The notes beneath the pieces were generated by a model, which saw only the letters and a list, made by a program, of their open reading frames with translations, was not told where the DNA came from and made no database searches. Both the position numbers and the translations under genes were made by a program. DNA of 64,000 bases from Thermococcus sibiricus MM 739 (GTDB taxonomy: Archaea > Methanobacteriota_B > Thermococci > Thermococcales > Thermococcaceae). Positions 1 to 64,000 of the stretch are shown here, one piece after another (within the stretch, counting starts at the first letter, position 1; the number at the start of each line of letters is the position of its first letter). Location of the stretch: assembly GCF_000022545.1 (NCBI RefSeq), contig NC_012883.1:62001-126000 (forward strand). Reading direction: 5' to 3'.

Positions 1-357
1 CTCGCGGTGCATTGCGATCCAAGTTGCTTTAGCATTTGGGACAACAAAGTAGCCTTCCTTTTCAAGCTCAAATAGAGCGTCAAGGTTTATGGCCTCTATT
101 TCTGGCACTATCGCGTCGGGGTTTTCTCTCTCCACAATGCTCCAGAGGAAGTCTTTATCCTTCATATTACCCACATAGGCCTTATGGGCTACCTGCATGG
201 CCGGAGCATTTGGATATCGATCAACTGCGATAACTTCCACTCCCAATCTTTGGGCCTCTATGGCTATCTCTTTTCCAAGCTCCCCGCTTCCAAGGAGCAT
301 TATCTTGACAGCAGAATCCGTTAAGGGAGTTCCAATTTCATCTCTAATACCTATCAT
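1..357 (-). CDS. purT: Formate-dependent GAR transformylase PurT, N-terminal part (cut by window edge)
   Basis: This is the N-terminal 119 codons of the ATP-grasp enzyme that makes formyl-GAR from GAR, formate and ATP in purine synthesis. The 3' end lies outside the window. I read it by translating the minus strand. Near residue 20 there is an [15 protein letters not shown] stretch (nucleotide-binding glycine loop), followed by [17 protein letters not shown] and IVPEIEAI, all hallmarks of PurT rather than PurK. The start is ATG at 357, preceded by AGGTGAT. The gene diverges from purM across a short shared intergenic region, which fits co-regulation of the purine cluster. Identity is secure; only completeness is unknown. 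Confidence 0.9.
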
Positions 358-398
358 GGGTATCACCTAAATTCATTGACGTTTGTATGTTAAAATTG

Positions 399-432
399 TG
401 GAAATATTTAAGAGTTTTTGAACATAAAAATG
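399..432 (+). promoter_or_regulatory. purM promoter with putative purine operator
   Basis: A TATA-like AAATATTTAA (about 401-410) is followed at 415-432 by TTTTTGAACATAAAAATG. The same 18 bases occur exactly at 62676-62693 upstream of the NCS2 nucleobase permease. The 11-base core ACATAAAAATG recurs in the purC promoter. The site lies where transcription would start, about 25 bases after the TATA box, so a bound protein could block initiation. The operator role is inference from shared sequence and shared pathway. Confidence 0.5.
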
Positions 433-477
433 ATAAAATTTTTAAAGCCTTTTCTCAAACACCTTTCGGTGATGTTC

Positions 478-1482
478 ATGCTGACATATGCTCAGGCTGG
501 TGTCGATGATGAAAAAACTCAAAAAGCTTTGAAAAGTATTATTTCTCTTGCAAAGGCTACCTTTGAGTTTAGAAGAGGAAAAATTGGCGAACCAAAAGAA
601 GATATTGGTCATTACGCTGCGCTTATGGACTTTGGAAGCTTTTATCTTGCAATGACGACGGATGGGGTTGGAACCAAAACCTTGGTTGCAGAGGCAGTTG
701 GAAAATACGACAACATTGGGGTAGATATGATAGCAATGAATGTAAACGATTTGATATGCTTGGGAGCTGAACCCGTAGCTCTGGTAGATTATCTTGCTGT
801 TAGAGAGCCAGATGAAGAGGTTTTTCAGGAAATAGCAAAGGGTATCTATGAGGGTGCAAAACAGTCGGGGATAGCCATAGTTGGTGGTGAAACCGCGGTC
901 TTACCAGAGCTCGTGAACGGCTTTGACCTTGCCGGAACGGCCATTGGGGTTGTTGAGAAAGATAAAGTGGTGACTGGAAAGGATATAAATCCGGGGGATG
1001 CAGTAATAGGGATATCAAGCTCGGGGATTCACTCCAACGGTTTAACCCTTGCAAGAAAGCTTTTAATTCCCAAATATGGACTTGAATACGAGTTTGAAGG
1101 CAAAAAGCTCTGGGAGCACTTGCTTGAGCCAACAAGGATTTATGTGAAGGCAGTCCTTGAGCTGCTCAAAAGGGTGGAGGTTCATGGTTTGGCACACATC
1201 ACCGGAGGGGGCCTGCTTAATCTAAAGCGGCTCACTAGCTATGGATTTTCCCTAGAAATGCCTCCAATAAGCGGGATTTTTAAGCTAATCCATGAGAACG
1301 GCGTGCCTTTAGATGAGATGTTTAAAGTATTCAATATGGGGGTTGGTTTTGTAGTCGTTGTGGATGAAAAAGACAAAGAAGATGCGCTTGAAACACTGAA
1401 CAAGCATTATCCAAGTTTTGAGATTGGAAAGGTTACAGAGGATAAGGGGATAATAGTTGATAATTATAGGGTAAGGCTTTAG
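478..1482 (+). CDS. purM: Phosphoribosylformylglycinamidine cyclo-ligase (AIR synthetase)
   Basis: PurM closes the imidazole ring, turning FGAM into AIR with ATP. The 334-residue protein starts [10 protein letters not shown] and shows the family signature TTDGVGTK near residue 60, [19 protein letters not shown] and [11 protein letters not shown] chose ATG 478 because GGTGAT at 468-473 precedes it. The frame is open further upstream to 418, but that part carries no family sequence and covers the promoter and operator. It diverges from purT and converges on purC, with T-rich sequence between the two stops. Confidence 0.95.
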
Positions 1483-1540
1483 TTCTTTTCTATAACTTCA
1501 TTTGGAACTAAAATATAAAAAACAGATTAAGAAAGGGGGT

Positions 1541-2230
1541 TTATGCGGTGAGACGCTTATAGAGCTCTTCATAAGCATTTATAAGCTCTCCTTTGTCAAA
1601 GCGGAAAACGTCTTTATCGAGGCTCTCTTTTGTTTCGGCATCCCAGAAACGACAAGTATCTGGGCTTATCTCATCTCCAAGGATTATCTCGCCTCTCTCA
1701 TTTTTGCCGAATTCGAGTTTAAAGTCAACTAGAATTATCCCTCTTTGAGCGAAATACTCTTTTAAGATATTATTTACCTTTAAGGCTATATTTTCGATTT
1801 CTTTAAGTTCTCTCTCACTCACTCCAAGGACTTTTGCATGATAATGGTTTATCATGGGATCTCCAAGATCGTCATTTTTGTAATAGAGCTCTACTATTGG
1901 TTCTGAAAGTTCTGTACCCTCTTTTAAGGGCAATCTTTTTTTCAGACTTCCAGCAATCACGTTTCTAACAACGACTTCAACTGGATACATCTTGAGCTTC
2001 TCTACAATGAGCTTATTGTCACCAGCGACTCCTATAAAGTGGGTTTTGATACCCTTTTCTTCAAGTACTTTGAAGAGAATGGCACTTATTTGAGCGTTAA
2101 GCCATCCTTTACCTTTGAACTGTGCTTTTTTCTTCCCGTTAAAAGCTGTTGCATCATCTTTAAACTCTATTATGACTTTCCCGTCATCCAAGGGGATTAC
2201 CTTCTTAGCTTTGCCTTCATAAATTTCCAT
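1541..2230 (-). CDS. purC: SAICAR synthase
   Basis: PurC joins aspartate to CAIR using ATP, giving SAICAR in purine synthesis. The protein is about 229 residues, usual for the family, beginning MEIYEGKAKK with the nucleotide-binding EGKAKKV loop. It also has VEVVVRNVIAGS, LVDFKLEFG and DEISPDTCRFWD, the SAICAR synthetase signatures. The start at 2230 follows GGTGAT. A longer frame from 2242 would put the ribosome binding site inside the gene. It is transcribed toward purM and away from purF. Confidence 0.95.
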   Translation of the reverse strand: MEIYEGKAKKVIPLDDGKVIIEFKDDATAFNGKKKAQFKGKGWLNAQISAILFKVLEEKGIKTHFIGVAGDNKLIVEKLKMYPVEVVVRNVIAGSLKKRLPLKEGTELSEPIVELYYKNDDLGDPMINHYHAKVLGVSERELKEIENIALKVNNILKEYFAQRGIILVDFKLEFGKNERGEIILGDEISPDTCRFWDAETKESLDKDVFRFDKGELINAYEELYKRLTA

Positions 2231-2239
2231 AACTATCAC

Positions 2240-2270
2240 CATTTTTATGTAAAATTATATAATATTTAAG
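2240..2270 (-). promoter_or_regulatory. purC promoter with purine-motif core
   Basis: On the minus strand a TATA-like AATATTATATAATTTT (about 2252-2268) is followed at 2250-2240 by ACATAAAAATG, then the ribosome binding site and the ATG at 2230. The 11-base core matches the purM and NCS2-permease sites, and its position just after the TATA box copies the purM arrangement. The operator role is inferred. Confidence 0.45.
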
Positions 2271-2317
2271 CTTTGTTTTGACAATTTAATGTTAAATAAT
2301 AGGGCAAACTTTTTAAG

Positions 2318-2367
2318 TTAACAATGTTAAAATGCTCTCGATACTAGGATTTGATTAACATTTATAA
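2318..2367 (+). promoter_or_regulatory. purF promoter region with 13-bp palindrome
   Basis: TTAACAATGTTAA at 2318-2330 has two 6-base arms around one central base. It is followed by TTTATAA at 2361-2367, a good TATA box about 25-30 bases before the purF ATG at 2392. The palindrome sits upstream of the TATA box. A similar but reordered palindrome lies between moaA and its divergent neighbour. Binding protein unknown. Confidence 0.35.
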
Positions 2368-2391
2368 GTCAATACTTTGTGAGGGGAAGTT

Positions 2392-3723
2392 ATGAGGGAA
2401 AAATGCGGAATCTTTGCAGCCAAAACCGAAAATGCTTCCAAGAAGGCATACTATGCTCTTATTGCCCTTCAGCACCGCGGTCAGGAAAGTGCTGGAATAA
2501 GTGTATGGAGGCACAAAATACGGACTTTGGCTGGTAGGGGATTGGTCTCTGAAGTTTTTCGAGGCAACGAACTATCAAGACTTAAATCAAACATGGTTAT
2601 TGCCCACGTCCGTTACTCTACCTCAGGGTCCCTTAATGAAACTCAACCTCTCGAAACTTCTTGCCATGGGAAGAAAATAGCAGTAGCTCATAACGGGACA
2701 CTTACTAATTTTCTCCCCTTAAGGAGGAAGTATGAGAAAAAAGGTGTTAAATTTAGGCACTCAGTTGATTCAGAGCTTTTAGGGATTTCTTTTCTCTGGC
2801 ACCTCAGAGAGACGGGTGATGAGTTTGAAGCTATGAGAGAAGTTTTTAATGAGGTTAAAGGAGCTTATTCTGTTGCTTTTCTCTTTGATGGTAAAATTTT
2901 GGTCGCCCGAGATCCGGTTGGGTTTAGGCCCCTCAGCTATGGTATAGGGGATGGACATTATTTTGCATCGGAAGATTCCGCTTTAAGACTTTTTGTTGAA
3001 GATATCAGGGACGTTGCACCTGGAGAGGTGTTTTTAATCTCTGATGATGTTGAAAATAAGGTCCTAGTTAAGGAGAAACATCATCACTGTGTTTTTGAGT
3101 ACATATATTTTGCCCGCCCAGATAGTGTTCTTGATGAGGTAAGTGTATATTCGGCTCGTGTTAAAATGGGCCGTGAACTTGCACTTGAAAGCCCGGCAAA
3201 TGCAGAGGTCGTCATACCTGTACCTGATTCAGGGAGGGCCGCTGCACTAGGGTTTTCTCAGATAAGTGGAATACCCTACGCCGAGGGGTTAATAAAAAAC
3301 CGTTACATAGGTAGAACTTTCATAATGCCTGGTCAGTTTTATAGAGAACTTAAAGTAAAACTCAAGCTTTCCCCTGTCAGGGAGATTGTCAGTGGAAAAC
3401 GTGTAGTTCTCATTGATGATTCTATAGTTAGAGGGACCACAATGAGAAGAATTGTGGCGATGTTAAGGAAGGCTGGGGCAAAGGAAGTTCATGTGAGAAT
3501 AGCGTCTCCACCGATAAGACATCCTTGCTATATGGGAATAGATATCCCAACTAGGCATGAGTTGATAGCAGCGTTTGGGGGCGTTGATAGAGTTAAAAAA
3601 GCCATAAATGCTGATAGTCTGGCCTATCTTAGTGTGAATGGACTAAAAAAAGCTGTAGGAAAAGGAGAGCTATGTTTGGCCTGTCTTACAGGTAATTATC
3701 CAGAATGGGCTTTCCACTTTTAG
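2392..3723 (+). CDS. purF: Amidophosphoribosyltransferase
   Basis: PurF makes phosphoribosylamine from PRPP and glutamine, the first committed purine step. The 443-residue protein has an N-terminal Ntn glutaminase domain with Cys5 after MREK, implying removal of a short leader to expose the nucleophile. It shows [11 protein letters not shown] and the C-terminal PRPP loop [13 protein letters not shown] near residue 338. Cysteines in HHC, HPCYMG and LCLACLTG match the 4Fe-4S ligands of the Bacillus-type enzyme. GAGGGGAAG precedes the ATG. Its 3' end overlaps the convergent formate dehydrogenase gene by 38 bases. Confidence 0.95.
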
Positions 3724-5698
3724 GTTTTCTTATCTTTGCCGCTGAAAATTTAAATTCTGGTGTTCCAGCCTTGTTAAGGGCATTATTGGTAATCTTATTG
3801 GCTTTAAAATGGAATGGAACTGCTACTACTCCACGGGCTACTTTTCCAATTTTCGCCCTCATACGTATTTTCCCTCGTCTTGTTTCAATTTCTACGAGGT
3901 CATTGTCCTCTATCTCAAGATATTTTGCATCCTCTGCATTTATTAGTATTTTTGGTTCTCCCATGAGCTTAGTTAAAGAGGGACTCCTCAATGTCATTTC
4001 TCCCGTATTATAGTGACTTATGAGTCTTACCGTTGTTAGGGCGAATGGATATTCTCCATTGGTGCTTTCCCATGGAGGGATTTGTTCCACAGCTATAAAT
4101 CGTGCTTTTCCATTTGGGGTTGCGAATTCCCATGTGTGAAGTCTCTTTCTTGGAAGGAAGATTCCATTCTCACTTTTGAGGTCTTCTATATCTTTTTCTT
4201 CTAACTCTGGAAAAAGAGAGAAGTATTCTTTTGTTATTTCTTCTACACTTGAATAATTAAATCCCGGCAAACCAAGGCCTTTCCCTAACATGGTTAGTAT
4301 TTTCCAATCTGGCTTAGAGTCATTTAAGGGTTCAAGGACTTTCTCGCTCCACTGAATTCTACGTTCGCTGTTCATGTAAGACCCGTCTTTTTCACAAAAA
4401 GCTGAAGCGGGGAGAATATAGTGAGCATAACGTGCTGTTTTTGTTATAAATAGGTCTTGGACTATTAGTAGGTCTAGCTTTCTAAGGGCCTTTCTAACGC
4501 GGCCAAAATTGGCTTCACTAACAGCTGGATTTTCTCCTATAATGTAAAGTGCCTTTATGTCGTCTCTTTCTATTGCATCCCAAACTTCGGTTAAATATAA
4601 TCCCCTCTCGATTGGAATGTTTTCAACTCCCCATAGAGAAGCAACTCTTTTCCTGAACTTTTCATCTTCCAAAGGGATATATCCAGGTAAAAACTCGCTC
4701 AGAGCGCCCATATATGCAGCTCCTTGAACATTGTTTTGACCGCGCATTGGATAGAGACCGCCTCTGTTGCCAATATAACCAAGAAGAAGTGCAATATTTA
4801 TTATAGCAAGAACATTCTCAACTCCAGAAACGTGTTGAGTCACTCCCATACCCCACATAATGGCTCCACTTCCAGCTAAGGCAAACTCTCTTGCAGCCTT
4901 TTGAATTAGTGTGGCCGGAACCCCAGTAACTTTCTCTGCATATTCGGGGGTATACTTCATAACGGCCATTCGAACCTCTGAAAATCCGGTTGTTCTGTTT
5001 TTGATGAATTCCTCATTGTAAAGTTCTTCCCTAATTATAACGTTCATTATGGCATTGGCAAGCACTATGTCAGTGCCCGGCTTTATAACAAACTTGTAAT
5101 CGGCAAGATTCATCGTGATAGTTTCCCTAATATCAACGACTATTATCTTGGCCCCTCTCTTTTTGGCCTTCTTTATGTAGTGTATTATTACAGGATGGGT
5201 TTCAGCAGGATTATAACCCCAGATGAGTATGGCTCCAAAGTTCTCTATATCTTCGTAGGGGTTTGTTTGAGTTCCTGTTCCTATTGTAGTTTTGAGCGCA
5301 TGGACACTGGCTTCATGACAAATCCTTGCACAGTTATCAATATTATTTGTCCCAAAAAGTCTGGCTATTTTTTGAAGGAGGTAATTCTCTTCGTTGCTAA
5401 TCTTTGAGGAGGATATAAAAGCAACCGCATCCGGGCCATAAACTTCCCTTATTTCAAGAAGTTTGTGAGATATTTCTTCAATAGCTTGGCCCCAAGTTAT
5501 GGGTTTTAAAGCATTTCTATTGCGTTTTAATGGCCTTTTGACCCTATTTTTTGATAAGGCAAACTCCATTGCATAGAGGCCTTTTGGACAGAGTCTTCCT
5601 CTGTTTGGTTCACCCCTGTAAGGTTTAACAATTAGTGTTTGAGGATCAACAAGAAGTTTGCACCCAAACCCACAATATGGACACACAACCGTTTTCAC
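3686..5698 (-). CDS. fdhA: Formate dehydrogenase catalytic (alpha) subunit, cysteine type
   Basis: This is a tungsten/molybdenum bis-pterin oxidoreductase of about 670 residues that oxidises formate to CO2. The N-terminus has the CPYCGFGC...LCPKG 4Fe-4S motif (Cys6, 9, 13, 37). ARICHEAS at about residue 125-132 supplies the metal-ligand cysteine where other FdhA proteins carry selenocysteine. A molydopterin-dinucleotide-binding domain closes the protein. I chose GTG 5698 because AGGTGG precedes it and the protein then starts [10 protein letters not shown]; the longer frame to 5779 adds only a hydrophobic stretch with no motif. No electron-transfer subunit, hydrogenase or formate transporter lies beside it, so the partner must be encoded elsewhere. 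Confidence 0.88.
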
Positions 5699-5827
5699 AC
5701 TACCACCTATTAACATATAAATGGCAAAAATAAAAATCTTTCTATTAATAATTAACAAAAAAATGATGAAGAATAACACCCAAACTTAATGATCTTTCAC
5801 TAAGGGAGGAAATCGTAGTAGATAAGA

Positions 5828-5836
5828 TTTATAAAT
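5828..5836 (+). promoter_or_regulatory. TATA box of tRNA-Gln
   Basis: TTTATAAAT lies about 30 bases upstream of the tRNA 5' end at 5863, the usual archaeal spacing to a start site just ahead of the mature RNA. Confidence 0.7.
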
Positions 5837-5862
5837 ACTCCACTTAACTTAACATCGAACAC

Positions 5863-5938
5863 AGCCCCGTGGTGTAGCGGCCAAGCATGCGGGACTCTGG
5901 ATCCCGCGACCGGGGTTCGAATCCCCGCGGGGCTACCA
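5863..5938 (+). tRNA. tRNA-Gln (CTG), CCA encoded
   Basis: A full cloverleaf can be drawn. The acceptor pairs AGCCCCG with CGGGGCT, the anticodon stem pairs CGGGA with TCCCG around the loop CTCTGGA (anticodon CTG), and the T arm contains GGTTCGAATCC. Discriminator A and an encoded CCA end the gene at 5938. No intron is seen. Confidence 0.95.
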
Positions 5939-5958
5939 TCAAAACAGGCTCCAGACCA

Positions 5959-5973
5959 GTTTTTTTCTCTTTT
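5959..5973 (+). terminator. T-rich terminator after tRNA-Gln
   Basis: A run of seven T followed by CTCTTTT starts about 21 bases past the tRNA 3' end. Such oligo-T tracts terminate archaeal RNA polymerase. No strong hairpin precedes it. Confidence 0.5.
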
Positions 5974-6022
5974 AAAAACCTTTAAATCTAATTAAACCCT
6001 TTTCTATATAAGAGGTGGAAAA

Positions 6023-6793
6023 ATGTATGTTGAGGAGGAACTTTTAGGAGGGATAAAAGAGCTTTTGGAAAATGAAAACCTTTACTCTCTCTACGAAAGA
6101 GCTTACAAAAAGTACAAGCACTACTTTGATACAACAAATTACATAGTGCTTAACATTTATCAGTTTAATGACCACGGTGCCATACACGTTCTTCTGACAA
6201 CGAGACGAGCCCTTGAAGTCTTGAAAATCCTTAAAAAGTTCGGAATTGAGACAACAGCAGAGAAACTTGACAAATCCATCGAGTGGAGCAAGTTTATAGT
6301 GGCTTTTGGAGCACTGTTTCACGATATCGGGAACATGATTCACAGGGATAATCACTACCAGTTCAGTGTTCTTCTCGCTGAGCCTATAATATATGAACTT
6401 GTAAAAGAATTCGAGAAAGAAGACTGGCTTCTTTTAAAGGCCTTAACTCTAAATGCCATTTACACCCACGATGAAGCTGTTCCATGTACTACAATTGAGG
6501 GTAGCTGCGTGAAGATAGCAGATGGCTGTGATATGGAAGAGGGGAGGAGCAGACTGGCATACAAGAAGGACAAAGTTGATATTCATGCAGTTTCGGCCTT
6601 GGCTATAGATAAAGTGGAGATAAAAGAGGGAGATCAGGAGGCCCCTATTCTCGTGGAAGCTTGGATGAAGCATTTAGCTGGGGTATTCCAGGTGGATGAG
6701 ATCCTTACAAAGAAAGTCAAAAGCTCTCTTTTGAGCGGGAAAGTTAGGATTAGGATACACGCTGGTGACGAAATCTTAGAAAAGGTGGTATAA
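6023..6793 (+). CDS. HD-domain phosphohydrolase
   Basis: This 256-residue protein is a metal-dependent HD-superfamily phosphohydrolase of unknown substrate. The metal-binding pattern is visible: His55 in GAIHV, His100-Asp101 in LFHDIGN, His149 in IYTHDE and Asp167/170 in KIADGCDM. No signal peptide or membrane segment is seen. AGGTGG precedes the ATG and a TATA-like CTATATAAG lies just upstream. The stop overlaps the ATG of the next gene, so the two are translationally coupled. The family includes nucleotidases and (p)ppGpp or cyclic-dinucleotide hydrolases; I cannot choose among them. Confidence 0.8.
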   Translation: MYVEEELLGGIKELLENENLYSLYERAYKKYKHYFDTTNYIVLNIYQFNDHGAIHVLLTTRRALEVLKILKKFGIETTAEKLDKSIEWSKFIVAFGALFHDIGNMIHRDNHYQFSVLLAEPIIYELVKEFEKEDWLLLKALTLNAIYTHDEAVPCTTIEGSCVKIADGCDMEEGRSRLAYKKDKVDIHAVSALAIDKVEIKEGDQEAPILVEAWMKHLAGVFQVDEILTKKVKSSLLSGKVRIRIHAGDEILEKVV

Positions 6794-7461
6794 TGTCTTC
6801 TCTCCTCTTGGCTTATGAAGATTTGAAATATCTCTTGAATAGGGGATATCGGAAAAAGTATGCTCTTGAATTCGTGGCTAACCACTATCTTCTCACTTCC
6901 AAAGAGAGGTATTTTTTAATGAGATGTGTTTTCTCAGACAGGGAAATTGAAGAAAGGAAAAGGAAACTGGTAAAAGAAGACGGCCTCAGGGGGGAAATTA
7001 TCGGTATTGACGGATTTAATGTCCTGATAACTCTTGAATCTCTACTGGAAGGAAAAGCAATTCTATGTGAAGATGGCTTTTTAAGAGATTTAAAACATCA
7101 AAGAGGTTACAGACTACATGAAAATACTTCAAAAATTCTCGAGTTACTGGTAGGGTTTTTGAGTAATATCGGGGTTAAAGAAGTATGGTTTTTATACGAT
7201 TCTCCTGTGAGCAGAAGTGGAGAGATAGCTAACCTAACTGAAGAAATTATGGTGAATTTCAAGGTTCCTGGAAAAGTTGAGCTATCTAAGGCTCCAGATC
7301 ATGATTTAAAGAGGTTTGAAGTAGTTGCAAGTTCGGACATTGCGGTGATCCAAAAAGTGCCCTTGGTTGTTGATATACCAAAGATGATCGCAGAAGATAA
7401 AGGGCTGAGGTGGATCTCCTTCTTTGAAATTTTGGAGAATCCGCATCTATTAAAATCTTAG
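6793..7461 (+). CDS. DUF434-family protein with NYN/PIN-like C-terminal half
   Basis: The 222 residues match the DUF434 family as I remember it: a helical N-terminal part of about 60 residues and a C-terminal alpha/beta part. The C-terminal half has GIDGFNVLIT near residue 75, FLYDSP, APDHDLKRFE and VASSDIAVI. This is a spacing of acidic residues reminiscent of NYN/PIN ribonucleases; that resemblance is my inference. The ATG lies inside the stop of the HD-domain gene (TAATG), so the products are probably made together, which hints at a shared RNA or nucleotide substrate. No published function is known to me. Confidence 0.7.
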   Translation: MSSLLLAYEDLKYLLNRGYRKKYALEFVANHYLLTSKERYFLMRCVFSDREIEERKRKLVKEDGLRGEIIGIDGFNVLITLESLLEGKAILCEDGFLRDLKHQRGYRLHENTSKILELLVGFLSNIGVKEVWFLYDSPVSRSGEIANLTEEIMVNFKVPGKVELSKAPDHDLKRFEVVASSDIAVIQKVPLVVDIPKMIAEDKGLRWISFFEILENPHLLKS

Positions 7462-7549
7462 CCATTAGATTCTTTTTTGATCTTGGGAATTTATTTGAAA
7501 ATTAGAAAACTATTTATATTTACGTGTCTTAATAATTTATTATATTGTT

Positions 7550-7571
7550 GTCCGCTTTGTTTTTTGCGGAC
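7550..7571 (+). promoter_or_regulatory. Inverted repeat in leader of lipoprotein gene
   Basis: GTCCGC (7550-7555) and GCGGAC (7566-7571) form a perfect 6-bp inverted repeat around a T-rich 10-base loop. It lies between a TATA-like TATTTATATTT (7511-7521) and the start codon at 7588. It could be an operator at the start site or a leader hairpin ending close to the ribosome binding site CAGGGGGCG. Confidence 0.4.
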
Positions 7572-7587
7572 TTCTCAGGGGGCGATA

Positions 7588-8676
7588 ATGATGAAGAAAA
7601 TTGACTATACTCTGGCCCTGCTTTTAGTAGGGCTCGTAATAATTAGTGGCTGTATAGGTGGGGAAAAGATTACTGAGAGCATTAAGGAAGAAGCAAGCAG
7701 TGCCATGGAGAGTCAGACTGAAAGTCAAAGCGAGTCTTTCACAGAAACTGAAGAGTACACTACAACGGAGTCACTATCGGAGACTTCCACTGAAGCTCAA
7801 CCTCCTGCAATTTGGGAAACTCCTTGGGATGCTTATCACCCAGTAATGATAGATGGAGAGCAATACTTGATAAGTTATGTCAAGTACTATCTTCGGGTTA
7901 GAACGGAGGAAGGAGGGGAAATTTACGAATATGAAGTGGAAAAGAAACGTGGAGAGGTGAAAATACACGTATATGGAAATCAGATTAATATGGAAACAGG
8001 AGAACAGCAGAAGGTTGATTTAGGTGAATTTGAAGTCTATGAATACTATGGAAAGATAACCCCCATTAAAGGGAAGGAGATGGAAAATCCGCTAGAATTT
8101 AAAGTTTGGGTAAAGGAGAGAACTGAAGATAGTGATACATTCTTCCTTCTACCTTCTCTTGACTTTATAACAATATACGGAACAGTATATGCGGGAGGCG
8201 GGGGTGCTGTTGGTGTATCCATAACATATGGAGATCAAAAATTCCTTTTCTACAACCCTGCAGCAGTCGGAGATATGAGCTCAATGCCATATCAGGAGGG
8301 GAGTATTGATATAATCTCCGATATCCCGGACGTCGAGAATATCTACACAAGCTGGTATGGTTTTTACACCTTTGGAATATGGGAAGCAATTTCTGGGGAA
8401 GACCTTTACAAAGCTAAGAAAGACTCGTGGGGAGTTATGGGATACATGTTTAACTATGAAATAAACCCTGACGGAAGTATTACTTTAGGAGGAAAATCGT
8501 TCAAAGTTTCCAATGTTAAATGGACATACACCTTTGGAAATGCCCAAGGACAAGGTGAAGCCACATTAACAGCGACACTTCCGATTCCTATAGAGAGCAA
8601 AGGAGTTTTCATTAGCGAAGGCCTGAATATCTTTGTACATATAAAAATAGAGGACATAGACTTTCAAAGAATTTAG
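7588..8676 (+). CDS. Secreted lipoprotein of unknown function
   Basis: The protein is exported and lipid-anchored. MMKKIDY is followed by a hydrophobic segment and a lipobox ending ISGC at about residue 20. Next comes a low-complexity Ser/Thr/Glu linker of about 50 residues, typical of Thermococcales surface lipoproteins, and a beta-rich domain of about 290 residues with many aromatic residues and a GGGGAVG turn. I do not recognise the domain. The start is set by ATG ATG behind GGGGGCGAT; the longer frame to 7477 would cover the promoter. It stands alone, with its own TATA box and a leader inverted repeat. Confidence 0.75.
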   Translation: MMKKIDYTLALLLVGLVIISGCIGGEKITESIKEEASSAMESQTESQSESFTETEEYTTTESLSETSTEAQPPAIWETPWDAYHPVMIDGEQYLISYVKYYLRVRTEEGGEIYEYEVEKKRGEVKIHVYGNQINMETGEQQKVDLGEFEVYEYYGKITPIKGKEMENPLEFKVWVKERTEDSDTFFLLPSLDFITIYGTVYAGGGGAVGVSITYGDQKFLFYNPAAVGDMSSMPYQEGSIDIISDIPDVENIYTSWYGFYTFGIWEAISGEDLYKAKKDSWGVMGYMFNYEINPDGSITLGGKSFKVSNVKWTYTFGNAQGQGEATLTATLPIPIESKGVFISEGLNIFVHIKIEDIDFQRI

Positions 8677-8712
8677 GAAAAAATTTATATCTCCCCTTTC
8701 TAATTTCCCAAC

Positions 8713-9354
8713 ATGTTTGGCGAGCATGAATTAAAGACCCAGTTCATCAAATTTGGTGATAAAAAAATTCACCTTGTAGAGGAGAGCGAAAGCTTGGTTA
8801 GATACAGGCGGGATGAAGTGGAGAAGATAATCAAAAGTAACGGGGAAAAACTTAAGGTTCTCCCGGCACCGGCAACCGGCTACGGCGTGAGGCTTCTCAT
8901 GGTAAAGTTCAAGGAGCCCCTTATAGTGTCCCCCCACGATTCTCTAGCGGGGTTTATTGAGGCTCCGATAGAAATAGACGTTAAAGTTGGGGGGCTGAGT
9001 GTGGACCACTTATTAGTGGGCAGGGAGAAATACGCCCTATACGGGGCACTCGAAGCCGGCGTAATCTGCCGCTACCACGTTAGCCCCTTCTATTTAAAGG
9101 AGCCAGACTCCATCGGAGCGGCAAAGCTCATAGTATCAAACCCCTCCCCCGAGTGGAAGTCCCTTGAGAGGGTCATAATCCCGATCTGGAAAACCTCCAT
9201 GTACTATGAGGGCACAAAAGCGTATTACCCCTTGCTAATTGTCACGATGAAGAACCACAATCCTGAGGTCAACAACACTGGAAGAGCTCCAAAAGAAGGA
9301 CTGAACGCGGTGGGAGAAGGACTGTCCCTTCCGAACTTCCTTATGAGGTGGTGA
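8713..9354 (+). CDS. DUF432-family protein
   Basis: This 213-residue cytoplasmic protein contains the DUF432 region (HDSLAGFIEAPIEIDV, EAGVICRYHVSPF). From recall, DUF432 genes often sit next to mechanosensitive channel genes in Thermococcales, as here, where the stop overlaps the ribosome binding site of mscS. Its function is unknown; the fixed linkage suggests a role in channel assembly or gating. A TATA-like AATTTATATC precedes a short leader. From about 8850 onward the codons turn GC-rich, unlike the flanking genes. Confidence 0.75.
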   Translation: MFGEHELKTQFIKFGDKKIHLVEESESLVRYRRDEVEKIIKSNGEKLKVLPAPATGYGVRLLMVKFKEPLIVSPHDSLAGFIEAPIEIDVKVGGLSVDHLLVGREKYALYGALEAGVICRYHVSPFYLKEPDSIGAAKLIVSNPSPEWKSLERVIIPIWKTSMYYEGTKAYYPLLIVTMKNHNPEVNNTGRAPKEGLNAVGEGLSLPNFLMRW

Positions 9355-9356
9355 AC

Positions 9357-10427
9357 ATGAACACAACAGCGTCTTTCTGGGAGGAGGGGCTTCTCGGGGA
9401 GAACCTGTTCCTCACACTCACCCTAGGTGCGGTCGTAAAGGCCCTTTTAGTCCTCGTGATAGGCCTTCTAATAGCAAAGCTTCTCAGGAGGTACATCCTT
9501 AACCTGTCCAGAAGTACGAGGTACGTGTGGATAATTAACGAGGACACTGCATCCACGCTTTACAACCTGATAGCCATTATAGCGGTCGTTTACAGTCTCG
9601 ATGCCTTAGGAGTGCTCTCCTATAAAATCGCCGGGACGAGCCTGAGCAACCTTTTAACGGCCTTCCTGGTGTTTTACTTCTCATACATCCTTGCCAAAAA
9701 GACAAAGGACTACCTTGTGAGGAGTTCCTCTCAGAAGAAGCTCCCAGAGGCTCAGATCAAAGCGAAAATCTTCTACTACCTGGTCATCACGCTGGCGTTC
9801 TTCATAGCCCTCAACATAGCGGGCTTTAGCGGTAAGCTGAGCACTCTCCTCGCTGCGGCTGGAATAACGGGTATCGTCCTCGGTTTCTCAGCACAGACCG
9901 TCGTTTCAAACTTCATCTCTGGGATATTCATGTACTTTGACAAACCCCTCAAGATAGGCGACCCAGTGGAAGTTGCGGGATACTCTGGAATCGTGCACGA
10001 CATCAGAATTCTCTCAACGAGGATAAGGACATGGGACGGCCTCCTAGTGAGGATTCCAAACGAGAAGCTATTCAACAGCGAAATAAAGAACCTCCAGAAG
10101 TATCCGGCGAGGAGGGTCGACATAATCGTCGGCATAGCCTACAAGGAAGACGCCCAGAAGGCCATAGATGTCATAAAAAAAACCCTCGACGAGATGCCCT
10201 ATGTCCTTGCGGAGCCCGAGCCTATGGTCTTCGTGGACAAGCTCGGGGCGAGCAGCGTCGACATAGCCGTCAGGGCGTGGGCACCGAGCGAGAAGTGGTT
10301 CGAAGTTAGGTGGAGGATAGTCCAGAGGGTAAAGAAAGCGCTCGACGAGGCTGGAATAGAGATACCGTTCCCGCAAAGGGTTAATTGGTTTGCAGAAGAA
10401 CTGAAAGTGAAGGTGGAGAAAGACTAG
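9357..10427 (+). CDS. mscS: MscS-family mechanosensitive ion channel
   Basis: This is a small-conductance mechanosensitive channel of about 356 residues for osmotic downshock. Four or so membrane segments occupy residues 20-190. The pore helix is followed by the MscS signature GIVLGFSAQTVVSNFISGIFM at about 180-200, then a beta domain (IGDPVEVAGYSGIV) and an alpha/beta cytoplasmic domain. I chose ATG 9357 because GAGGTGGTG precedes it; in-frame GTG codons at 9348 and 9351 form that binding site. It is coupled to the DUF432 gene. A hand count of 10201-10320 gives 74 G/C of 120, far above the roughly 40% of neighbours, suggesting transfer from a GC-richer relative. Confidence 0.9.
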   Translation: MNTTASFWEEGLLGENLFLTLTLGAVVKALLVLVIGLLIAKLLRRYILNLSRSTRYVWIINEDTASTLYNLIAIIAVVYSLDALGVLSYKIAGTSLSNLLTAFLVFYFSYILAKKTKDYLVRSSSQKKLPEAQIKAKIFYYLVITLAFFIALNIAGFSGKLSTLLAAAGITGIVLGFSAQTVVSNFISGIFMYFDKPLKIGDPVEVAGYSGIVHDIRILSTRIRTWDGLLVRIPNEKLFNSEIKNLQKYPARRVDIIVGIAYKEDAQKAIDVIKKTLDEMPYVLAEPEPMVFVDKLGASSVDIAVRAWAPSEKWFEVRWRIVQRVKKALDEAGIEIPFPQRVNWFAEELKVKVEKD

Positions 10428-10545
10428 TTCCTTTCTTTTTCAACAAATATGTAGAAGAAACCTATCGTTTTATGTTTTTGGGGTTAGTTCATATTGTTCC
10501 TTCAAGGAGCTCCTCGTTGTAAGAGTTCTTTAGTAGACTAATGTC

Positions 10546-11163
10546 TCACCCATGTTTATTTCTCTCGAATCTGTAAATGTCAACTAAAATCTGTTCCAGC
10601 CGTTTTTTATGGAAGAAAAACTGGGCAGGGATTTCAAAAGTTGTAGTTAAGCGATTAGTGATTTTAAAACTGTTATCTCGTGTAAAGGCCTCTATAAATT
10701 TTCTAACTTCTTCTTTGGCGAGGTGAATGGAATAGACAACATCGCTGATCTCAAAAGCTTTGAGCAGGAAAGGTCTGTCTGCTTTGGGGTTTTGGCTACC
10801 AAAGGGGGGGTTCATTATCACGGTGTCAACTCTAGCATCAAATTCCTTTACAGACACCTCTAAGAACTCGATATTCTTGATGTTTAGTGTTTCTGCATTT
10901 TCTTTTGCTATCTCCAGAGCTTTTTTATCTTTCTCAACTGCATAAACTTTTTTAGCTCCCATCAAACTGGCCCCTATGCTTAAAACTCCGGTGCCAGCTC
11001 CGAGATCCGCTATAATTTTTCCTTCAATATCCCCCATTGAGTGCGCTAACCAGAGCAGTTCAGCGGCAACATTTCCCGGAGTCTTGTATTGCTCAAGCTC
11101 GGGTTTAGGTTCTTTAAAACCCTTCAAATTTGAGAGTATCATTGCAAGGTGCTTTTTCTTCAT
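10546..11163 (-). CDS. METTL5-like RNA (adenine-N6) methyltransferase
   Basis: This is a Rossmann-fold SAM methyltransferase of about 205 residues. Motif I is ADLGAGTGVLSIGA, an acidic residue follows in YAVEKD, and the catalytic NPPFG is typical of N6-adenine methylases. The family (COG2263) is related to METTL5, which modifies small-subunit rRNA; I infer an RNA substrate here. ATG 11163 follows AGGTGATAG; the longer frame to 11199 overlaps the upstream gene. The upstream membrane-protein gene ends within this ribosome binding site, so the two are co-transcribed. Confidence 0.75.
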   Translation of the reverse strand: MKKKHLAMILSNLKGFKEPKPELEQYKTPGNVAAELLWLAHSMGDIEGKIIADLGAGTGVLSIGASLMGAKKVYAVEKDKKALEIAKENAETLNIKNIEFLEVSVKEFDARVDTVIMNPPFGSQNPKADRPFLLKAFEISDVVYSIHLAKEEVRKFIEAFTRDNSFKITNRLTTTFEIPAQFFFHKKRLEQILVDIYRFERNKHG

Positions 11164-11167
11164 TCTA

Positions 11168-11542
11168 TCACCTATAGCCCGCAATACGGAGAAGTTCATC
11201 CCATGTCATATTGAATTCAAGTCCCTCTATACCGAACATCGTGCCGGCAGTGGTCAATATAAACATTACCACAATTATTCCCAGAAGGAACCCGAACTCC
11301 GCGGTAAACGCCACAACAAAGGCCTCCTTTAAATTCAGCTTCAGCAGTTTTAAAACTGTGAAAAGCATCAAAACCCCAAGAAAGAGATTTATTCCAAGAG
11401 AAACTACGACTTCTGCAATGGATATCGCTAAGATCGAGTAACTTCTCAGTTCTTTATAGGTGAAAACTTCTAAGGCTGTTTTCAGGAAGAGGTAGTATAG
11501 GACGACGAAGAGAATGTAAATGATGATATCTATAAACTGCAT
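11168..11542 (-). CDS. Small integral membrane protein, unknown function
   Basis: 124 residues with about three or four hydrophobic helices (residues 5-25, 35-65, 75-100). A short polar tail (TWDELLRIAGYR) ends the protein. I do not recognise a family. Its stop lies just before the ribosome binding site of the downstream methyltransferase and it is preceded by dph2 on the same strand, so these three genes could form one transcript. No signal for transport or enzyme activity is visible. Confidence 0.6.
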   Translation of the reverse strand: MQFIDIIIYILFVVLYYLFLKTALEVFTYKELRSYSILAISIAEVVVSLGINLFLGVLMLFTVLKLLKLNLKEAFVVAFTAEFGFLLGIIVVMFILTTAGTMFGIEGLEFNMTWDELLRIAGYR

Positions 11543-11564
11543 GAGAGAAAATTGGAAATGAAAT

Positions 11565-12602
11565 TTATAAAGACTTTGGGAGCTTGAGGCTTATTCCCAT
11601 GGGTTCGTCTTGAACCCTCTTACCGCCGGCGATTTCGTCGAACTCGTAATCCTCCTTCAGTCCAAGAAGAATTTCAAGCTCTCTCGGAGTCAGCACGGGT
11701 TTTCTCCAATTCTCAACGTCATCTATCGGTACTCTTGGGCAGGCAACCACCACGTAGGCATCGAAGTCAAAGCCCTCTAGGGCTTGGTAGCTTATGTGGT
11801 TCATCACTATTAGCTGGACCTCTTTTCCATACTCTCTTAGGAGTTTTACAATTTTTCTGGCCTCTCCAATTCTTAGCTGGCCTTTTTTTGTACTCGTTAT
11901 TACCCCGAACTTCTTCGCATCGTATGCTTTGGCTATTTGAGCCCAGCGCTTTCTGATGAACCTTTCCGTTTCTCTATTCATCCATATTGCATCTCCGCTG
12001 TAAGGGTTTATTGCTAACGTAGGCTTCTTTGTGGCTAAGGCAACGCCAACAGGATGAAAGTATCCAGCTCCAATGAAAAGAACCCCTTCAGCTTCTACTT
12101 TTGCCGCGGAGAAGTTGCACCCCAAAACTTGGCCGGGAAAAGAGATTCTACCGTCTCCTTTGCCCACTTTTACCTCAAACCCCTCCTTTTCGAGAAACTC
12201 TTTTGCTTTATTTAACTCTCTTATGTGCTGGACTGTCGTAACTAATGCTATCTTCTTCCCGAGCTTTTTTATTTCCTCTATGTTTTTGGATAATGCCTTG
12301 ACCACATTAACTTTTGCAAAGGCGGGAATAAAAATCGTTGGGACTTCAAGGTTGAGAACCATGTATGAATGACCAAGATGGATTAAAGCATCACATCCGA
12401 GCATTTTTGCTTCCTTATCTGCTGGGTCGCAAGCACCGTAATTAATATCTCCACTTATTAAACTCTCTATAGAGTTTTTCTCCAGAAATTCAGCGAGAAA
12501 CTGCGCCTCTCTCTTAAGACCTTCAGGAGTTTGAATCAAAACCTTCCTGACATTTAGTTCTCTCAGTTTTTCCAAAACTTCTCGCTCATGAAGTTCGTAC
12601 AT
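11565..12602 (-). CDS. dph2: Diphthamide synthase Dph2 (3-amino-3-carboxypropyl transferase)
   Basis: Archaeal Dph2 is a homodimeric radical enzyme with a 4Fe-4S cluster. It transfers the aminocarboxypropyl group of SAM to a histidine of elongation factor 2, the first step of diphthamide synthesis. The 345-residue protein contains the three cluster cysteines in NYGACDPAD, VLGCNFSAA and VVVACPRVP, one per repeat domain. I chose ATG 12602 because GGTGAG precedes it; the frame continues upstream to 12623 without family sequence. Confidence 0.92.
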   Translation of the reverse strand: MYELHEREVLEKLRELNVRKVLIQTPEGLKREAQFLAEFLEKNSIESLISGDINYGACDPADKEAKMLGCDALIHLGHSYMVLNLEVPTIFIPAFAKVNVVKALSKNIEEIKKLGKKIALVTTVQHIRELNKAKEFLEKEGFEVKVGKGDGRISFPGQVLGCNFSAAKVEAEGVLFIGAGYFHPVGVALATKKPTLAINPYSGDAIWMNRETERFIRKRWAQIAKAYDAKKFGVITSTKKGQLRIGEARKIVKLLREYGKEVQLIVMNHISYQALEGFDFDAYVVVACPRVPIDDVENWRKPVLTPRELEILLGLKEDYEFDEIAGGKRVQDEPMGISLKLPKSL

Positions 12603-12686
12603 AGGCTCACCATTCATCTTCAAAGCGAAATTCTTTTAAAGATTTGGCCCTAATAATACCTCGAACTTCGAGGCATGGTGATAGGC

Positions 12687-13784
12687 ATGAAGAAGATTAT
12701 GATATTGTTAATACTACTCCTTATTAGCTCCTTTGTCCTTGCTGAAAGGCCCTACGATGGTGTTGCTGAGGCAACTTTCGAGGCATTAAAGAGTGGTGAC
12801 TACTCTATCCTGCAACCTTATCTTGATGATGACATGAAGAAGGCCTTTGATGAAAAACAGTTTAACGCATTTAGGGAAGATCTAATTTCAAAGTACGGTC
12901 AGCTTAAAGATTACACTTTCGTTAAAGAGGGAAGATCTTCTGGTTTCATCCTTGGTTACTACAGCTTCGAATTTGAAAAAGCAGACGTGACTTTAAGGCT
13001 CGTGTTTAGGGAGGTTAGTGGTGATTACAAGCTTTCTGGCATGTGGATTGATGCAGTAAATTCAAAGGAAGCTGGCATTCCATTAGGTGTTGCACTATTC
13101 TTTCCTGTTTTAGGAGGATTTTTGGCTTTGTTGACATTCTACATACTGGGGTTTAGAAAAATAGGTGTTGCAGAGATTATCTTGGGCATTATACTTGTTG
13201 CAATAACTCTTGGGATTCAACCTCTGATACAGAATGCACCATTTTTAGCAGTAGGTATAAAGTCAAACTCCGATATAATTGCAAAAGGAACAGCCTTTGT
13301 GATCCTTACTGCAATATGGCTTGGCTTTGTAGCAGGATTTTTCCAAGAAAGTTTGAAATATGCTTTTTCGAGAAGCAAGTATCTTAATGAGGCTTTGTTC
13401 ATTGGTATTGGCTTTGGGCTTGGGGAGGCAATATTAGTTCCTGCTTTACAGGCAATTCAGATTTCTGTTTTGGGGGGAAGTACTCCTCAGCTAAGCACTG
13501 CTTTTGTGTCCATGCTTGAACGTTATTTGGCCGCCTTATTTCATGCAGGGACAACTGTTGTTTTAGCTTATTCATACAGGAATGGATTTGGAAAGAGAGC
13601 TCTATTGGGTTTAAGTGTGGCCCATGGCATAATAGACACTTTCGCTGCCTACTACCAATTCAAACCATCCACGATAGTTTTGGCCATAACTTATGTGCTC
13701 CTCTTGATTGTCTCGGTGTTGTTACTCCGTTATGGACTTCCAAAAGTCAAGGAAGAGAAGGAGGAAAACAGAATTGTTTGGTGA
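12687..13784 (+). CDS. Membrane protein: extracytoplasmic DUF3887-like domain plus YhfC-type intramembrane protease domain
   Basis: The protein starts with a signal-like hydrophobic stretch (residues 1-20). A DUF3887-like alpha/beta domain of about 110 residues follows (DDMKKAFDEKQF...SKYGQLKDY). The rest is a polytopic domain of about seven helices. Conserved polar residues inside helices, FFQESLKY, GLGEAILVP, ERYLAALFHAG and AHGIIDTF, fit the YhfC/PrsW-like glutamic intramembrane peptidase group; I assign this from memory of the pattern. ATG 12687 follows GGTGAT. Its last 11 bases overlap the PadR-type gene, which suggests a sensor/protease and regulator pair. Confidence 0.65.
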   Translation: MKKIMILLILLLISSFVLAERPYDGVAEATFEALKSGDYSILQPYLDDDMKKAFDEKQFNAFREDLISKYGQLKDYTFVKEGRSSGFILGYYSFEFEKADVTLRLVFREVSGDYKLSGMWIDAVNSKEAGIPLGVALFFPVLGGFLALLTFYILGFRKIGVAEIILGIILVAITLGIQPLIQNAPFLAVGIKSNSDIIAKGTAFVILTAIWLGFVAGFFQESLKYAFSRSKYLNEALFIGIGFGLGEAILVPALQAIQISVLGGSTPQLSTAFVSMLERYLAALFHAGTTVVLAYSYRNGFGKRALLGLSVAHGIIDTFAAYYQFKPSTIVLAITYVLLLIVSVLLLRYGLPKVKEEKEENRIVW

Positions 13785-14121
13785 CTCCAAGAAGAAATCC
13801 TTAGAGAAGTTTAAGAAAGAAATTAGAACGGGCATATATGCCTATCTAATTCTTTCCTTTTTAAGTAGAGAGAGGTCGCATGGATATGCTATAAAAAAGG
13901 CACTTGAAGAAGTTAGTGATGGGAAATTCGTACCGAGTGAGAGTACTCTTTATGGAATACTTAAAACTCTTGAAAAACACGAGTTAATAAAAGGGGAATG
14001 GATGGAAACTGGAGGGCGACCTAGGAAATGTTATACGATAACCCTCAATGGAGAGGAAGTCCTTAAAGAACTGAAGAAAGAAATAAACCTTGTAAAAGAG
14101 CTTCTCGAAAATCATTCTTGA
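13774..14121 (+). CDS. PadR-family transcriptional regulator
   Basis: A winged-helix repressor of about 115 residues. ILSFLSRERSHGYAIKKALEE and STLYGILKTLEKHELIKGEW are the PadR N-terminal signature, with the wing in GGRPRKCYTIT. A C-terminal helix (LKELKKEINLVKELLEN) would mediate dimerisation. I chose TTG 13774 because GGAGG at 13760-13764 precedes it by nine bases; the longer frame from 13708 has no ribosome binding site. It overlaps the end of the membrane protease gene and is likely co-transcribed with it. PadR proteins usually control their own operon. Confidence 0.8.
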   Translation: MFGDSKKKSLEKFKKEIRTGIYAYLILSFLSRERSHGYAIKKALEEVSDGKFVPSESTLYGILKTLEKHELIKGEWMETGGRPRKCYTITLNGEEVLKELKKEINLVKELLENHS

Positions 14122-14177
14122 ATTTTTCTTCACGAAAGGTTTTTTAAGCTCTTTTTGATATTCTCTGTGGTGGTTAA

Positions 14178-14294
14178 ATGCTGAGAAAACTTTTCAATGA
14201 ATGGAAAGCAAAATGCCCATTTGTTAGAGCGATAGAAAAGTGGCGATTTGAAAGGAAGAAAAACAAATTTGAATTTAAGAGAAAGCTCAGTTAG
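14178..14294 (+). CDS. Small basic 38-residue protein (tentative)
   Basis: A 38-codon frame, MLRKLFNEWKAKCPFV onward, has GTGGTGG just upstream and a TATA-like stretch near 14140. The product is rich in Lys, Arg and aromatic residues and predicted helical. I do not recognise it. Its last bases overlap, on the opposite strand, the D box of the guide RNA described at 14282-14341, so part of the frame may be chance. Without homologues it stays uncertain. Confidence 0.35.
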   Translation: MLRKLFNEWKAKCPFVRAIEKWRFERKKNKFEFKRKLS

Positions 14295-14341
14295 TCGATC
14301 CTTTCATCACATTTCAGCGATGGGTTTGTTCATCATAGCAG
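14282..14341 (-). ncRNA. C/D-box guide RNA overlapping the end of hisS
   Basis: On the minus strand all four boxes appear in order: C ATGATGA (14336-14330), a 12-base guide ACAAACCCATCG, D' CTGA, spacer AAT, C' GTGATGA, a 13-base guide AAGGATCGACTAA and D CTGA (14290-14287). The D guide pairs over 12 bases (11 Watson-Crick, one G-U) with TTAGTCGGTCCT at 54802-54813 in the 23S gene. By the N+5 rule it would direct 2'-O-methylation of U54806. The C box overlaps the hisS stop codon, so the RNA may be cut from the hisS mRNA. I found no convincing target for the D' guide. Confidence 0.75.
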
Positions 14342-15637
14342 CTTTTTCACTTCCTCAACTATACTCTCTATAGCAACTTGTTTTTGTTCTCCGCTTTTCA
14401 TATCCCTTATGGTGACCTTCCCTTCTGATAGATCTCTTCTTCCGAGAATTATTGCAACTTTCACCTCTATGCTGTTAGCATAATCAAGTGCTTTTCCTAG
14501 CTTTCTCCCTTGAATATCGTATTCTGCCTTGATATTTGCCTTTCTTAGTGTTTGGGTTACTTCTATGGCTTTCTTCTTTATTTCAAGTTCATTTCCTATG
14601 TAGGCAACAAACACATCGCTACCGACTTTAAATTCTGGCAGTAACTCTTTGCTTTCTAATATGGGGATTAGTCTCTCTATTCCGATTGCAAAGCCAGTAG
14701 CCGGAGTTGGCTTTCCTCCAAAGACTTCGATTAAGTTGTCGTACCTTCCTCCACCACCGATTGAGCCTATTCCAAGATCATTATCTGCAATTGCTTCAAA
14801 AACTATGCTTGTATAGTAATCAAATCCTCTTGCTATTCCAAAGTCTATTAGAGCGTAATCTTTAATGCCATAGGCCTTCAACAGCTCAAAAAGCTCCTCA
14901 ATCTTTTTCAATTCTTCCTTTGCAATCTCGCTCGTGAAAAGTTCTCGAGCCTTGGGTAAGACATCATCGGGCTTCCCTTTCAGTTCTATAAGAGTGAATA
15001 CCTTGTTTATATCTTCTTCATTTAATCCAAACTCTTGAAGAGCCTTTACGAATTCTCCTCTCTCCATTTTGTCTTTTTTGTCAATTAACCTCATAAGGCC
15101 AATGTCGTCTTTCACTCCAATCATTTTGGCAAACTCATCCAGCAGAATTCTATCTCCCACATTCACGGTGAATTCTTTTAACCCGGTACTTAGGTAGCTT
15201 TCAATGAGAAGCGCAATGACTTCCGCATCAGCTTCTATATTTGAAGAACCTATTAACTCTACGCCAGCCTGCCAGAATTCTCTAAGGCGGCCGCTTTGAG
15301 GTTCTTCATATCGGAACATATTGGTTATGTAGTACCATTTTATTGGCTTGGGGGCTGTTTGAAATGCATTTACAAAAAGTCTTGCAACACTTGAGGTTAA
15401 ATCAGGCCTCAGAGATAGGTTTCTGCCACCTTTGTCCTCAAAAGCATAGAGTTGTTCAACTACCTCTTCTCCACTCCTCAGTTCAAAGAGTTTTGTGTAT
15501 TCAAATGTTGGCGTGAGTATTTCCTTGAATCCGTAGACCTCAAAAACTTCTCTTATTCTCTCAAATACGTATCTCCTCTTTATCATGTCTTCAGGGAGTA
15601 AATCTCTGGTTCCTTTAACTCTCTGAATTCTAACCAC
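14333..15637 (-). CDS. hisS: Histidyl-tRNA synthetase
   Basis: A class II aminoacyl-tRNA synthetase of about 434 residues that charges tRNA-His. VKGTRDLLPEDM opens the protein; motif 2 contains MFRYEEPQSGRLREFWQAGVE; the histidine-specific motif YYTSIVFEA and the motif 3 region TGFAIGIERL are present, followed by the anticodon-binding domain (FVAYIG...EYDIQGRKLGKAL). I chose the GTG at 15637 because AGGTGG lies at the right distance. Another GTG three codons upstream would overlap that site. The stop overlaps the C box of a guide RNA. Confidence 0.93.
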   Translation of the reverse strand: MVRIQRVKGTRDLLPEDMIKRRYVFERIREVFEVYGFKEILTPTFEYTKLFELRSGEEVVEQLYAFEDKGGRNLSLRPDLTSSVARLFVNAFQTAPKPIKWYYITNMFRYEEPQSGRLREFWQAGVELIGSSNIEADAEVIALLIESYLSTGLKEFTVNVGDRILLDEFAKMIGVKDDIGLMRLIDKKDKMERGEFVKALQEFGLNEEDINKVFTLIELKGKPDDVLPKARELFTSEIAKEELKKIEELFELLKAYGIKDYALIDFGIARGFDYYTSIVFEAIADNDLGIGSIGGGGRYDNLIEVFGGKPTPATGFAIGIERLIPILESKELLPEFKVGSDVFVAYIGNELEIKKKAIEVTQTLRKANIKAEYDIQGRKLGKALDYANSIEVKVAIILGRRDLSEGKVTIRDMKSGEQKQVAIESIVEEVKKLL

Positions 15638-15670
15638 TTCTCCCACCTATAAATGGGAATAAAAAGGAAG

Positions 15671-16285
15671 TTAAAAAGTTGTTGATTTCATAAGTTTTAG
15701 GAAAATTCCACCAACGCCTTCCACCATCATTTGGGCCCCAATAGCCATGGTAAAGAGACCGATTATCCTGATAAACACACCAAGCGTCGTTTTGCTTATA
15801 TTCTCAGTTGCATAGAGAGTTATTATCATTATGAGAGCTGTTGTCAGTATTGCTATCACAATGGCCAGGGCAGAGACTTTTATGCCGTATTCCGCTGTTA
15901 ATGTTATCGCAGTTGTAATTGCTGCAGGGCCGGCTATTAGTGGCGTAGCGACTGGGACTGCAGCTAAAGCAAGGATGTTCTTCTCCTTCTTTAGGGTTAC
16001 CATACCCCCACCTTCAAGTGCCTCAAGACCTATTTTGAAGAGCACAAAACCTCCGGCAACTCTAAGGGCATTCAAGTCAATGTGGAATATATCCTGCAGT
16101 ATTATCTTCCCTGCAAGAGCGAACAAAATTAAAAGGAAGAAACCTATGAGGTTGGCCCTCACTATGAGCTGCTTTATATCTTCTATGTGAAAATCTTCCC
16201 TAAGTAGGCTAACCAAGAGTATTTTATCGCTTGGATCAATCATGATTATCATGAGCAGTGCGGAACTCAGGATTTCGGTTATCAT
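15671..16285 (-). CDS. MarC-family membrane transporter
   Basis: 204 residues with about six membrane helices. The MarC pattern is seen in the N-terminal [10 protein letters not shown] (equivalent to the usual NPxG loop), [14 protein letters not shown] and the repeated [15 protein letters not shown]. In Thermococcus a MarC-family protein (SnatA) has been described as a small neutral amino acid transporter, so amino acid export or import is a reasonable guess. The ATG follows GAGG and a minus-strand TATA (AAATTTATAAAC) lies near 16315-16326. It is followed by hisS on the same strand. Confidence 0.8.
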
Positions 16286-16431
16286 AGGCCTCAGAAGGTT
16301 TTTAAAAGGAATTGTTTATAAATTTATCTTCTTTTAAGTTGGAAAATCTGTTTTTATCATCTCTCTTATTTCAAGGGCTATTCCGGTAGTGTCAAAGCCA
16401 ATGAAAGTGTAATCTTATTTTAAGAAATCCG

Positions 16432-16619
16432 ATGGATATTCTTGAGTCCTTTGAAGCTTATGCAATATTCATTGTAATGGCGAAAGATGAAAGCCATGCC
16501 AAAATCCTAGTAAAAGAATACATCAAAAAAGAAACCTGCCGAAAACATGCATAGAAATACACAACGTGGAAGAAGTGCCCATAGATGAAGAGAAAGTGCT
16601 AGAGGTTATTCTCGACTGA
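16432..16619 (+). pseudogene. Frameshifted fragment of a small conserved protein
   Basis: ATG 16432 opens 40 codons (MDILESFEAYAIFIVMAKD onward) ending at TAG 16552. A second frame picks up at about 16548 and reads CIEIHNVEEVPIDEEKVLEV to TGA 16617. Together they make one plausible protein of about 60 residues broken by a shift. The segment EEVPID recurs in the relic at 18561, on the other side of the ImmA/DUF4411 pair. I cannot name the family. The rest of 16286-16812 holds a marC promoter and degraded sequence. Confidence 0.45.
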
Positions 16620-16827
16620 GGAGCAATGAAATAATTTCTTTTGGAGTTTCTTTTTATTTCCTTGATGAAATAATTAAAACAGAAAGAATATCCCGTTCTA
16701 AGAGCTCTGAAGAAAAAGATGAAGAAATAATATTGCTTCAAACTCACTCATTGAATTTATTGTAGTGGAAAAGCTGACAAAAAGGATAAAAAGGTGTTTT
16801 GTGAATTAAATTGTGAGGTGTAACAGT

Positions 16828-17931
16828 TTGGGAAAATCCCCCAAGGTCGAAGTGTCCCCCTTTATATTAAGGAAATTACGTGAAAATTCTGGATATAGTG
16901 TAGAAGAACTAGCAAAGAAATTAGGGGTTAGTGAAAAGAAGATTGAAGATGTAGAGAGTAGTAAAGATTCTTTTACAATCACTCAGTTGAAATCACTTGC
17001 CAAGATATATAAAATACCCTTGGCAGCGTTCTTTTCCGAAGACATTCCTCATATCCCCTCCCTTCCAGACTACAGGATTAATAGAGACAAAAAGCTTAAT
17101 CCAGAAGCTTTTGTTGCTATACGAAGAGCAAAGTATCTCTCGGATATGATAGTTGAGTTAAGCGGTAAGAAAAGCAAATTTCCAACATTCCCTGAAAATC
17201 TACCACCAGATGAACTAGCGAGAATATTTAGAAGGTATTTGGGAATAGGGGAAATTCCAAAACTTAAAGACTCGTATAGAACACTTGAATTTTATAAAAA
17301 TCTAATTGAAGAAAAATTAGGGATCTTAATTATTGAATATCCTCTAAAAAATGATAACGTTAGGGCATTTAGTTTAAAAAGAGATCTGGCTGTTATTGTT
17401 CTTAATGAATCAGATGAGCCGAAAGTAAAACTGTTTTCACTCTTCCACGAAATAGCTCATTTGCTTAAAGGTAGTGAGGGGATATGTGAGATAGATGTGG
17501 ATTCAGAGAAATTTGAAATTGAAAGATTCTGTGATAAATTTGCAGCAGAATTTTTAGTTCCTGCCAGTGACTTGAAGTTGGAGATAGAAAAGAAAGCAAA
17601 GAGAGAATTATCAGATGATATTATTTCAGAGCTCGCTAGGAGATATGGAGTAAGCAAACACGTCATGATGCTCAGATTGCTTAACTTGGGATATATTACA
17701 AAGGATAGATATCGTAGATTTAAGGAAAGCTTCGATAAAGCAAAACTTGAAGAGCTTAAAAAGAAAAAGGTTTCAGGATCTAGAAATTGGGAAAGAACAT
17801 ATTTTAACCGTGCAGGTAGGTTAGCTATTAGGGAAGTTAGTAGAGCATATGAGAGAGGAGAGATAAGCTTTTTTGAAGCATCAAGGATACTTAATATGAA
17901 AATAAAATATGCTGAAAGGCTTCTTGGGTGA
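16828..17931 (+). CDS. Xre HTH fused to ImmA/IrrE-type Zn protease (antitoxin-like)
   Basis: This protein of about 367 residues has an N-terminal Xre helix-turn-helix (LRENSGYSVEELAKKLGVS), a middle region, and a zinc metalloprotease domain with HEIAH in LFSLFHEIAHLL near residue 205, plus the downstream E in FAAEFLVP. This is the COG2856 architecture that makes regulators cleaved or triggered by stress, and a partner of DUF4411 genes in a predicted toxin-antitoxin pair. I chose TTG 16828 since GAGGTG at 16815-16820 precedes it. The next gene starts within a few bases of its stop. The flanks hold only broken genes, so the pair is accessory DNA. Confidence 0.8.
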   Translation: MGKSPKVEVSPFILRKLRENSGYSVEELAKKLGVSEKKIEDVESSKDSFTITQLKSLAKIYKIPLAAFFSEDIPHIPSLPDYRINRDKKLNPEAFVAIRRAKYLSDMIVELSGKKSKFPTFPENLPPDELARIFRRYLGIGEIPKLKDSYRTLEFYKNLIEEKLGILIIEYPLKNDNVRAFSLKRDLAVIVLNESDEPKVKLFSLFHEIAHLLKGSEGICEIDVDSEKFEIERFCDKFAAEFLVPASDLKLEIEKKAKRELSDDIISELARRYGVSKHVMMLRLLNLGYITKDRYRRFKESFDKAKLEELKKKKVSGSRNWERTYFNRAGRLAIREVSRAYERGEISFFEASRILNMKIKYAERLLG

Positions 17932-17934
17932 CAT

Positions 17935-18438
17935 ATGATGCTCAATAATACCTATGTCATAGATACAAATGCTATCGTCGATTTATTTAGACGGTATCCT
18001 CCAGACATACGAGTTTTCAAACCTATTTGGGACAAAATTGAGAAGATGATTGTTAACAGTATTATTATATCTCACTATGAGGTATATCGTGAGATTGAGG
18101 TCGGAGACGATATGGCAGTAGAATGGTGTAAAAACCATAAAAAGATGTTTATTGATCCTGATAATCACCAAATAAAGATTTTTAAGAGCGTTAGGGGGGC
18201 ATATGAAAAAGATCAATGGAATAAGAAAATAACTCAACCAGGGCCTTGGGCTGACCCTTGGATTGTAACTCTAGCAATACAGCTTAGAGAGAGAAGCAAA
18301 ATACTAGGAGTACAAGGGAATGTGAAAATTATCACACAAGAAAACAAGAATAAACGGAATAACATACCTAAAATAGCAGAAAGTTTTGGTATTGAATCAT
18401 TAAACCTGATTGAATTTTTCCGTGAGATTGGCCTTTAA
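17935..18438 (+). CDS. DUF4411 PIN-like protein, putative toxin
   Basis: 167 residues. The N-terminal YVIDTNAIVDLFRRYPP is a PIN-type first acidic motif; later WADPWIVTLAI and VKIITQENK supply further PIN-like acidic and T/S-Q positions. Together these fit DUF4411, a PIN-like nuclease family found beside Xre-ImmA/IrrE genes. I infer an RNase toxin controlled by the upstream protein. Two adjacent ATG codons (17935, 17938) follow GGGTGAC; either could start. No membrane segment. Confidence 0.75.
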   Translation: MMLNNTYVIDTNAIVDLFRRYPPDIRVFKPIWDKIEKMIVNSIIISHYEVYREIEVGDDMAVEWCKNHKKMFIDPDNHQIKIFKSVRGAYEKDQWNKKITQPGPWADPWIVTLAIQLRERSKILGVQGNVKIITQENKNKRNNIPKIAESFGIESLNLIEFFREIGL

Positions 18439-18560
18439 ATGGCAAATAGTAGCCCTGATTTTTAGGAGTGTGATTTGTGACACCTTTTATGAAATTTTCA
18501 ATAAATTTTACTCGAAAAATATATTAAAATTTCCTGTTGAGGTTCAGCCTGGTGATCCGC

Positions 18561-18656
18561 ATGAAAGTGTTCAAGGTCCAAGTGTATTTAAAAGGAGACA
18601 TGGGGATACTAGACCTCGAAGAAGTACCAATCGACCAGAATTGTATGTTTCATTGA
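18561..18656 (+). pseudogene. Relic ORF related to the fragment at 16432
   Basis: A 31-codon frame, MKVFKVQVYLKGDMG onward, has GGTGAT four bases before its ATG and a TATA-like AATATATTAAAA upstream, but stops soon after LEEVPIDQ. That end matches VEEVPIDE of the fragment at 16432, so both look like truncated members of one family flanking the ImmA/DUF4411 pair. The +1 frame continues open for about 45 codons after the break. Confidence 0.4.
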
Positions 18657-18665
18657 TGAAATTGA

Positions 18666-19001
18666 ATGGTCAAAATGGGCAAAGTGGTCACTAATAAAAG
18701 AGGCTCTCATTCAGGAGTTTCGGGCGAAAATAGGGGAAAGACACGCGTTCACATCACGCTTGATGAAGAAGTGTCCGTAGTTATGGATGAACTTGCACTT
18801 AATAAGTCGAAATTCATTAATAGAGTTCTTAGAACACTCCTTTTTGGAGAAGAGGTGGGTAAAATGCTCATAGAATTTTGGTGGTCCCGCGGCCCGGATT
18901 TGAACCGGGGACCTGCGGATCTACAGTCCGCCGCCACTCCCAGGCTAGGCTACCGCGGGACCCTACAGCCCAGCCCTCAATCACTACTCATCTTTATGTA
19001 G
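18666..19001 (+). pseudogene. Probable N-terminal half of an SSV-type integrase, int(N), ending in tRNA-Tyr
   Basis: The frame encodes a ribbon-helix-helix-like segment (KTRVHITLDEEVSVVMDELA) and then runs, without a stop, into the antisense of the tRNA-Tyr 3' half, reading WWSRGPDLNRGPADLQS. Crossing a tRNA 3' half in frame is the hallmark of SSV-type integrases, where attP lies inside the gene and integration leaves int(N) at the intact tRNA. The C-terminal catalytic half and the second att copy are not in the nearby sequence, so the element would be decayed. Codons past about 18882 are tRNA sequence and not integrase. Confidence 0.5.
18882..18959 (-). tRNA. tRNA-Tyr (GTA), CCA encoded, no intron
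   Basis: On the minus strand the acceptor pairs CCCGCGG with CCGCGGG, the anticodon stem GCGGA/TCCGC closes the loop CTGTAGA (anticodon GTA), and the T arm has GGTTCAAATCC. Discriminator A and CCA are encoded. A TATA box TTTATAAA lies on the minus strand near 19002-19009. The 3' side is adjacent to the putative int(N), making this tRNA a likely attachment site. Confidence 0.95.
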
Positions 19002-19128
19002 TTTATAAATCTTTCTGTGATGCTCATATACCCGAGTGTGAACTATCAAATCCTTAAGGATGGACGTTTCAAGATGATAATCAAAAATCTTTTAACCTTT
19101 GAGTATATGTTAAACTATGGTGTTTAAG

Positions 19129-19563
19129 ATGAAGACCTTTCTTACTGAACAGCAGCTCAAGATACTGCAGTTGAGAGCTAAAGGACTAAAGCAGAGTGAA
19201 ATCGCTGAGATTTTAGGTACAAGTAGAGCAAATGTTAGCATTCTAGAAAAGCGTGCAATGGAAAAAATCGAAAAGGCCAAAAATACCTTGCTTCTCTGGG
19301 AGCAATTAAACTCAAAAGCTGCTGTAGAGGTTAAAAAAGGTGAAGATATTTTTAAAGTCCCTGAAGAGATTTTTAAGCAGGCAGATAAAGTTGGGATAAA
19401 AGTTCCATACACTACAGCTGAAATTATTGCATTTTTAGTTGAAAATGCGCCGATAGAGGAGAGGATTGCAAAAGAAGACTTCATTCTCTTTTTGGATAGT
19501 CATGATAAGCTTAGAATAACTGAAAGCCTACTTGAGGAACTTGATGAGGTAAGGAAGGATTAG
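19129..19563 (+). CDS. Tfx-family DNA-binding protein
   Basis: A regulator of about 144 residues. The N-terminal helix-turn-helix (LTEQQLKILQLRAKGLKQSEIAEILGTSRANVSILEKRA, seen over residues 4-42) is the Tfx signature. The C-terminal 80 residues (PEEIFKQADKVGIKVPYTTAEIIAFL) are the family's own domain. Tfx of Methanothermobacter binds the promoter of a molybdenum formylmethanofuran dehydrogenase operon; the target here is unknown. ATG 19129 is chosen over ATG 19117 because GGTG precedes it. Its 3' end overlaps the convergent lrgB gene by 36 bases. Confidence 0.8.
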   Translation: MKTFLTEQQLKILQLRAKGLKQSEIAEILGTSRANVSILEKRAMEKIEKAKNTLLLWEQLNSKAAVEVKKGEDIFKVPEEIFKQADKVGIKVPYTTAEIIAFLVENAPIEERIAKEDFILFLDSHDKLRITESLLEELDEVRKD

Positions 19564-20202
19564 AGAAGTGAAGATGCCATTTAAGGCCATTGCAAGTCCG
19601 CTAACTGCTCCGGAAAGTTCATCATCAAGTATTATTCTAGCCGTTCCGAGGCCGTGAGATGTAACTCCCATTGCCAGACCCCTTGCCACTTTGTCTTTTA
19701 CTTTTGAAATGTTTAAGATCTCTATCCCAACTGCATTGCCCAATATTCCGGTCAATATAACTAGTACAGCAGTTAAGGCGGGAATGCCACCTATCTTTTC
19801 GCTGACTCCTATTGCTATTGCTGTTGTTATGCTCTTTGGAGCAATACTTAGAAGGACTTCGGGAGTTCCACCAAGTATCTTTGCCACATAGAAAGCACTT
19901 AAAATTGCCAAAGCTCCTCCAAAGACGATCCCGAAAAATATCTGCTTTGAATATGCTTTTATTATTCCTCTCTGCTTGTAAAGCGGGATTGCCAAGCTTA
20001 CAACTGCTGGTCCGAGCAGGAAACTTAATATTTGGGCACTTTCCATGTAGGTTTCATATTTTATTTCTGTAATGTGGAGGAAAAGTGCTATGGTTATTAT
20101 GGAGAGTAAGACAGGGTTTAAATAGAAGGTCTTTCTCTTTTCATAGATTTTAGAAAATAGATAGAAAGTCCCAATGGTTATGAAGATGCCCAGAGAGTTC
20201 AT
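19528..20202 (-). CDS. lrgB: LrgB-family membrane protein
   Basis: 224 residues with about seven helices. APKSITTAIAIGVSEKIGG and GVTSHGLGTARI are diagnostic of LrgB/CidB. The family acts with LrgA in murein-hydrolase export control in bacteria and in glycolate/pyruvate-type transport in other systems; lacking murein, this archaeon more likely uses the pair as a small carboxylate carrier (inference). GGTGGTGA precedes the ATG, which overlaps the lrgA stop as ATGA. Confidence 0.85.
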   Translation of the reverse strand: MNSLGIFITIGTFYLFSKIYEKRKTFYLNPVLLSIITIALFLHITEIKYETYMESAQILSFLLGPAVVSLAIPLYKQRGIIKAYSKQIFFGIVFGGALAILSAFYVAKILGGTPEVLLSIAPKSITTAIAIGVSEKIGGIPALTAVLVILTGILGNAVGIEILNISKVKDKVARGLAMGVTSHGLGTARIILDDELSGAVSGLAMALNGIFTSLILPYLIKFLK

Positions 20203-20540
20203 TTTTCACCACCACTTAGTATTTCGACGAATTTGGCCGTTAGAACCAATGTTAAGGCAAAACTTACTACTAGAGCCACAAAAATAGGAATGAGCTGAGC
20301 TTTTATGAGGCCCCAATATGCAATTACGCCGACTCCCGGTGGAATGAACATCACACTCATGTTTTTTATAAAGAATTCCGCTTCTCTCTCCACATCACTT
20401 ATATCTATGAGCTTTGATATGAGTGCTAAGGTTAGAAGTATCATGCCTATTACATTTCCCGGGATGGGTAAATGCAATAATTCACTTATTCCCTCCCCAA
20501 TGAAAAGAAACCCAAAAACAATGGTCAGCCCTTTATACAT
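20199..20540 (-). CDS. lrgA: LrgA/CidA-family membrane protein
   Basis: 113 residues with four helices. LPIPGNVIGMILLTLAL, then FFIKNMSVMFIPPGVGVI, are the holin-like LrgA/CidA signature. It forms a two-gene unit with lrgB through a four-base stop/start overlap, so the two subunits should be made in equal amounts. The upstream ribosome binding site is weak. Confidence 0.85.
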   Translation of the reverse strand: MYKGLTIVFGFLFIGEGISELLHLPIPGNVIGMILLTLALISKLIDISDVEREAEFFIKNMSVMFIPPGVGVIAYWGLIKAQLIPIFVALVVSFALTLVLTAKFVEILSGGEK

Positions 20541-20586
20541 GAGACATCAGGAAAAATAGGTATTGAAAAGATAAAAATATAACTGA

Positions 20587-20982
20587 TCATTCAAACATTG
20601 CAATAGCTTCTATTTCAATCTTAACATCTTTGGGCAGTCTTGCTACTTGCACTACGGCTCTTGCTGGTTTTGAATGGCCAAAATACTCCTCATAAACTTT
20701 GTTGAACTCTCCAAAGTCATTCATATCATCTAAATAGACATTTACTTTGACTACGTCATCTACCGTGGCTCCAGCGGCCTCTAAGACTGCCAGCAAGTTT
20801 TCTATTGCTTGTCTTGCTTGTCTTGTTATATCTCCCTTTACGAGTTCCCCTGTTTCAGGGTCTATTGGGATCTGGCCGGAGATAAAAAGTATTTTGTCGG
20901 GATTTTCTACTAGAATACCTTGACTGTATGGACCAATAGGTTGTGGAGCATTCTCAGTATAAATCACGCTCCTCTTTACCAT
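20587..20982 (-). CDS. ridA: RidA-family enamine/imine deaminase
   Basis: A protein of about 131 residues that hydrolyses reactive enamines and imines released by PLP enzymes, preventing enzyme damage. [26 protein letters not shown] and the C-terminal [22 protein letters not shown] match the RidA (YjgF/YER057c) signature, including the conserved arginine in RAVV. I chose ATG 20982 because GGAGGTGAT is immediately upstream. The protein is a soluble trimer in characterised members. Confidence 0.93.
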
Positions 20983-21054
20983 TTTTATCACCTCCAAGGC
21001 TCATGTTAATGCATTTTTATTAAAAACTTTCCGCAAATAAGAAGGAAAAGATAA

Positions 21055-21113
21055 TCATCAGCGAAGCGAAGACTCCTCATTGCATTGCTCGGGCGCCCTC
21101 GGTGTCATCATCC
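21055..21113 (-). ncRNA. C/D-box guide RNA
   Basis: On the minus strand: C box ATGATGA (21111-21105), guide CACCGAGGGCGC, D'-like CCGA, C'-like TGAGGA, guide GTCTTCGCTTCG, and D box CTGA (21061-21058). The D guide is complementary over 11 bases to GAAGCGAAGAC at 55491-55501 in the 23S gene, pointing by the N+5 rule at G55494. A TATA-like GATTATAAAAAG lies about 20 bases upstream. D' and C' are degenerate, as is common. The further upstream GC-rich block (21131-21165) partly resembles this RNA's 3' half, and I cannot assign it. Confidence 0.7.
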
Positions 21114-21170
21114 CTTTAAGCTTTTTATAATCATCGGGCGGGAAGTCCTCTTCCGAGAGGGAGGGATAGT

Positions 21171-21962
21171 TCACCTCTTCTCTAAATATTTTTCAAGGGG
21201 TTTTGCGGGGATATCAATTGTGAGCCCCACTTTTTCTAGGGCCACCCTCAATGCGTAGATCTTCGCGTGGTCTTTGAATTCGTTTGGAGCATAATTTTCT
21301 ACAGGAATATGGAAGAATTTTTCAACAAGAGTCTTTATTTCAGCCTCACTTCTTGCCTTTTTAATGTCTCCAAACCACTTTCTGATGCCATCTAAATCTA
21401 TTTTTCCGTATAGTGGGATTTTTGAAACTGCTGTCTCATTTATACTGGCCAAAATTCTTGCAATATCTGCCATAGGTGTTTTGTTGTCAATTATTAGTCT
21501 TTTTACCACTATCCAGCTTCCATTCTTGGCAGTGAAGTTTATGTGTTCATCGTGATATATGAGAGTAGTTTTTAACTCAGTTATAACCCCCTCTGGGTAA
21601 TTAATGGAAACCTTCTTTGATAAGGCCTCTCTGGTTAACAAAGCTTTTGCAACATTAAGCAAGTGGTTCTTGAGTTTTTTATTTTCCTCAAATATCATTG
21701 GGTTAAGCTTTCTTGAAGTTCCAGGGGATTTTAAGGTCTTTAAGAGCTCCCAAACATCTTTCTCGGTCATTTCTTCAGCTAAACTCATTATCCCAGCGAC
21801 ATTCATGACTTCTGTTAAATACTCCGGGAGTTTTAGAGTCACCGTATTTGATACCATGGCCAGAAAGTGTGCTATTTGCCGATCATCCATAGCAAGCAGT
21901 TTATCTCCAACTTTCCAATTCTTGTGGTTTGCAGTGAAGGCTATATGATCTTCAATTTTCAT
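21171..21962 (-). CDS. Internally duplicated protein of unknown function
   Basis: 263 soluble residues made of two similar halves of about 125-130 residues. HIAFTANHKNWKVGDKLLA...QIAHFLAMVSNT in the first half lines up with HINFTAKNGSWIVVKRLII...DIARILASINET in the second, and both halves end in a helix followed by a short beta-like stretch (VSINYPEG and LTIDIPAK). I do not recognise the domain. GGTGATGA precedes the ATG at 21962. Lon diverges from it across about 120 bases with a TATA box on the Lon side. Confidence 0.6.
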   Translation of the reverse strand: MKIEDHIAFTANHKNWKVGDKLLAMDDRQIAHFLAMVSNTVTLKLPEYLTEVMNVAGIMSLAEEMTEKDVWELLKTLKSPGTSRKLNPMIFEENKKLKNHLLNVAKALLTREALSKKVSINYPEGVITELKTTLIYHDEHINFTAKNGSWIVVKRLIIDNKTPMADIARILASINETAVSKIPLYGKIDLDGIRKWFGDIKKARSEAEIKTLVEKFFHIPVENYAPNEFKDHAKIYALRVALEKVGLTIDIPAKPLEKYLEKR

Positions 21963-22031
21963 TATTCATCACCCCGTAGGTTTTTAGTTTTCTATTATTT
22001 TAGTTTTTTGTCTTTCATGATTCTTTTAAAA

Positions 22032-22044
22032 AAAGTTTATAAGT
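22032..22044 (+). promoter_or_regulatory. lonB promoter TATA box
   Basis: AAGTTTATAAGTT about 40 bases ahead of the chosen lonB start matches the archaeal TATA consensus and is preceded by an A-rich BRE-like stretch. Confidence 0.55.
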
Positions 22045-22081
22045 TCACTTAAGCAACCCTAATTTGAGAGAGGTGAGGATT

Positions 22082-25000
22082 TTGAGCGAAGATGTTAATA
22101 AAATCAAAAAAGAGCGTTCATATGGTGAGGAATTGGATTTGGGAGTTGATTTTAAGTCTACTGAGGAAATTAATGTTCCTGAGAAGTTAATAGATCAAGT
22201 AATCGGACAAGAGCATGCTGTTGAAGTTATCAAAACTGCTGCAAAGCAGAAAAGACACGTATTGTTAATAGGCGAACCAGGAACAGGTAAGTCAATGCTT
22301 GGCCAAGCAATGGCAGAGCTATTGCCAACGGAGGATTTAGAGGATATTTTAGTTTTTCCAAATCCTGAAGACGAAAACATGCCTAAAATAAAGAGTGTTC
22401 CGGCATGTCAAGGAAAGCAGATAATTGAACGCTATAGGCAAAAAGCAAAAGAGCAAGAGAATATAAAGTCTTACATTTTGCTTTTTGTACTGTTTGTAGT
22501 TATGCTGGCAGTTCTAATGGATCGTTCAGCCCAAACACTGCTCTTTGGTGTTTTTGTCCTTATAGTATCATTAATGGCCCTTTCAAACATGAGACTCAGG
22601 GGCCAAGCCTTGGTACCGAAACTATTAATAGACAATTGTGGCAGGAGAAAAGCTCCATTTGTTGATGCAACGGGCGCACATGCTGGAGCTCTCCTTGGAG
22701 ACGTTAGACACGACCCGTTCCAGTGTTTTAGTGGTAAGGAGAGTATTATAATTGAAAAAGATGGTGAAAGAAGAGTAGTCACTTTGAAAGAGTTTGTTGA
22801 TAGCGCTCTTAAAGAACCATCGGGAGAAGGAGTAGATGGTGAGATTAACGTCATCTACAAGGACTTTAGAAATGATAAAGTTAAAATACTGACAAAGGAT
22901 GGCTTCGTGAAGCTCCTCTATGCCAACAGGAGGGAAGGAAAGCAAAATCTCAGAAGAATAGTGAACCTTGAGAAGGATTACTGGCTCACGGTAACGCCTG
23001 AGCACAAGGTGTACACGGCGGAAGGTCTCAAAGAAATGGATGAACTGACCAAAGATGACGAGATAATAAGAGTTCCCGTTATAATCCTTGACCGCTTTGA
23101 TGTAGCTCGTACATACAATGAGGAGAAGAAGCTCAAAGATTACTTCCGCTGGAAGGACTATTACGAGAAAACCGGCAATGGATATAAGAGGGTCGCTAAG
23201 GAGCTTGGAATTAAGGAGAGCACGCTCCGTTGGTGGACTCAAGGAGCCAAGCCAAAATCCCTGAAAATGGCCGAAGAACTCGAAAAACTTGGTCTCCTAC
23301 CACTGAAGAACGAGGATGAACGGCTCGAAGAGATAGCCAAAGTTATGGGCATCCTTTTCAGCGATGGGAATATTGACAAGAACCTTAACACTCTGAGCTT
23401 TGTGTCAAGTGAGAGGGAAGCTATCGAAAAATTCGTGAGAATCCTTGGCAACCTCTTTGGAGAATTTGAATATGAGATCAAGGAGAATCGTGAGGCTATG
23501 GGAGAGAGTATTCTCTTCAGGACGTGGGACAGGAGAGTCATAAGATTCTTCGTTGCCCTTGGTGCTCCCGTTGGTAACAAGACAATGGTTAAGCTTGAAC
23601 TTCCATGGTGGATTAAGCTTAAGCCGTCACTTTTCCTCGCCTTCATAGATGGTCTCTACAGCGGCGATGGCAGCGTACCAAGGTTCGCCCACTATAGGGA
23701 TGGTATCAAATTTAATGGAACGCTTGAAATAGCCCAGCTTACCGATGAGCTTGAAAAGAAGCTTCCATTTTTTGAGGAGATAGCATGGCATTTGGGCCTC
23801 TTTGGAATCGAGGCAAAGGTTAGGGTTGACAAAGCTGATGGTAAGTATAAGGTGAGGCTTATATTCTCGCAATCCATAGACAACGTGCTCAACTTCCTTG
23901 AATTCATCCAGATAAGTCTCTCCCCATCAAAGAGGGAGAGATTCCTCGGGGAAGTCGAGAAGTATATCAATGCCGTTCCCGATTCAAGTCTTGCAGAGAA
24001 GCTCAAAGAATTCAAGGAGCGCTTTGAGAGGATTAAGAAGGAAGAGAGAAGGAACTTCATTGAAAGCTCGGAAGAAGTGGAGGTTACCTACAACGTGACT
24101 ACAGAGACAGGGAATCTCCTTGCCAACGGCCTATTCGTCAAAAATTCCGGTGGTCTTGGAACTCCCGCCCACGAACGTGTTGAACCTGGAATGATTCATA
24201 GGGCCAACAAAGGGGTCCTTTTCATAGATGAGGTGGCAACCTTAAACATAAAGATGCAGCAAAACCTCCTTACAGCGATGCAGGAAAAGAAAATGCCTAT
24301 AACTGGACAAAGTGAGCTTTCAAGTGGTGCCATGGTAAGAACGGAACCAGTGCCATGTGATTTCGTCCTTGTGGCTGCTGGGAACTTGGATACTGTTGAT
24401 AAGATGCATCCTGCTTTACGTTCAAGGATAAGGGGCTATGGTTACGAAGTTTATATGAGAACTACGATGCCAGATACTATAGAAAACAGAAGGAAACTTG
24501 TTCGTTTTGTCGCTCAAGAGGTTGCGAAGGATGGCAAAATACCACATTTCACAAAAGATGCGGTTGAGGAGATAGTGAGGGAAGCTCAAAAGAGAGCTGG
24601 TAGGAAGGGTCACCTTACACTTCGCCTCAGAGACCTTGGTGGTATCATAAGAGCAGCAGGTGACATTTCTATCAGGGAAGGAGCAAAATACGTTACTAGA
24701 GAACATGTTTTCAAAGCTCTCCAGCTTGCAAAGCCTCTTGAAAAGCAATTGGCTGATTGGTATATTGAAAGAAAGAAGGAGTATCAAGTTATTAAAACCG
24801 AAGGTGGAGAGATAGGAAGGGTTAACGGCTTAGCAGTAATAAGTGAACAGAGTGGTATTGTACTTCCAATTGAAGGCATGGTTGCACCAGCAGCAAGTAA
24901 AGAAGAGGGCAAGATAATTGTAACTGGAAAACTTGGAGAGATCGCAAAGGAAGCTATTCAAAACGTCTCGGCCATAATAAAACGATACAAAGGAGAGGAT

Positions 25001-25402
25001 ATAAGCAGATATGATATTCACGTCCAGTTTCTGCAAACCTATGAGGGGGTCGAAGGTGATTCAGCAAGCATAAGTGTTGCTACTGCGGTTATTTCAGCCC
25101 TTGAAGGGATCCCAGTAAAACAAAATGTTGCGATGACAGGCTCATTGAGTGTTAGAGGGGAAGTACTTCCAGTAGGAGGAGTAACTCCAAAAATTGAGGC
25201 GGCTATTGAAGCAGGAATAAAACAAGTTATAATCCCCAAAGCAAACGAACAGGATGTATTCCTGAGTGCTGATAAGGCGGAAAAAATTGAAATAAATCCT
25301 GTGGAAACAATAGATCAGGTACTCCAGATCGCTCTCGAGGATTCAGAGAAGAAAGAAGAACTCATAAGGAGAGTTAAAGGGGCCTTACCTTTACACGCTT
25401 AG
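22082..25402 (+). CDS. lonB: Membrane-anchored ATP-dependent protease LonB, with in-frame intein
   Basis: The archaeal Lon protease degrades unfolded and regulatory proteins at the inner face of the membrane. The order is: AAA+ Walker A GEPGTGKS near residue 67; two membrane helices inserted in the ATPase domain ([15 protein letters not shown] and [15 protein letters not shown]); an intein at residues 215-688; Walker [10 protein letters not shown]; and a C-terminal protease domain with catalytic Ser in [10 protein letters not shown] and Lys in [10 protein letters not shown]. Without the intein it is about 632 residues, normal for LonB. I chose TTG 22082 since GAGGTGAGG precedes it; the upstream TTG 22064 lies before that site. 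Confidence 0.93.
22724..24145 (+). mobile_element. LonB intein (474 residues) with LAGLIDADG homing endonuclease
   Basis: The self-splicing element starts at Cys (CFSGKESI) after HDPFQ and ends in Asn (LFVKN) before Ser of SGGLGTP. Block B is seen in [16 protein letters not shown] and block F in [15 protein letters not shown]. Two dodecapeptide motifs, GILFSDGNI and [11 protein letters not shown], mark a homing endonuclease, and a helix-turn-helix-like segment ([16 protein letters not shown]) lies before them. The penultimate residue is Lys instead of the usual His. It is GC-richer than the host gene: 33 of 60 at 22981-23040 against 27 of 60 at 25081-25140. Confidence 0.92.
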
Positions 25403-25695
25403 CCATCCAATAGTTCTAAAAGGCCTGCACACTCTATTATTTTTGTAGCAATCTCTTTTCCCACTTCAATGTCCGTTAATTCTTTTACAATGATCTTTCC
25501 ACTTGGGTATATACTGACCTCATACTTTTCAACTACAGCAATGGCCAACATTTTTGGAATAACACTTTTTATTTGATATCCTCTCTCTTTCAAGCACTCT
25601 GTGGTTCTCTTTAAGTCCAAAGTAACTTCTTTGTCCCATGAGTAGGGCTGCACTATTACCCCTTTCATTGTGGTGCATGGTTTTGAGATTATCAT
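25399..25695 (-). CDS. Small conserved protein, possible TBP-like fold
   Basis: About 98 residues from ATG 25695, which follows [25 protein letters not shown] and a following amphipathic helix recall half of a TATA-binding-protein fold; this is a weak likeness seen by eye. The longer frame to 25809 overlaps the glycosyltransferase promoter and is not needed. Its stop overlaps the lon stop by four bases, convergently. Function unknown. Confidence 0.55.
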
Positions 25696-25811
25696 CCTAT
25701 CACCACATTCGATTTGAAGTGGCCTGTTTTTATCAGTTTCTACCCATTTTTGAGTATTGAAAAGGTAATCACTCGCCCGAAATGTTAAAAATAATATTTC
25801 GAACTTCAATC

Positions 25812-26858
25812 ATGTTGCTTGAAATACTACTAGGCATAATCTTTCTCTGGGATGGCTATTTCTTTGTCAACTACCTAATTAGTCTTTTAACTCCATATAA
25901 AACTCGGATGTGGGCCCCCTCTGTAACCATTCTTATTCCAGCTTATAATGAGAGTGGGACAATACTGCACTCTATAAAATCAGCCCTTTCTCAGGACTAT
26001 CCCAAACTCGAAGTCATTGTGGTTGATGATGGCAGTGAAGATGACACATTTGAAAAGGCAAATTCTATCAAAGATTCAAGACTCAAGGTTTTCAGAAAGA
26101 AACACGAAGGAAAAGCAAAGGCTTTGAATTTTGGTCTCCAAAGAACCAGTGGAGAAATAATAACTACTATCGACGCGGATACATTATTAGCGCCAAATGC
26201 AATTAGGGAATTGGTTAAACGTATTTATTCAAAGGAAATTGTAGGAGCTGGAGGTCAAATTCGAGTTCTTGGTAGTTCTTTTCTTGAAAGAGCCCAAGAT
26301 GTTGAACATTTTAGAATAGCCATGTTTAGAAGAGCTAAGGAACTTGAAGATCTAAGTGTTGCTCCAGGTCCACTCTCTGCTTTTAGAAAAACTATCTTGA
26401 GAGAAATTGGAGGGTTTGTTGAAAGCAAAGTTGAGGATTATGCAACCACAAAAGCGATTAAAAAGTTAGGGAAAGTTGTTTATGCTCCAAAGGCGAAAGC
26501 TTATGTAAAGATGCCAAGCAAACTTTCAGAGTTGTGGGTACAAAGAAAAAGATGGTTTTTGGGAGATTTGGAGCATTTAGGAGGAGGATTTGAAAAAGAA
26601 CTTCTTTTCCTTATCTTAGGCGATTTTATCGCATTTTTAGATATAATTATTCCCATTGCTCTGACACTCACAGGGAAGTTTGGTTTACTTCTACTCTTTA
26701 TTGGGTATGAAATTCTAACTGCCTTAATCCCCACACTTGTTGAGGGAGGATCTCTTTTGAATGCCATGTTCTTTCCTATATTTTTATGGTTTTGGGCAGT
26801 TTTTTACTTGGTTTTGCACCTCTATGGATATTTGTTGAAAATCCATCATAACCTTTAA
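25812..26858 (+). CDS. Membrane-bound family 2 glycosyltransferase
   Basis: About 348 residues: one N-terminal membrane helix (LLEILLGIIFLWDGYFF), a GT-A catalytic domain with TILIPAYNESG, VVDDGSEDDT, the DXD-like IDADTLL, the acceptor motif VEDYATT and QRKRW, and about three C-terminal membrane helices. It processively or singly adds sugars to a lipid or polysaccharide at the membrane, as in cellulose/hyaluronan synthase-like enzymes. No ribosome binding site precedes ATG 25812 and a TATA-like AAAAATAATATT lies 12-25 bases upstream, so the mRNA may be leaderless. Confidence 0.85.
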   Translation: MLLEILLGIIFLWDGYFFVNYLISLLTPYKTRMWAPSVTILIPAYNESGTILHSIKSALSQDYPKLEVIVVDDGSEDDTFEKANSIKDSRLKVFRKKHEGKAKALNFGLQRTSGEIITTIDADTLLAPNAIRELVKRIYSKEIVGAGGQIRVLGSSFLERAQDVEHFRIAMFRRAKELEDLSVAPGPLSAFRKTILREIGGFVESKVEDYATTKAIKKLGKVVYAPKAKAYVKMPSKLSELWVQRKRWFLGDLEHLGGGFEKELLFLILGDFIAFLDIIIPIALTLTGKFGLLLLFIGYEILTALIPTLVEGGSLLNAMFFPIFLWFWAVFYLVLHLYGYLLKIHHNL

Positions 26859-26867
26859 AAAATGAAG

Positions 26868-26895
26868 CTCTATATAGATTATATACTCTATATAG
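26868..26895 (+). promoter_or_regulatory. Tandem CTATATAG palindromes upstream of PiT gene
   Basis: CTCTATATAG occurs twice, at 26868-26877 and 26886-26895, an 18-base period. Each contains the perfect 8-base palindrome CTATATAG. They lie 22-50 bases before the phosphate transporter start and overlap the likely TATA box, so a dimeric repressor binding both could control the gene. The regulator is unknown. Confidence 0.4.
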
Positions 26896-26916
26896 TAAAT
26901 TGAGAAGGAAGGAGAA

Positions 26917-27837
26917 ATGGACTGGATTCTATTCCCAGCTCTTTTTATGGCATGGGCCGTGGGAGTTAATGATAGTGCAAAAGTAGTTGGCACTGCTGTG
27001 GGATCTGGGTTATTGGGGTTTAAGAAGGCTGTTTTTGTTATTGTAGTATTTACAACTATGGGGGCCGTTTTTGGTGGAGGCGGTGTTTCTGGAACTATCA
27101 GTGAACTGGCCAAAGGTTTGGATGCCTATTCAATAGGAATAATCCTTTTTAGTGCCGCAGTGGCCGTTACTCTAGCGAGCATAAGAGGGTTACCGATTTC
27201 TACAACCCAATCAATCGTGGGAGGATTAGCGGGAGCGGCACTAACATTTAATTTGATGGTAAAGTGGGAGATACTTTTCAAAATAGTGCTTGCATGGGTT
27301 TTGTCTCCATTGGCGGCTGCTTTTTTAGCAATCATGGTTTATGAGGTTTATGTAAAGCTCTTTAAGAAAATAAAACAAATTCAGCTCCTTGAGGCAATGT
27401 ATAAGTGGCTTGTCTTTATAGCAGTTGCATTTTCTGCTTTCAATCTGGGGGCAAATGAGCTCTCTAATGTAGTTGGTTTGATGGAAGCCATAGGTATTGA
27501 CGGCCCATTTAAGCTCGTTCTTTCCTTGACTCTAGGATTTGGAGCACTAACTTTTAGCCATGAGGTGATCATGAGTATTGGTAAAAAGCTGACACCCCTT
27601 GATCCTCTTTCGGCATTTTCATCACAGTTTGCTTCAGCCATAGCAGTGACTACTGCAAATCTTTTTGGTCTTCCAGTTAGCTCAGGTCAGGCAGTTGTGG
27701 GAGGGGTAGCGGGGCTTGGTTACCATTTGGGCAACCCCATTAATTGGGGCTTGATTAGAAGCATAGTATTGAGCTGGATTTTTGCTCCATTGATTTCTGG
27801 GATTCTAACGTACCTGCTTTTGGGCTTACTTCCGTAG
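26917..27837 (+). CDS. PiT-family inorganic phosphate transporter
   Basis: 306 residues and about nine or ten helices. The duplicated PiT signature is seen as AVGVNDSAKVVGTAVGSG near residue 15 and FNLGANELSNVVGL in the second half. LPISTTQSIVGG and LPVSSGQAVVGG form the paired re-entrant repeats. The family imports phosphate (sometimes sulfate) with Na+ or H+. A GGAAGGAG ribosome binding site precedes the ATG. Tandem CTATATAG palindromes in the promoter suggest regulation. Confidence 0.9.
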   Translation: MDWILFPALFMAWAVGVNDSAKVVGTAVGSGLLGFKKAVFVIVVFTTMGAVFGGGGVSGTISELAKGLDAYSIGIILFSAAVAVTLASIRGLPISTTQSIVGGLAGAALTFNLMVKWEILFKIVLAWVLSPLAAAFLAIMVYEVYVKLFKKIKQIQLLEAMYKWLVFIAVAFSAFNLGANELSNVVGLMEAIGIDGPFKLVLSLTLGFGALTFSHEVIMSIGKKLTPLDPLSAFSSQFASAIAVTTANLFGLPVSSGQAVVGGVAGLGYHLGNPINWGLIRSIVLSWIFAPLISGILTYLLLGLLP

Positions 27838-27878
27838 GTTTTTAAACTCAAAAATTTGAAACATTGGTGGTGGAGAAA

Positions 27879-29621
27879 ATGAGTGAGTTTAGATTTGAAA
27901 TAAAAGCGAGAGATGCTGCTGGAAGAATTGGAAAGATGGAGGTCAATGGTAAAAAACTTGAGACCCCAGCTATAATGCCCGTTGTAAACCCCAAACAGCT
28001 CATAGTAACTCCTAAAGAACTGGAACAAATGGGATTTGGCATTATTATCACAAATTCATATATCATATACAAAGATGAAACCCTCAAGGAAAAGGCCCTT
28101 GAAAAGGGCATCCATAGACTCTTAGGTTATAATGGCATAATTGAAGTTGATTCCGGAAGTTTTCAGCTCATGAGGTATGGTGGGATAGATGTAACCAATA
28201 GGGAAATAATAGAATTCCAACATAGAATTGGGGTAGATATTGGGACTTTTCTTGATATTCCCACTATTCCAGATGCTCCAAGAGAAAAAGCAGAGGATGA
28301 TCTAAAAATAACTCTGGAAAGAGCAAAAGAGGCCGAGAGAATTAAAGAAATAGCAATGAATGCTGCTATACAGGGTTCAACTTACCCAGATTTGAGAATC
28401 CGTGCTGCCAAACAGCTTAGTGAAATGAATTTTGAAGTTCATCCAATCGGCGCAGTGGTTCCCCTAATGGAAGCCTACAGATATCGAGATCTAGTTGATG
28501 TTGTTATCGCTTCAAAAATAGGATTAAGGCCAGATAGACCGGTTCACCTTTTTGGAGCAGGCCACCCAATGGTATTTGCGCTGGCTGTGGCAATGGGGGT
28601 GGATCTCTTTGATTCAGCAAGTTATGCGCTATATGCAAAAGATGATCGGTATATGACTCCTGAAGGGACAAAAAGGCTCGAAGAACTTGAGTATTTTCCA
28701 TGCTCATGTCCGGTTTGTTCTAGCTATACTCCACAAGATCTCAAAGAAATGCCTAAAGAGGAGAGAACCAGGCTCTTAGCTCTTCACAATCTTTGGATTA
28801 TTAGAGAAGAGCTTAATAGGGTAAAACAGGCCGTGAAAGAGGGGACTTTGTGGGAATTGGTGGATGAACGTGCTAGATCCCATCCAAAGATGTTTGCGGC
28901 ATATAAGAGGCTTTTAAACTATGGGGATTACTTAGAGGAGAATGAACCAGTAACAAAAGCTTCTGCATTTTTCAAAATAAGTGAAGAGATACTGAAAACT
29001 CCGGTGCCTTTAAGAGCAAAAATACGAGCTGAAAGAGTCCGTAGAAAATTCCAAAATACCTTAGAACATCCGATTTTTGGTGAAATTCCAAAATATCTGA
29101 TTTTAACATTTCCGTTTGCACAAAGCGAGGGTGAAGAGGATTTTTCCATAAAAAGGCCAACTAAAGAAGAAGCCCAGTTATATGTTCAGGCAGTTGCTGA
29201 ATACCAGTTTGGTGAAGGAGCTTCTGAGGCATTTAAAGATGTTTTTGTAGAACTTTCGAGAAAAACAGGGATGCCAAGGCAGATAAAAGCTAAAGGACAA
29301 CATGTAGCAACATTTAGAGCTGATGACGGCTTTTTAACTTTAGGAATTGAAGGAGCCAAAAGACTTCATGCCATTCTTCCATATCCTAGAATGAGAGTTA
29401 TAGTTAATGATGATGCGGAACCATTTGCAAAGAAAGGTAAGAGCGTATTTGCCAAGTTTGTGATTGGTGCAGATGAAAGGATAAGACCTTATGATGAGGT
29501 TTTGGTTGTTAATAAAAACGATGAACTTCTAGCAACTGGTCAGAGCTTATTAAATGGTAGAGAACTCAAAGTTTTTCAACAGGGATTGGCAATAAAAGTT
29601 AGACGTGGGATAGAGAAGTGA
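27879..29621 (+). CDS. tgtA: Archaeosine tRNA-guanine transglycosylase
   Basis: ArcTGT exchanges guanine-15 in the tRNA D-loop for preQ0, the first step to archaeosine. The 580-residue protein has the TIM-barrel catalytic domain with VDSGSFQLMRYGG (Asp91), QGSTYPDLR, and a zinc site formed by CSCPVC and a later His in LLALHN. The C-terminal extension ends in a PUA domain (MRVIVNDDAEPFAKKGKS...RPYDEVLVVN). ATG 27879 follows GGTGGTGG; the frame upstream to 27864 consists of that site. Confidence 0.95.
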   Translation: MSEFRFEIKARDAAGRIGKMEVNGKKLETPAIMPVVNPKQLIVTPKELEQMGFGIIITNSYIIYKDETLKEKALEKGIHRLLGYNGIIEVDSGSFQLMRYGGIDVTNREIIEFQHRIGVDIGTFLDIPTIPDAPREKAEDDLKITLERAKEAERIKEIAMNAAIQGSTYPDLRIRAAKQLSEMNFEVHPIGAVVPLMEAYRYRDLVDVVIASKIGLRPDRPVHLFGAGHPMVFALAVAMGVDLFDSASYALYAKDDRYMTPEGTKRLEELEYFPCSCPVCSSYTPQDLKEMPKEERTRLLALHNLWIIREELNRVKQAVKEGTLWELVDERARSHPKMFAAYKRLLNYGDYLEENEPVTKASAFFKISEEILKTPVPLRAKIRAERVRRKFQNTLEHPIFGEIPKYLILTFPFAQSEGEEDFSIKRPTKEEAQLYVQAVAEYQFGEGASEAFKDVFVELSRKTGMPRQIKAKGQHVATFRADDGFLTLGIEGAKRLHAILPYPRMRVIVNDDAEPFAKKGKSVFAKFVIGADERIRPYDEVLVVNKNDELLATGQSLLNGRELKVFQQGLAIKVRRGIEK

Positions 29622-29688
29622 GCCCCTTTCTGGCCTTTTAACACAATCTTTTTATTTTTGTAATAGGTAATTAAAAAGAGGTGGAAAT

Positions 29689-31356
29689 ATGGCTAAAGTC
29701 GGTATTGTTTATGGAGAATCTAGTACTGATTATTTCACTTTTATCGTTGACCCTCAAAACATGCCTAACTTTGGGGAATTTGTGGTGGTTAAGAATAGAA
29801 ATGGAGATGAAGTTCTAGCCGTTGTTAAAGGGGTTAGGAACATCAACTGGCTCATGGGTGTAGGAAAAGGGAGTTATGATTATATTGAAAAAACTGTAAA
29901 CGTATTTTCTAAGGGTGTTCTCGATAAAAGCGAGTCAATAATTGCCAGTGCTAAAGTTTTAGGGGTTCTCAGAACTAAGGAGGATATAGAAAATGGAAAC
30001 TTTGAATTCAGGCAGAGGCCAAATAGAGTTCCGATAAAACCTGGTGAGGTTGTAGAGCGAGCCAAAGATGAAGATTTAGAGAGAATATTTTCCAATGGTC
30101 ATATAAAAATTGGTCGACTTTTAGCTAGAGAGAATGTTGAGGTAGGATTGGATGTAAATAAGCTTGTTTCAAGGCATTTTGCTGTTTTGGCCGTCACTGG
30201 TGCGGGTAAATCAAACACCATAGCAGTGCTTTCAAAGGAAATTGTAGACAACACAAAAGGTACTATTGTAATTTTGGATCCTCATGGAGAGTATTCAAGA
30301 CTGTCATGGAAAAATGCAAAAGTTAATACTATAAAGGCCACTATAGATCCAGCAAAAATAAAGGTGAGTGAGTTTGCAACACTTCTCGGTGTTGCAGAGA
30401 ACGCTTCACTCCAAAGAAGATTTTTAAGCTTAGCTTATTACACTGTTAAGTGGGAAGCGAGAAATTCATCAAAAATTTTGGGTGGAATTGCTTTTGTAGA
30501 TGCATTAGAACAAAAAATTGAAGAATGGATCAGGGCATATGAGAGTAGGGAGAGAGGGGAGGATGTCGTCATCAATTATTATGATCCTCAAGGTAATTTG
30601 CTTCCTAGAAAAATTCAGTCTAAAGACTTGGATTCTTTAATAAGGTTAAAAGATTATCTCCAAGAGCTTAAAGCCAATTTTAGGGAGTTTATAAAGCTGG
30701 GGAACATACTATCGGAAATCACCCCGGCCATGGTCAATGTTATAGATTTAAGTGGTATGGAAGAGGATCAAATGATTGCGTTGGCCTCTTATCTGTTAAG
30801 AGGAATCTTGAAGTATCGTGTAAGATATATGAAGGCAGTAAACATGGGAGACTCTCCAAAAATAAAGGAAACTAAAGAAAAGTTTCCAGCACTAACAAAA
30901 CCAATCCTTGTTATAGTCGAAGAGGCCCATATTTTCGCACCCCGTGAATACAAAACCCAAGCCGCCCACTGGTTAGGCAAAATAGCTAGAGAAGGGAGAA
31001 AATTCGGTATAGGCTTGGGAATAGTCTCTCAAAGACCCAAAAAACTTGATGATGACATATTGAGCCAAACAAATACAAAAATAATCCTTCGTTTGGTTGA
31101 ACCACATGACCAAAGGTACGTGCAGCAAGCAAGCGAACAGATAAGTGAAGATTTACTTTTAGATATAGCATCGCTTGGGATTGGTGAAGCAGTCATTGTG
31201 GGGTTTGCAATACCATTGCCGGCCATGGTGAAGATATACAGCTTTAAAGAAGATTTTAACGGTTATTACGGTGGCGGTGATATTGATATTGTGAAAGAAT
31301 GGGGAGAGATAGAAGAAGAAAGTGAAATAAACTTGGAAGATCTTGCAGGTGAATGA
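29689..31356 (+). CDS. herA: DNA end-resection helicase HerA
   Basis: HerA is a hexameric FtsK/HerA-type bidirectional helicase that works with NurA, Mre11 and Rad50 to resect double-strand breaks. The 555-residue protein has an N-terminal HAS-barrel (residues 1-130), Walker A in AVTGAGKSNT near residue 170, Walker B in VIVEEAHIFAP near 408, and the arginine-finger region SQRPKKLDDDILSQ. A GAGGTGG binding site precedes ATG 29689. The stop overlaps the mre11 start area, placing it first in a four-gene operon. Confidence 0.95.
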   Translation: MAKVGIVYGESSTDYFTFIVDPQNMPNFGEFVVVKNRNGDEVLAVVKGVRNINWLMGVGKGSYDYIEKTVNVFSKGVLDKSESIIASAKVLGVLRTKEDIENGNFEFRQRPNRVPIKPGEVVERAKDEDLERIFSNGHIKIGRLLARENVEVGLDVNKLVSRHFAVLAVTGAGKSNTIAVLSKEIVDNTKGTIVILDPHGEYSRLSWKNAKVNTIKATIDPAKIKVSEFATLLGVAENASLQRRFLSLAYYTVKWEARNSSKILGGIAFVDALEQKIEEWIRAYESRERGEDVVINYYDPQGNLLPRKIQSKDLDSLIRLKDYLQELKANFREFIKLGNILSEITPAMVNVIDLSGMEEDQMIALASYLLRGILKYRVRYMKAVNMGDSPKIKETKEKFPALTKPILVIVEEAHIFAPREYKTQAAHWLGKIAREGRKFGIGLGIVSQRPKKLDDDILSQTNTKIILRLVEPHDQRYVQQASEQISEDLLLDIASLGIGEAVIVGFAIPLPAMVKIYSFKEDFNGYYGGGDIDIVKEWGEIEEESEINLEDLAGE

Positions 31357-31358
31357 TA

Positions 31359-32681
31359 ATGAAATTTGCCCATATAGCAGACCCTCATCTTGGGAGGGAA
31401 CAGTTTCAGCAACCTTTTAGATATAGAGATTATCTTGAGGCATTTAAGCAGGCCATAGAAAGGGCAATAGAAGAGAAGGTTGATTTTATCCTTCTTGCAG
31501 GTGATCTCTTTCACGTTAGTAAACCTTCCCCTAGGGCTATCAGGGATGCGGTGGAAGTATTGGGTGTTGCAAAGAAAAAAGATATACCAATTTTTGCAAT
31601 AGAAGGAAACCATGACAAGACAATAAGGGAAACTTCAATCTATGACTTACTTGAACACTTAGGCCTGATTTACACCATAGGAATAAAGAAAACTCCAAGA
31701 GAGGGTGAGTTTCAGAGGAGCATTAAAAAGGGGAATTTATATCTTGTTTATGGAGTTTTTGGAGATATTGAGATTTACGGATTAAGGCATAACAACAGGT
31801 GGCAACTTATCAAAAATGGTCAGAATATATTGAAGACTCTTTTCAAAGGACGACCCAATTCGATCTTAATGCTCCATCAGGCCATTGATTATCTCGCCGA
31901 AGGTACACCGTATAAAGATGCTTTTGATTTAAAGCTTAGTGAAATACCCGATGGGTTTGGATATTATGCATTGGGCCATATTCACATGAAAAAAGAACTT
32001 AAGAAAGGAGAAAGTGGGCTTTCAGGGGATATTATATATCCCGGTTCTCTGGAAAGAACTGAAATTAGAGAGGCGAGTCACAGGATAGTTTATGATAGGA
32101 AGCTAACTCTTAAAAAGCTTGAAGAGAATATTAAGGGTTTTTACATTGTTGAAGACTTTGAACCTCAATTTGTAGAGATAAATACTCGGCCGTTCTACAA
32201 CGTTCTAATAAAGGGAAATTCCAAATCAGAACTTAAAAATAAGGTCTCTGAGATTAAAAATTATGTTGAAAGGGATAGTATAGTCATTATAACTCTTGAA
32301 GGGGTTGTTAGAGGGGGAGTTCATGTAAATGAGTTCTATGACCTTCTGAAGGATTGGGAGCTGGCATATTACAATTTCAATAATAGAGTGTCCTCAGAGG
32401 CTATAGGAGTGGATCCAACGAAAACCGTTGACGAGCTTTTAGATGAGATATTATCTGATTTTGAGAAAGAAGTATTCTCACAGCTTGTTAGCGAACCAAA
32501 GTATTTTTCAGAGGAACTTGATAATTTTGTTGTTTGGTTAATGGACAAGTACAAGCATTCCAAAATCTCAGAGAAAAAGGGGTCTGGTGAGGAAAAGGCC
32601 GAAGATGAAAAAGAAAAGAGCAGACCCAAACCAAAACCACCGAAAGTTGGTACAATCGATGCGTGGCTTGGAATGAGGTGA
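31359..32681 (+). CDS. mre11: DNA repair nuclease Mre11
   Basis: Mre11 is the Mn-dependent exo/endonuclease of the Mre11-Rad50 complex. The five phosphodiesterase motifs appear in order: ADPHLG, LAGDLFH, EGNHDK, LMLHQAID and LGHIHMKK. The C-terminal 100 residues form the Rad50-binding helix region and a Lys/Pro-rich tail. About 440 residues. I chose ATG 31359 (MKFAHIADPH) over ATG 31353, which overlaps the herA stop; both are within the same coupling site. Confidence 0.95.
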   Translation: MKFAHIADPHLGREQFQQPFRYRDYLEAFKQAIERAIEEKVDFILLAGDLFHVSKPSPRAIRDAVEVLGVAKKKDIPIFAIEGNHDKTIRETSIYDLLEHLGLIYTIGIKKTPREGEFQRSIKKGNLYLVYGVFGDIEIYGLRHNNRWQLIKNGQNILKTLFKGRPNSILMLHQAIDYLAEGTPYKDAFDLKLSEIPDGFGYYALGHIHMKKELKKGESGLSGDIIYPGSLERTEIREASHRIVYDRKLTLKKLEENIKGFYIVEDFEPQFVEINTRPFYNVLIKGNSKSELKNKVSEIKNYVERDSIVIITLEGVVRGGVHVNEFYDLLKDWELAYYNFNNRVSSEAIGVDPTKTVDELLDEILSDFEKEVFSQLVSEPKYFSEELDNFVVWLMDKYKHSKISEKKGSGEEKAEDEKEKSRPKPKPPKVGTIDAWLGMR

Positions 32682-32686
32682 GAAAA

Positions 32687-35350
32687 ATGAGGATAAGATC
32701 CCTTAAAATAAAAAATTTTAGAGCTCATGAAAATTCTCATGTGGAGTTTAATGATGGAATTAATTTGATAATCGGCCAGAATGGTTCTGGAAAGAGTTCA
32801 ATTCTTGAAGCAGTATTTGCTAGCCTTTATTTAGGCCATGGGAGTTTTCCAAGAGGATATAAAAAAGTAAATACAAGAATTGGAAAATCTGGGTTTGAAC
32901 TCGTTTTGAAGTTTGAGCATAATGGAAAAAATTATGAAATTGTTAGGAAATCCAATGGAGAGAGCTATCTGAAAGAAAATGGAGGAGTTTTACACGAGAA
33001 GGATAGTGACATAGCTAGATGGAGTGAGAGATATCTTTATCCCCTCCATGTGTTTAGAAATGCCTTATATATAAGACAGGGAGAAATAGAAAACATTCTT
33101 GTTGATGAGGATGTGAGGGAAAAGGTCCTCAGAAAAGTGTTAGGAATTGAGGATTTTGAAAATAGTGCTAACAATGCCCAGGAAGTCCTTAGAGAATTAA
33201 GAAAGAAAAGAGAATATCTGGAGAAGTTAATTCAGGCTTCAGGAGATATCCAAAATAAAATTAAAGAACAAGAGAAAAGACTTGGGGAGGTTATACATAA
33301 GATCAATGAACTCAGAAAGAAAGAAATTGAAACAGCAGAGAAGCTTTCTGCAGTCTCTAAAAGATACGAAGAACTCAAGGAGATTAAGGAAATATTAACC
33401 CAAAAGGAAAAAGAAAAACTCTCAGTTGAAGGTTCAATGAAGAAGCTCGAGGCGGATATAAAAAATACTAGAGATAGAATTGCAGAACTTGAAAAAGAAC
33501 TCAGGGTCTTGAGGGATAAAGAAGGTCGTTTAAAGGAGATAGAATGGGTGAAAAAAGAATATGAAACATTAAATGCTCTAATGGTAAAAAGAAAAGAGCT
33601 GCAGGAAATTGAATTAAGAAAAAGCCGTTTAGAGGAAAGAATCAAAGTCTTGCAAAAGCAAATACAAGAACTTGAGTCAAAATCTGAAGAGCTTGAAGAG
33701 ACTAAGAAACTTGAAAAAAAGCTTTTAGATGATTATAATGTGCTAAAAACATTTGCAGAAACTTATGATATGGTGCGACAGCTGGTTGTTGAGAAGGAGA
33801 AGTACTCAACGGAGCTTGAGAAGGCAGGTTATACCAAGGAAAAACTTGTTAATGAAATTAAAAATGTTGAAAAGGCAAAAAAAGAGTTGAAAGAGGTTGA
33901 AGATAAGATTCTCACGTTAAAAGGCGAACTTAATGGACTGGATAAAATTGAGAAGAGCTTGAGAGATAATGTATCAAAGTTAGAGGGAGCAAAAGAATGT
34001 CCTCTCTGTAAGAGGCCAATAGAGGAGCATGAAGAAGGAGAAATTAAGAGAGAATACACTGCCGAACTTGCCAAGATTGAAAAGAAAAAGGAAGAGATTG
34101 CTGAAGCGCTGAGAAAAGCTTTGAAAAGAAAAACAGAGCTTGAAAAAATCAGGAATAATGAAAGTAAGCTTATTAAACTTCACAAGACTCTTGAATTCTT
34201 GGAAAATGTTGAAAGCAAACTTGAAAAATATAACATCGAAGAACTAAAGAAGAAAACTGAAGAGTTTGAGAAGGTAAGAGAAAGAGTCATTGAAGTAAAG
34301 AAGGAAATAATTAGAGTAAACAAGGAATTAGAAAAACTGAATGAGTTTAAAAATGAGAAAGAAACTCTTCTGCGGAAATTAGGGGATCTTGAAAGAAAAA
34401 AGGCAGAGGTTTTGCATGAAATTGAAGAAAAGGGTTTTGAATCTTTTGAGGATGTGGAAAAGAGACTAAAAGAGTTGGAGCCTCTCTACAAGGAGTATAT
34501 ATCTCTCAGTAATGTTCCACAAGAAATCCAAATCCGGGAAAAAAGGCAAGAGTTGCTTGAAACAACGCTTAAAGATAAGGAAAAAGACCTTAATCTAACT
34601 AAAAATGTATTTAAAATGCTTTCTAAGGAGATAGAAGAATTAAAAGTCAGATTCACCGTAGAGGAATTTGAGAAGATCAGCAAGGAATATCTTTCTTTGT
34701 CCAGTCTGCATGCTGCTGTACTTAAGGAGATTGAAGGGAATGAAAACCTAAAAGAAGAAGTTGCCAGGAATTTAGAGGATTTAAAAAGACAATTAGAAGC
34801 AATTAAGAAGGCCAAAGAAGAATCGGAGCTTATAGAAAAAATGATGGCAGATATGAAAGTTTTAAGAGAAAAACTGCTTAAGCTAAAAGCAGAAGCTGAA
34901 AGGAGAGGTTTAAGTGAAGTGGAGAGGGTTGCCAGTGAACTTTTCTCTGATATGACGGAGAGAAAGTATCAGGGAATAAAAATCATTAGAGAAAAAAAGT
35001 TTGGCAGGGAGAGGATAAGGATAGTTGTTCTTTACCAAGGGCAAGAAGAGGAGATTGATTTCTTAAGTGGTGGGGAGAGAATTGCTTTGGGGCTATCCTT
35101 TAGATTGGCTCTGTCTCTTTACAAAGTTAAAAACATGGAACTTCTGATTTTAGATGAACCAACTCCATTCTTAGATGAAGAGAGGAGGAAAAAACTGGTT
35201 GAGATAATAACCCAGCACTTGAGAAAAATCCCACAGGTGATAATAGTATCGCATGATGAAGAACTTAAAGATGCTGCTGATTATGTGATTAGGGTTTCTC
35301 TTATCGGGGGAAAGAGCAACGTAGAGGTGGAAAGCCTTGGCACGTATTAG
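32687..35350 (+). CDS. rad50: DNA repair ATPase Rad50
   Basis: Rad50 is an SMC-like ATPase that bridges DNA ends. The N-terminal ATPase lobe has Walker A GQNGSGKSS near residue 35, followed by a coiled coil of about 600 residues with the CPLCKRP zinc hook near its centre (residue about 440). The C-terminal lobe has the LSGGERIALGL signature and Walker B LLILDEPTPFLD. About 887 residues, standard for archaeal Rad50. GAGGTGAG precedes ATG 32687, six bases after the mre11 stop. Confidence 0.96.
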   Translation: MRIRSLKIKNFRAHENSHVEFNDGINLIIGQNGSGKSSILEAVFASLYLGHGSFPRGYKKVNTRIGKSGFELVLKFEHNGKNYEIVRKSNGESYLKENGGVLHEKDSDIARWSERYLYPLHVFRNALYIRQGEIENILVDEDVREKVLRKVLGIEDFENSANNAQEVLRELRKKREYLEKLIQASGDIQNKIKEQEKRLGEVIHKINELRKKEIETAEKLSAVSKRYEELKEIKEILTQKEKEKLSVEGSMKKLEADIKNTRDRIAELEKELRVLRDKEGRLKEIEWVKKEYETLNALMVKRKELQEIELRKSRLEERIKVLQKQIQELESKSEELEETKKLEKKLLDDYNVLKTFAETYDMVRQLVVEKEKYSTELEKAGYTKEKLVNEIKNVEKAKKELKEVEDKILTLKGELNGLDKIEKSLRDNVSKLEGAKECPLCKRPIEEHEEGEIKREYTAELAKIEKKKEEIAEALRKALKRKTELEKIRNNESKLIKLHKTLEFLENVESKLEKYNIEELKKKTEEFEKVRERVIEVKKEIIRVNKELEKLNEFKNEKETLLRKLGDLERKKAEVLHEIEEKGFESFEDVEKRLKELEPLYKEYISLSNVPQEIQIREKRQELLETTLKDKEKDLNLTKNVFKMLSKEIEELKVRFTVEEFEKISKEYLSLSSLHAAVLKEIEGNENLKEEVARNLEDLKRQLEAIKKAKEESELIEKMMADMKVLREKLLKLKAEAERRGLSEVERVASELFSDMTERKYQGIKIIREKKFGRERIRIVVLYQGQEEEIDFLSGGERIALGLSFRLALSLYKVKNMELLILDEPTPFLDEERRKKLVEIITQHLRKIPQVIIVSHDEELKDAADYVIRVSLIGGKSNVEVESLGTY

Positions 35351-36572
35351 TCAGAGTCACTTGGATGATGTAAAGAGGTATTTGGACTCTCAATGGATGA
35401 GGATAGATGAATTAAAGAAACTGGTAATTGAGGCCGGTTACTATTGGAAGGAATTTCCACCTGCAAAAGAAGCAAAAGTTTTTGCTGTTGATGGAAGTAG
35501 GATGGTAAAGAGGCTCAGTGGGGCGATAGTTTATGGGGTTTCTTCAGTTTCTATAGGTGATGATATATTACAGTGGCATGAAATAGGCCTTGTTTCTCCT
35601 TATAAACACGTGGATGAAAGGATAAGACTGCACATGGAAATGCTTGAAAACAGAATTGGAGCCATGACATTTGAACTCAAAGGGGCCGATCTCATTTTAA
35701 TGGATGGAACTTTAAGCGGCTCCATAGCTAGACCCCCCGCTTATTTGGAGAGCAGCACCCGACAGTTTTATGAAGAAGATAAAATTGGGACTATAAACAC
35801 TGTCAAGGCCTTTTTGGAACTTTTAGAATCTGAATGGGATAAATGGAAAGAAAGTCTCGAAGAAGAAGGAGTTATAAATTATTCCACAGTAGTAGCAAGG
35901 CGAGAAGAAATTTTTGAGCACCTGAAGTCTTATGTAGTTGAAAAGGAATTTCTTGAAAAGATAGAGAATAATCCGAATTACAAAGAGGATTTTATAATAT
36001 TCTTGGAGTATCTTGAATATTTACACTCAATAGACAAGCTCTTAAACGGTACTGTGGCCTTTGTGGCAAAAACTTTCTACACTGATGATATAATAAAACA
36101 GGTTACTGAAGGGAAGGAAGAGAGTAAATACGCTTTAATACCAGATGTTCCAGTAATTGATTCCATCTCAAAAAAACGAGGGTATATGAAATTTAAATAT
36201 AGAGAATCTAGAAAATGGGCCCTTCCCGAAGTTATCCAAAGAGCTGTGGGGGGCAAATATCTACAGAGGGTTGTGGAACTTTTCCCCAAAGAAGGAAACC
36301 CCGTACAGAATATACAGCCGGCCTATGTGAGATTTATGGATAATGGTGTTATCTACCTTCTTGAGACTACAAACTTAACTGATGAACTTCTATCTGCAAT
36401 ACTTTCTGTTGCGGAGGATGAGTATATAATACCACTCGAGTATGCCCATCACACTGTGGTTATAAAGAAGCAAGAATTTGATACATATGTGGATGCGATT
36501 CTTAATGCTCTGGTTGGAGAAGACCCCAAATATCTAGCATTTTTGAGGTATGGGAGAGAGCCATTGGAATAA
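35337..36572 (+). CDS. nurA: 5'-3' nuclease NurA
   Basis: NurA is the Mn-dependent single- and double-strand 5' exonuclease that sits on HerA in end resection. The 411-residue protein shows the RNase H-like acidic motifs VFAVDGSRMVKR near residue 50 and ADLILMDGTLSG near 120, and the C-terminal VPVIDSISK and LEYAHHTV. The start is TTG 35337, preceded by GAGGTGG, inside the last codons of rad50 (14-base overlap), so translation is coupled. Confidence 0.93.
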   Translation: MARISQSHLDDVKRYLDSQWMRIDELKKLVIEAGYYWKEFPPAKEAKVFAVDGSRMVKRLSGAIVYGVSSVSIGDDILQWHEIGLVSPYKHVDERIRLHMEMLENRIGAMTFELKGADLILMDGTLSGSIARPPAYLESSTRQFYEEDKIGTINTVKAFLELLESEWDKWKESLEEEGVINYSTVVARREEIFEHLKSYVVEKEFLEKIENNPNYKEDFIIFLEYLEYLHSIDKLLNGTVAFVAKTFYTDDIIKQVTEGKEESKYALIPDVPVIDSISKKRGYMKFKYRESRKWALPEVIQRAVGGKYLQRVVELFPKEGNPVQNIQPAYVRFMDNGVIYLLETTNLTDELLSAILSVAEDEYIIPLEYAHHTVVIKKQEFDTYVDAILNALVGEDPKYLAFLRYGREPLE

Positions 36573-36643
36573 GTTTTTTGGGAAAATAAAAGGTTGGTTT
36601 CCACATCAATAAGATTAAAAACTTGAAAACTCAATATTTAAAC

Positions 36644-37150
36644 ATGAGTGTATCTTCGAGAGATTTCATACCAAGGAAGATACCATTGAGTTTCATTGTA
36701 GTACGGCCTGCTACACTTTTTGACCTAAGTGAAATAATGCGCATTGAAAGGCAATCCTTCAGAGAGCAATATCCTCGTGGGTTATTCATGATGTTTCTTG
36801 ATTCAAATCGTGAGACTTTTCTAGTTGCGGAGTACAGTGGGCAAGTGGTTGGTTATGTGATGGGTTACATAAGGCCAGATATGGAAGGTCATATAATGAG
36901 TATAGCAGTTGACCCCCTTTACAGGGGAAATGGAATAGGAAGATTATTAATGGAGGCGGTTATAGATAGATTAATAAAGCGAGGGGCCAGGTACATAGGT
37001 CTAGAAGTTAGGGTTAGTAATAAGGGAGCGATAAAACTCTACGAAAAGTTAGGATTCAAAAAGATGAAGATTATACGGGGCTATTATTCAGATGGAGAGG
37101 ACGCTTATTACATGATGCTGGATCTGAACACATGGGGGGGCAAAAGTTGA
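36644..37150 (+). CDS. rimI: N-alpha-acetyltransferase, RimI/ArdI type
   Basis: A GNAT-fold enzyme of about 168 residues that acetylates protein N-termini. VRPATLFDLSEIMRIERQSF begins the domain; acetyl-CoA-binding GNGIGRLLMEAV and the NKGAIKLYEKLGFKK tail are clear RimI features. I chose ATG 36644; TTG 36623 is less likely. AATATTTAA lies immediately upstream, so if that is the promoter the real start could be later; no strong ribosome binding site is visible. Its stop overlaps the start region of endA. Confidence 0.85.
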   Translation: MSVSSRDFIPRKIPLSFIVVRPATLFDLSEIMRIERQSFREQYPRGLFMMFLDSNRETFLVAEYSGQVVGYVMGYIRPDMEGHIMSIAVDPLYRGNGIGRLLMEAVIDRLIKRGARYIGLEVRVSNKGAIKLYEKLGFKKMKIIRGYYSDGEDAYYMMLDLNTWGGKS

Positions 37151-37659
37151 CCGAATTTAAATTTTATCTCAGTGGTGAGAGAGTTTTCAGCACAATGGAA
37201 AGTGCTTTAAATAAGCTTTACAACAAAAGACATTACGGAGAAGTTGTTAATGGAAAGCTATTCTTATCTTTAATTGAAGCCGCATATCTTCTTGAAAAAG
37301 AGTGGATTAAGGTTTTTGATGGAGAGAAAGAATTGACTCTTGAAGAGGTTTTTGAACTAGGCAGAAAAAAAGATGAACAGTTTGATCTAAAGTTTTTAGT
37401 ATACAAGGACCTTAGGGACAGGGGATACACAGTTAAAACCGCCCTTAAATATGGTTCTCACTTTAGGGTTTATCGAAAAGGTATGGAAGATCACGCTGAT
37501 TGGTTAATCTGGGTAGTAAACGAGAGTCAAAGGATGTATCCCAATGAATTAACGGCAAGGGTCAGGGTTGCTCATGGGGTTAGGAAAAAAATGGTTTTGG
37601 CTGTAGTGGATGAAGATAACGATGTAGTTTACTATCAGGTTGGGAGAATAAAGTTTTAG
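37132..37659 (+). CDS. endA: tRNA-splicing endonuclease
   Basis: EndA cuts bulge-helix-bulge introns in pre-tRNA and pre-rRNA. About 170-175 residues, the homodimeric type size. The catalytic triad region is visible: KYGSHFRVYRKG (Tyr and His) near residue 120 and VAHGVRKKMVLAV (Lys) near 145. The start could be ATG 37132 or TTG 37147, both in the rimI 3' end; GGGGGG lies before the TTG. The 16S processing stem in this window is a probable substrate. Confidence 0.9.
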   Translation: MGGQKLTEFKFYLSGERVFSTMESALNKLYNKRHYGEVVNGKLFLSLIEAAYLLEKEWIKVFDGEKELTLEEVFELGRKKDEQFDLKFLVYKDLRDRGYTVKTALKYGSHFRVYRKGMEDHADWLIWVVNESQRMYPNELTARVRVAHGVRKKMVLAVVDEDNDVVYYQVGRIKF

Positions 37660-37743
37660 GGCGATTTCTACTTCTTGAGGTTCTCCGAGAAAAGTAAAAT
37701 ATCTCTAATCTTTTCTCCAAAAGGAAAAATAAAGGATAAGAAA

Positions 37744-38931
37744 TCACTTTAAGAATCCAGTCTTCTTTCCTAGGTCCTCGAATGCGTCTATGACATATTG
37801 TAAGTCCTCTTTTGAATGAGCAGCTGAGGGCTCGAGTCTTATTCTTGCTGTTCCAAGGGGGACAGTTGGGTAAACTATAGCTTGAGCGAAGATGTTGTAT
37901 TCTTCATAGAGTCTCTTACTGAACTCCTGCGCCCGCTTCTCTTCATACAGCATTACTGGAGTAATTGGGTGTTTTGTATTTCCTAAGTCGTATCCCAAGT
38001 CACGAAGTCCTTTTTGGAGGAAGTTGGTGTTGTCCCATAACTTCTTAACTAGCTCATCGCTGTGTTGGAGTATTTCAACGGAGGCTATTGCGGCTGCAAC
38101 ATCGGGTGGATTCAAGGCGGAGGAGAACAAGAACGGCCTTCCTCTTTGTCTTAGATAATCTATAGCTTCCTCGGGACCAGCTACATATCCACCAATGACA
38201 CCAAAAGCCTTGCTTAGTGTTCCCATCTCAAAATCAACTCTGTCATGGAGGTTGAAGTGGTCAACTATTCCCCTTCCACTGTCACCAAGAACACCTTCAC
38301 CATGAGCATCATCCACATAGACTATCGCATCATACTGCTCTGCCAATTCGGCTATCTCCGGTAGCGGAGCTAAGTCGCCATCCATGCTGAATACTCCATC
38401 AGTGACTATAAGCTTCTTTTTCTTGTCTTTAACTTCTTCGAGTCTCTTTTTGAGGTCTTCCATGTTAAGGTGCTTGTAAATAACTTTTTCAGCACCGCTT
38501 AATCTCATACCATCTATGATGCTCGCGTGATTGAGTTCTTCACTCACGAAAACTCCATCTTCGCCTTTCTTGATTAACGCACTTAATGCACCAAGGTTTG
38601 CATTGTAACCGCTTTGGAAGAGAATGGCTGCTTCTCTCTTCTTAAATTTAGCCAATTTTTCCTCAAGCTCCACGTGAAGTTCCATAGTCCCGGCGATAGT
38701 TCTAACGGCACCAGCACCAACACCATAATCAAGAATGGCTCTTATTGCTGCTTCTTTAATTTTTGGGTGTGCAGCAAGGCCAAGATAGTTGTTAGAACAC
38801 ATGTTGAGAACTTTCTTCCCATCAACAACAACCCAGGGGCCTTGAGAACTTTGCAGTACTCTAATCCTTACGTAAAGGCCTTTTTCTTTAAGTTCATTAA
38901 GTTCTTCAGTAATCCAATCAAGCTTTGCCAT
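37744..38931 (-). CDS. kbl: 2-amino-3-ketobutyrate CoA ligase (glycine C-acetyltransferase)
   Basis: A PLP enzyme of about 395 residues in the alpha-oxoamine synthase family. It cleaves 2-amino-3-ketobutyrate (from threonine dehydrogenase) with CoA to glycine and acetyl-CoA. [13 protein letters not shown], the aspartate motif [13 protein letters not shown] and the PLP lysine in [13 protein letters not shown] are present. It might instead act as 8-amino-7-oxononanoate synthase; the N-terminal [14 protein letters not shown] favours KBL. ATG 38931 follows GGTGGTG, and a minus-strand TATA (CTTTTATAGG) lies near 38966-38975. Confidence 0.85.
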
Positions 38932-39186
38932 AGGCACCACCAAGTAGAATATTCATGTTTCATGCCTATAAAAGTTTTTCATGCTGAAATCCTCAATGGA
39001 ATCAGAATTGTATAAATAATTGGTTTTCTTTATAGTTATCGAGATGATCTGTGTTTTGATTCTAATCTTAAAACAAATCTTTAAGTAAGATTAGACCTCT
39101 CAAGATGTGAGATCTGGGGATAGTCCAAAGAGTTTAAATATCTGCTTGAGTATAAAGAGTTTAGTTCACGATAATAGGTGATTGTC

Positions 39187-41487
39187 ATGGTTGAGGAGGT
39201 AAAAGAGGTTAAGGAAGTTAAAATTCTTGAAAAACCGTGGGTTGAGAAGTACAGACCTGAGAGGCTTGATGACATTGTTGGTCAAGACCATATAGTAAAG
39301 AGACTCAAGCATTATGTTAAGACGGCTTCAATGCCGCATCTTCTCTTCGCAGGGCCGCCTGGCACCGGAAAGACGACTAGTTCGCTGGCTTTAGCACGAG
39401 AACTCTTTGGAGAGCACTGGAGACATAATTTTCTCGAATTAAACGCCTCTGTTTCCAAAGATACCCCAATACTTGTGAGAATCAACGGTCGGGTTATGAG
39501 GACAACCTTTGCCGAGCTTGACAAACTCTATTTCAATGAGAGCGATGGCGAGGTTGCCTACAAAGATGCATCCAACCTTGAGGTCCTCACGGTTGACGAA
39601 AACTACTGCGTCAAGTGGGCTCAAGTAAGCAAGATAATCCGCCACCACGTTCCCGTTATACTTCACGTCCATCTTGAAGGCGGAGGAAAGCTTGAACTGA
39701 CTGGAAACCACTCCGTTATGGTCCTAACCGAGAACGGTCTTGAAACTGTGAAGGCGAGCGAGCTGAAGGAGGGTACAATCTTACTCAGCTTCACCACTAA
39801 CATTGAAGGTTTTCTCGACGTTCTCGACATGAGTGACTATAGTATTAAGGAGAGTGCGAGGACGAGAACCTTCAAGGGGCTTTCGGTTGATGAAGAGCTT
39901 TCCTACATTTTTGGTCTTTATGCGGCTGAAGGAGCTGTCGGCTTCAATGGTAACACCTCCGGTCAGGTGATATATACCCTTGGAAGCCACGAGGGTCAAC
40001 TGATAGAGCGCATTAAGGCCTTTGTGGAGAATCTCGGCGTCAGCGTTTACGAGAACTACACGAGTTCTGGCTTTGACCGCTCAAGGAAGAGCGCCTACCA
40101 GTTCCGGCTCCTCAACACCCAGCTTGCTAGGTTCTTCGAGGAGAGCTTCTACGACGGAAACGGCAGGAGAGCAAACAACAAGAGGCTTCCGGGTTTCGTC
40201 TTCGAGTTTCCAATTCGAGAAAGGATAGCCTTCCTTAAAGGTCTCGCAGATGGTGATGGAACCGGCGAATGGGGCGGGGTAATCAGAGTCTCCTCAGTCT
40301 CAAGGGATTTGCTGATAGACACAGTATGGCTCGCGAGGGTTTCAGGAATCGAGGCAAGCCTCTTCGAGAGGGAGGCGAGGCTTATCTGGAAGGGCGGAAT
40401 GAAGTGGAGCAAGGCCGAACTCCTCCCAGCCGAGCCGATAGTTAAGATGCTTGAAGCAATAGAGAATGCTATCGAGGGTAACTGGCGCTACGAGTTCAGA
40501 CACCAGCTCTACGAGGGTAAAAAACGTGTCAGGAAGGCAACTTTGAGAAAGGCCATAGAGATGGTAAACGAGGAGAAACTGGACGAAAAGGGCAAGAGAA
40601 TCCTCGAAGTACTAAAGAAGCTCGCCAACACAGATTTGCATGCCCTCCTGGTAAGGAAGATCGAGCTCGTTGAGTACAATGATTTTGTCTACGACGTCAG
40701 CGTTCCGGGCAACGAGATGTTCTTCGCAGGTGAAATACCTGTTCTCCTCCACAACTCGGATGAGCGGGGGATAAACGTAATCAGAGAGAAAGTAAAGGAG
40801 TTTGCAAGAACAAAGCCTATTGGAGGAGTAAGTTTCAAGATAATATTCCTGGATGAGGCCGATGCTTTAACTCAAGACGCTCAACAAGCCTTAAGAAGAA
40901 CAATGGAAATGTTCTCAAGCAATGTTCGCTTTATCTTGAGTTGCAACTATTCCTCCAAGATCATTGAGCCCATTCAGAGTAGATGTGCGATATTCCGCTT
41001 TAGACCACTAAAAGATGAGGATGTTGCAAGGAGACTCAAATACATAGCTGAAAACGAAGGGCTTGAGCTGACTGAGGAGGGTCTTCAAGCTATACTTTAT
41101 GTAGCTGAAGGAGATTTAAGACGAGCAATAAATGTTCTCCAAGCCGCGGCTGCATTAGATACGAGGATAACGGACGAGAACGTCTTCCTCGTCGCGAGCA
41201 GGGCCAGACCAGAAGACGTTAGGGAAATGATGCTCCTAGCGTTGGAAGGGAACTTCCTCAAAGCTAGGGACAAGCTCAGGGAAATACTCTTAAAGCAAGG
41301 TTTGAGTGGAGAGGATGTTCTCATACAGATGCACAAAGAGGTGTTTAACCTCCCAATAAGTGAACCAAAGAAGGTTGCCTTAGCAGATAAGATTGGTGAA
41401 TACAACTTTAGACTTGTTGAAGGTTCCAATGAGATGATTCAACTTGAGGCGTTACTTGCCCAATTCACATTGCTTGGCAAGGATTAG
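39187..41487 (+). CDS. rfcS: Replication factor C small subunit, with in-frame intein
   Basis: RfcS forms most of the clamp loader that opens PCNA. The extein has [17 protein letters not shown], Walker [12 protein letters not shown] near residue 50, the intein at residues 88-523, then SDERGIN, Walker [12 protein letters not shown], the SRC motif QSRCAIFRF, and the C-terminal collar domain. Without the intein it is about 331 residues, the normal size. ATG 39187 follows AGGTGAT; a TATA-like GTTTAAATA lies near 39131-39140. rfcL follows after ten bases in the same operon. Confidence 0.95.
39448..40755 (+). mobile_element. RfcS intein (436 residues) with LAGLIDADG endonuclease
   Basis: The element interrupts ELNA/SDERG next to the ATP-binding region. 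It starts with Ser ([10 protein letters not shown]) instead of Cys and ends VLLHN before Ser, giving Ser at both splice junctions. Block B is [14 protein letters not shown]; the dodecapeptides are [10 protein letters not shown] and [11 protein letters not shown] hand count of 40381-40440 gives 35 G/C of 60, higher than the extein sequence. The reading frame and catalytic blocks look intact. Confidence 0.92.
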
Positions 41488-41497
41488 GTGAGTTCAA

Positions 41498-42961
41498 ATG
41501 CTCCCTTGGACTGAGAAGTATAGGCCAAAGAGACTTGTGGATATTGTTAACCAGGATAAGGCCTTAGAAAAGATTAAACCATGGATTGAAGAATGGCTCC
41601 ATGGAATTCCTAAAAAGAAGGCTCTTCTCTTGGCGGGGCCTCCAGGTAGTGGGAAAACCACTACAGTGTATGCATTGGCAAATGAATATAAATTTGAGGT
41701 AATTGAACTCAATGCAAGTGATGACAGGACTTTCGGGAAAATAGAGCGCTATCTTAACGCTGCATATACAATGGACGTTTTTGGGAGGAGAAGGAAGCTC
41801 ATCTTCTTGGATGAGGTTGATAACATAGAACCAAGTGGGGCCAAAGAAATAGCCAAGCTTATAGGTAAAGCGCAGAATCCAATAATGATGTCCGCCAACA
41901 GATACTGGGAAGTCCCGATAGAAATAAGGAATAAAGCGGAAATCGTGCAGTATAAGAGGTTAAGCCAGAGAGATATTTTAAAGGCACTATTTAGAATAAC
42001 TAAAGCTGAAGGCATTTTTGTTCCTAAGGAAGTTCTTCAAATGATTGCCCAGAGAGCAAGAGGTGATTTAAGAGCGGCTATAAATGACCTCCAAACTGTT
42101 GTAAGTGGTGGAGTAGAGGATGCAGAACTTATTTTAGCTTATAGGGATGTTGAAAAATCTATCTTTGAAGCATTAGGTGCCATATTTGCAACCGACAACA
42201 CCAAGAGGGCCAAAATGGCCATTGTGAATCTGGATAATACTCCGGATGAAATTCTCCTTTGGTTAGATGAGAATATCCCCTATGTTTATTACAAACCTGA
42301 GGACATTGCGAAGGCTTATGATACTATTAGTAGAGCTGATATCTATTTAGGGCGGGCCAAAAGAACAGGAAATTATGGACTTTGGAAATATGCCATGGAT
42401 ATGATGACCGCTGGAGTTGCAGTGGCCGGCATTAAAAAGAAAGGATTCATAAGATTTTATCCTCCAAAAACCCTTAGTATATTGAGGGATACAAAAGAGG
42501 AACGTTCTATTAGAGATTCAATAGTGAAAAAAATAATGAAAGGAATGCACATGAGCAAACTCGAGGCTATTGAAACCATGCGAATATTTAAGTCAATATT
42601 TAGCAGTAATTTAGATGTAGCTTCCCATATAGCAGTTTTCTTAGAATTAGGGGATAAAGAAATCGAATTTTTGACTGAAGATAAAGAGAAAGTAGGTAAA
42701 ATAAAGGGAAAAATGCTCTCAATCCATAAAAAACTTAAAGAAGTGAAAACTGAGCTTGAAATTAGAGTTGAAGAGGTAATGGAAAAAATAGAAAGAGTAG
42801 AGGAGGATACCAGAGAAAAAGAGGAAGTAAAAGAAGAAGTGGAAATAGAAGAGCCTGAAGAGAGTAAAGAAGAGGATTTAGGGTCTAAAGATCAAATTAC
42901 AGAAGAGAAAAAAGACAAGAAAGGCAAACAGGTCACTTTGTTTGATTTCTTAAAGAAGTGA
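41498..42961 (+). CDS. rfcL: Replication factor C large subunit
   Basis: RfcL is the single large subunit of the archaeal clamp loader. The 487-residue protein has [17 protein letters not shown], Walker [13 protein letters not shown] near residue 48, Walker [12 protein letters not shown], a collar region, a highly charged Glu/Lys coiled tail of about 80 residues and a C-terminal PIP box [10 protein letters not shown] that binds PCNA. The start overlaps the rfcS 3' region only by spacing (ten bases), with AGGTGAG before the ATG. Confidence 0.95.
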
Positions 42962-42986
42962 GCTTACTCCTTTTGTTTTTGATCTT

Positions 42987-44841
<1,855 letters not shown>

Positions 44842-44885
44842 ATTATCACCATAAGGGGAGTACCTCCAACTTATTTAAATATCTT

Positions 44886-45809
44886 TCACTTCCAGTATGG
44901 CTCTCGCATAAGGATCGCCTTTTTAAAAATCTCAATAATCTCTCCCTCGCTAGCACCGTTTCTTATTGGGGTTATTACATCTATTAAATCATCTCTCTTT
45001 AGAAGGCATGTTTTTAAATGCCCGGTTGATGTTAGTCTTATCCTTGTACAGTTGGCACAAAAAATAGTATTATGCATTGACCTTACAACCTCAACTTCTG
45101 CTGTACCATATCTTGTTGGTATGAAGTATTTTTTCCTTCTATGCATCTTACGTTCTTTTATTTTTATAGCTATCTTTTCAAACTCTTCTTCCAGTGGTTT
45201 TAGGGAGTAAAAGTACTTCTTGAAAAACCAGGAATTTTCCATCTCTCTGGGGACTTCAATTTCAATAAGCTGAAGAATTGCTCCTTTTTTAGCTGTGTAG
45301 TCTATCATATCCCAGATTTCATTATCATTGAGGCCTTTCATAACCACCATGTTGAGCTTAACGGGATAGAAAAGTTCGACTGCAGTATTTATTCCATCCA
45401 GTACTTGTGATAGGGAGTCAAAACCGGTTATCTGTTTGTACTTTTCTTTGTCTAACGTATCTAAGCTAATATTGACCCTGTCAAGTCCTGCATCTTTTAA
45501 AGCCCTTCCTAGACTTTTTATGGTTGTCCCATTAGTGGTCATGGAGAGGTCAACTACATATGGTTTGATTCTCCTTACTATTTCCACCACATCATTCCTT
45601 ATAGTAGGTTCTCCACCTGTTAACTTCACCTTTCTTATCCCTAACTTTGAAGCTATTTTGACGATTATTTCTATCTCTTCTGGACTCATTTCTTGAAAAT
45701 CGAGTGTTTGTCCTTCTCTATGGCAGTAAAAACAGTTTAGGTTGCATTCATTGGTGAGTGAAATTCTTAAATTGGTGACTGGTCTTCCAAAGCGATCTAC
45801 CAATGTCAT
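44886..45809 (-). CDS. moaA: GTP 3',8-cyclase MoaA
   Basis: A radical SAM enzyme of about 307 residues that starts molybdopterin synthesis from GTP. The N-terminal cluster is CNLNCFYC in [17 protein letters not shown], with [12 protein letters not shown]. The C-terminal second cluster is [19 protein letters not shown]. Molybdopterin serves the tungsten/molybdenum enzymes, including the formate dehydrogenase in this window. I chose ATG 45809, after AGAGGGAAA; the frame upstream to 45866 overlaps the promoter. A 15-base palindrome lies 60 bases upstream. Confidence 0.93.
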
Positions 45810-45868
45810 AGTTTTCCCTCTGATAATTAAAGTTTTTTGATTTAAAAAAAGCTTTTGGGTAAACACTT

Positions 45869-45883
45869 ATGTTAACTTAACAT
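45869..45883. promoter_or_regulatory. 15-bp palindrome between moaA and its divergent neighbour
   Basis: ATGTTAACTTAACAT has perfect 7-base arms around one central C. It lies in the short region separating the two divergent starts (45809 minus, 45938 plus), an ideal operator position. Twelve of its bases (TTAACTTAACAT) recur at 5844-5855 between fdhA and tRNA-Gln. The regulator is unknown. Confidence 0.45.
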
Positions 45884-45937
45884 GGTGCGAAAAGTAAAAG
45901 AACAATAGGAATGTATATACTTACAGGGGGGATTATA

Positions 45938-46696
45938 ATGGATATGGAAAAAATTCGTGAAGTTGTTAAAAAGGCGGAAACTCTTCATAAGGAATTTCAG
46001 AAATTCTTTCTGGAATTATATTCACTTTCATCAAATTGGAGCTTTGAGGAACTTAGAGATGTGCTCTCTTCTCTATATAGTGTAATTGAGAAAAAATTTG
46101 ACACCGCATCCGAAATAGTTAGTATGGCTTCATTAGTGGGGGGACGTTTCGAGGTCTTTGCAAGAGAACTTCAAAAAAACGAACACCAAATGAAGTTTCG
46201 TGTAGAGGAGCTTTTCCCACTTGTTGAAAATCCCAAAATTAGCTTTAGTGAAAGGTCAAGGGTAAATGCTTCGCTTCAGAGACTTTTACAGTTTTATAGG
46301 ATTTATGATTATTCTGTAACTCAATCAATCCAAAAATTGAATGGAGAGCTTGAAGGGCTTATATTTATAAGTGAAGAGAGGAAACTACCACCAACAAATA
46401 TCTTAAACAAAATGCAAAAAATAGAAATATTGGAAAAAACTGTGACTAACTTGGTATCCTTCGTGTATTATCTTTATTATCATCCTTCATGGGTTCATAA
46501 AGTAGAAGAAGCTTTGAGAGACTGGCATTCGAAAGGTTTGCTGTGGGTTGAAGTTAGGAATATTGAGAAGAATAGTGGTGTAGAGAGAGAGCATGCTACA
46601 AGAATCCTTGAGGGTTTGATGCTCATTGGTGTTGTGGAAAAGCGGGAAAGAGGTGGTGAATATGTCTACAAACTCAGAGGTTTCGGTGAGGATTAG
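45938..46696 (+). CDS. Helical protein with C-terminal winged helix, unknown function
   Basis: About 252 residues from ATG 45938, preceded by AGGGGGGAT and a TATA-like GTATATACTT. The first 170 residues are predicted mostly helical, with many Glu/Lys/Leu and no membrane segment. The last 70 ([42 protein letters not shown]) read as a winged helix-turn-helix. It is likely a DNA-binding regulator, but I do not recognise the family. Its end overlaps the FAU-1 gene by 35 bases. Confidence 0.6.
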
Positions 46697-48077
46697 AGGG
46701 ATATACAGTACAGCATTAACAAAGGTTCTACTTGAGGAAGGATTTAAGATAAGCCAGCCAAGCCAAAGGATTGTAGAAAGGTTCAACATTGAAAAGGTAT
46801 ATGATGAATTCGATGTAGATATCCAAGACAAAAGAGACTCCCACGGTATAGTTTTAGTTGGTACAAGGGTTGAGGAGGTAAAAAGAGTTTTTGAAGAAAA
46901 ATTTTTGGATGTTTTCTTTAGAAAAATTCCGTACCAGCTTTATGGAGTATATAAAGGCATGGTTGTTAAAAGGGACGACAGATATGTGTATGTGGACATA
47001 GGGAGTGCTATTGGAACATTGCTAATTGAAGAATTTCCGGATGCGGTTGAAGGGGATGAAGTGCTCGTTCAGGTCAAAAAGAATAACTTGCTCCCCCATT
47101 TGAGTGTCTTAGTCACGATTCCTGGAGACTATGCAGTGCTTATTCCAAAACCAATTGGTACACAGAAACATGTAAAGATCTCAAGGAAAATTAGAGATCA
47201 AAATGAGAGAGAAAGACTCAGGATACTTGGCTTAAGTGTGGATCTGGGGGACTGGGGAGTTCTATGGAGGACAGCTGCAGCATATAAAGATTGGAATTTA
47301 TTAAAGGATGAACTCATTAAACTCTCGAAAATTGCTCAGAAAATTAAGGATATAGATAAATACTCTGCTCCAGCACAGATTGTGGAAGGAAGGGATGTAT
47401 ATGAAGTGGAGTTTGGAGGAGCAACCAAATCAAAGCTTGATGATATTAGAAACAGTATGGTTCCAACAATAGAAGGTCATCATAAATTCAAAGCGTATGA
47501 CCCAGAACTTGGATTTGCAGTTGAAATAGCAGAAGGTATTTTAAGTAAAATGCCATCCCAACGTAAAAAAGTTAGTGATGGATTTTTAGAGGCCCTAATC
47601 AATCATAAAGGCCCAAAAACGGGATGGATATTTAGGTTTGAGCATGTTAAACCCGATGGCCAAGTGATTAGAATAGGGCCAGCGGAGATTTTAGAAGTCT
47701 CATTAAACCCCATTAAACTTAAAGTCAAAAGACATTTAAAGCCAGGCAAGTTCTATGATGGCCTTGAAATTCCCATTGAAAACGGTGATTATGCAATAAC
47801 CGAGATAGAAGAGGGTAAATGGTGGTTTAAGCACAGCTATTATGATAAAGAGGGGAATCTTAAGGGAGAGTACTACAATATTTGCACGCCAGTGGAGGTT
47901 TATCCAGACAAGGCCAGATATATTGATTTAGAGGTGGATATTGTAAAGTGGCCCGATGGAAATAAGGAGATAATTGACAAAGAAGAACTAAAAGTGCACT
48001 ATGAAGATGAACTTATAAGTGAGAAGCTTTATAAGGCCATATTAAGGCTCACTAAAGAGTTGTTTGAGAAGATTTGA
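46662..48077 (+). CDS. fau-1: FAU-1 type RNase E/G-like ribonuclease
   Basis: About 471 residues. The N-terminal half has an S1-like segment ([27 protein letters not shown]) as in RNase E/G; the C-terminal part is a DUF402 domain ([23 protein letters not shown]). FAU-1 of Pyrococcus binds AU-rich RNA and is linked to RNA cleavage and 5S rRNA maturation. ATG 46662 follows AGGTGGTG; the frame upstream to 46626 covers that site. Coupled to the upstream winged-helix gene. Confidence 0.88.
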
Positions 48078-48738
48078 TTTTTTCTATATCCTCTATTCCT
48101 TTATCCGTTATCTCAAAGTGTACAATTCCTCCTTCAGGCTTAAAGCGGTGTCTTTCTAATACTGCTATCCTTAAACCTGGCCGTAATTTTTCTAAGCGCA
48201 GGATGTCTTTGCATTTATACCCCATGATGTGTTCGGCCAGTGGTTTTAGAGCGTTCTGTTTTGAGTCAAAATATACTTGATTTGTGACAATGACGGCAAG
48301 ATTATATTTTCTTGCAAGCCACAAAAGTACCTGAAGCTGTTTTCCGAGATCCGTTGTCATTGAGCTTTTCTTTTCCTCGACACGATAATGATTTGTTATT
48401 GAATCAACAACGATCATAGAAAACTTTTCATTGACGATTTTTTTAAGATTTGAGATTGTTTTTTTCTGTTCTTTAAAGTCAAAGGCTTCGAATATTAGAA
48501 ACTTTTGGAGAGTGGAATTGGAATCCATGCCTCTTGACTCAACCATCTTGGCCAGTCTCTCTGGGGAAAATCCTCCTTCTGTATCTATGTAAGCGACTTT
48601 TCCTTCATTTAAAAGACCTATTTGCATAGCAAGAGTCGTCTTTCCAGTAGCAAATGGGCCGTATACTTGTGTTAGGATCCCTTTGTCTATCCCTCCACCT
48701 AATAGAGCATCTAAGTTCTTGCTGCCCGTGGTTAACAT
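48052..48738 (-). CDS. radB: RecA-like recombination protein RadB
   Basis: 228 residues. RadB is the short euryarchaeal RadA paralog lacking the N-terminal helix-hairpin-helix domain. It has weak ATPase and DNA-binding activity and helps homologous recombination. Walker A is [10 protein letters not shown] near residue 27, [15 protein letters not shown] follows, and Walker B is [12 protein letters not shown]. The ATG follows GGTGTAAAC. Its 3' end overlaps the convergent FAU-1 gene by 26 bases. Confidence 0.93.
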
Positions 48739-48749
48739 TGTTTACACCA

Positions 48750-49388
48750 TTAAACTTCGAAAGGTTTTCCAATTTCCAAAATTTTTATTAGACTCCAAAC
48801 TCGTTTTTCTCGGAGTTCATTAATAAGTTCATTCGGGTCGGCTTCACTGTATGTTCCATAATGCATAGGTATTGTTATTTTTGGGCGCATGGTTTCTATG
48901 ATATTTGCAGCTTCTCTTATGTTTGCAGTTGACCTCCCACTTATTGGAACAAAGAAAATATCGATCTTTCCACGCAAGTTTTTAAAAATCGGGCTGTAAT
49001 AGGTGTCCCCAGGATGGAAAATTCTTCTTTTTCCATCGGAGATAATGTATCCAAGGGGGTACTGGCTGGAAGGATGCTCTACGAAAATTGCTCTAACTTT
49101 CACGTTATTTTCTAACTCTATTTCTTCTCCTCCTTCTATCTCCTTGACCTTAGTCACACCATCGTTTATTGCCATTAAATAAACTGTTTTTGGCCCTATC
49201 ACTGTGGCATCTCTAAGTCTAGCTAGAAGAGGAGTTTTTCCATAGTGGTCAGTGTGTTCATGGGTCACTAAGATGTAATCAATACCATCTATCGCGTCGT
49301 CGTTAACATATTCATAAGGATCTATGAGGATTTTCACATCATTTATTTCAATCCAAAAACACGCATGTCCATACCAAATGATCTTCAT
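48750..49388 (-). CDS. UPF0173 metal-dependent hydrolase (metallo-beta-lactamase fold)
   Basis: About 212 residues. The zinc motif THEHTDHYG near residue 55, preceded by WYGHACFWIE, and later HPSSQYPLG, FHPGDT and PMHYGTY are standard for the UPF0173/YtnP-like branch. Substrate unknown. ATG 49388 follows GGAGG with eight bases between; the frame upstream to 49403 crosses that site. radB lies just downstream on the same strand with 11 bases between. Confidence 0.88.
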   Translation of the reverse strand: MKIIWYGHACFWIEINDVKILIDPYEYVNDDAIDGIDYILVTHEHTDHYGKTPLLARLRDATVIGPKTVYLMAINDGVTKVKEIEGGEEIELENNVKVRAIFVEHPSSQYPLGYIISDGKRRIFHPGDTYYSPIFKNLRGKIDIFFVPISGRSTANIREAANIIETMRPKITIPMHYGTYSEADPNELINELREKRVWSLIKILEIGKPFEV

Positions 49389-49489
49389 AGGCGTAGCCTC
49401 CACAGATAATAGATTAAAACTCCACTTAAATCTTTCCCACGTGACGTTGATTTTATAAAGGGATTATAGTTATTTCGATTTGAAGTCAT

Positions 49490-49636
49490 ATGAAAGAGGT
49501 AAAAACTAGAGAGTCATATGTATTCTTGATAGTTGAAGAAGAGAAGACCGGAGGGGAAATGACTAAGATTAATTGTAGATTTCCTGATATAAGTGGGACT
49601 TGTGAAATTGAAATTATTGGGGGGCCCAAAAAATGA
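49490..49636 (+). CDS. Small 48-residue protein upstream of DUF1614 gene
   Basis: A 48-codon frame, MKEVKTRESYVFLIVEEE onward, ends in TGA at 49634-49636, overlapping the next ATG as ATGA. A TATA-like TTTTATAAAG lies near 49450-49459. The four-base overlap with a credible gene supports translation. The product is acidic with two cysteines (Cys29, Cys38) and no membrane segment; I do not recognise it. Confidence 0.5.
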   Translation: MKEVKTRESYVFLIVEEEKTGGEMTKINCRFPDISGTCEIEIIGGPKK

Positions 49637-50331
49637 AAAGGTACTTCTTCTTGCCTTTAACATTGCCATTTTTAATTCTATTCATCCTTTTATTGCCCCT
49701 GTTGTTCATCCTGTTTGCCAGCACGATAACCATTGCCTTCCAAAAGTTGGGACTTCCTTTGCCGGTGGCATTCACTTTATTCTGGGCCGCTCTAATAGGG
49801 AGTTTCATAAACATACCAATCAAAGAAATAAAGAGTTATGGCCCTGTTGTAAGAATGACAAAAGTTTCCTTCTTTGGGATAACATATCCTGTTCCATATG
49901 TGGACTGGGGAGAGCAAAAAACTGTAGTGAGCATAAACGTTGGTGGTGCTCTTGTACCGTTGAGTGTGGTTCTGTATGAAGTTGTGAGGCTTTTGGTTTT
50001 GGATGAAACATTCCTCTTTACTAGAATGGCTACGGCTATTTTAATATCTACTATAGTGAGCAAAGCATTTTCTAGACCTGTAAGGGGGTTGGGAATAGCT
50101 ATTCCGACGTTTATTCCTCCTTTAGTAGCAGCAATCCTTGCCCTTTTACTTGGAGGAGATAACAGACCCCTTATTGCATATGCGAGTGGTACTATGGGAG
50201 TTTTAATAGGTGCAGATCTTTTAAATTGGAACAAGCTCAAAGAACTTGGAGCTCCGATGGTGAGCATTGGTGGAGCGGGAACTTTTGATGGCATTTTCCT
50301 CGCTGGAATTATAGCAGTTCTTCTTGTATGA
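49633..50331 (+). CDS. DUF1614-family membrane protein
   Basis: 232 residues with about six hydrophobic helices. The C-terminal part, YASGTMGVLIGADLLNW and GGAGTFDGIFLAGIIAVLL, is the DUF1614 signature. The glycine-rich end suggests a transport or pore role, but no function is known to me. ATG 49633 overlaps the stop of the preceding small gene, and the prs gene follows after about 40 bases on the same strand. Confidence 0.8.
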   Translation: MKRYFFLPLTLPFLILFILLLPLLFILFASTITIAFQKLGLPLPVAFTLFWAALIGSFINIPIKEIKSYGPVVRMTKVSFFGITYPVPYVDWGEQKTVVSINVGGALVPLSVVLYEVVRLLVLDETFLFTRMATAILISTIVSKAFSRPVRGLGIAIPTFIPPLVAAILALLLGGDNRPLIAYASGTMGVLIGADLLNWNKLKELGAPMVSIGGAGTFDGIFLAGIIAVLLV

Positions 50332-50374
50332 GAAATGTTATTAAAGTAGGCGGGAACTCTTATTGGTGGTGAAA

Positions 50375-51229
50375 GTGAGGATAGTACTTGGAAGTGGAGC
50401 ATCTCACATGGCTGAAGAAATCAAAAATAAAGTAGAAAAATTTGATAAATTGTTGATTGAGAGTGAGGTAAAGACCTTCCCGGATGGGGAAAAATACGTT
50501 AGGGTACTAGGGGATGGAAAAGAGGTTTTAGTGGTTCAATCCATGTTCCGGCCTCAAAATGAACATCTTGTCGAGCTTTTACTTTTAGGTGATGCACTTA
50601 GAGAGAAAGGCTTTAAGCATCTCAAAGCAGTTGTGCCTTATTTAGCATATTCTAGACAGGACAGAGTTACCAAAGAAGGTGAGCCTATAAGTGTTAGGGC
50701 TATCATGAAAGCTATATCTCTTTATTACGATGAGCTTTATGTGTTTGACCTCCATAATCCAAAAACCCTGGAATACTTCCCTGGCAAAGCCTTAAATGTC
50801 AGTCCTGCCAAGGCTATAGCTAATTATTTCAAAGATAAGCTTGGAGAAGGGTTAGTCCTTGCTCCAGACAGGGGGGCCTTGGAAAGAGCAAAAACTGTGG
50901 CCAATATTCTTGGCTTGGAATTTAGCTACTTTGAAAAGAAACGTATCTCACCGACTGAGATTCAGATGAGACCAGTGGAGGTTGACGTAGAAGAAAAAAA
51001 TGTGCTGATAGTTGATGATATCATAAGCACTGGGGGAACAATGATAAAGGCAGCTAACATACTCAAAGGAATGGGTGCAAGTAAGGTATTTGTAGTGGCT
51101 ACTCATGGAGTCTTTGCTGAGGGAGCTATTGAAAGAGTTAGCAAAGCAGTGGATGAACTTGCAGTTACAAATAGTATACCTACTCCAGTTTCAAAAATAA
51201 GCCTTGTAGAGGACATTTTGAGTCTCTAG
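50375..51229 (+). CDS. prs: Ribose-phosphate pyrophosphokinase (PRPP synthase)
   Basis: Prs makes PRPP from ribose-5-phosphate and ATP, feeding the purine genes at the start of the window, pyrimidines and histidine. About 284 residues, the archaeal class length. [27 protein letters not shown] and the PRPP-binding [14 protein letters not shown] are all present. I chose GTG 50375 because GGTGGTGAAA precedes it; the upstream TTG and two GTG codons lie in that binding site. Confidence 0.94.
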
Positions 51230-51596
51230 TTTTTAATTTATACTTGTTAATTTTTGGAGATTTGATTTCCATTTTTGTGTCTTTTTTGGTAAAAGTCTCG
51301 CATTTCAAGACTTTGCAAAAATTTTTCATTGTGGGGATATCAACCTATAGGGTGGAGCGCCCGAATAAGGGTGCCCACAACCCAGGCATAAAACGGCGGC
51401 GTCGAGGGGAGTTGGTGCAAAGCACCCAACAATGAACCCCGCCCTCCAGCCTTGGGTACAGCAAAGTGCACTCCCAAGGAAACCCGAAAGGGGACCCCTT
51501 GGGGGTAAGGCAGGTCCAACATCCCGACCAAACCCCGAATGGGTTTTATGGTACTTCCCCTTGAGGGAAGTCCCACCGGCCGTACTCCTAATAGCA
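51230..51596 (+). promoter_or_regulatory. rRNA operon promoter and leader
   Basis: No gene is present. The A/T-rich part (51230-51345) contains a candidate TATA-like GCAAAAATTTTT near 51315-51326; start site uncertain. From about 51350 the sequence becomes GC-rich and carries the 5' arm of the 16S processing stem (51509-51546). The open frames here are chance reading of structured leader. Confidence 0.55.
51509..51546 (+). other. 5' arm of 16S pre-rRNA processing stem
   Basis: This arm pairs with 53091-53128 downstream of 16S. Two long paired blocks (GGCAGGTCCAACA and CCCCGAATGGGTTT on this arm) flank a mismatched middle, the shape of a bulge-helix-bulge site cut by the EndA endonuclease. 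Confidence 0.8.
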
Positions 51597-53082
<1,486 letters not shown>

Positions 53083-53090
53083 ATCGCCGG

Positions 53091-53128
53091 AAACCCATTC
53101 GGGGGGCTTAAGGGGTGTTGGACCTGCC
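53091..53128 (+). other. 3' arm of 16S pre-rRNA processing stem
   Basis: Complement of 51509-51546; together they close a long helix around the 16S gene with a bulge-helix-bulge-like centre. It lies between the 16S 3' end and tRNA-Ala. Confidence 0.8.
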
Positions 53129-53134
53129 TGATGT

Positions 53135-53211
53135 GGGCCGGTAGCTCAGCCTGGGAGAGCGCCGGCTTTGCAAGCCGGAGGCCCCGGGTTCAAATCCCGG
53201 CCGGTCCACCA
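53135..53211 (+). tRNA. tRNA-Ala (TGC), CCA encoded, in rRNA spacer
   Basis: The acceptor pairs GGGCCGG with CCGGTCC (one G-U), the anticodon stem CCGGC/GCCGG closes the loop TTTGCAA (anticodon TGC), and the T arm contains GGTTCAAATCC. Discriminator A and CCA are encoded. Its place between 16S and 23S is standard for Euryarchaeota. Confidence 0.97.
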
Positions 53212-53283
53212 CGAACAAGTGCACATCCCGAGTAAGACTCGGGGTGGAAGGGTCCTAGGCCCCGAAGAAGGGGTCACAATGAG

Positions 53284-53307
53284 GACCGTGCATAGGTTGA
53301 TTTGGCC
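53284..53307 (+). other. 5' arm of 23S pre-rRNA processing stem
   Basis: A perfect 24-base complement of 56389-56412. The pair encloses the 23S gene and provides the double-stranded substrate for its excision. Confidence 0.85.
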
Positions 53308-53316
53308 CAAAAAATG

Positions 53317-56381
<3,065 letters not shown>

Positions 56382-56388
56382 TTTGATA

Positions 56389-56412
56389 GGCCAAATCAAC
56401 CTATGCACGGTC
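56389..56412 (+). other. 3' arm of 23S pre-rRNA processing stem
   Basis: Perfect complement of 53284-53307. It is followed by T-rich sequence (about 56411-56445) that probably ends the operon transcript. Confidence 0.85.
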
Positions 56413-56499
56413 TAATAAATTTCTAAACTCTTCTAGAATTTTAGTTTAAACTTGCGATAAATACAAAAATCCTAAAATGTAGGTATTTTTGGTGATATA

Positions 56500-57012
56500 A
56501 TGAGACTATTAATATTTGATCTTGATAAGACATTATGGGATCATTATGATGCTTCTCAGCTAGTCCCTCCCTTTAGAACACACGGTACTGAATTAATAGA
56601 TGCCTTAGGAAATAAATTGAAACTCTTCGATGGAGTTGTGGAATTCCTAGATTGGGCAAAAGAAAGGTTTGTTCTTAGCATTGCGAGTTGGAATCTTGAA
56701 AAATTGGTGAGACCGATATTGGAAGAGTTTAATATCTGGCACTATTTTGTCTTTCCCAAAATAGAGAACCATCCAGATAAAGCGGACATGATAGTTAGAA
56801 CGCTTCAAGAATTAAAGAATTCTGGATATGAAATAGAGGAAGTGATTTATATTGATGATAGAACTCTCCATTTAGATAAAATTAAAAAGAGAATTCCTGA
56901 CATAAGATTTATTCAAATGTGGGTGGATGTAAAAAATTTTGAAGAACTTAGAGAGTATCTTATGAAGGAATTAGAGGTGAAAAAGGATGAAGCTCTTAGT
57001 GGTGAAAGATAA
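56500..57012 (+). CDS. HAD-superfamily phosphatase, MDP-1 type
   Basis: 170 residues. DLDKTLWDH at the N-terminus holds the nucleophile Asp; SIASWNLEKLVRPIL, the lysine in HPDKADMI and YIDDRTLHLDKI complete the HAD motifs. The pattern matches magnesium-dependent phosphatase-1 (acid phosphatase family), which acts on protein tyrosine or glycated-protein phosphates. The start follows TGGTGAT. Its 3' end overlaps the DUF366 gene by 26 bases. Confidence 0.85.
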   Translation: MRLLIFDLDKTLWDHYDASQLVPPFRTHGTELIDALGNKLKLFDGVVEFLDWAKERFVLSIASWNLEKLVRPILEEFNIWHYFVFPKIENHPDKADMIVRTLQELKNSGYEIEEVIYIDDRTLHLDKIKKRIPDIRFIQMWVDVKNFEELREYLMKELEVKKDEALSGER

Positions 57013-57553
57013 GAGAATTGATTACGATGGATCTGCAATAAAGAGTCACTGGGCATATAGAAACTTTGGGGTATTAGGAAACTCAATAGTGATATTCAGA
57101 GGACGTTGTGACATAAAAATCGAGGAAATGATTGATATTGAAGACCTTCGTCAGCAAAAGGAAATCAAAAGCGAGGATATGATACATTACATAATAGAAA
57201 TATTTGAGGTACCAAATGTGTTTCTTGCGTCAGTGCTCCAGAAACTCTTTATTGCAAAGCTAGGTGAGATTTTGGGAGAATATGATATAAAGACCTCAAG
57301 ATATGGTGATGACATTTACGTTGGTGACAAAAAGTTGAGTATTTCCATTGCTACAGTCTCACCAGTTAGCATTAAGATTCACATAGGAGTTAATGTTGAA
57401 GCAAAGGGAGTACCAATGGGAGTTAATGCCATTGGGTTAAAGGAACTTGGAATATTTGATATTGACCAATTTATGGAGCTAAGTGGGAAATTACTTGTGG
57501 AGGAATTTTTAAAGGCCAAAAAAGACAGTTTAAAAGTGAGATGGGTAGAATAA
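56987..57553 (+). CDS. DUF366-family protein
   Basis: 188 residues. YDGSAIKSHWAYRNFGVLGNSIVIFRG and ISIATVSPVSIKIHIGVNV are the DUF366 conserved core as I recall it; function unknown. No membrane segments. It starts within the end of the MDP-1 gene with GAGGTGAAAAAGG before ATG 56987, indicating coupled translation. Its stop abuts the stop of the convergent kinase-like gene exactly. Confidence 0.75.
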   Translation: MKLLVVKDKRIDYDGSAIKSHWAYRNFGVLGNSIVIFRGRCDIKIEEMIDIEDLRQQKEIKSEDMIHYIIEIFEVPNVFLASVLQKLFIAKLGEILGEYDIKTSRYGDDIYVGDKKLSISIATVSPVSIKIHIGVNVEAKGVPMGVNAIGLKELGIFDIDQFMELSGKLLVEEFLKAKKDSLKVRWVE

Positions 57554-58163
57554 TTAAATTAATGGTTTAATGAGTATGCCAACTAGAGGCACTGCAAGAT
57601 TATCATCCAAAAATCTCTGATATTCTGCAAGGGTTAGGATAATACTCCAACTTATTTTTGAAAGCCATGAGATTTCAGGGAAAATTAGGGCTACTATTAA
57701 TAATGCTGATAGGAAATACCCCAAGCTACCAGTCCAATGTTTTTTTTAATTTCACGTTATATCCATTTTTTCTGAAATAAACGAACCGGATTATACCTGT
57801 AACTCCATCACTTATTGCCATAACCAAAAGAATAGCTGTTGCATAGTTTTTAGAGAGAAAAAATACAACAAAAGCCGCTGAGAATGCAAAAAAGACTTCT
57901 CCATAGTTTGCATTGATCTGATACCACTTGAGACCGTCATTTTTGATGTGAAAAATTAGTTGCCCTAGGCCAAATAGAAACGCTGCTGGCGCGAATACCT
58001 CTCTGGGAATTTGACCAAGATAATATAGAAGGCCTGCAGGTACAATGCTGAAATGGATTATTTTTCTATTTATCCATACATAGTTCTCTCCTAAATATCT
58101 TGTAAAGTATATTGAGGCTAGGATCGGTGTAGTTGCTAAAAAAACTGCCATGGCTATATTCAT
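57554..58163 (-). pseudogene. Diacylglycerol/polyprenol kinase-like membrane protein, frameshifted in an A8 run
   Basis: ATG 58163 (preceded by GGGGGGT) opens a polytopic protein with NRKIIHFSIVPAGLLYY and AISDGVTGIIRFV, the motifs of the CTP-dependent SEC59/DGK1 family. It stops after residue 145 at 57726, just past eight consecutive A (57747-57740 on the minus strand). Dropping one A continues the frame as KKHWTGSLGYFLSALLI for about 60 more residues to a natural stop at 57554, with helices in place. The gene is therefore split by one base: a real mutation, a base-call error, or polymerase slippage. Confidence 0.75.
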
Positions 58164-58216
58164 AATTAGACCCCCCGTTTAATAGAAAAACTGAGATATT
58201 TAAACTTTGCTTATTT

Positions 58217-58456
58217 ATGTTCAGCGGGCAAAACGTTTCTGGAATAATTAATGGAAAGCTCACAGGTTTGTTTTTTCTGTTTGCCTTCGGGTATAATTTT
58301 GTTAGAGTTCATGCTCTGTTAGGTGGGCCTCCAGGTGATGTTACTGAATGGCTTCGGGAGATGGGGACACAATTGTCCCACCAGCATCTTATGTTCTTAG
58401 GAGAACTTGAGGGCCAAAACTTAAAAATGATTTTTGTAAGTCTAGTTGGGGGATGA
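58217..58456 (+). CDS. 79-codon ORF or structured leader of lysS (uncertain)
   Basis: ATG 58217 opens 79 codons ending three bases before the lysS ATG. The product has one hydrophobic stretch (KLTGLFFLFAFGYNFV) and no family I know. No convincing ribosome binding site precedes it. The region also holds a perfect hairpin GGGACA-CAAT-TGTCCC (58364-58379) and is GC-richer than other intergenic DNA, so it may be a structured 5' leader and not a gene. Confidence 0.3.
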   Translation: MFSGQNVSGIINGKLTGLFFLFAFGYNFVRVHALLGGPPGDVTEWLREMGTQLSHQHLMFLGELEGQNLKMIFVSLVGG

Positions 58457-58459
58457 AAA

Positions 58460-60040
58460 ATGGTTCATTGGGCTGATTATATGGCTGAGAAGATTATTAG
58501 AGAAAAAGGAGATAAGGAGTTCTATGTAGTCGAGAGTGGGATTACTCCTAGTGGTTATGTGCATATAGGGAATTTTAGAGAACTTTTTACTACATACATA
58601 GTGGGTCACGCATTAGAGGATAGAGGGAAAAAAGTTAGGCACATTCACATGTGGGATGATTATGATAGATTCAGGAAGGTTCCAAAGAATGTTCCCAAGG
58701 AATGGCAGGAGTATCTCACAATGCCAGTGAGTGAAGTGCCAGATCCTTGGGGATGTCATGACAGTTATGCTGATCATTTTAGGCTACTTTTTGAAGAAGA
58801 AGTTAAAAAACTTGGTATCAAGGTTGATTTTTTAAGGGCGAGTGAACTGTACAAAAGTGGGGAGTATGCTCATGATGTAAGAACTGCCCTTGAAAAGAGG
58901 GAGAAAATTGTAGAGATTCTGAATAGATTTAGAGATATGGCAAAACAACCACACTTGCCCAAGGACTGGCAACCGATTCAAATATATTGTCCCAAGTGTC
59001 GCAAAGAGGCCCAATTTGTTGAATGGGACGGAGAATGGAGAATAAAGTATAAATGCGCCCATTGTGAGAGTGAGGATGTTACTGATATCAGAGAAGGAAA
59101 CGTTAAGCTTAGATGGAGGGTAGACTGGCCCATGAGATGGGCCCACTTTGATGTGGACTTTGAACCTGCGGGAAAGGATCACTTGGCGGCAGGTTCAGGT
59201 TATGAGACTGGGATGGAGATAATAAAGGCAGTTTATGGTAAAGAGCCTCCAATCCCCCTTATGTATGAATTTGTTGGTATAAAAGGACAAAAGGGCAAGA
59301 TGAGTGGTTCTAAGGGAAATGTTATTCTCCTTAGTGATCTTTATGAAGTTCTTGAACCCGGAGTGATAAGATTTATTTATGCACGTCACAGACCGAACAA
59401 AGAAATAAAAATTGATCTTGGGTTAGGCCTTCTAAATCTTTATGATGAATTTGATAAAATTGAAAGGCTGTATTTTGGACTAGAAGAGCTTAGAAACCTT
59501 GAAGAAGCAGAAGAACTTAAAAGAACCTATGAACTTTCAATGCCTTCCATTCCCAAGAAAATGGTAGCTCAAGCCCCATTTAGGTTCCTTGTGGTACTCG
59601 TACAAATGCCTCATTTGAACGAGGACAGGATAGTAGAAGTCCTAAAAGAGCAAGGCCATGTTCCAACTAACTTAAGAGAAGAGGATTTGGAGAGAATAAA
59701 ACTGAGAATAAAGCTTGCCAAGAATTGGGTTGAAAAATATGCACCCGATGATGTAAAATTTGAGATTCAAGATCAATTACCTGAGATAGAGATAGATGAA
59801 GAGATAAGAACGGCCTTATTGGAGGTTGCAGACTGGCTTGAAGAGAAAACCAGATTTACTATTGACGATCTAAATACAACGCTCTTTAATGCTGCTAAAA
59901 AGCGCAATATTCCCAGTAAGAAGTACTTTAAAGTGCTTTACAATTTATTCATTGGCAAAGATAGAGGACCAAGGTTAGCCCCGTTTTTAGCCTCTCTCGA
60001 TAAAGAATTCGTTATTAAGAGACTTAGACTTGAAGCTTGA
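58460..60040 (+). CDS. lysS: Class I lysyl-tRNA synthetase
   Basis: 526 residues. This is the archaeal/spirochaete LysRS-I: the HIGH motif reads HIGN in [11 protein letters not shown], the KMSKS motif is GKMSGSKGN near residue 280, and a zinc ribbon CPKC...CAHC lies near 175-205. The C-terminal alpha-helix cage binds the anticodon. It is not related to class II LysRS. The ribosome binding site GGGGGATG lies at the end of the upstream ORF. Confidence 0.95.
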
Positions 60041-60133
60041 TTTTTTCTTTTCTACAAATCATCCTCAGCTATATAGATCTTTCCAAGGCGCCAATTTTTT
60101 AACCCTTTGATCCTAATCTTCTTGGTGATGGGT

Positions 60134-60715
60134 ATGGAATTTAATTTGATAATAACTGGTGTTGGAGGTCAGGGTGGACTCACGCTTTCAAGAATCATTG
60201 GCAATGCTGCAATGAAGGAAGGGTATAATGTTAGAATAGGGGAAACTCTTGGAATGAGTCAGAGATATGGTAGTGTACTTAGTTATCTGCGTTTTGGGGA
60301 GGAGGTTTATTCACCTTTAATTGAAGAGGGTGAGGCAGATCTAATGCTAGCTCTTGAGCCTGCAGAAGCTCTGAGGAATTCCCGTTTTTTAAGCGGAAAA
60401 AGTTATGCGATAGTTAATGCCTATCCAATCCATACGGCTACAACTCTAATAGGAAAAGAAGAATATCCTGCGATGGAAGAGATTCATAAAGCTCTGGTAA
60501 AGATATGTACTGTTGAAATTATGAATTTCCAGGAAGAAGCAGATAAGATCAATCCAAGAACCCTTGGAGTTCTTATGTTAGGCTATGCTCATGGCAGAGG
60601 TTTAATACCCTTAAAAAAGGAGAGTCTCGTTGAGGGAATCAAAGAGACGTTGAAATCAAAGTTATGGGAAATTAATATTCAAGCTTTGGAAAGAGGAATT
60701 CAACTTGCTAGGTAG
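60134..60715 (+). CDS. iorB: Indolepyruvate ferredoxin oxidoreductase beta subunit
   Basis: About 193 residues of the gamma-domain 2-oxoacid oxidoreductase fold, with ITGVGGQGGLTLSRIIG near residue 6 and RYGSVLSYLRFG. With IorA it oxidatively decarboxylates aryl pyruvates (from Trp, Phe, Tyr) to acyl-CoA with ferredoxin in peptide fermentation. ATG 60134 follows GGTGATGG. No iorA gene lies beside it in this window, so it may be a solitary or second copy and partner with a distant alpha subunit. Confidence 0.85.
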   Translation: MEFNLIITGVGGQGGLTLSRIIGNAAMKEGYNVRIGETLGMSQRYGSVLSYLRFGEEVYSPLIEEGEADLMLALEPAEALRNSRFLSGKSYAIVNAYPIHTATTLIGKEEYPAMEEIHKALVKICTVEIMNFQEEADKINPRTLGVLMLGYAHGRGLIPLKKESLVEGIKETLKSKLWEINIQALERGIQLAR

Positions 60716-60827
60716 CATTTTTTATCTTCCTTCCAAAAATCTCGCCCTTTAGGATCGGGTAGGTACCCCTTTCTCATGACCAAAAAACACTTAAATTATT
60801 TAGGTTACTCTAACATAGGTGAGGTCG

Positions 60828-61253
60828 TTGGAGATAAGTAAACGAGAAGAGGAGTATTTGGAGGTTATTTACCTCCTTCAAAAGAATAAGGGAGTAATTA
60901 GAGTTAAAGATATTTCGAAAAGACTGGGGATAAGGCCCCCTAGTGTTGTTGATGCTCTAAAAAAGCTCAGTGAAAAAGGATTTGTTGAATATGAGAAATA
61001 TGATAGAATCTTGTTAACAAAAAAAGGTATTGAAGTAGCGGAGTCTACTTATCAAAAGCATATTCTTATAGCGAAATTTTTCACTGAAATACTTGGAATC
61101 CCTCCGGATATAGCTGAAGAGGATGCATGTCAGTTTGAGCATTATGTCCACGAGATAACGGCAGAAAAAATGAAGGAATTTGCTCAGTACATACAGGATC
61201 AATGCCCATATGTACTTAAACAATTTTTGAAAGAACAAAAAGAAAAAAGTTAG
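60828..61253 (+). CDS. DtxR/MntR-family metal-dependent regulator
   Basis: About 141 residues. The N-terminal winged helix (SKREEEYLEVIYLLQKNKGVIRVKDISKRLGIRPPSVVDALKKL, over residues 4-47) and dimerisation domain with AEEDACQFEHYVHEI, which contains the Glu, Cys and His metal ligands, are clear. It would sense Fe2+ or Mn2+. The TTG 60828 start is preferred over GTG 60819 because GGTGAGG precedes it. A TATA-like TTAAATTATTTAGG lies near 60790-60803. Its targets are not visible here. Confidence 0.85.
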   Translation: MEISKREEEYLEVIYLLQKNKGVIRVKDISKRLGIRPPSVVDALKKLSEKGFVEYEKYDRILLTKKGIEVAESTYQKHILIAKFFTEILGIPPDIAEEDACQFEHYVHEITAEKMKEFAQYIQDQCPYVLKQFLKEQKEKS

Positions 61254-61284
61254 GATTGATGTTTTCTTTTCTTAAAATTTAGAG

Positions 61285-62622
61285 TCAAAAGACACCTCCG
61301 AGATAGGCAAAGTAACCAATGAAGATCAGAGCGAGTACATACATAAGCGGGTGTATATCTTTTCCTCTTCCACTGAGGAGCTTTATTATTGTGTAGCTTA
61401 TGAAACCCATCCCTATTCCATCTGCTATTGAATATGTATAGGGAATTGTCATGAGCACTAGAAATGCAGGTATTGCCTCACTTGCATCGTCAAAGTCCAC
61501 ACCTCTTATTGCACTAAGCATATAGTACCCCACTATAACTAGGGCAGGGGCTGTTGCAAATGCCGGAATTGCTTGAGCCAAGGGGGCTATGAACAACCCT
61601 ACTGCTAGGAATAAGAGACCTGTAACGAGAGCTGTCATTCCAGTTCTCCCGCCTTCTTCTATACCAGCTGCGCTTTCTATATAGGTGGTAACTGTCGAAG
61701 TACCAAGCAACGCTCCAAAACTTGTACCTATTGCATCAGTTAAAAGAACTTTCTCTGCATCAGGAACCTTGCCTTCTTTTGTTAAAAATCCGGCCTTTGC
61801 GCTCAATCCAGTGACTGTTCCAAGGGTGTCAAAGAAGTCTACCATGAAGAATGCAAAGACTACTCCAATGGCTCCTACATTGAGAAGGCCCTTAAGATCG
61901 AGTTTCAAGAATGTGTAGCTTATATTAGGTGTCGAAAAGATTTGGCTTGGCCATGGAGCAGCTCCAGTTATCCACCCCAAAATGCTCGTGACTAAGATTG
62001 ATATCAATAAAGCACCTTTTATTCTAAGACTTATGAGGATCGCAGCTAGGAATAGTCCGAATAGGAACAAAAGTCCTTGTTTAGTGACGAGTGCAGATGC
62101 ATTAAGCCCTGTTAACTGAAGTACCCCTGCCTCATTTACAACTGCTGTTAGGAAACCGACATCGTTGAGACCTATGAATGTTAAGAAAAGGCCTATTCCA
62201 GCTCCAACTGCATATTTTTGGCTTAGAGGGATCGCATGGATTATTGCGCTTCTTATTTTGGTCACGGAGAGTATTATGAATAGTATTCCCTCAACAAATA
62301 CTGCTGCTAAGGCAACTCTCCAGTCATAACCCATCCCAATAACAACATTATAGGCAAAATAGGCGTTAAGACCCATTCCTGGAGCAAGTGCAAAAGGTTT
62401 TTTGGCGTATAATCCCATTATTATGGTGGAAATTCCTGAGGCTAGTGCAGTAACTGCTACAAGGGAGCTGAAAGCATCTTTACCCATTGCATCACTTAAT
62501 ATGGCTGGATTCACAAAGAGAATATATGCCATTGTCATGAAGGTTGTAACTCCAGCAAGCACTTCAGTTCTTATATCTGTTCTGTGCTTTTCAAACTCAA
62601 AATACCTCTCGAACCATGACAT
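61285..62622 (-). CDS. NCS2-family nucleobase permease (adenine/guanine/hypoxanthine type)
   Basis: About 445 residues with twelve or more helices. EVLAGVTTFMTMAYILFVNP, ALAPGMGLNAYFAYNVV and FFDTLGTVTGLS are the signature of the PbuG/PbuO (AzgA-like) purine branch of NCS2. ATG 62622 follows GGTGAGCGAG; the longer frame to 62697 would cover the promoter. The promoter carries an 18-base sequence identical to one in the purM promoter, supporting a purine substrate. Confidence 0.88.
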   Translation of the reverse strand: MSWFERYFEFEKHRTDIRTEVLAGVTTFMTMAYILFVNPAILSDAMGKDAFSSLVAVTALASGISTIIMGLYAKKPFALAPGMGLNAYFAYNVVIGMGYDWRVALAAVFVEGILFIILSVTKIRSAIIHAIPLSQKYAVGAGIGLFLTFIGLNDVGFLTAVVNEAGVLQLTGLNASALVTKQGLLFLFGLFLAAILISLRIKGALLISILVTSILGWITGAAPWPSQIFSTPNISYTFLKLDLKGLLNVGAIGVVFAFFMVDFFDTLGTVTGLSAKAGFLTKEGKVPDAEKVLLTDAIGTSFGALLGTSTVTTYIESAAGIEEGGRTGMTALVTGLLFLAVGLFIAPLAQAIPAFATAPALVIVGYYMLSAIRGVDFDDASEAIPAFLVLMTIPYTYSIADGIGMGFISYTIIKLLSGRGKDIHPLMYVLALIFIGYFAYLGGVF

Positions 62623-62660
62623 CTCGCTCACCTCTAATTGATACAAAAATGATAAAAAGC

Positions 62661-62699
62661 CCGAATATTTAAATATTTTTGAACATAAAAATGTCAAAC
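62661..62699 (-). promoter_or_regulatory. Permease promoter with putative purine operator
   Basis: TTTTTGAACATAAAAATG (plus strand, 62676-62693) sits within a longer dyad, TTTGAACAT and ATGTCAAA around AAAA. On the minus strand it lies just upstream of and touching the TATA-like AAATATTTAAATATTC (about 62661-62676). The same 18 bases stand in the purM promoter. Binding here would block TBP/TFB. Confidence 0.5.
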
Positions 62700-62754
62700 A
62701 AAAGGCACAATGCGTTTAAGAAGGGTAATGGTCTGAAGAATGGAGGTGATCCTA

Positions 62755-64000
62755 ATGATAAATGTGAAATTTAGAGAAAAGATCAGGGAATTTGCTCTTG
62801 AATATCATAAAAATAATCTTCCCGGAAACGGGAAAATAGAGATTATTCCGAAGGTGAAGGTAGAGGATCCTTATGACCTTAGTCTTGCATATACTCCCGG
62901 AGTCGCTGAACCATGCAAAGCCATTGCTAACGGAGAGAGCTATGAAAATTATACCATAATCCCAAACACAGTGGCAGTTATTTCTGATGGGTCTGCAGTT
63001 CTTGGTCTTGGTGATGTCGGAATTTTGGCAGGGATGCCAGTTTTAGAAGGGAAATGTGTTCTTTTTAAGGCATTAGCGGGAGTAGATGCTTTTCCAATAC
63101 TAATTGATACTAAAGATATTGATGAGATTGTAAACACTGTGAAATTAATTTCAAAGGGATTTGGTGGGATAAACCTTGAAGATATATCTGCTCCAAGGTG
63201 TTTCGAAATTGAAGAAAAACTAAAGAAGGAATTGGATATCCCGGTTTTTCATGATGATCAACATGGGACTGCCGTTGTTACCCTCGCAGGCCTTATAAAT
63301 GCATTAAAGATTGTTGGTAAGAAATTTGCAGATATAAAAGTGGTTATAAAAGGGGCAGGTGCAGCAGGGATTGCAATAGCCAAAATACTCCACCAGAGAG
63401 GGATTAGAGAAATATTAATAGTTGATAGAAAAGGGATAATACATGAGGGTAGAGAGGATCTGAATCCCTACAAAAGAGAGGTGGCTAAGTTTAACATAAA
63501 TGGGATAGAAGGAGAATTAATTGATGCTATTAACGGGGCAGATGTTTTTATAGGTGTTAGTGTAGGAGAAAGCGTGAGTAAAGAGGTAATCAGAAGAATG
63601 AGTGATGATGCTATTGTTTTTGCTTTGGCAAATCCAATTCCAGAGATCATGCCTGAGAAAGCTAAGGAAGCTGGAGCGAGAATAATCGCTACTGGTAGAA
63701 GTGATTATCCAAATCAAATAAACAATGTTCTTGGATTTCCTGGGATATTTAGAGGGGCTTTAGATGTTAGGGCAAGAGAAATAACATTCAACATGAACAT
63801 AGCAGCGGCCGAGGCAATAGCTAACACTATTTCAGAAGATGAGTTATTTGAGGACTACATAATCCCTACTCCCCTCCATCCGGAAGTTTATCCAAAAACG
63901 GCCAGAGCAGTTGCAGAACAAGCAATAAAAGATGGAGTAGCAAGAAAAAAAGTTAGTGGGGAATGGGTGGAAGAGCATATCAAAAAGTTGAGATCATTTT
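62755..64000 (+). CDS. Malic enzyme, NAD(P)-dependent (3' end beyond window)
   Basis: The first 415 codons of malate dehydrogenase (decarboxylating), which makes pyruvate and CO2 from malate. The ATG follows GGAGGTGATCC. YTPGVAEPCKAI, VAVISDGSAVLGLGDVG, the catalytic lysine in LFKALAGVDAFP, FHDDQHGTAVV and the nucleotide-binding GAGAAGIAIA are all present, then ANPIPEI. Length up to the window end is close to the full size of the short bacterial/archaeal type (about 430). Confidence 0.93.
   Translation, partial: MINVKFREKIREFALEYHKNNLPGNGKIEIIPKVKVEDPYDLSLAYTPGVAEPCKAIANGESYENYTIIPNTVAVISDGSAVLGLGDVGILAGMPVLEGKCVLFKALAGVDAFPILIDTKDIDEIVNTVKLISKGFGGINLEDISAPRCFEIEEKLKKELDIPVFHDDQHGTAVVTLAGLINALKIVGKKFADIKVVIKGAGAAGIAIAKILHQRGIREILIVDRKGIIHEGREDLNPYKREVAKFNINGIEGELIDAINGADVFIGVSVGESVSKEVIRRMSDDAIVFALANPIPEIMPEKAKEAGARIIATGRSDYPNQINNVLGFPGIFRGALDVRAREITFNMNIAAAEAIANTISEDELFEDYIIPTPLHPEVYPKTARAVAEQAIKDGVARKKVSGEWVEEHIKKLRSF

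Follow-up and report, generated by a model that had tools for sequence, protein, structure and literature searches.

The closest described counterparts of the RNA analyzed here are the C/D box small RNAs (sRNAs) of the Thermococcales, represented in Rfam by RF00095 (snoPyro_CD), RF01144 (sR17), and other sR families, with which it shares the same boxes, the same spacing, a length of ~55 nucleotides, terminal pairing, and rRNA targets placed by the N+5 rule. PMC7994747, citing Tripp et al. (2017), puts at ~25% the share of archaeal C/D genes that overlap a 3′ end, and in almost half of these the C box carries the stop codon; overlap between a stop codon and a C box is a documented and frequent arrangement in archaea. 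In the 3′-overlapping genes described there, the stop codon of the upstream ORF falls within the sRNA; at our locus it falls within the C box, an arrangement the same in kind, with hisS as the host. Also related are the double-guide C/D sRNAs whose two targets lie within 100 nucleotides of each other (Dennis et al., 2015; PMC4644070).

We analyzed a window of 64,000 nucleotides from Thermococcus sibiricus MM 739, corresponding to positions 62001–126000 of its single-contig genome of 1,845,800 bp, and all positions given below are those of the window. At the end of hisS lies an RNA that its sequence identifies, with a probability of about 0.9, as a real and ordinary archaeal C/D box guide RNA, a conserved member of this well-known class. 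The features of the locus and its targets are as follows.

14287–14336, minus strand: core of the C/D box sRNA, defined by its boxes, its match to Rfam snoPyro_CD, and orthologs in 57 of 81 genomes of the family
14330–14336, minus strand: C box ATGATGA, which holds the hisS stop codon TGA and a second in-frame TGA
14318–14329, minus strand: D′ guide ACAAACCCATCG, putative ancestral target 23S 54848–54858, with pairing degraded in T. sibiricus
14314–14317, minus strand: D′ box CTGA, read from the sequence
14304–14310, minus strand: C′ box GTGATGA, read from the sequence
14291–14303, minus strand: D guide AAGGATCGACTAA, which pairs with 23S 54802–54813
14287–14290, minus strand: D box CTGA, read from the sequence
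14333–15646, minus strand: hisS, histidine–tRNA ligase, 437 codons plus stop (TIGR00442, 420 bits; PF13393), the probable host transcript
14178–14294, plus strand: convergent 38-codon ORF, its last codons overlapping, in antisense, the D box and the sRNA 3′ end
54802–54813, plus strand: 23S target of the D guide, TTAGTCGGTCCTA, with a predicted 2′-O-methyl at U54806
54848–54858, plus strand: 23S target of the D′ guide in relatives, AACGGGTTTAT, with N+5 at G54851, approximately E. coli A1386

Direct reading of the minus strand from 14336 to 14287 gave a canonical C/D core of 50 nucleotides from C box to D box, as the preliminary description had proposed, flanked and ordered as CTGCT ATGATGA ACAAACCCATCG CTGA AAT GTGATGA AAGGATCGACTAA CTGA GCTTT. 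All four boxes match the consensus exactly (RUGAUGA for C and C′, CUGA for D′ and D), the guides are 12 (D′) and 13 (D) nucleotides long, and the D′–C′ spacer AAT is 3 nucleotides long, which together with the length of the core places the RNA within the limits of archaeal C/D sRNAs (guides of ~10–13 nucleotides, total of ~50–65 nucleotides). The mature RNA probably extends over ~55–62 nucleotides, roughly 14282–14341, and a weak terminal stem of 5–6 bp is predicted for it (z −1.9).

In a search against Rfam, RF00095 matched positions 14284–14340 with the boxes aligned (37.6 bits, E = 1.1e-6), and sR17, sR9, and sR14 also matched, with E-values of 3e-4 to 1.5e-5. The RF00095 score falls short of that family's gathering cutoff of 45 bits, such that Rfam applied at the gathering threshold misses the sRNA, and no individual sR family covers its pair of guides, RF00095 being the best match. 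Among ten loci scanned with Rfam, only one ortholog reached the cutoff, with 45.0 bits, equal to the cutoff itself; it belongs to G029, which we take to be P. horikoshii. The exact C–D′–C′ pattern occurred three times in the genome, once at this sRNA, compared to zero times for the reversed control.

Of 61 genomes, 22 gave a BLAST match to the locus, T. sibiricus among them. In an alignment of 18 orthologs the box cores do not vary, and neither do AAACC (D′ guide) or GGA and ACTA (D guide); the sequence model derived from these 18 copies found full-length or near full-length orthologs in 57 of 81 Thermococcaceae genomes. The search of related genomes that the preliminary description had proposed as a check found conserved boxes and guides, with worn boxes or guides in some relatives. 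We refer to genera by the labels g1 to g6, in which g1 is the genus of T. sibiricus, and we take g2 to be Pyrococcus and g3 Thermococcus, with genome G018 presumably P. abyssi and G036 presumably T. kodakarensis. Gaspin and colleagues reportedly described 46 Pyrococcus sRNAs in 2000, and the P. abyssi and P. horikoshii orthologs may be among these. A table of T. kodakarensis circular RNAs, which covers circular RNAs only, lists no circle at the position of the G036 ortholog. The locus adds to the Thermococcaceae a conserved C/D sRNA outside any specific Rfam sR family, with two testable 23S methylation sites. Weaker relatives were seen at three loci (L121, L124, and L126), where a D′ guide like (C)AAACCCGTCG is combined with another D guide, GGGGACCTC, upstream of an apparent gene start; these are possibly a second sRNA family sharing a guide.

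The D guide pairs with 23S positions 54802–54813, the span originally reported, although one of the 12 pairs is G-U, leaving 11 Watson-Crick pairs. None of 1500 shuffled D guides equaled the observed pairing with rRNA. The N+5 rule points to U54806, which is paired and corresponds approximately to U1343 of E. coli 23S rRNA. The target TTAGTCGGTCCTA was identical in every relative that we read, and the three main variants of the guide, GGATCGAC, GGACCGAC, and GGACTGAC, all pair with it by exchanging Watson-Crick for G-U pairs. Conservation of the boxes, guides, and target thus lends good support to the proposal that the RNA is a methylation guide aimed at U54806, and a single base of the large rRNA is the probable site of the methyl group that the sRNA guides. 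Some relatives have mismatched guides (two mismatches in G036, one C-A in G009, and mismatches also in G078 and G070), and therefore methylation at the predicted site is, to judge from these guides, not strictly maintained across the family. We considered compensatory change between the guide and 23S rRNA in the G036-like genomes with the GGATGGACCAG guide and dropped it, as the target is unchanged in these genomes, which points to degraded guides and not to covariation. For P. furiosus, a RiboMeth-seq dataset has reportedly been deposited as GSE153501 (PMC7758197).

The D′ guide, to which no target had previously been assigned, typically pairs in Pyrococcus, Thermococcus (g3), and g6 with AACGGGTTTA(T) at 23S 54848–54858. 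This pairing spans 10–11 bases, 10 of them contiguous Watson-Crick pairs, in most relatives outside g1, and the targets of the D and D′ guides are 45 nucleotides apart, like those of the double-guide sRNAs with neighboring targets (Dennis et al., 2015). Because the D′ guide pairs with 23S rRNA in most relatives, comparison of the genomes indicates that the sRNA is ancestrally a local double guide. T. sibiricus differs from the described double guides in that its D′ guide has lost contiguous pairing: a T-to-C change in g1 shortens the pairing at 54848–54858 to 8 bp, and in T. sibiricus a further G-to-A change lies beside the N+5 base, with the best contiguous run being 8 bp, at 55265–55272. With these two changes, the D′ guide of T. 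sibiricus is probably weak or orphan, and partly decayed. A different stretch of 23S, 56278–56287 (GACGGGTTTG in g1), forms 10 Watson-Crick pairs with the D′ guide of the genus, better than the ancestral site. We dropped it as a candidate for the ancestral target because the sequence at this position differs in Pyrococcus and in the g3 genomes that we checked; the g1 guide may be drifting to it as a new target. Searching whole genomes for D′ targets (YRAYGGGTTT) was uninformative, with matches that did not exceed the reversed control in most genomes.

Turning to the placement of the gene, the hisS stop codon TGA (14335–14333) lies inside the C box, confirming an overlap described previously, and a second TGA follows directly in frame; the T just before ATGATGA is part of CTA, the final hisS codon. 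The C box supplies the hisS stop in all 16 genomes in which the sRNA is linked to hisS (10 of g1 and 6 of g6). In another 41 genomes the ortholog is found away from hisS: 9 copies lie over or next to the 3′ end of an OsmC-like gene, and the other 32 count as free-standing, almost all of which are close to the gene for the glutaminase subunit guaA and converge with it. In most of the Pyrococcus genomes examined, hisS is directly followed by a different C/D RNA, whose guides are GCGCCATCGATG and CCGGATTCCTGG (L157–L164); likely orthologs of that RNA occur at other loci in other genera, including g1 (L173–L178). No C/D RNA followed hisS in the g3 hisS tails that we read or in those of g4 and g5. 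Because 41 genomes have the sRNA elsewhere and Pyrococcus hisS is followed by a different C/D RNA, guide and host gene are, on this comparison, interchangeable: the same guide moves between contexts (free-standing, osmC-like stop, and hisS stop), and the sister genus has a different guide at its hisS tail. The locus illustrates neatly how flexible archaeal guide-RNA genes are already known to be and opens no new mechanism. The presence of the 23S target within the same window, pointed out in the preliminary description, is real but reflects synteny at the level of the genus, the distance being ~37–46 kb in other g1 genomes and ~670 kb in G021 of g6, which also has the sRNA at hisS.

From the boxes, guides, pairing, conservation, and genomic contexts we infer the following course of transcription, processing, protein binding, and methylation. 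In the two genera in which the gene spans the hisS stop with no evident promoter of its own, the sRNA would most likely be trimmed from the hisS transcript, with bound proteins protecting it. The C/D and C′/D′ kink-turns would serve as assembly sites for L7Ae, Nop5, and fibrillarin, and with the D guide paired to 23S 54802–54813, fibrillarin would 2′-O-methylate U54806, the N+5 base. The D′ guide would originally have paired with 54848–54858, 45 nucleotides downstream, this second guide having partly decayed in T. sibiricus.

Two alternatives concern whether the RNA is a guide at all. The boxes might be nothing but coding and stop-codon sequence and the complementarity to rRNA an accident, as single short boxes are common and TGATGA overlaps a stop codon; against this stand the empty reversed control, an Rfam E-value of about 1e-6, and the failure of every shuffled guide to equal the observed pairing, and, because the same boxes and guides are conserved in orthologs at unrelated, non-hisS loci, we regard chance as already refuted, its remaining probability being negligible. 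The RNA might instead serve mainly as a kink-turn element in the 3′ end of hisS mRNA, acting through L7Ae binding on mRNA stability or termination. It does sit in the transcript, and L7Ae is reported to bind kink-turns in archaeal mRNAs (PMC5539422), but conservation is as strong in the guides as in the boxes, and orthologs are kept at loci other than hisS, which makes this role a very remote prospect.

The remaining alternatives accept a guide RNA and differ on its relation to hisS. The sRNA is likely released from hisS mRNA, because each of the 16 linked genomes has the hisS stop within the C box, and none of their copies shows the T/A-rich promoter-like element (TTTAAA- or TTAAAA-like, 25–34 nucleotides before the C box) that precedes many free-standing copies. 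That same element, together with a weak TATA-like CTATAG/GTATAG in the end of T. sibiricus hisS, could be taken to mean that transcription of the sRNA is independent of hisS and starts from a promoter of its own within the 3′ end of that gene. No shared promoter element was seen upstream of the hisS-linked copies, however; their A/T-rich stretches are unlike a shared TATA element and vary by species as hisS codons would, and promoter-like motifs accompany only ~20% of archaeal C/D genes in the survey of PMC7994747, so we consider an independent promoter unlikely. Scans for bacterial-type promoters and terminators, which are not applicable to archaea, returned nothing at the locus. Processing from the hisS mRNA, the favored reading, had also been suggested previously, together with the idea of a regulatory link in which the amount of guide RNA tracks hisS mRNA and so couples synthetase expression to ribosome modification. 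The release stands as likely alongside the well-supported guide function, but the regulatory link does not: although the hisS stop is overlapped in every g1 and g6 genome with a match and a C/D RNA directly follows hisS in most of the Pyrococcus genomes examined, the ortholog lies beside guaA or over an osmC-like stop in the 41 unlinked relatives, the guides of the Pyrococcus RNA are unrelated and its likely orthologs lie elsewhere in other genera, and the g3 tails that we read have no such RNA, leaving such coupling highly improbable. Nor do we give much credence to the hisS 3′ end being a recurrent landing site for C/D guides, where co-transcription with the synthetase is no accident but was favored by selection, for its effect on expression level or for coupling to growth rate. 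Two different guides at the hisS tails of sister groups are the one slightly unusual feature and stay a curiosity, because they amount to a single coincidence with no statistics.

The convergent 38-codon ORF described as antisense to the sRNA is present at 14178–14294 and is conserved as a protein. It encodes a small basic protein (MLRKLFNEWKAKCPFVRAIEKWRFERKKNKFEFKRKLS) with matches in 65 of 81 Thermococcaceae genomes from six genera (E-values down to 1e-17 within the genus) and no Pfam or NCBIfam family. The ORF is convergent with and near hisS in many genomes, with its stop codon, in the window, facing the D guide.

Two other guide RNAs were observed in the window. Positions 21056–21115 of the minus strand match the Rfam C/D box sRNA sR45 (RF01274) with 50.8 bits, above the gathering score, and positions 51357–51460 of the plus strand, just upstream of the 16S rRNA, match the H/ACA guide RNA Pab19 (RF02794). 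A comparable guide RNA has been reported ahead of the T. kodakarensis rRNA operon (PMC4247193).

Follow-up and report, generated by a model that had tools for sequence, protein, structure and literature searches.

The window analysed here is a stretch of 64,000 nucleotides of Thermococcus sibiricus MM 739, bases 62001-126000 of its single contig of 1,845,800 bases. On the minus strand, from 58163 to 57554, it holds a conserved archaeal membrane-protein gene split by one extra base in a run of eight A (Table 1). The first frame opens at the ATG at 58163 and closes at a stop at 57726, the final four of its 145 residues being off-frame; joined, the two parts (141 + 62 codons) would make a protein of about 203 residues. 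Taking one base from the run brings the joint open length to 206 codons, compared to 148 in the longest intact frame. Adding one base (A9) gives just 158 codons, because that frame meets a stop 13-14 codons past the run. No further stop was found in either part. The stop of the split gene (57554) adjoins that of the convergent DUF366 gene (57553), and the sister genome is arranged alike.

Table 1. Position of the features discussed. Coordinates are those of the window unless another sequence is named.
Feature	Position	Strand	Basis
A8 run (T8 on the + strand), where the frames part	57740..57747	-	sequence read; A7 in sister genome
First part of split gene, ATG to premature stop, 145 aa (141 in family frame)	57726..58163	-	relatives match residues 1-141
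Second part of split gene, 62 aa, other frame, conserved KHWxGS and DDNLxVP, natural stop	57554..57742	-	relatives
Convergent neighbour, DUF366 protein	56987..57553	+	PF04017, E 2.9e-65
Nucleotidyltransferase-domain gene, split at A8	genome 24445; L050 4946-4953		sister A7, 97% identical
Metallo-beta-lactamase-fold gene, one extra A at A8	genome 198142; L052 5143-5150		comparison with relatives
IS240-type element, 233-aa transposase	L217 (G077:C3:247800-250000), 722-1500		flanks 100% identical to intact G078 copy

The first part of the gene was matched in 78 of the 94 genomes of the family (T. sibiricus counted in), and the second part was present in 12 of the 13 genomes searched for it. An open frame of at least 200 residues runs past query residue 141, the split point, in 72 of the 78 genomes with a match. 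The six genomes without it are T. sibiricus and five others (G077, G061, G042, G006 and G060), where the frame is broken or shortened by other means. Of 32 loci read across the split site, every one proved to be a single ORF of 199-204 residues. As three of these loci are duplicates of others, the set covers 29 other genomes. Two of these have A7, the sister (L004/L008, 96% amino acid identity over the first part) and L009; the remaining 27 have A6 or shorter, the run being interrupted or shorter among relatives. Identity to the closest relative is 96% over residues 1-141 and 94% over the 62-residue second part, which argues that the joined reading is not due to chance. Frames, run and relatives thus agree with a preliminary description of the locus, which had seen one gene split by one base in the A8 run, brought back to a family-sized protein by removal of one A, and ending on a natural stop that abuts the stop of the neighbour.

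That description had also proposed a slippage-controlled gene, and a comparison of run length in relatives as one way to check it. This further proposal was not supported by the comparison: a split of the T. sibiricus type, at A8, was seen in no other genome, either among the 78 with a match or among the 29 others compared at the run itself. Since the relatives read there are unbroken at the run, a run-length sequencing error or a fresh mutation is preferred to a slippage switch. A programmed or regulated switch, yielding a short and a long product by slippage or by ribosomal frameshifting, is suggested by geometry only, as the run lies where two frames meet whose joint product is the family protein. 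Against it stand the frames open past the site in 72 of the 78 genomes, the run length of at most A7 in all 29 other genomes read, and the RNA past the run, which is less structured than its shuffles (z +1.35 to +1.78). Moreover, a ribosomal -1 shift at the run would enter the third frame and stop 13-14 codons on, whereas a +1 shift would be needed. Neither a stimulatory structure in the RNA past the run nor a conserved shift heptamer in the runs of relatives was found. Conserved programmed frameshifting was rejected because the split was seen in no other genome, and structure-stimulated shifting because no structure follows the run. As the same extra A is also found in two other genes (see below), we regard a switch of this kind as highly improbable.

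Among 23 relatives, residues R33, K34 and H37 and the stretches NYGEV, SDG, KHWxGS and DDNLxVP vary little or not at all. The last two stretches sit past the split, so that the truncated protein would be without them. The gene had been labelled kinase-like in the preliminary description, and two of its traits resemble PfPolK, a CTP-dependent prenol/dolichol kinase, as presented in PMC10849223. The residues R33-K34-x-x-H37 are spaced as PfPolK Arg29, Lys30 and His33, three residues alone being weak evidence, and an AlphaFold2 model made from three sequences has eight helices like the PfPolK model, this being a poor model (mean pLDDT 59.6). Family-library searches with the 23 full-length relatives yielded nothing convincing, and no match was found in Pfam, NCBIfam or PDB sequences, although this archaeal branch may lack a model in those libraries. 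A family-library search gave no hit for the first part and one unrelated weak hit only for the second, and a PDB fold search with the poor model returned no match at E ≤0.001. A CDP-DAG synthetase chain (E 1.3, TM 0.25) was considered as a fold match and discarded as evidence. With no profile or structure match to the CTP-dependent prenol/dolichol kinase family, the kinase label has no library or fold support, and "kinase-like" remains a resemblance.

Compared with the sister, the first part shows 17 silent and 7 replacement differences (dN/dS 0.10), and the second part 7 silent and 5 replacement differences (dN/dS 0.20, with low power as this part is short). When the changes were polarised with L009, the T. 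sibiricus lineage had accumulated 11 silent and 3 replacement changes in part one, and 2 and 1 in part two. Silent changes outnumber replacement changes, which argues that the gene is not long dead, and neither relaxed constraint nor further disabling changes, as a pseudogene would have, were found in either part. The idea that both parts are under selection therefore stands for the first part and weakly for the second, whose signal, taken alone, is weak. Likewise, the view that the gene is not dead can be kept in the form "not long dead", and it is possibly a very recent pseudogene.

We then considered the other long A/T runs of the genome. After merging of overlapping hits, 45 separate runs of at least 8 A or T were counted, 33 of them inside ORFs of at least 100 residues (30 A and 3 T on the coding strand). 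Relatives confirmed one extra A breaking a gene at three of the 45: the target, the nucleotidyltransferase-domain gene at 24445 and the metallo-beta-lactamase-fold gene at 198142. The sister copy of the latter (L136), situated at a contig end, is itself broken upstream, which suggests that this gene may be weakly constrained. A relative could be aligned across 21 of the 45 runs. In addition to the three confirmed breaks, one run, at 1226594 and outside any long frame, is one base shorter in the relative, three show larger or messy gaps, and 14 have no net change (four with A8 in the relative too, ten with the run broken by a substitution). The opposite gap, of +1, was found at none of the 21. 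A scan of run positions based on frame geometry flagged five A8 runs, and a looser scan the A9 run at 641838 as well; geometry alone is weak, as many shorter runs were flagged too, also in the control genomes G035 and G076. Two of the five A8 runs were rejected as split genes: at 128386, the alignment to relatives shows no net change in length and the gene ends at the same place, and at 1580812, across which no relative aligned, one frame ends and the next gene begins. Setting apart the split genes and the gene-end runs, 27 of the 33 ORF-internal runs are left. One apparently intact ORF of 271 residues (L084 3459-3981, genome 1597959-1598481) carries three separate A8 runs; in the sister all three are broken, each by a substitution.

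Runs of this length are strongly avoided in coding sequence of the related genome G076. In a sample of it (L109-L128), 4 coding A runs of eight or more were seen for 56.2 expected, i.e. about fourteen times fewer, and no T run for 17.6 expected, after codon shuffling that preserves amino acids and codon usage, not codon context. The drop is mild for A7 (79 seen, 112.6 expected), so that a sharp step separates seven from eight. The T. sibiricus stretches used beside this sample lay between A8 runs and are uninformative on runs of eight. This avoidance is consistent with a cost of slipping, during transcription or replication, that sets in at this length, and it suggests that the A8 run may be prone to slip. 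As given, the run has the eight or more bases taken as the length for slippage in PMC3711429, which holds only if the base call is right.

If the eighth A is real, occasional slippage of RNA polymerase to A7 could supply some full-length protein, and the frameshift would be tolerated. Baranov et al. 2005 (PMC1088944) proposed that bacterial genes broken at runs of nine bases may be rescued in this way, with an argument from run avoidance of a similar kind, and as with their genes the product of the slipped transcript would here match a single-ORF relative. In addition, both parts of the gene have retained their reading frames. However, that survey dealt with runs of nine and, for function, needed the split in two non-identical sequences, whereas here a run of eight is split once, and no second sequence with the identical split was found among the 78 genomes with a match. 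The rescue also needs a one-base deletion (or +2), since A9 stops 13-14 codons on, while transcripts of E. coli and Buchnera slip at runs mainly by insertion (PMC5574713). Avoidance of long runs is expected from mutation as well, and the 27 other ORF-internal runs indicate that many genes that look intact tolerate A8. The only positive evidence for rescue is that this run is present and that runs of its kind are avoided, and we hold rescue to be improbable. Less probable still is its extension to all three confirmed genes, in which partial rescue would make them slippage-tolerated frameshifts in an archaeon whose genus otherwise avoids coding runs of eight or more. In the literature on slippage in archaea consulted here, which reports ribosomal frameshifting (magnesium chelatase of Methanococcus and Methanocaldococcus) and DNA strand slippage, no measured case of archaeal transcriptional slippage was found. 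Only if rescue were shown would the locus bear on the fidelity of archaeal transcription.

To place the break among other differences, 243,081 bases were aligned to the sister draft. The T. sibiricus stretches had been picked to take in every A8 run, so A8 is over-represented among the breaks counted. At least five gene-internal breaks of T. sibiricus were found in these bases, two of them at A8 runs, the other three at a short run or at no run; one of the five (221518) came from a listing of positions that fall within ORFs in both genomes. Of 15 isolated disruptions flagged in T. sibiricus, the target and seven others were inspected; the sister draft has 18 flagged breaks of its own. At a short A run near position 3024 of L196 (genome 1663024), a one-base difference turns what is in the sister an 899-residue CARDB-domain protein into frames of 403 and 508 codons.

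Changes of run length relative to the sister were then tallied. Among A/T runs of four, 3 of 1119 inside genes and 9 of 290 outside had changed; for runs of five to seven, the figures were 5 of 599 and 6 of 223, in a tally that counted the gene-internal run at 24445 as outside genes. Changes being rarer inside genes than outside, real mutations contribute to these differences. For runs of at least six (shorter length), where numbers are small, 4 of 152 inside and 1 of 54 outside had changed; the lone "outside" case is 24445, which is inside a gene, and one of the "inside" cases (27178) appears to be upstream of a start. At the longest runs, error and mutation are not separated by these rates.

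Protein-level checks on partial samples, too small to be decisive, gave 4 frame changes for 63 G035 ORFs on T. sibiricus and 0 for 75 in the reverse direction, and 2 for 93 G076 ORFs and 3 for 94 in reverse. The target contributes one change to the 4 and one to the 2. Shadow frames of the rRNA region make up the other of the 2 G076 changes and two of the 3 in reverse. The other three G035 changes comprise two that, by eye, resemble neighbouring gene ends, and one at a 22-base difference.

We take the MM 739 genome to have been sequenced by 454, in 2009. In assemblies made by 454, artificial frameshifts favour A/T and long runs (PMC3277595), and the present case resembles such errors: a one-base difference in a long A/T run, in a gene whose relatives are intact. 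A survey of 1106 prokaryotic genomes (PMC3711429) expects sequencing errors, and not mutations, to lie behind frameshift genes that are isolated (unclustered) and whose protein match extends across the shift. The two further T. sibiricus genes with one extra A at A8, and the lack of the opposite gap at any of the 21 aligned runs, also speak for an error. Given the A7 run of the sister, the intact coding pattern and this literature on 454 errors, the likeliest single reading is that the eighth A is a run-length over-call of the assembly and that the true length is A7, as in the sister; we give this a probability of about one half. The split gene would then code for an ordinary membrane protein, in about 203 codons and with no special decoding, and we infer that sequencing, not the cell, is the source of the difference. 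The observation of a split is thus true and its cause most likely ordinary, an over-call in the first place, otherwise a fresh frameshift. An over-call would mean that an intact gene should be annotated here and that the genes at 24445 and 198142 merit checking as well. Against an over-call, many of the run-length differences from the sister are real mutations under selection, and some T. sibiricus gene breaks lie away from long runs.

The fate of the gene in relatives, which makes a real loss plausible, also counts against an over-call. No match was found in 16 of the 94 genomes, or in 9 of the 74 that are at least 90% complete and at most 5% contaminated. The G077 copy holds an element with an IS240-type transposase (Table 1) and a 9-base duplication, and is otherwise identical to the G078 copy. 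The G006 and G060 copies are decayed, the G042 copy is damaged, and in G061 the match begins only at about residue 51. With an IS inside one copy, decay in others and some genomes lacking a match, this membrane-protein gene is dispensable in the family. A genuine and recent replication-slippage mutation from A7 to A8 would truncate the protein ahead of its conserved C-terminal stretches, the gene being lost or on its way to loss in this strain. The sister carries the A7 run from which A8 would arise, and real run-length mutations do happen in this lineage. However, as neither part has suffered other damage and silent changes exceed replacements, such a mutation would have to be very recent, and we find it rather unlikely. 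If the eighth A is real, T. sibiricus would join several other members of the family that have independently lost a dispensable membrane protein.

Just upstream of the split gene, a small ORF (58217-58456, + strand) matches 33 places in G077 with its residues 18-58, one of them being the IS inside the G077 copy of the split gene. The ORF is similar to the C-terminus of an IS transposase and looks like an IS remnant, although it has no Pfam hit itself.
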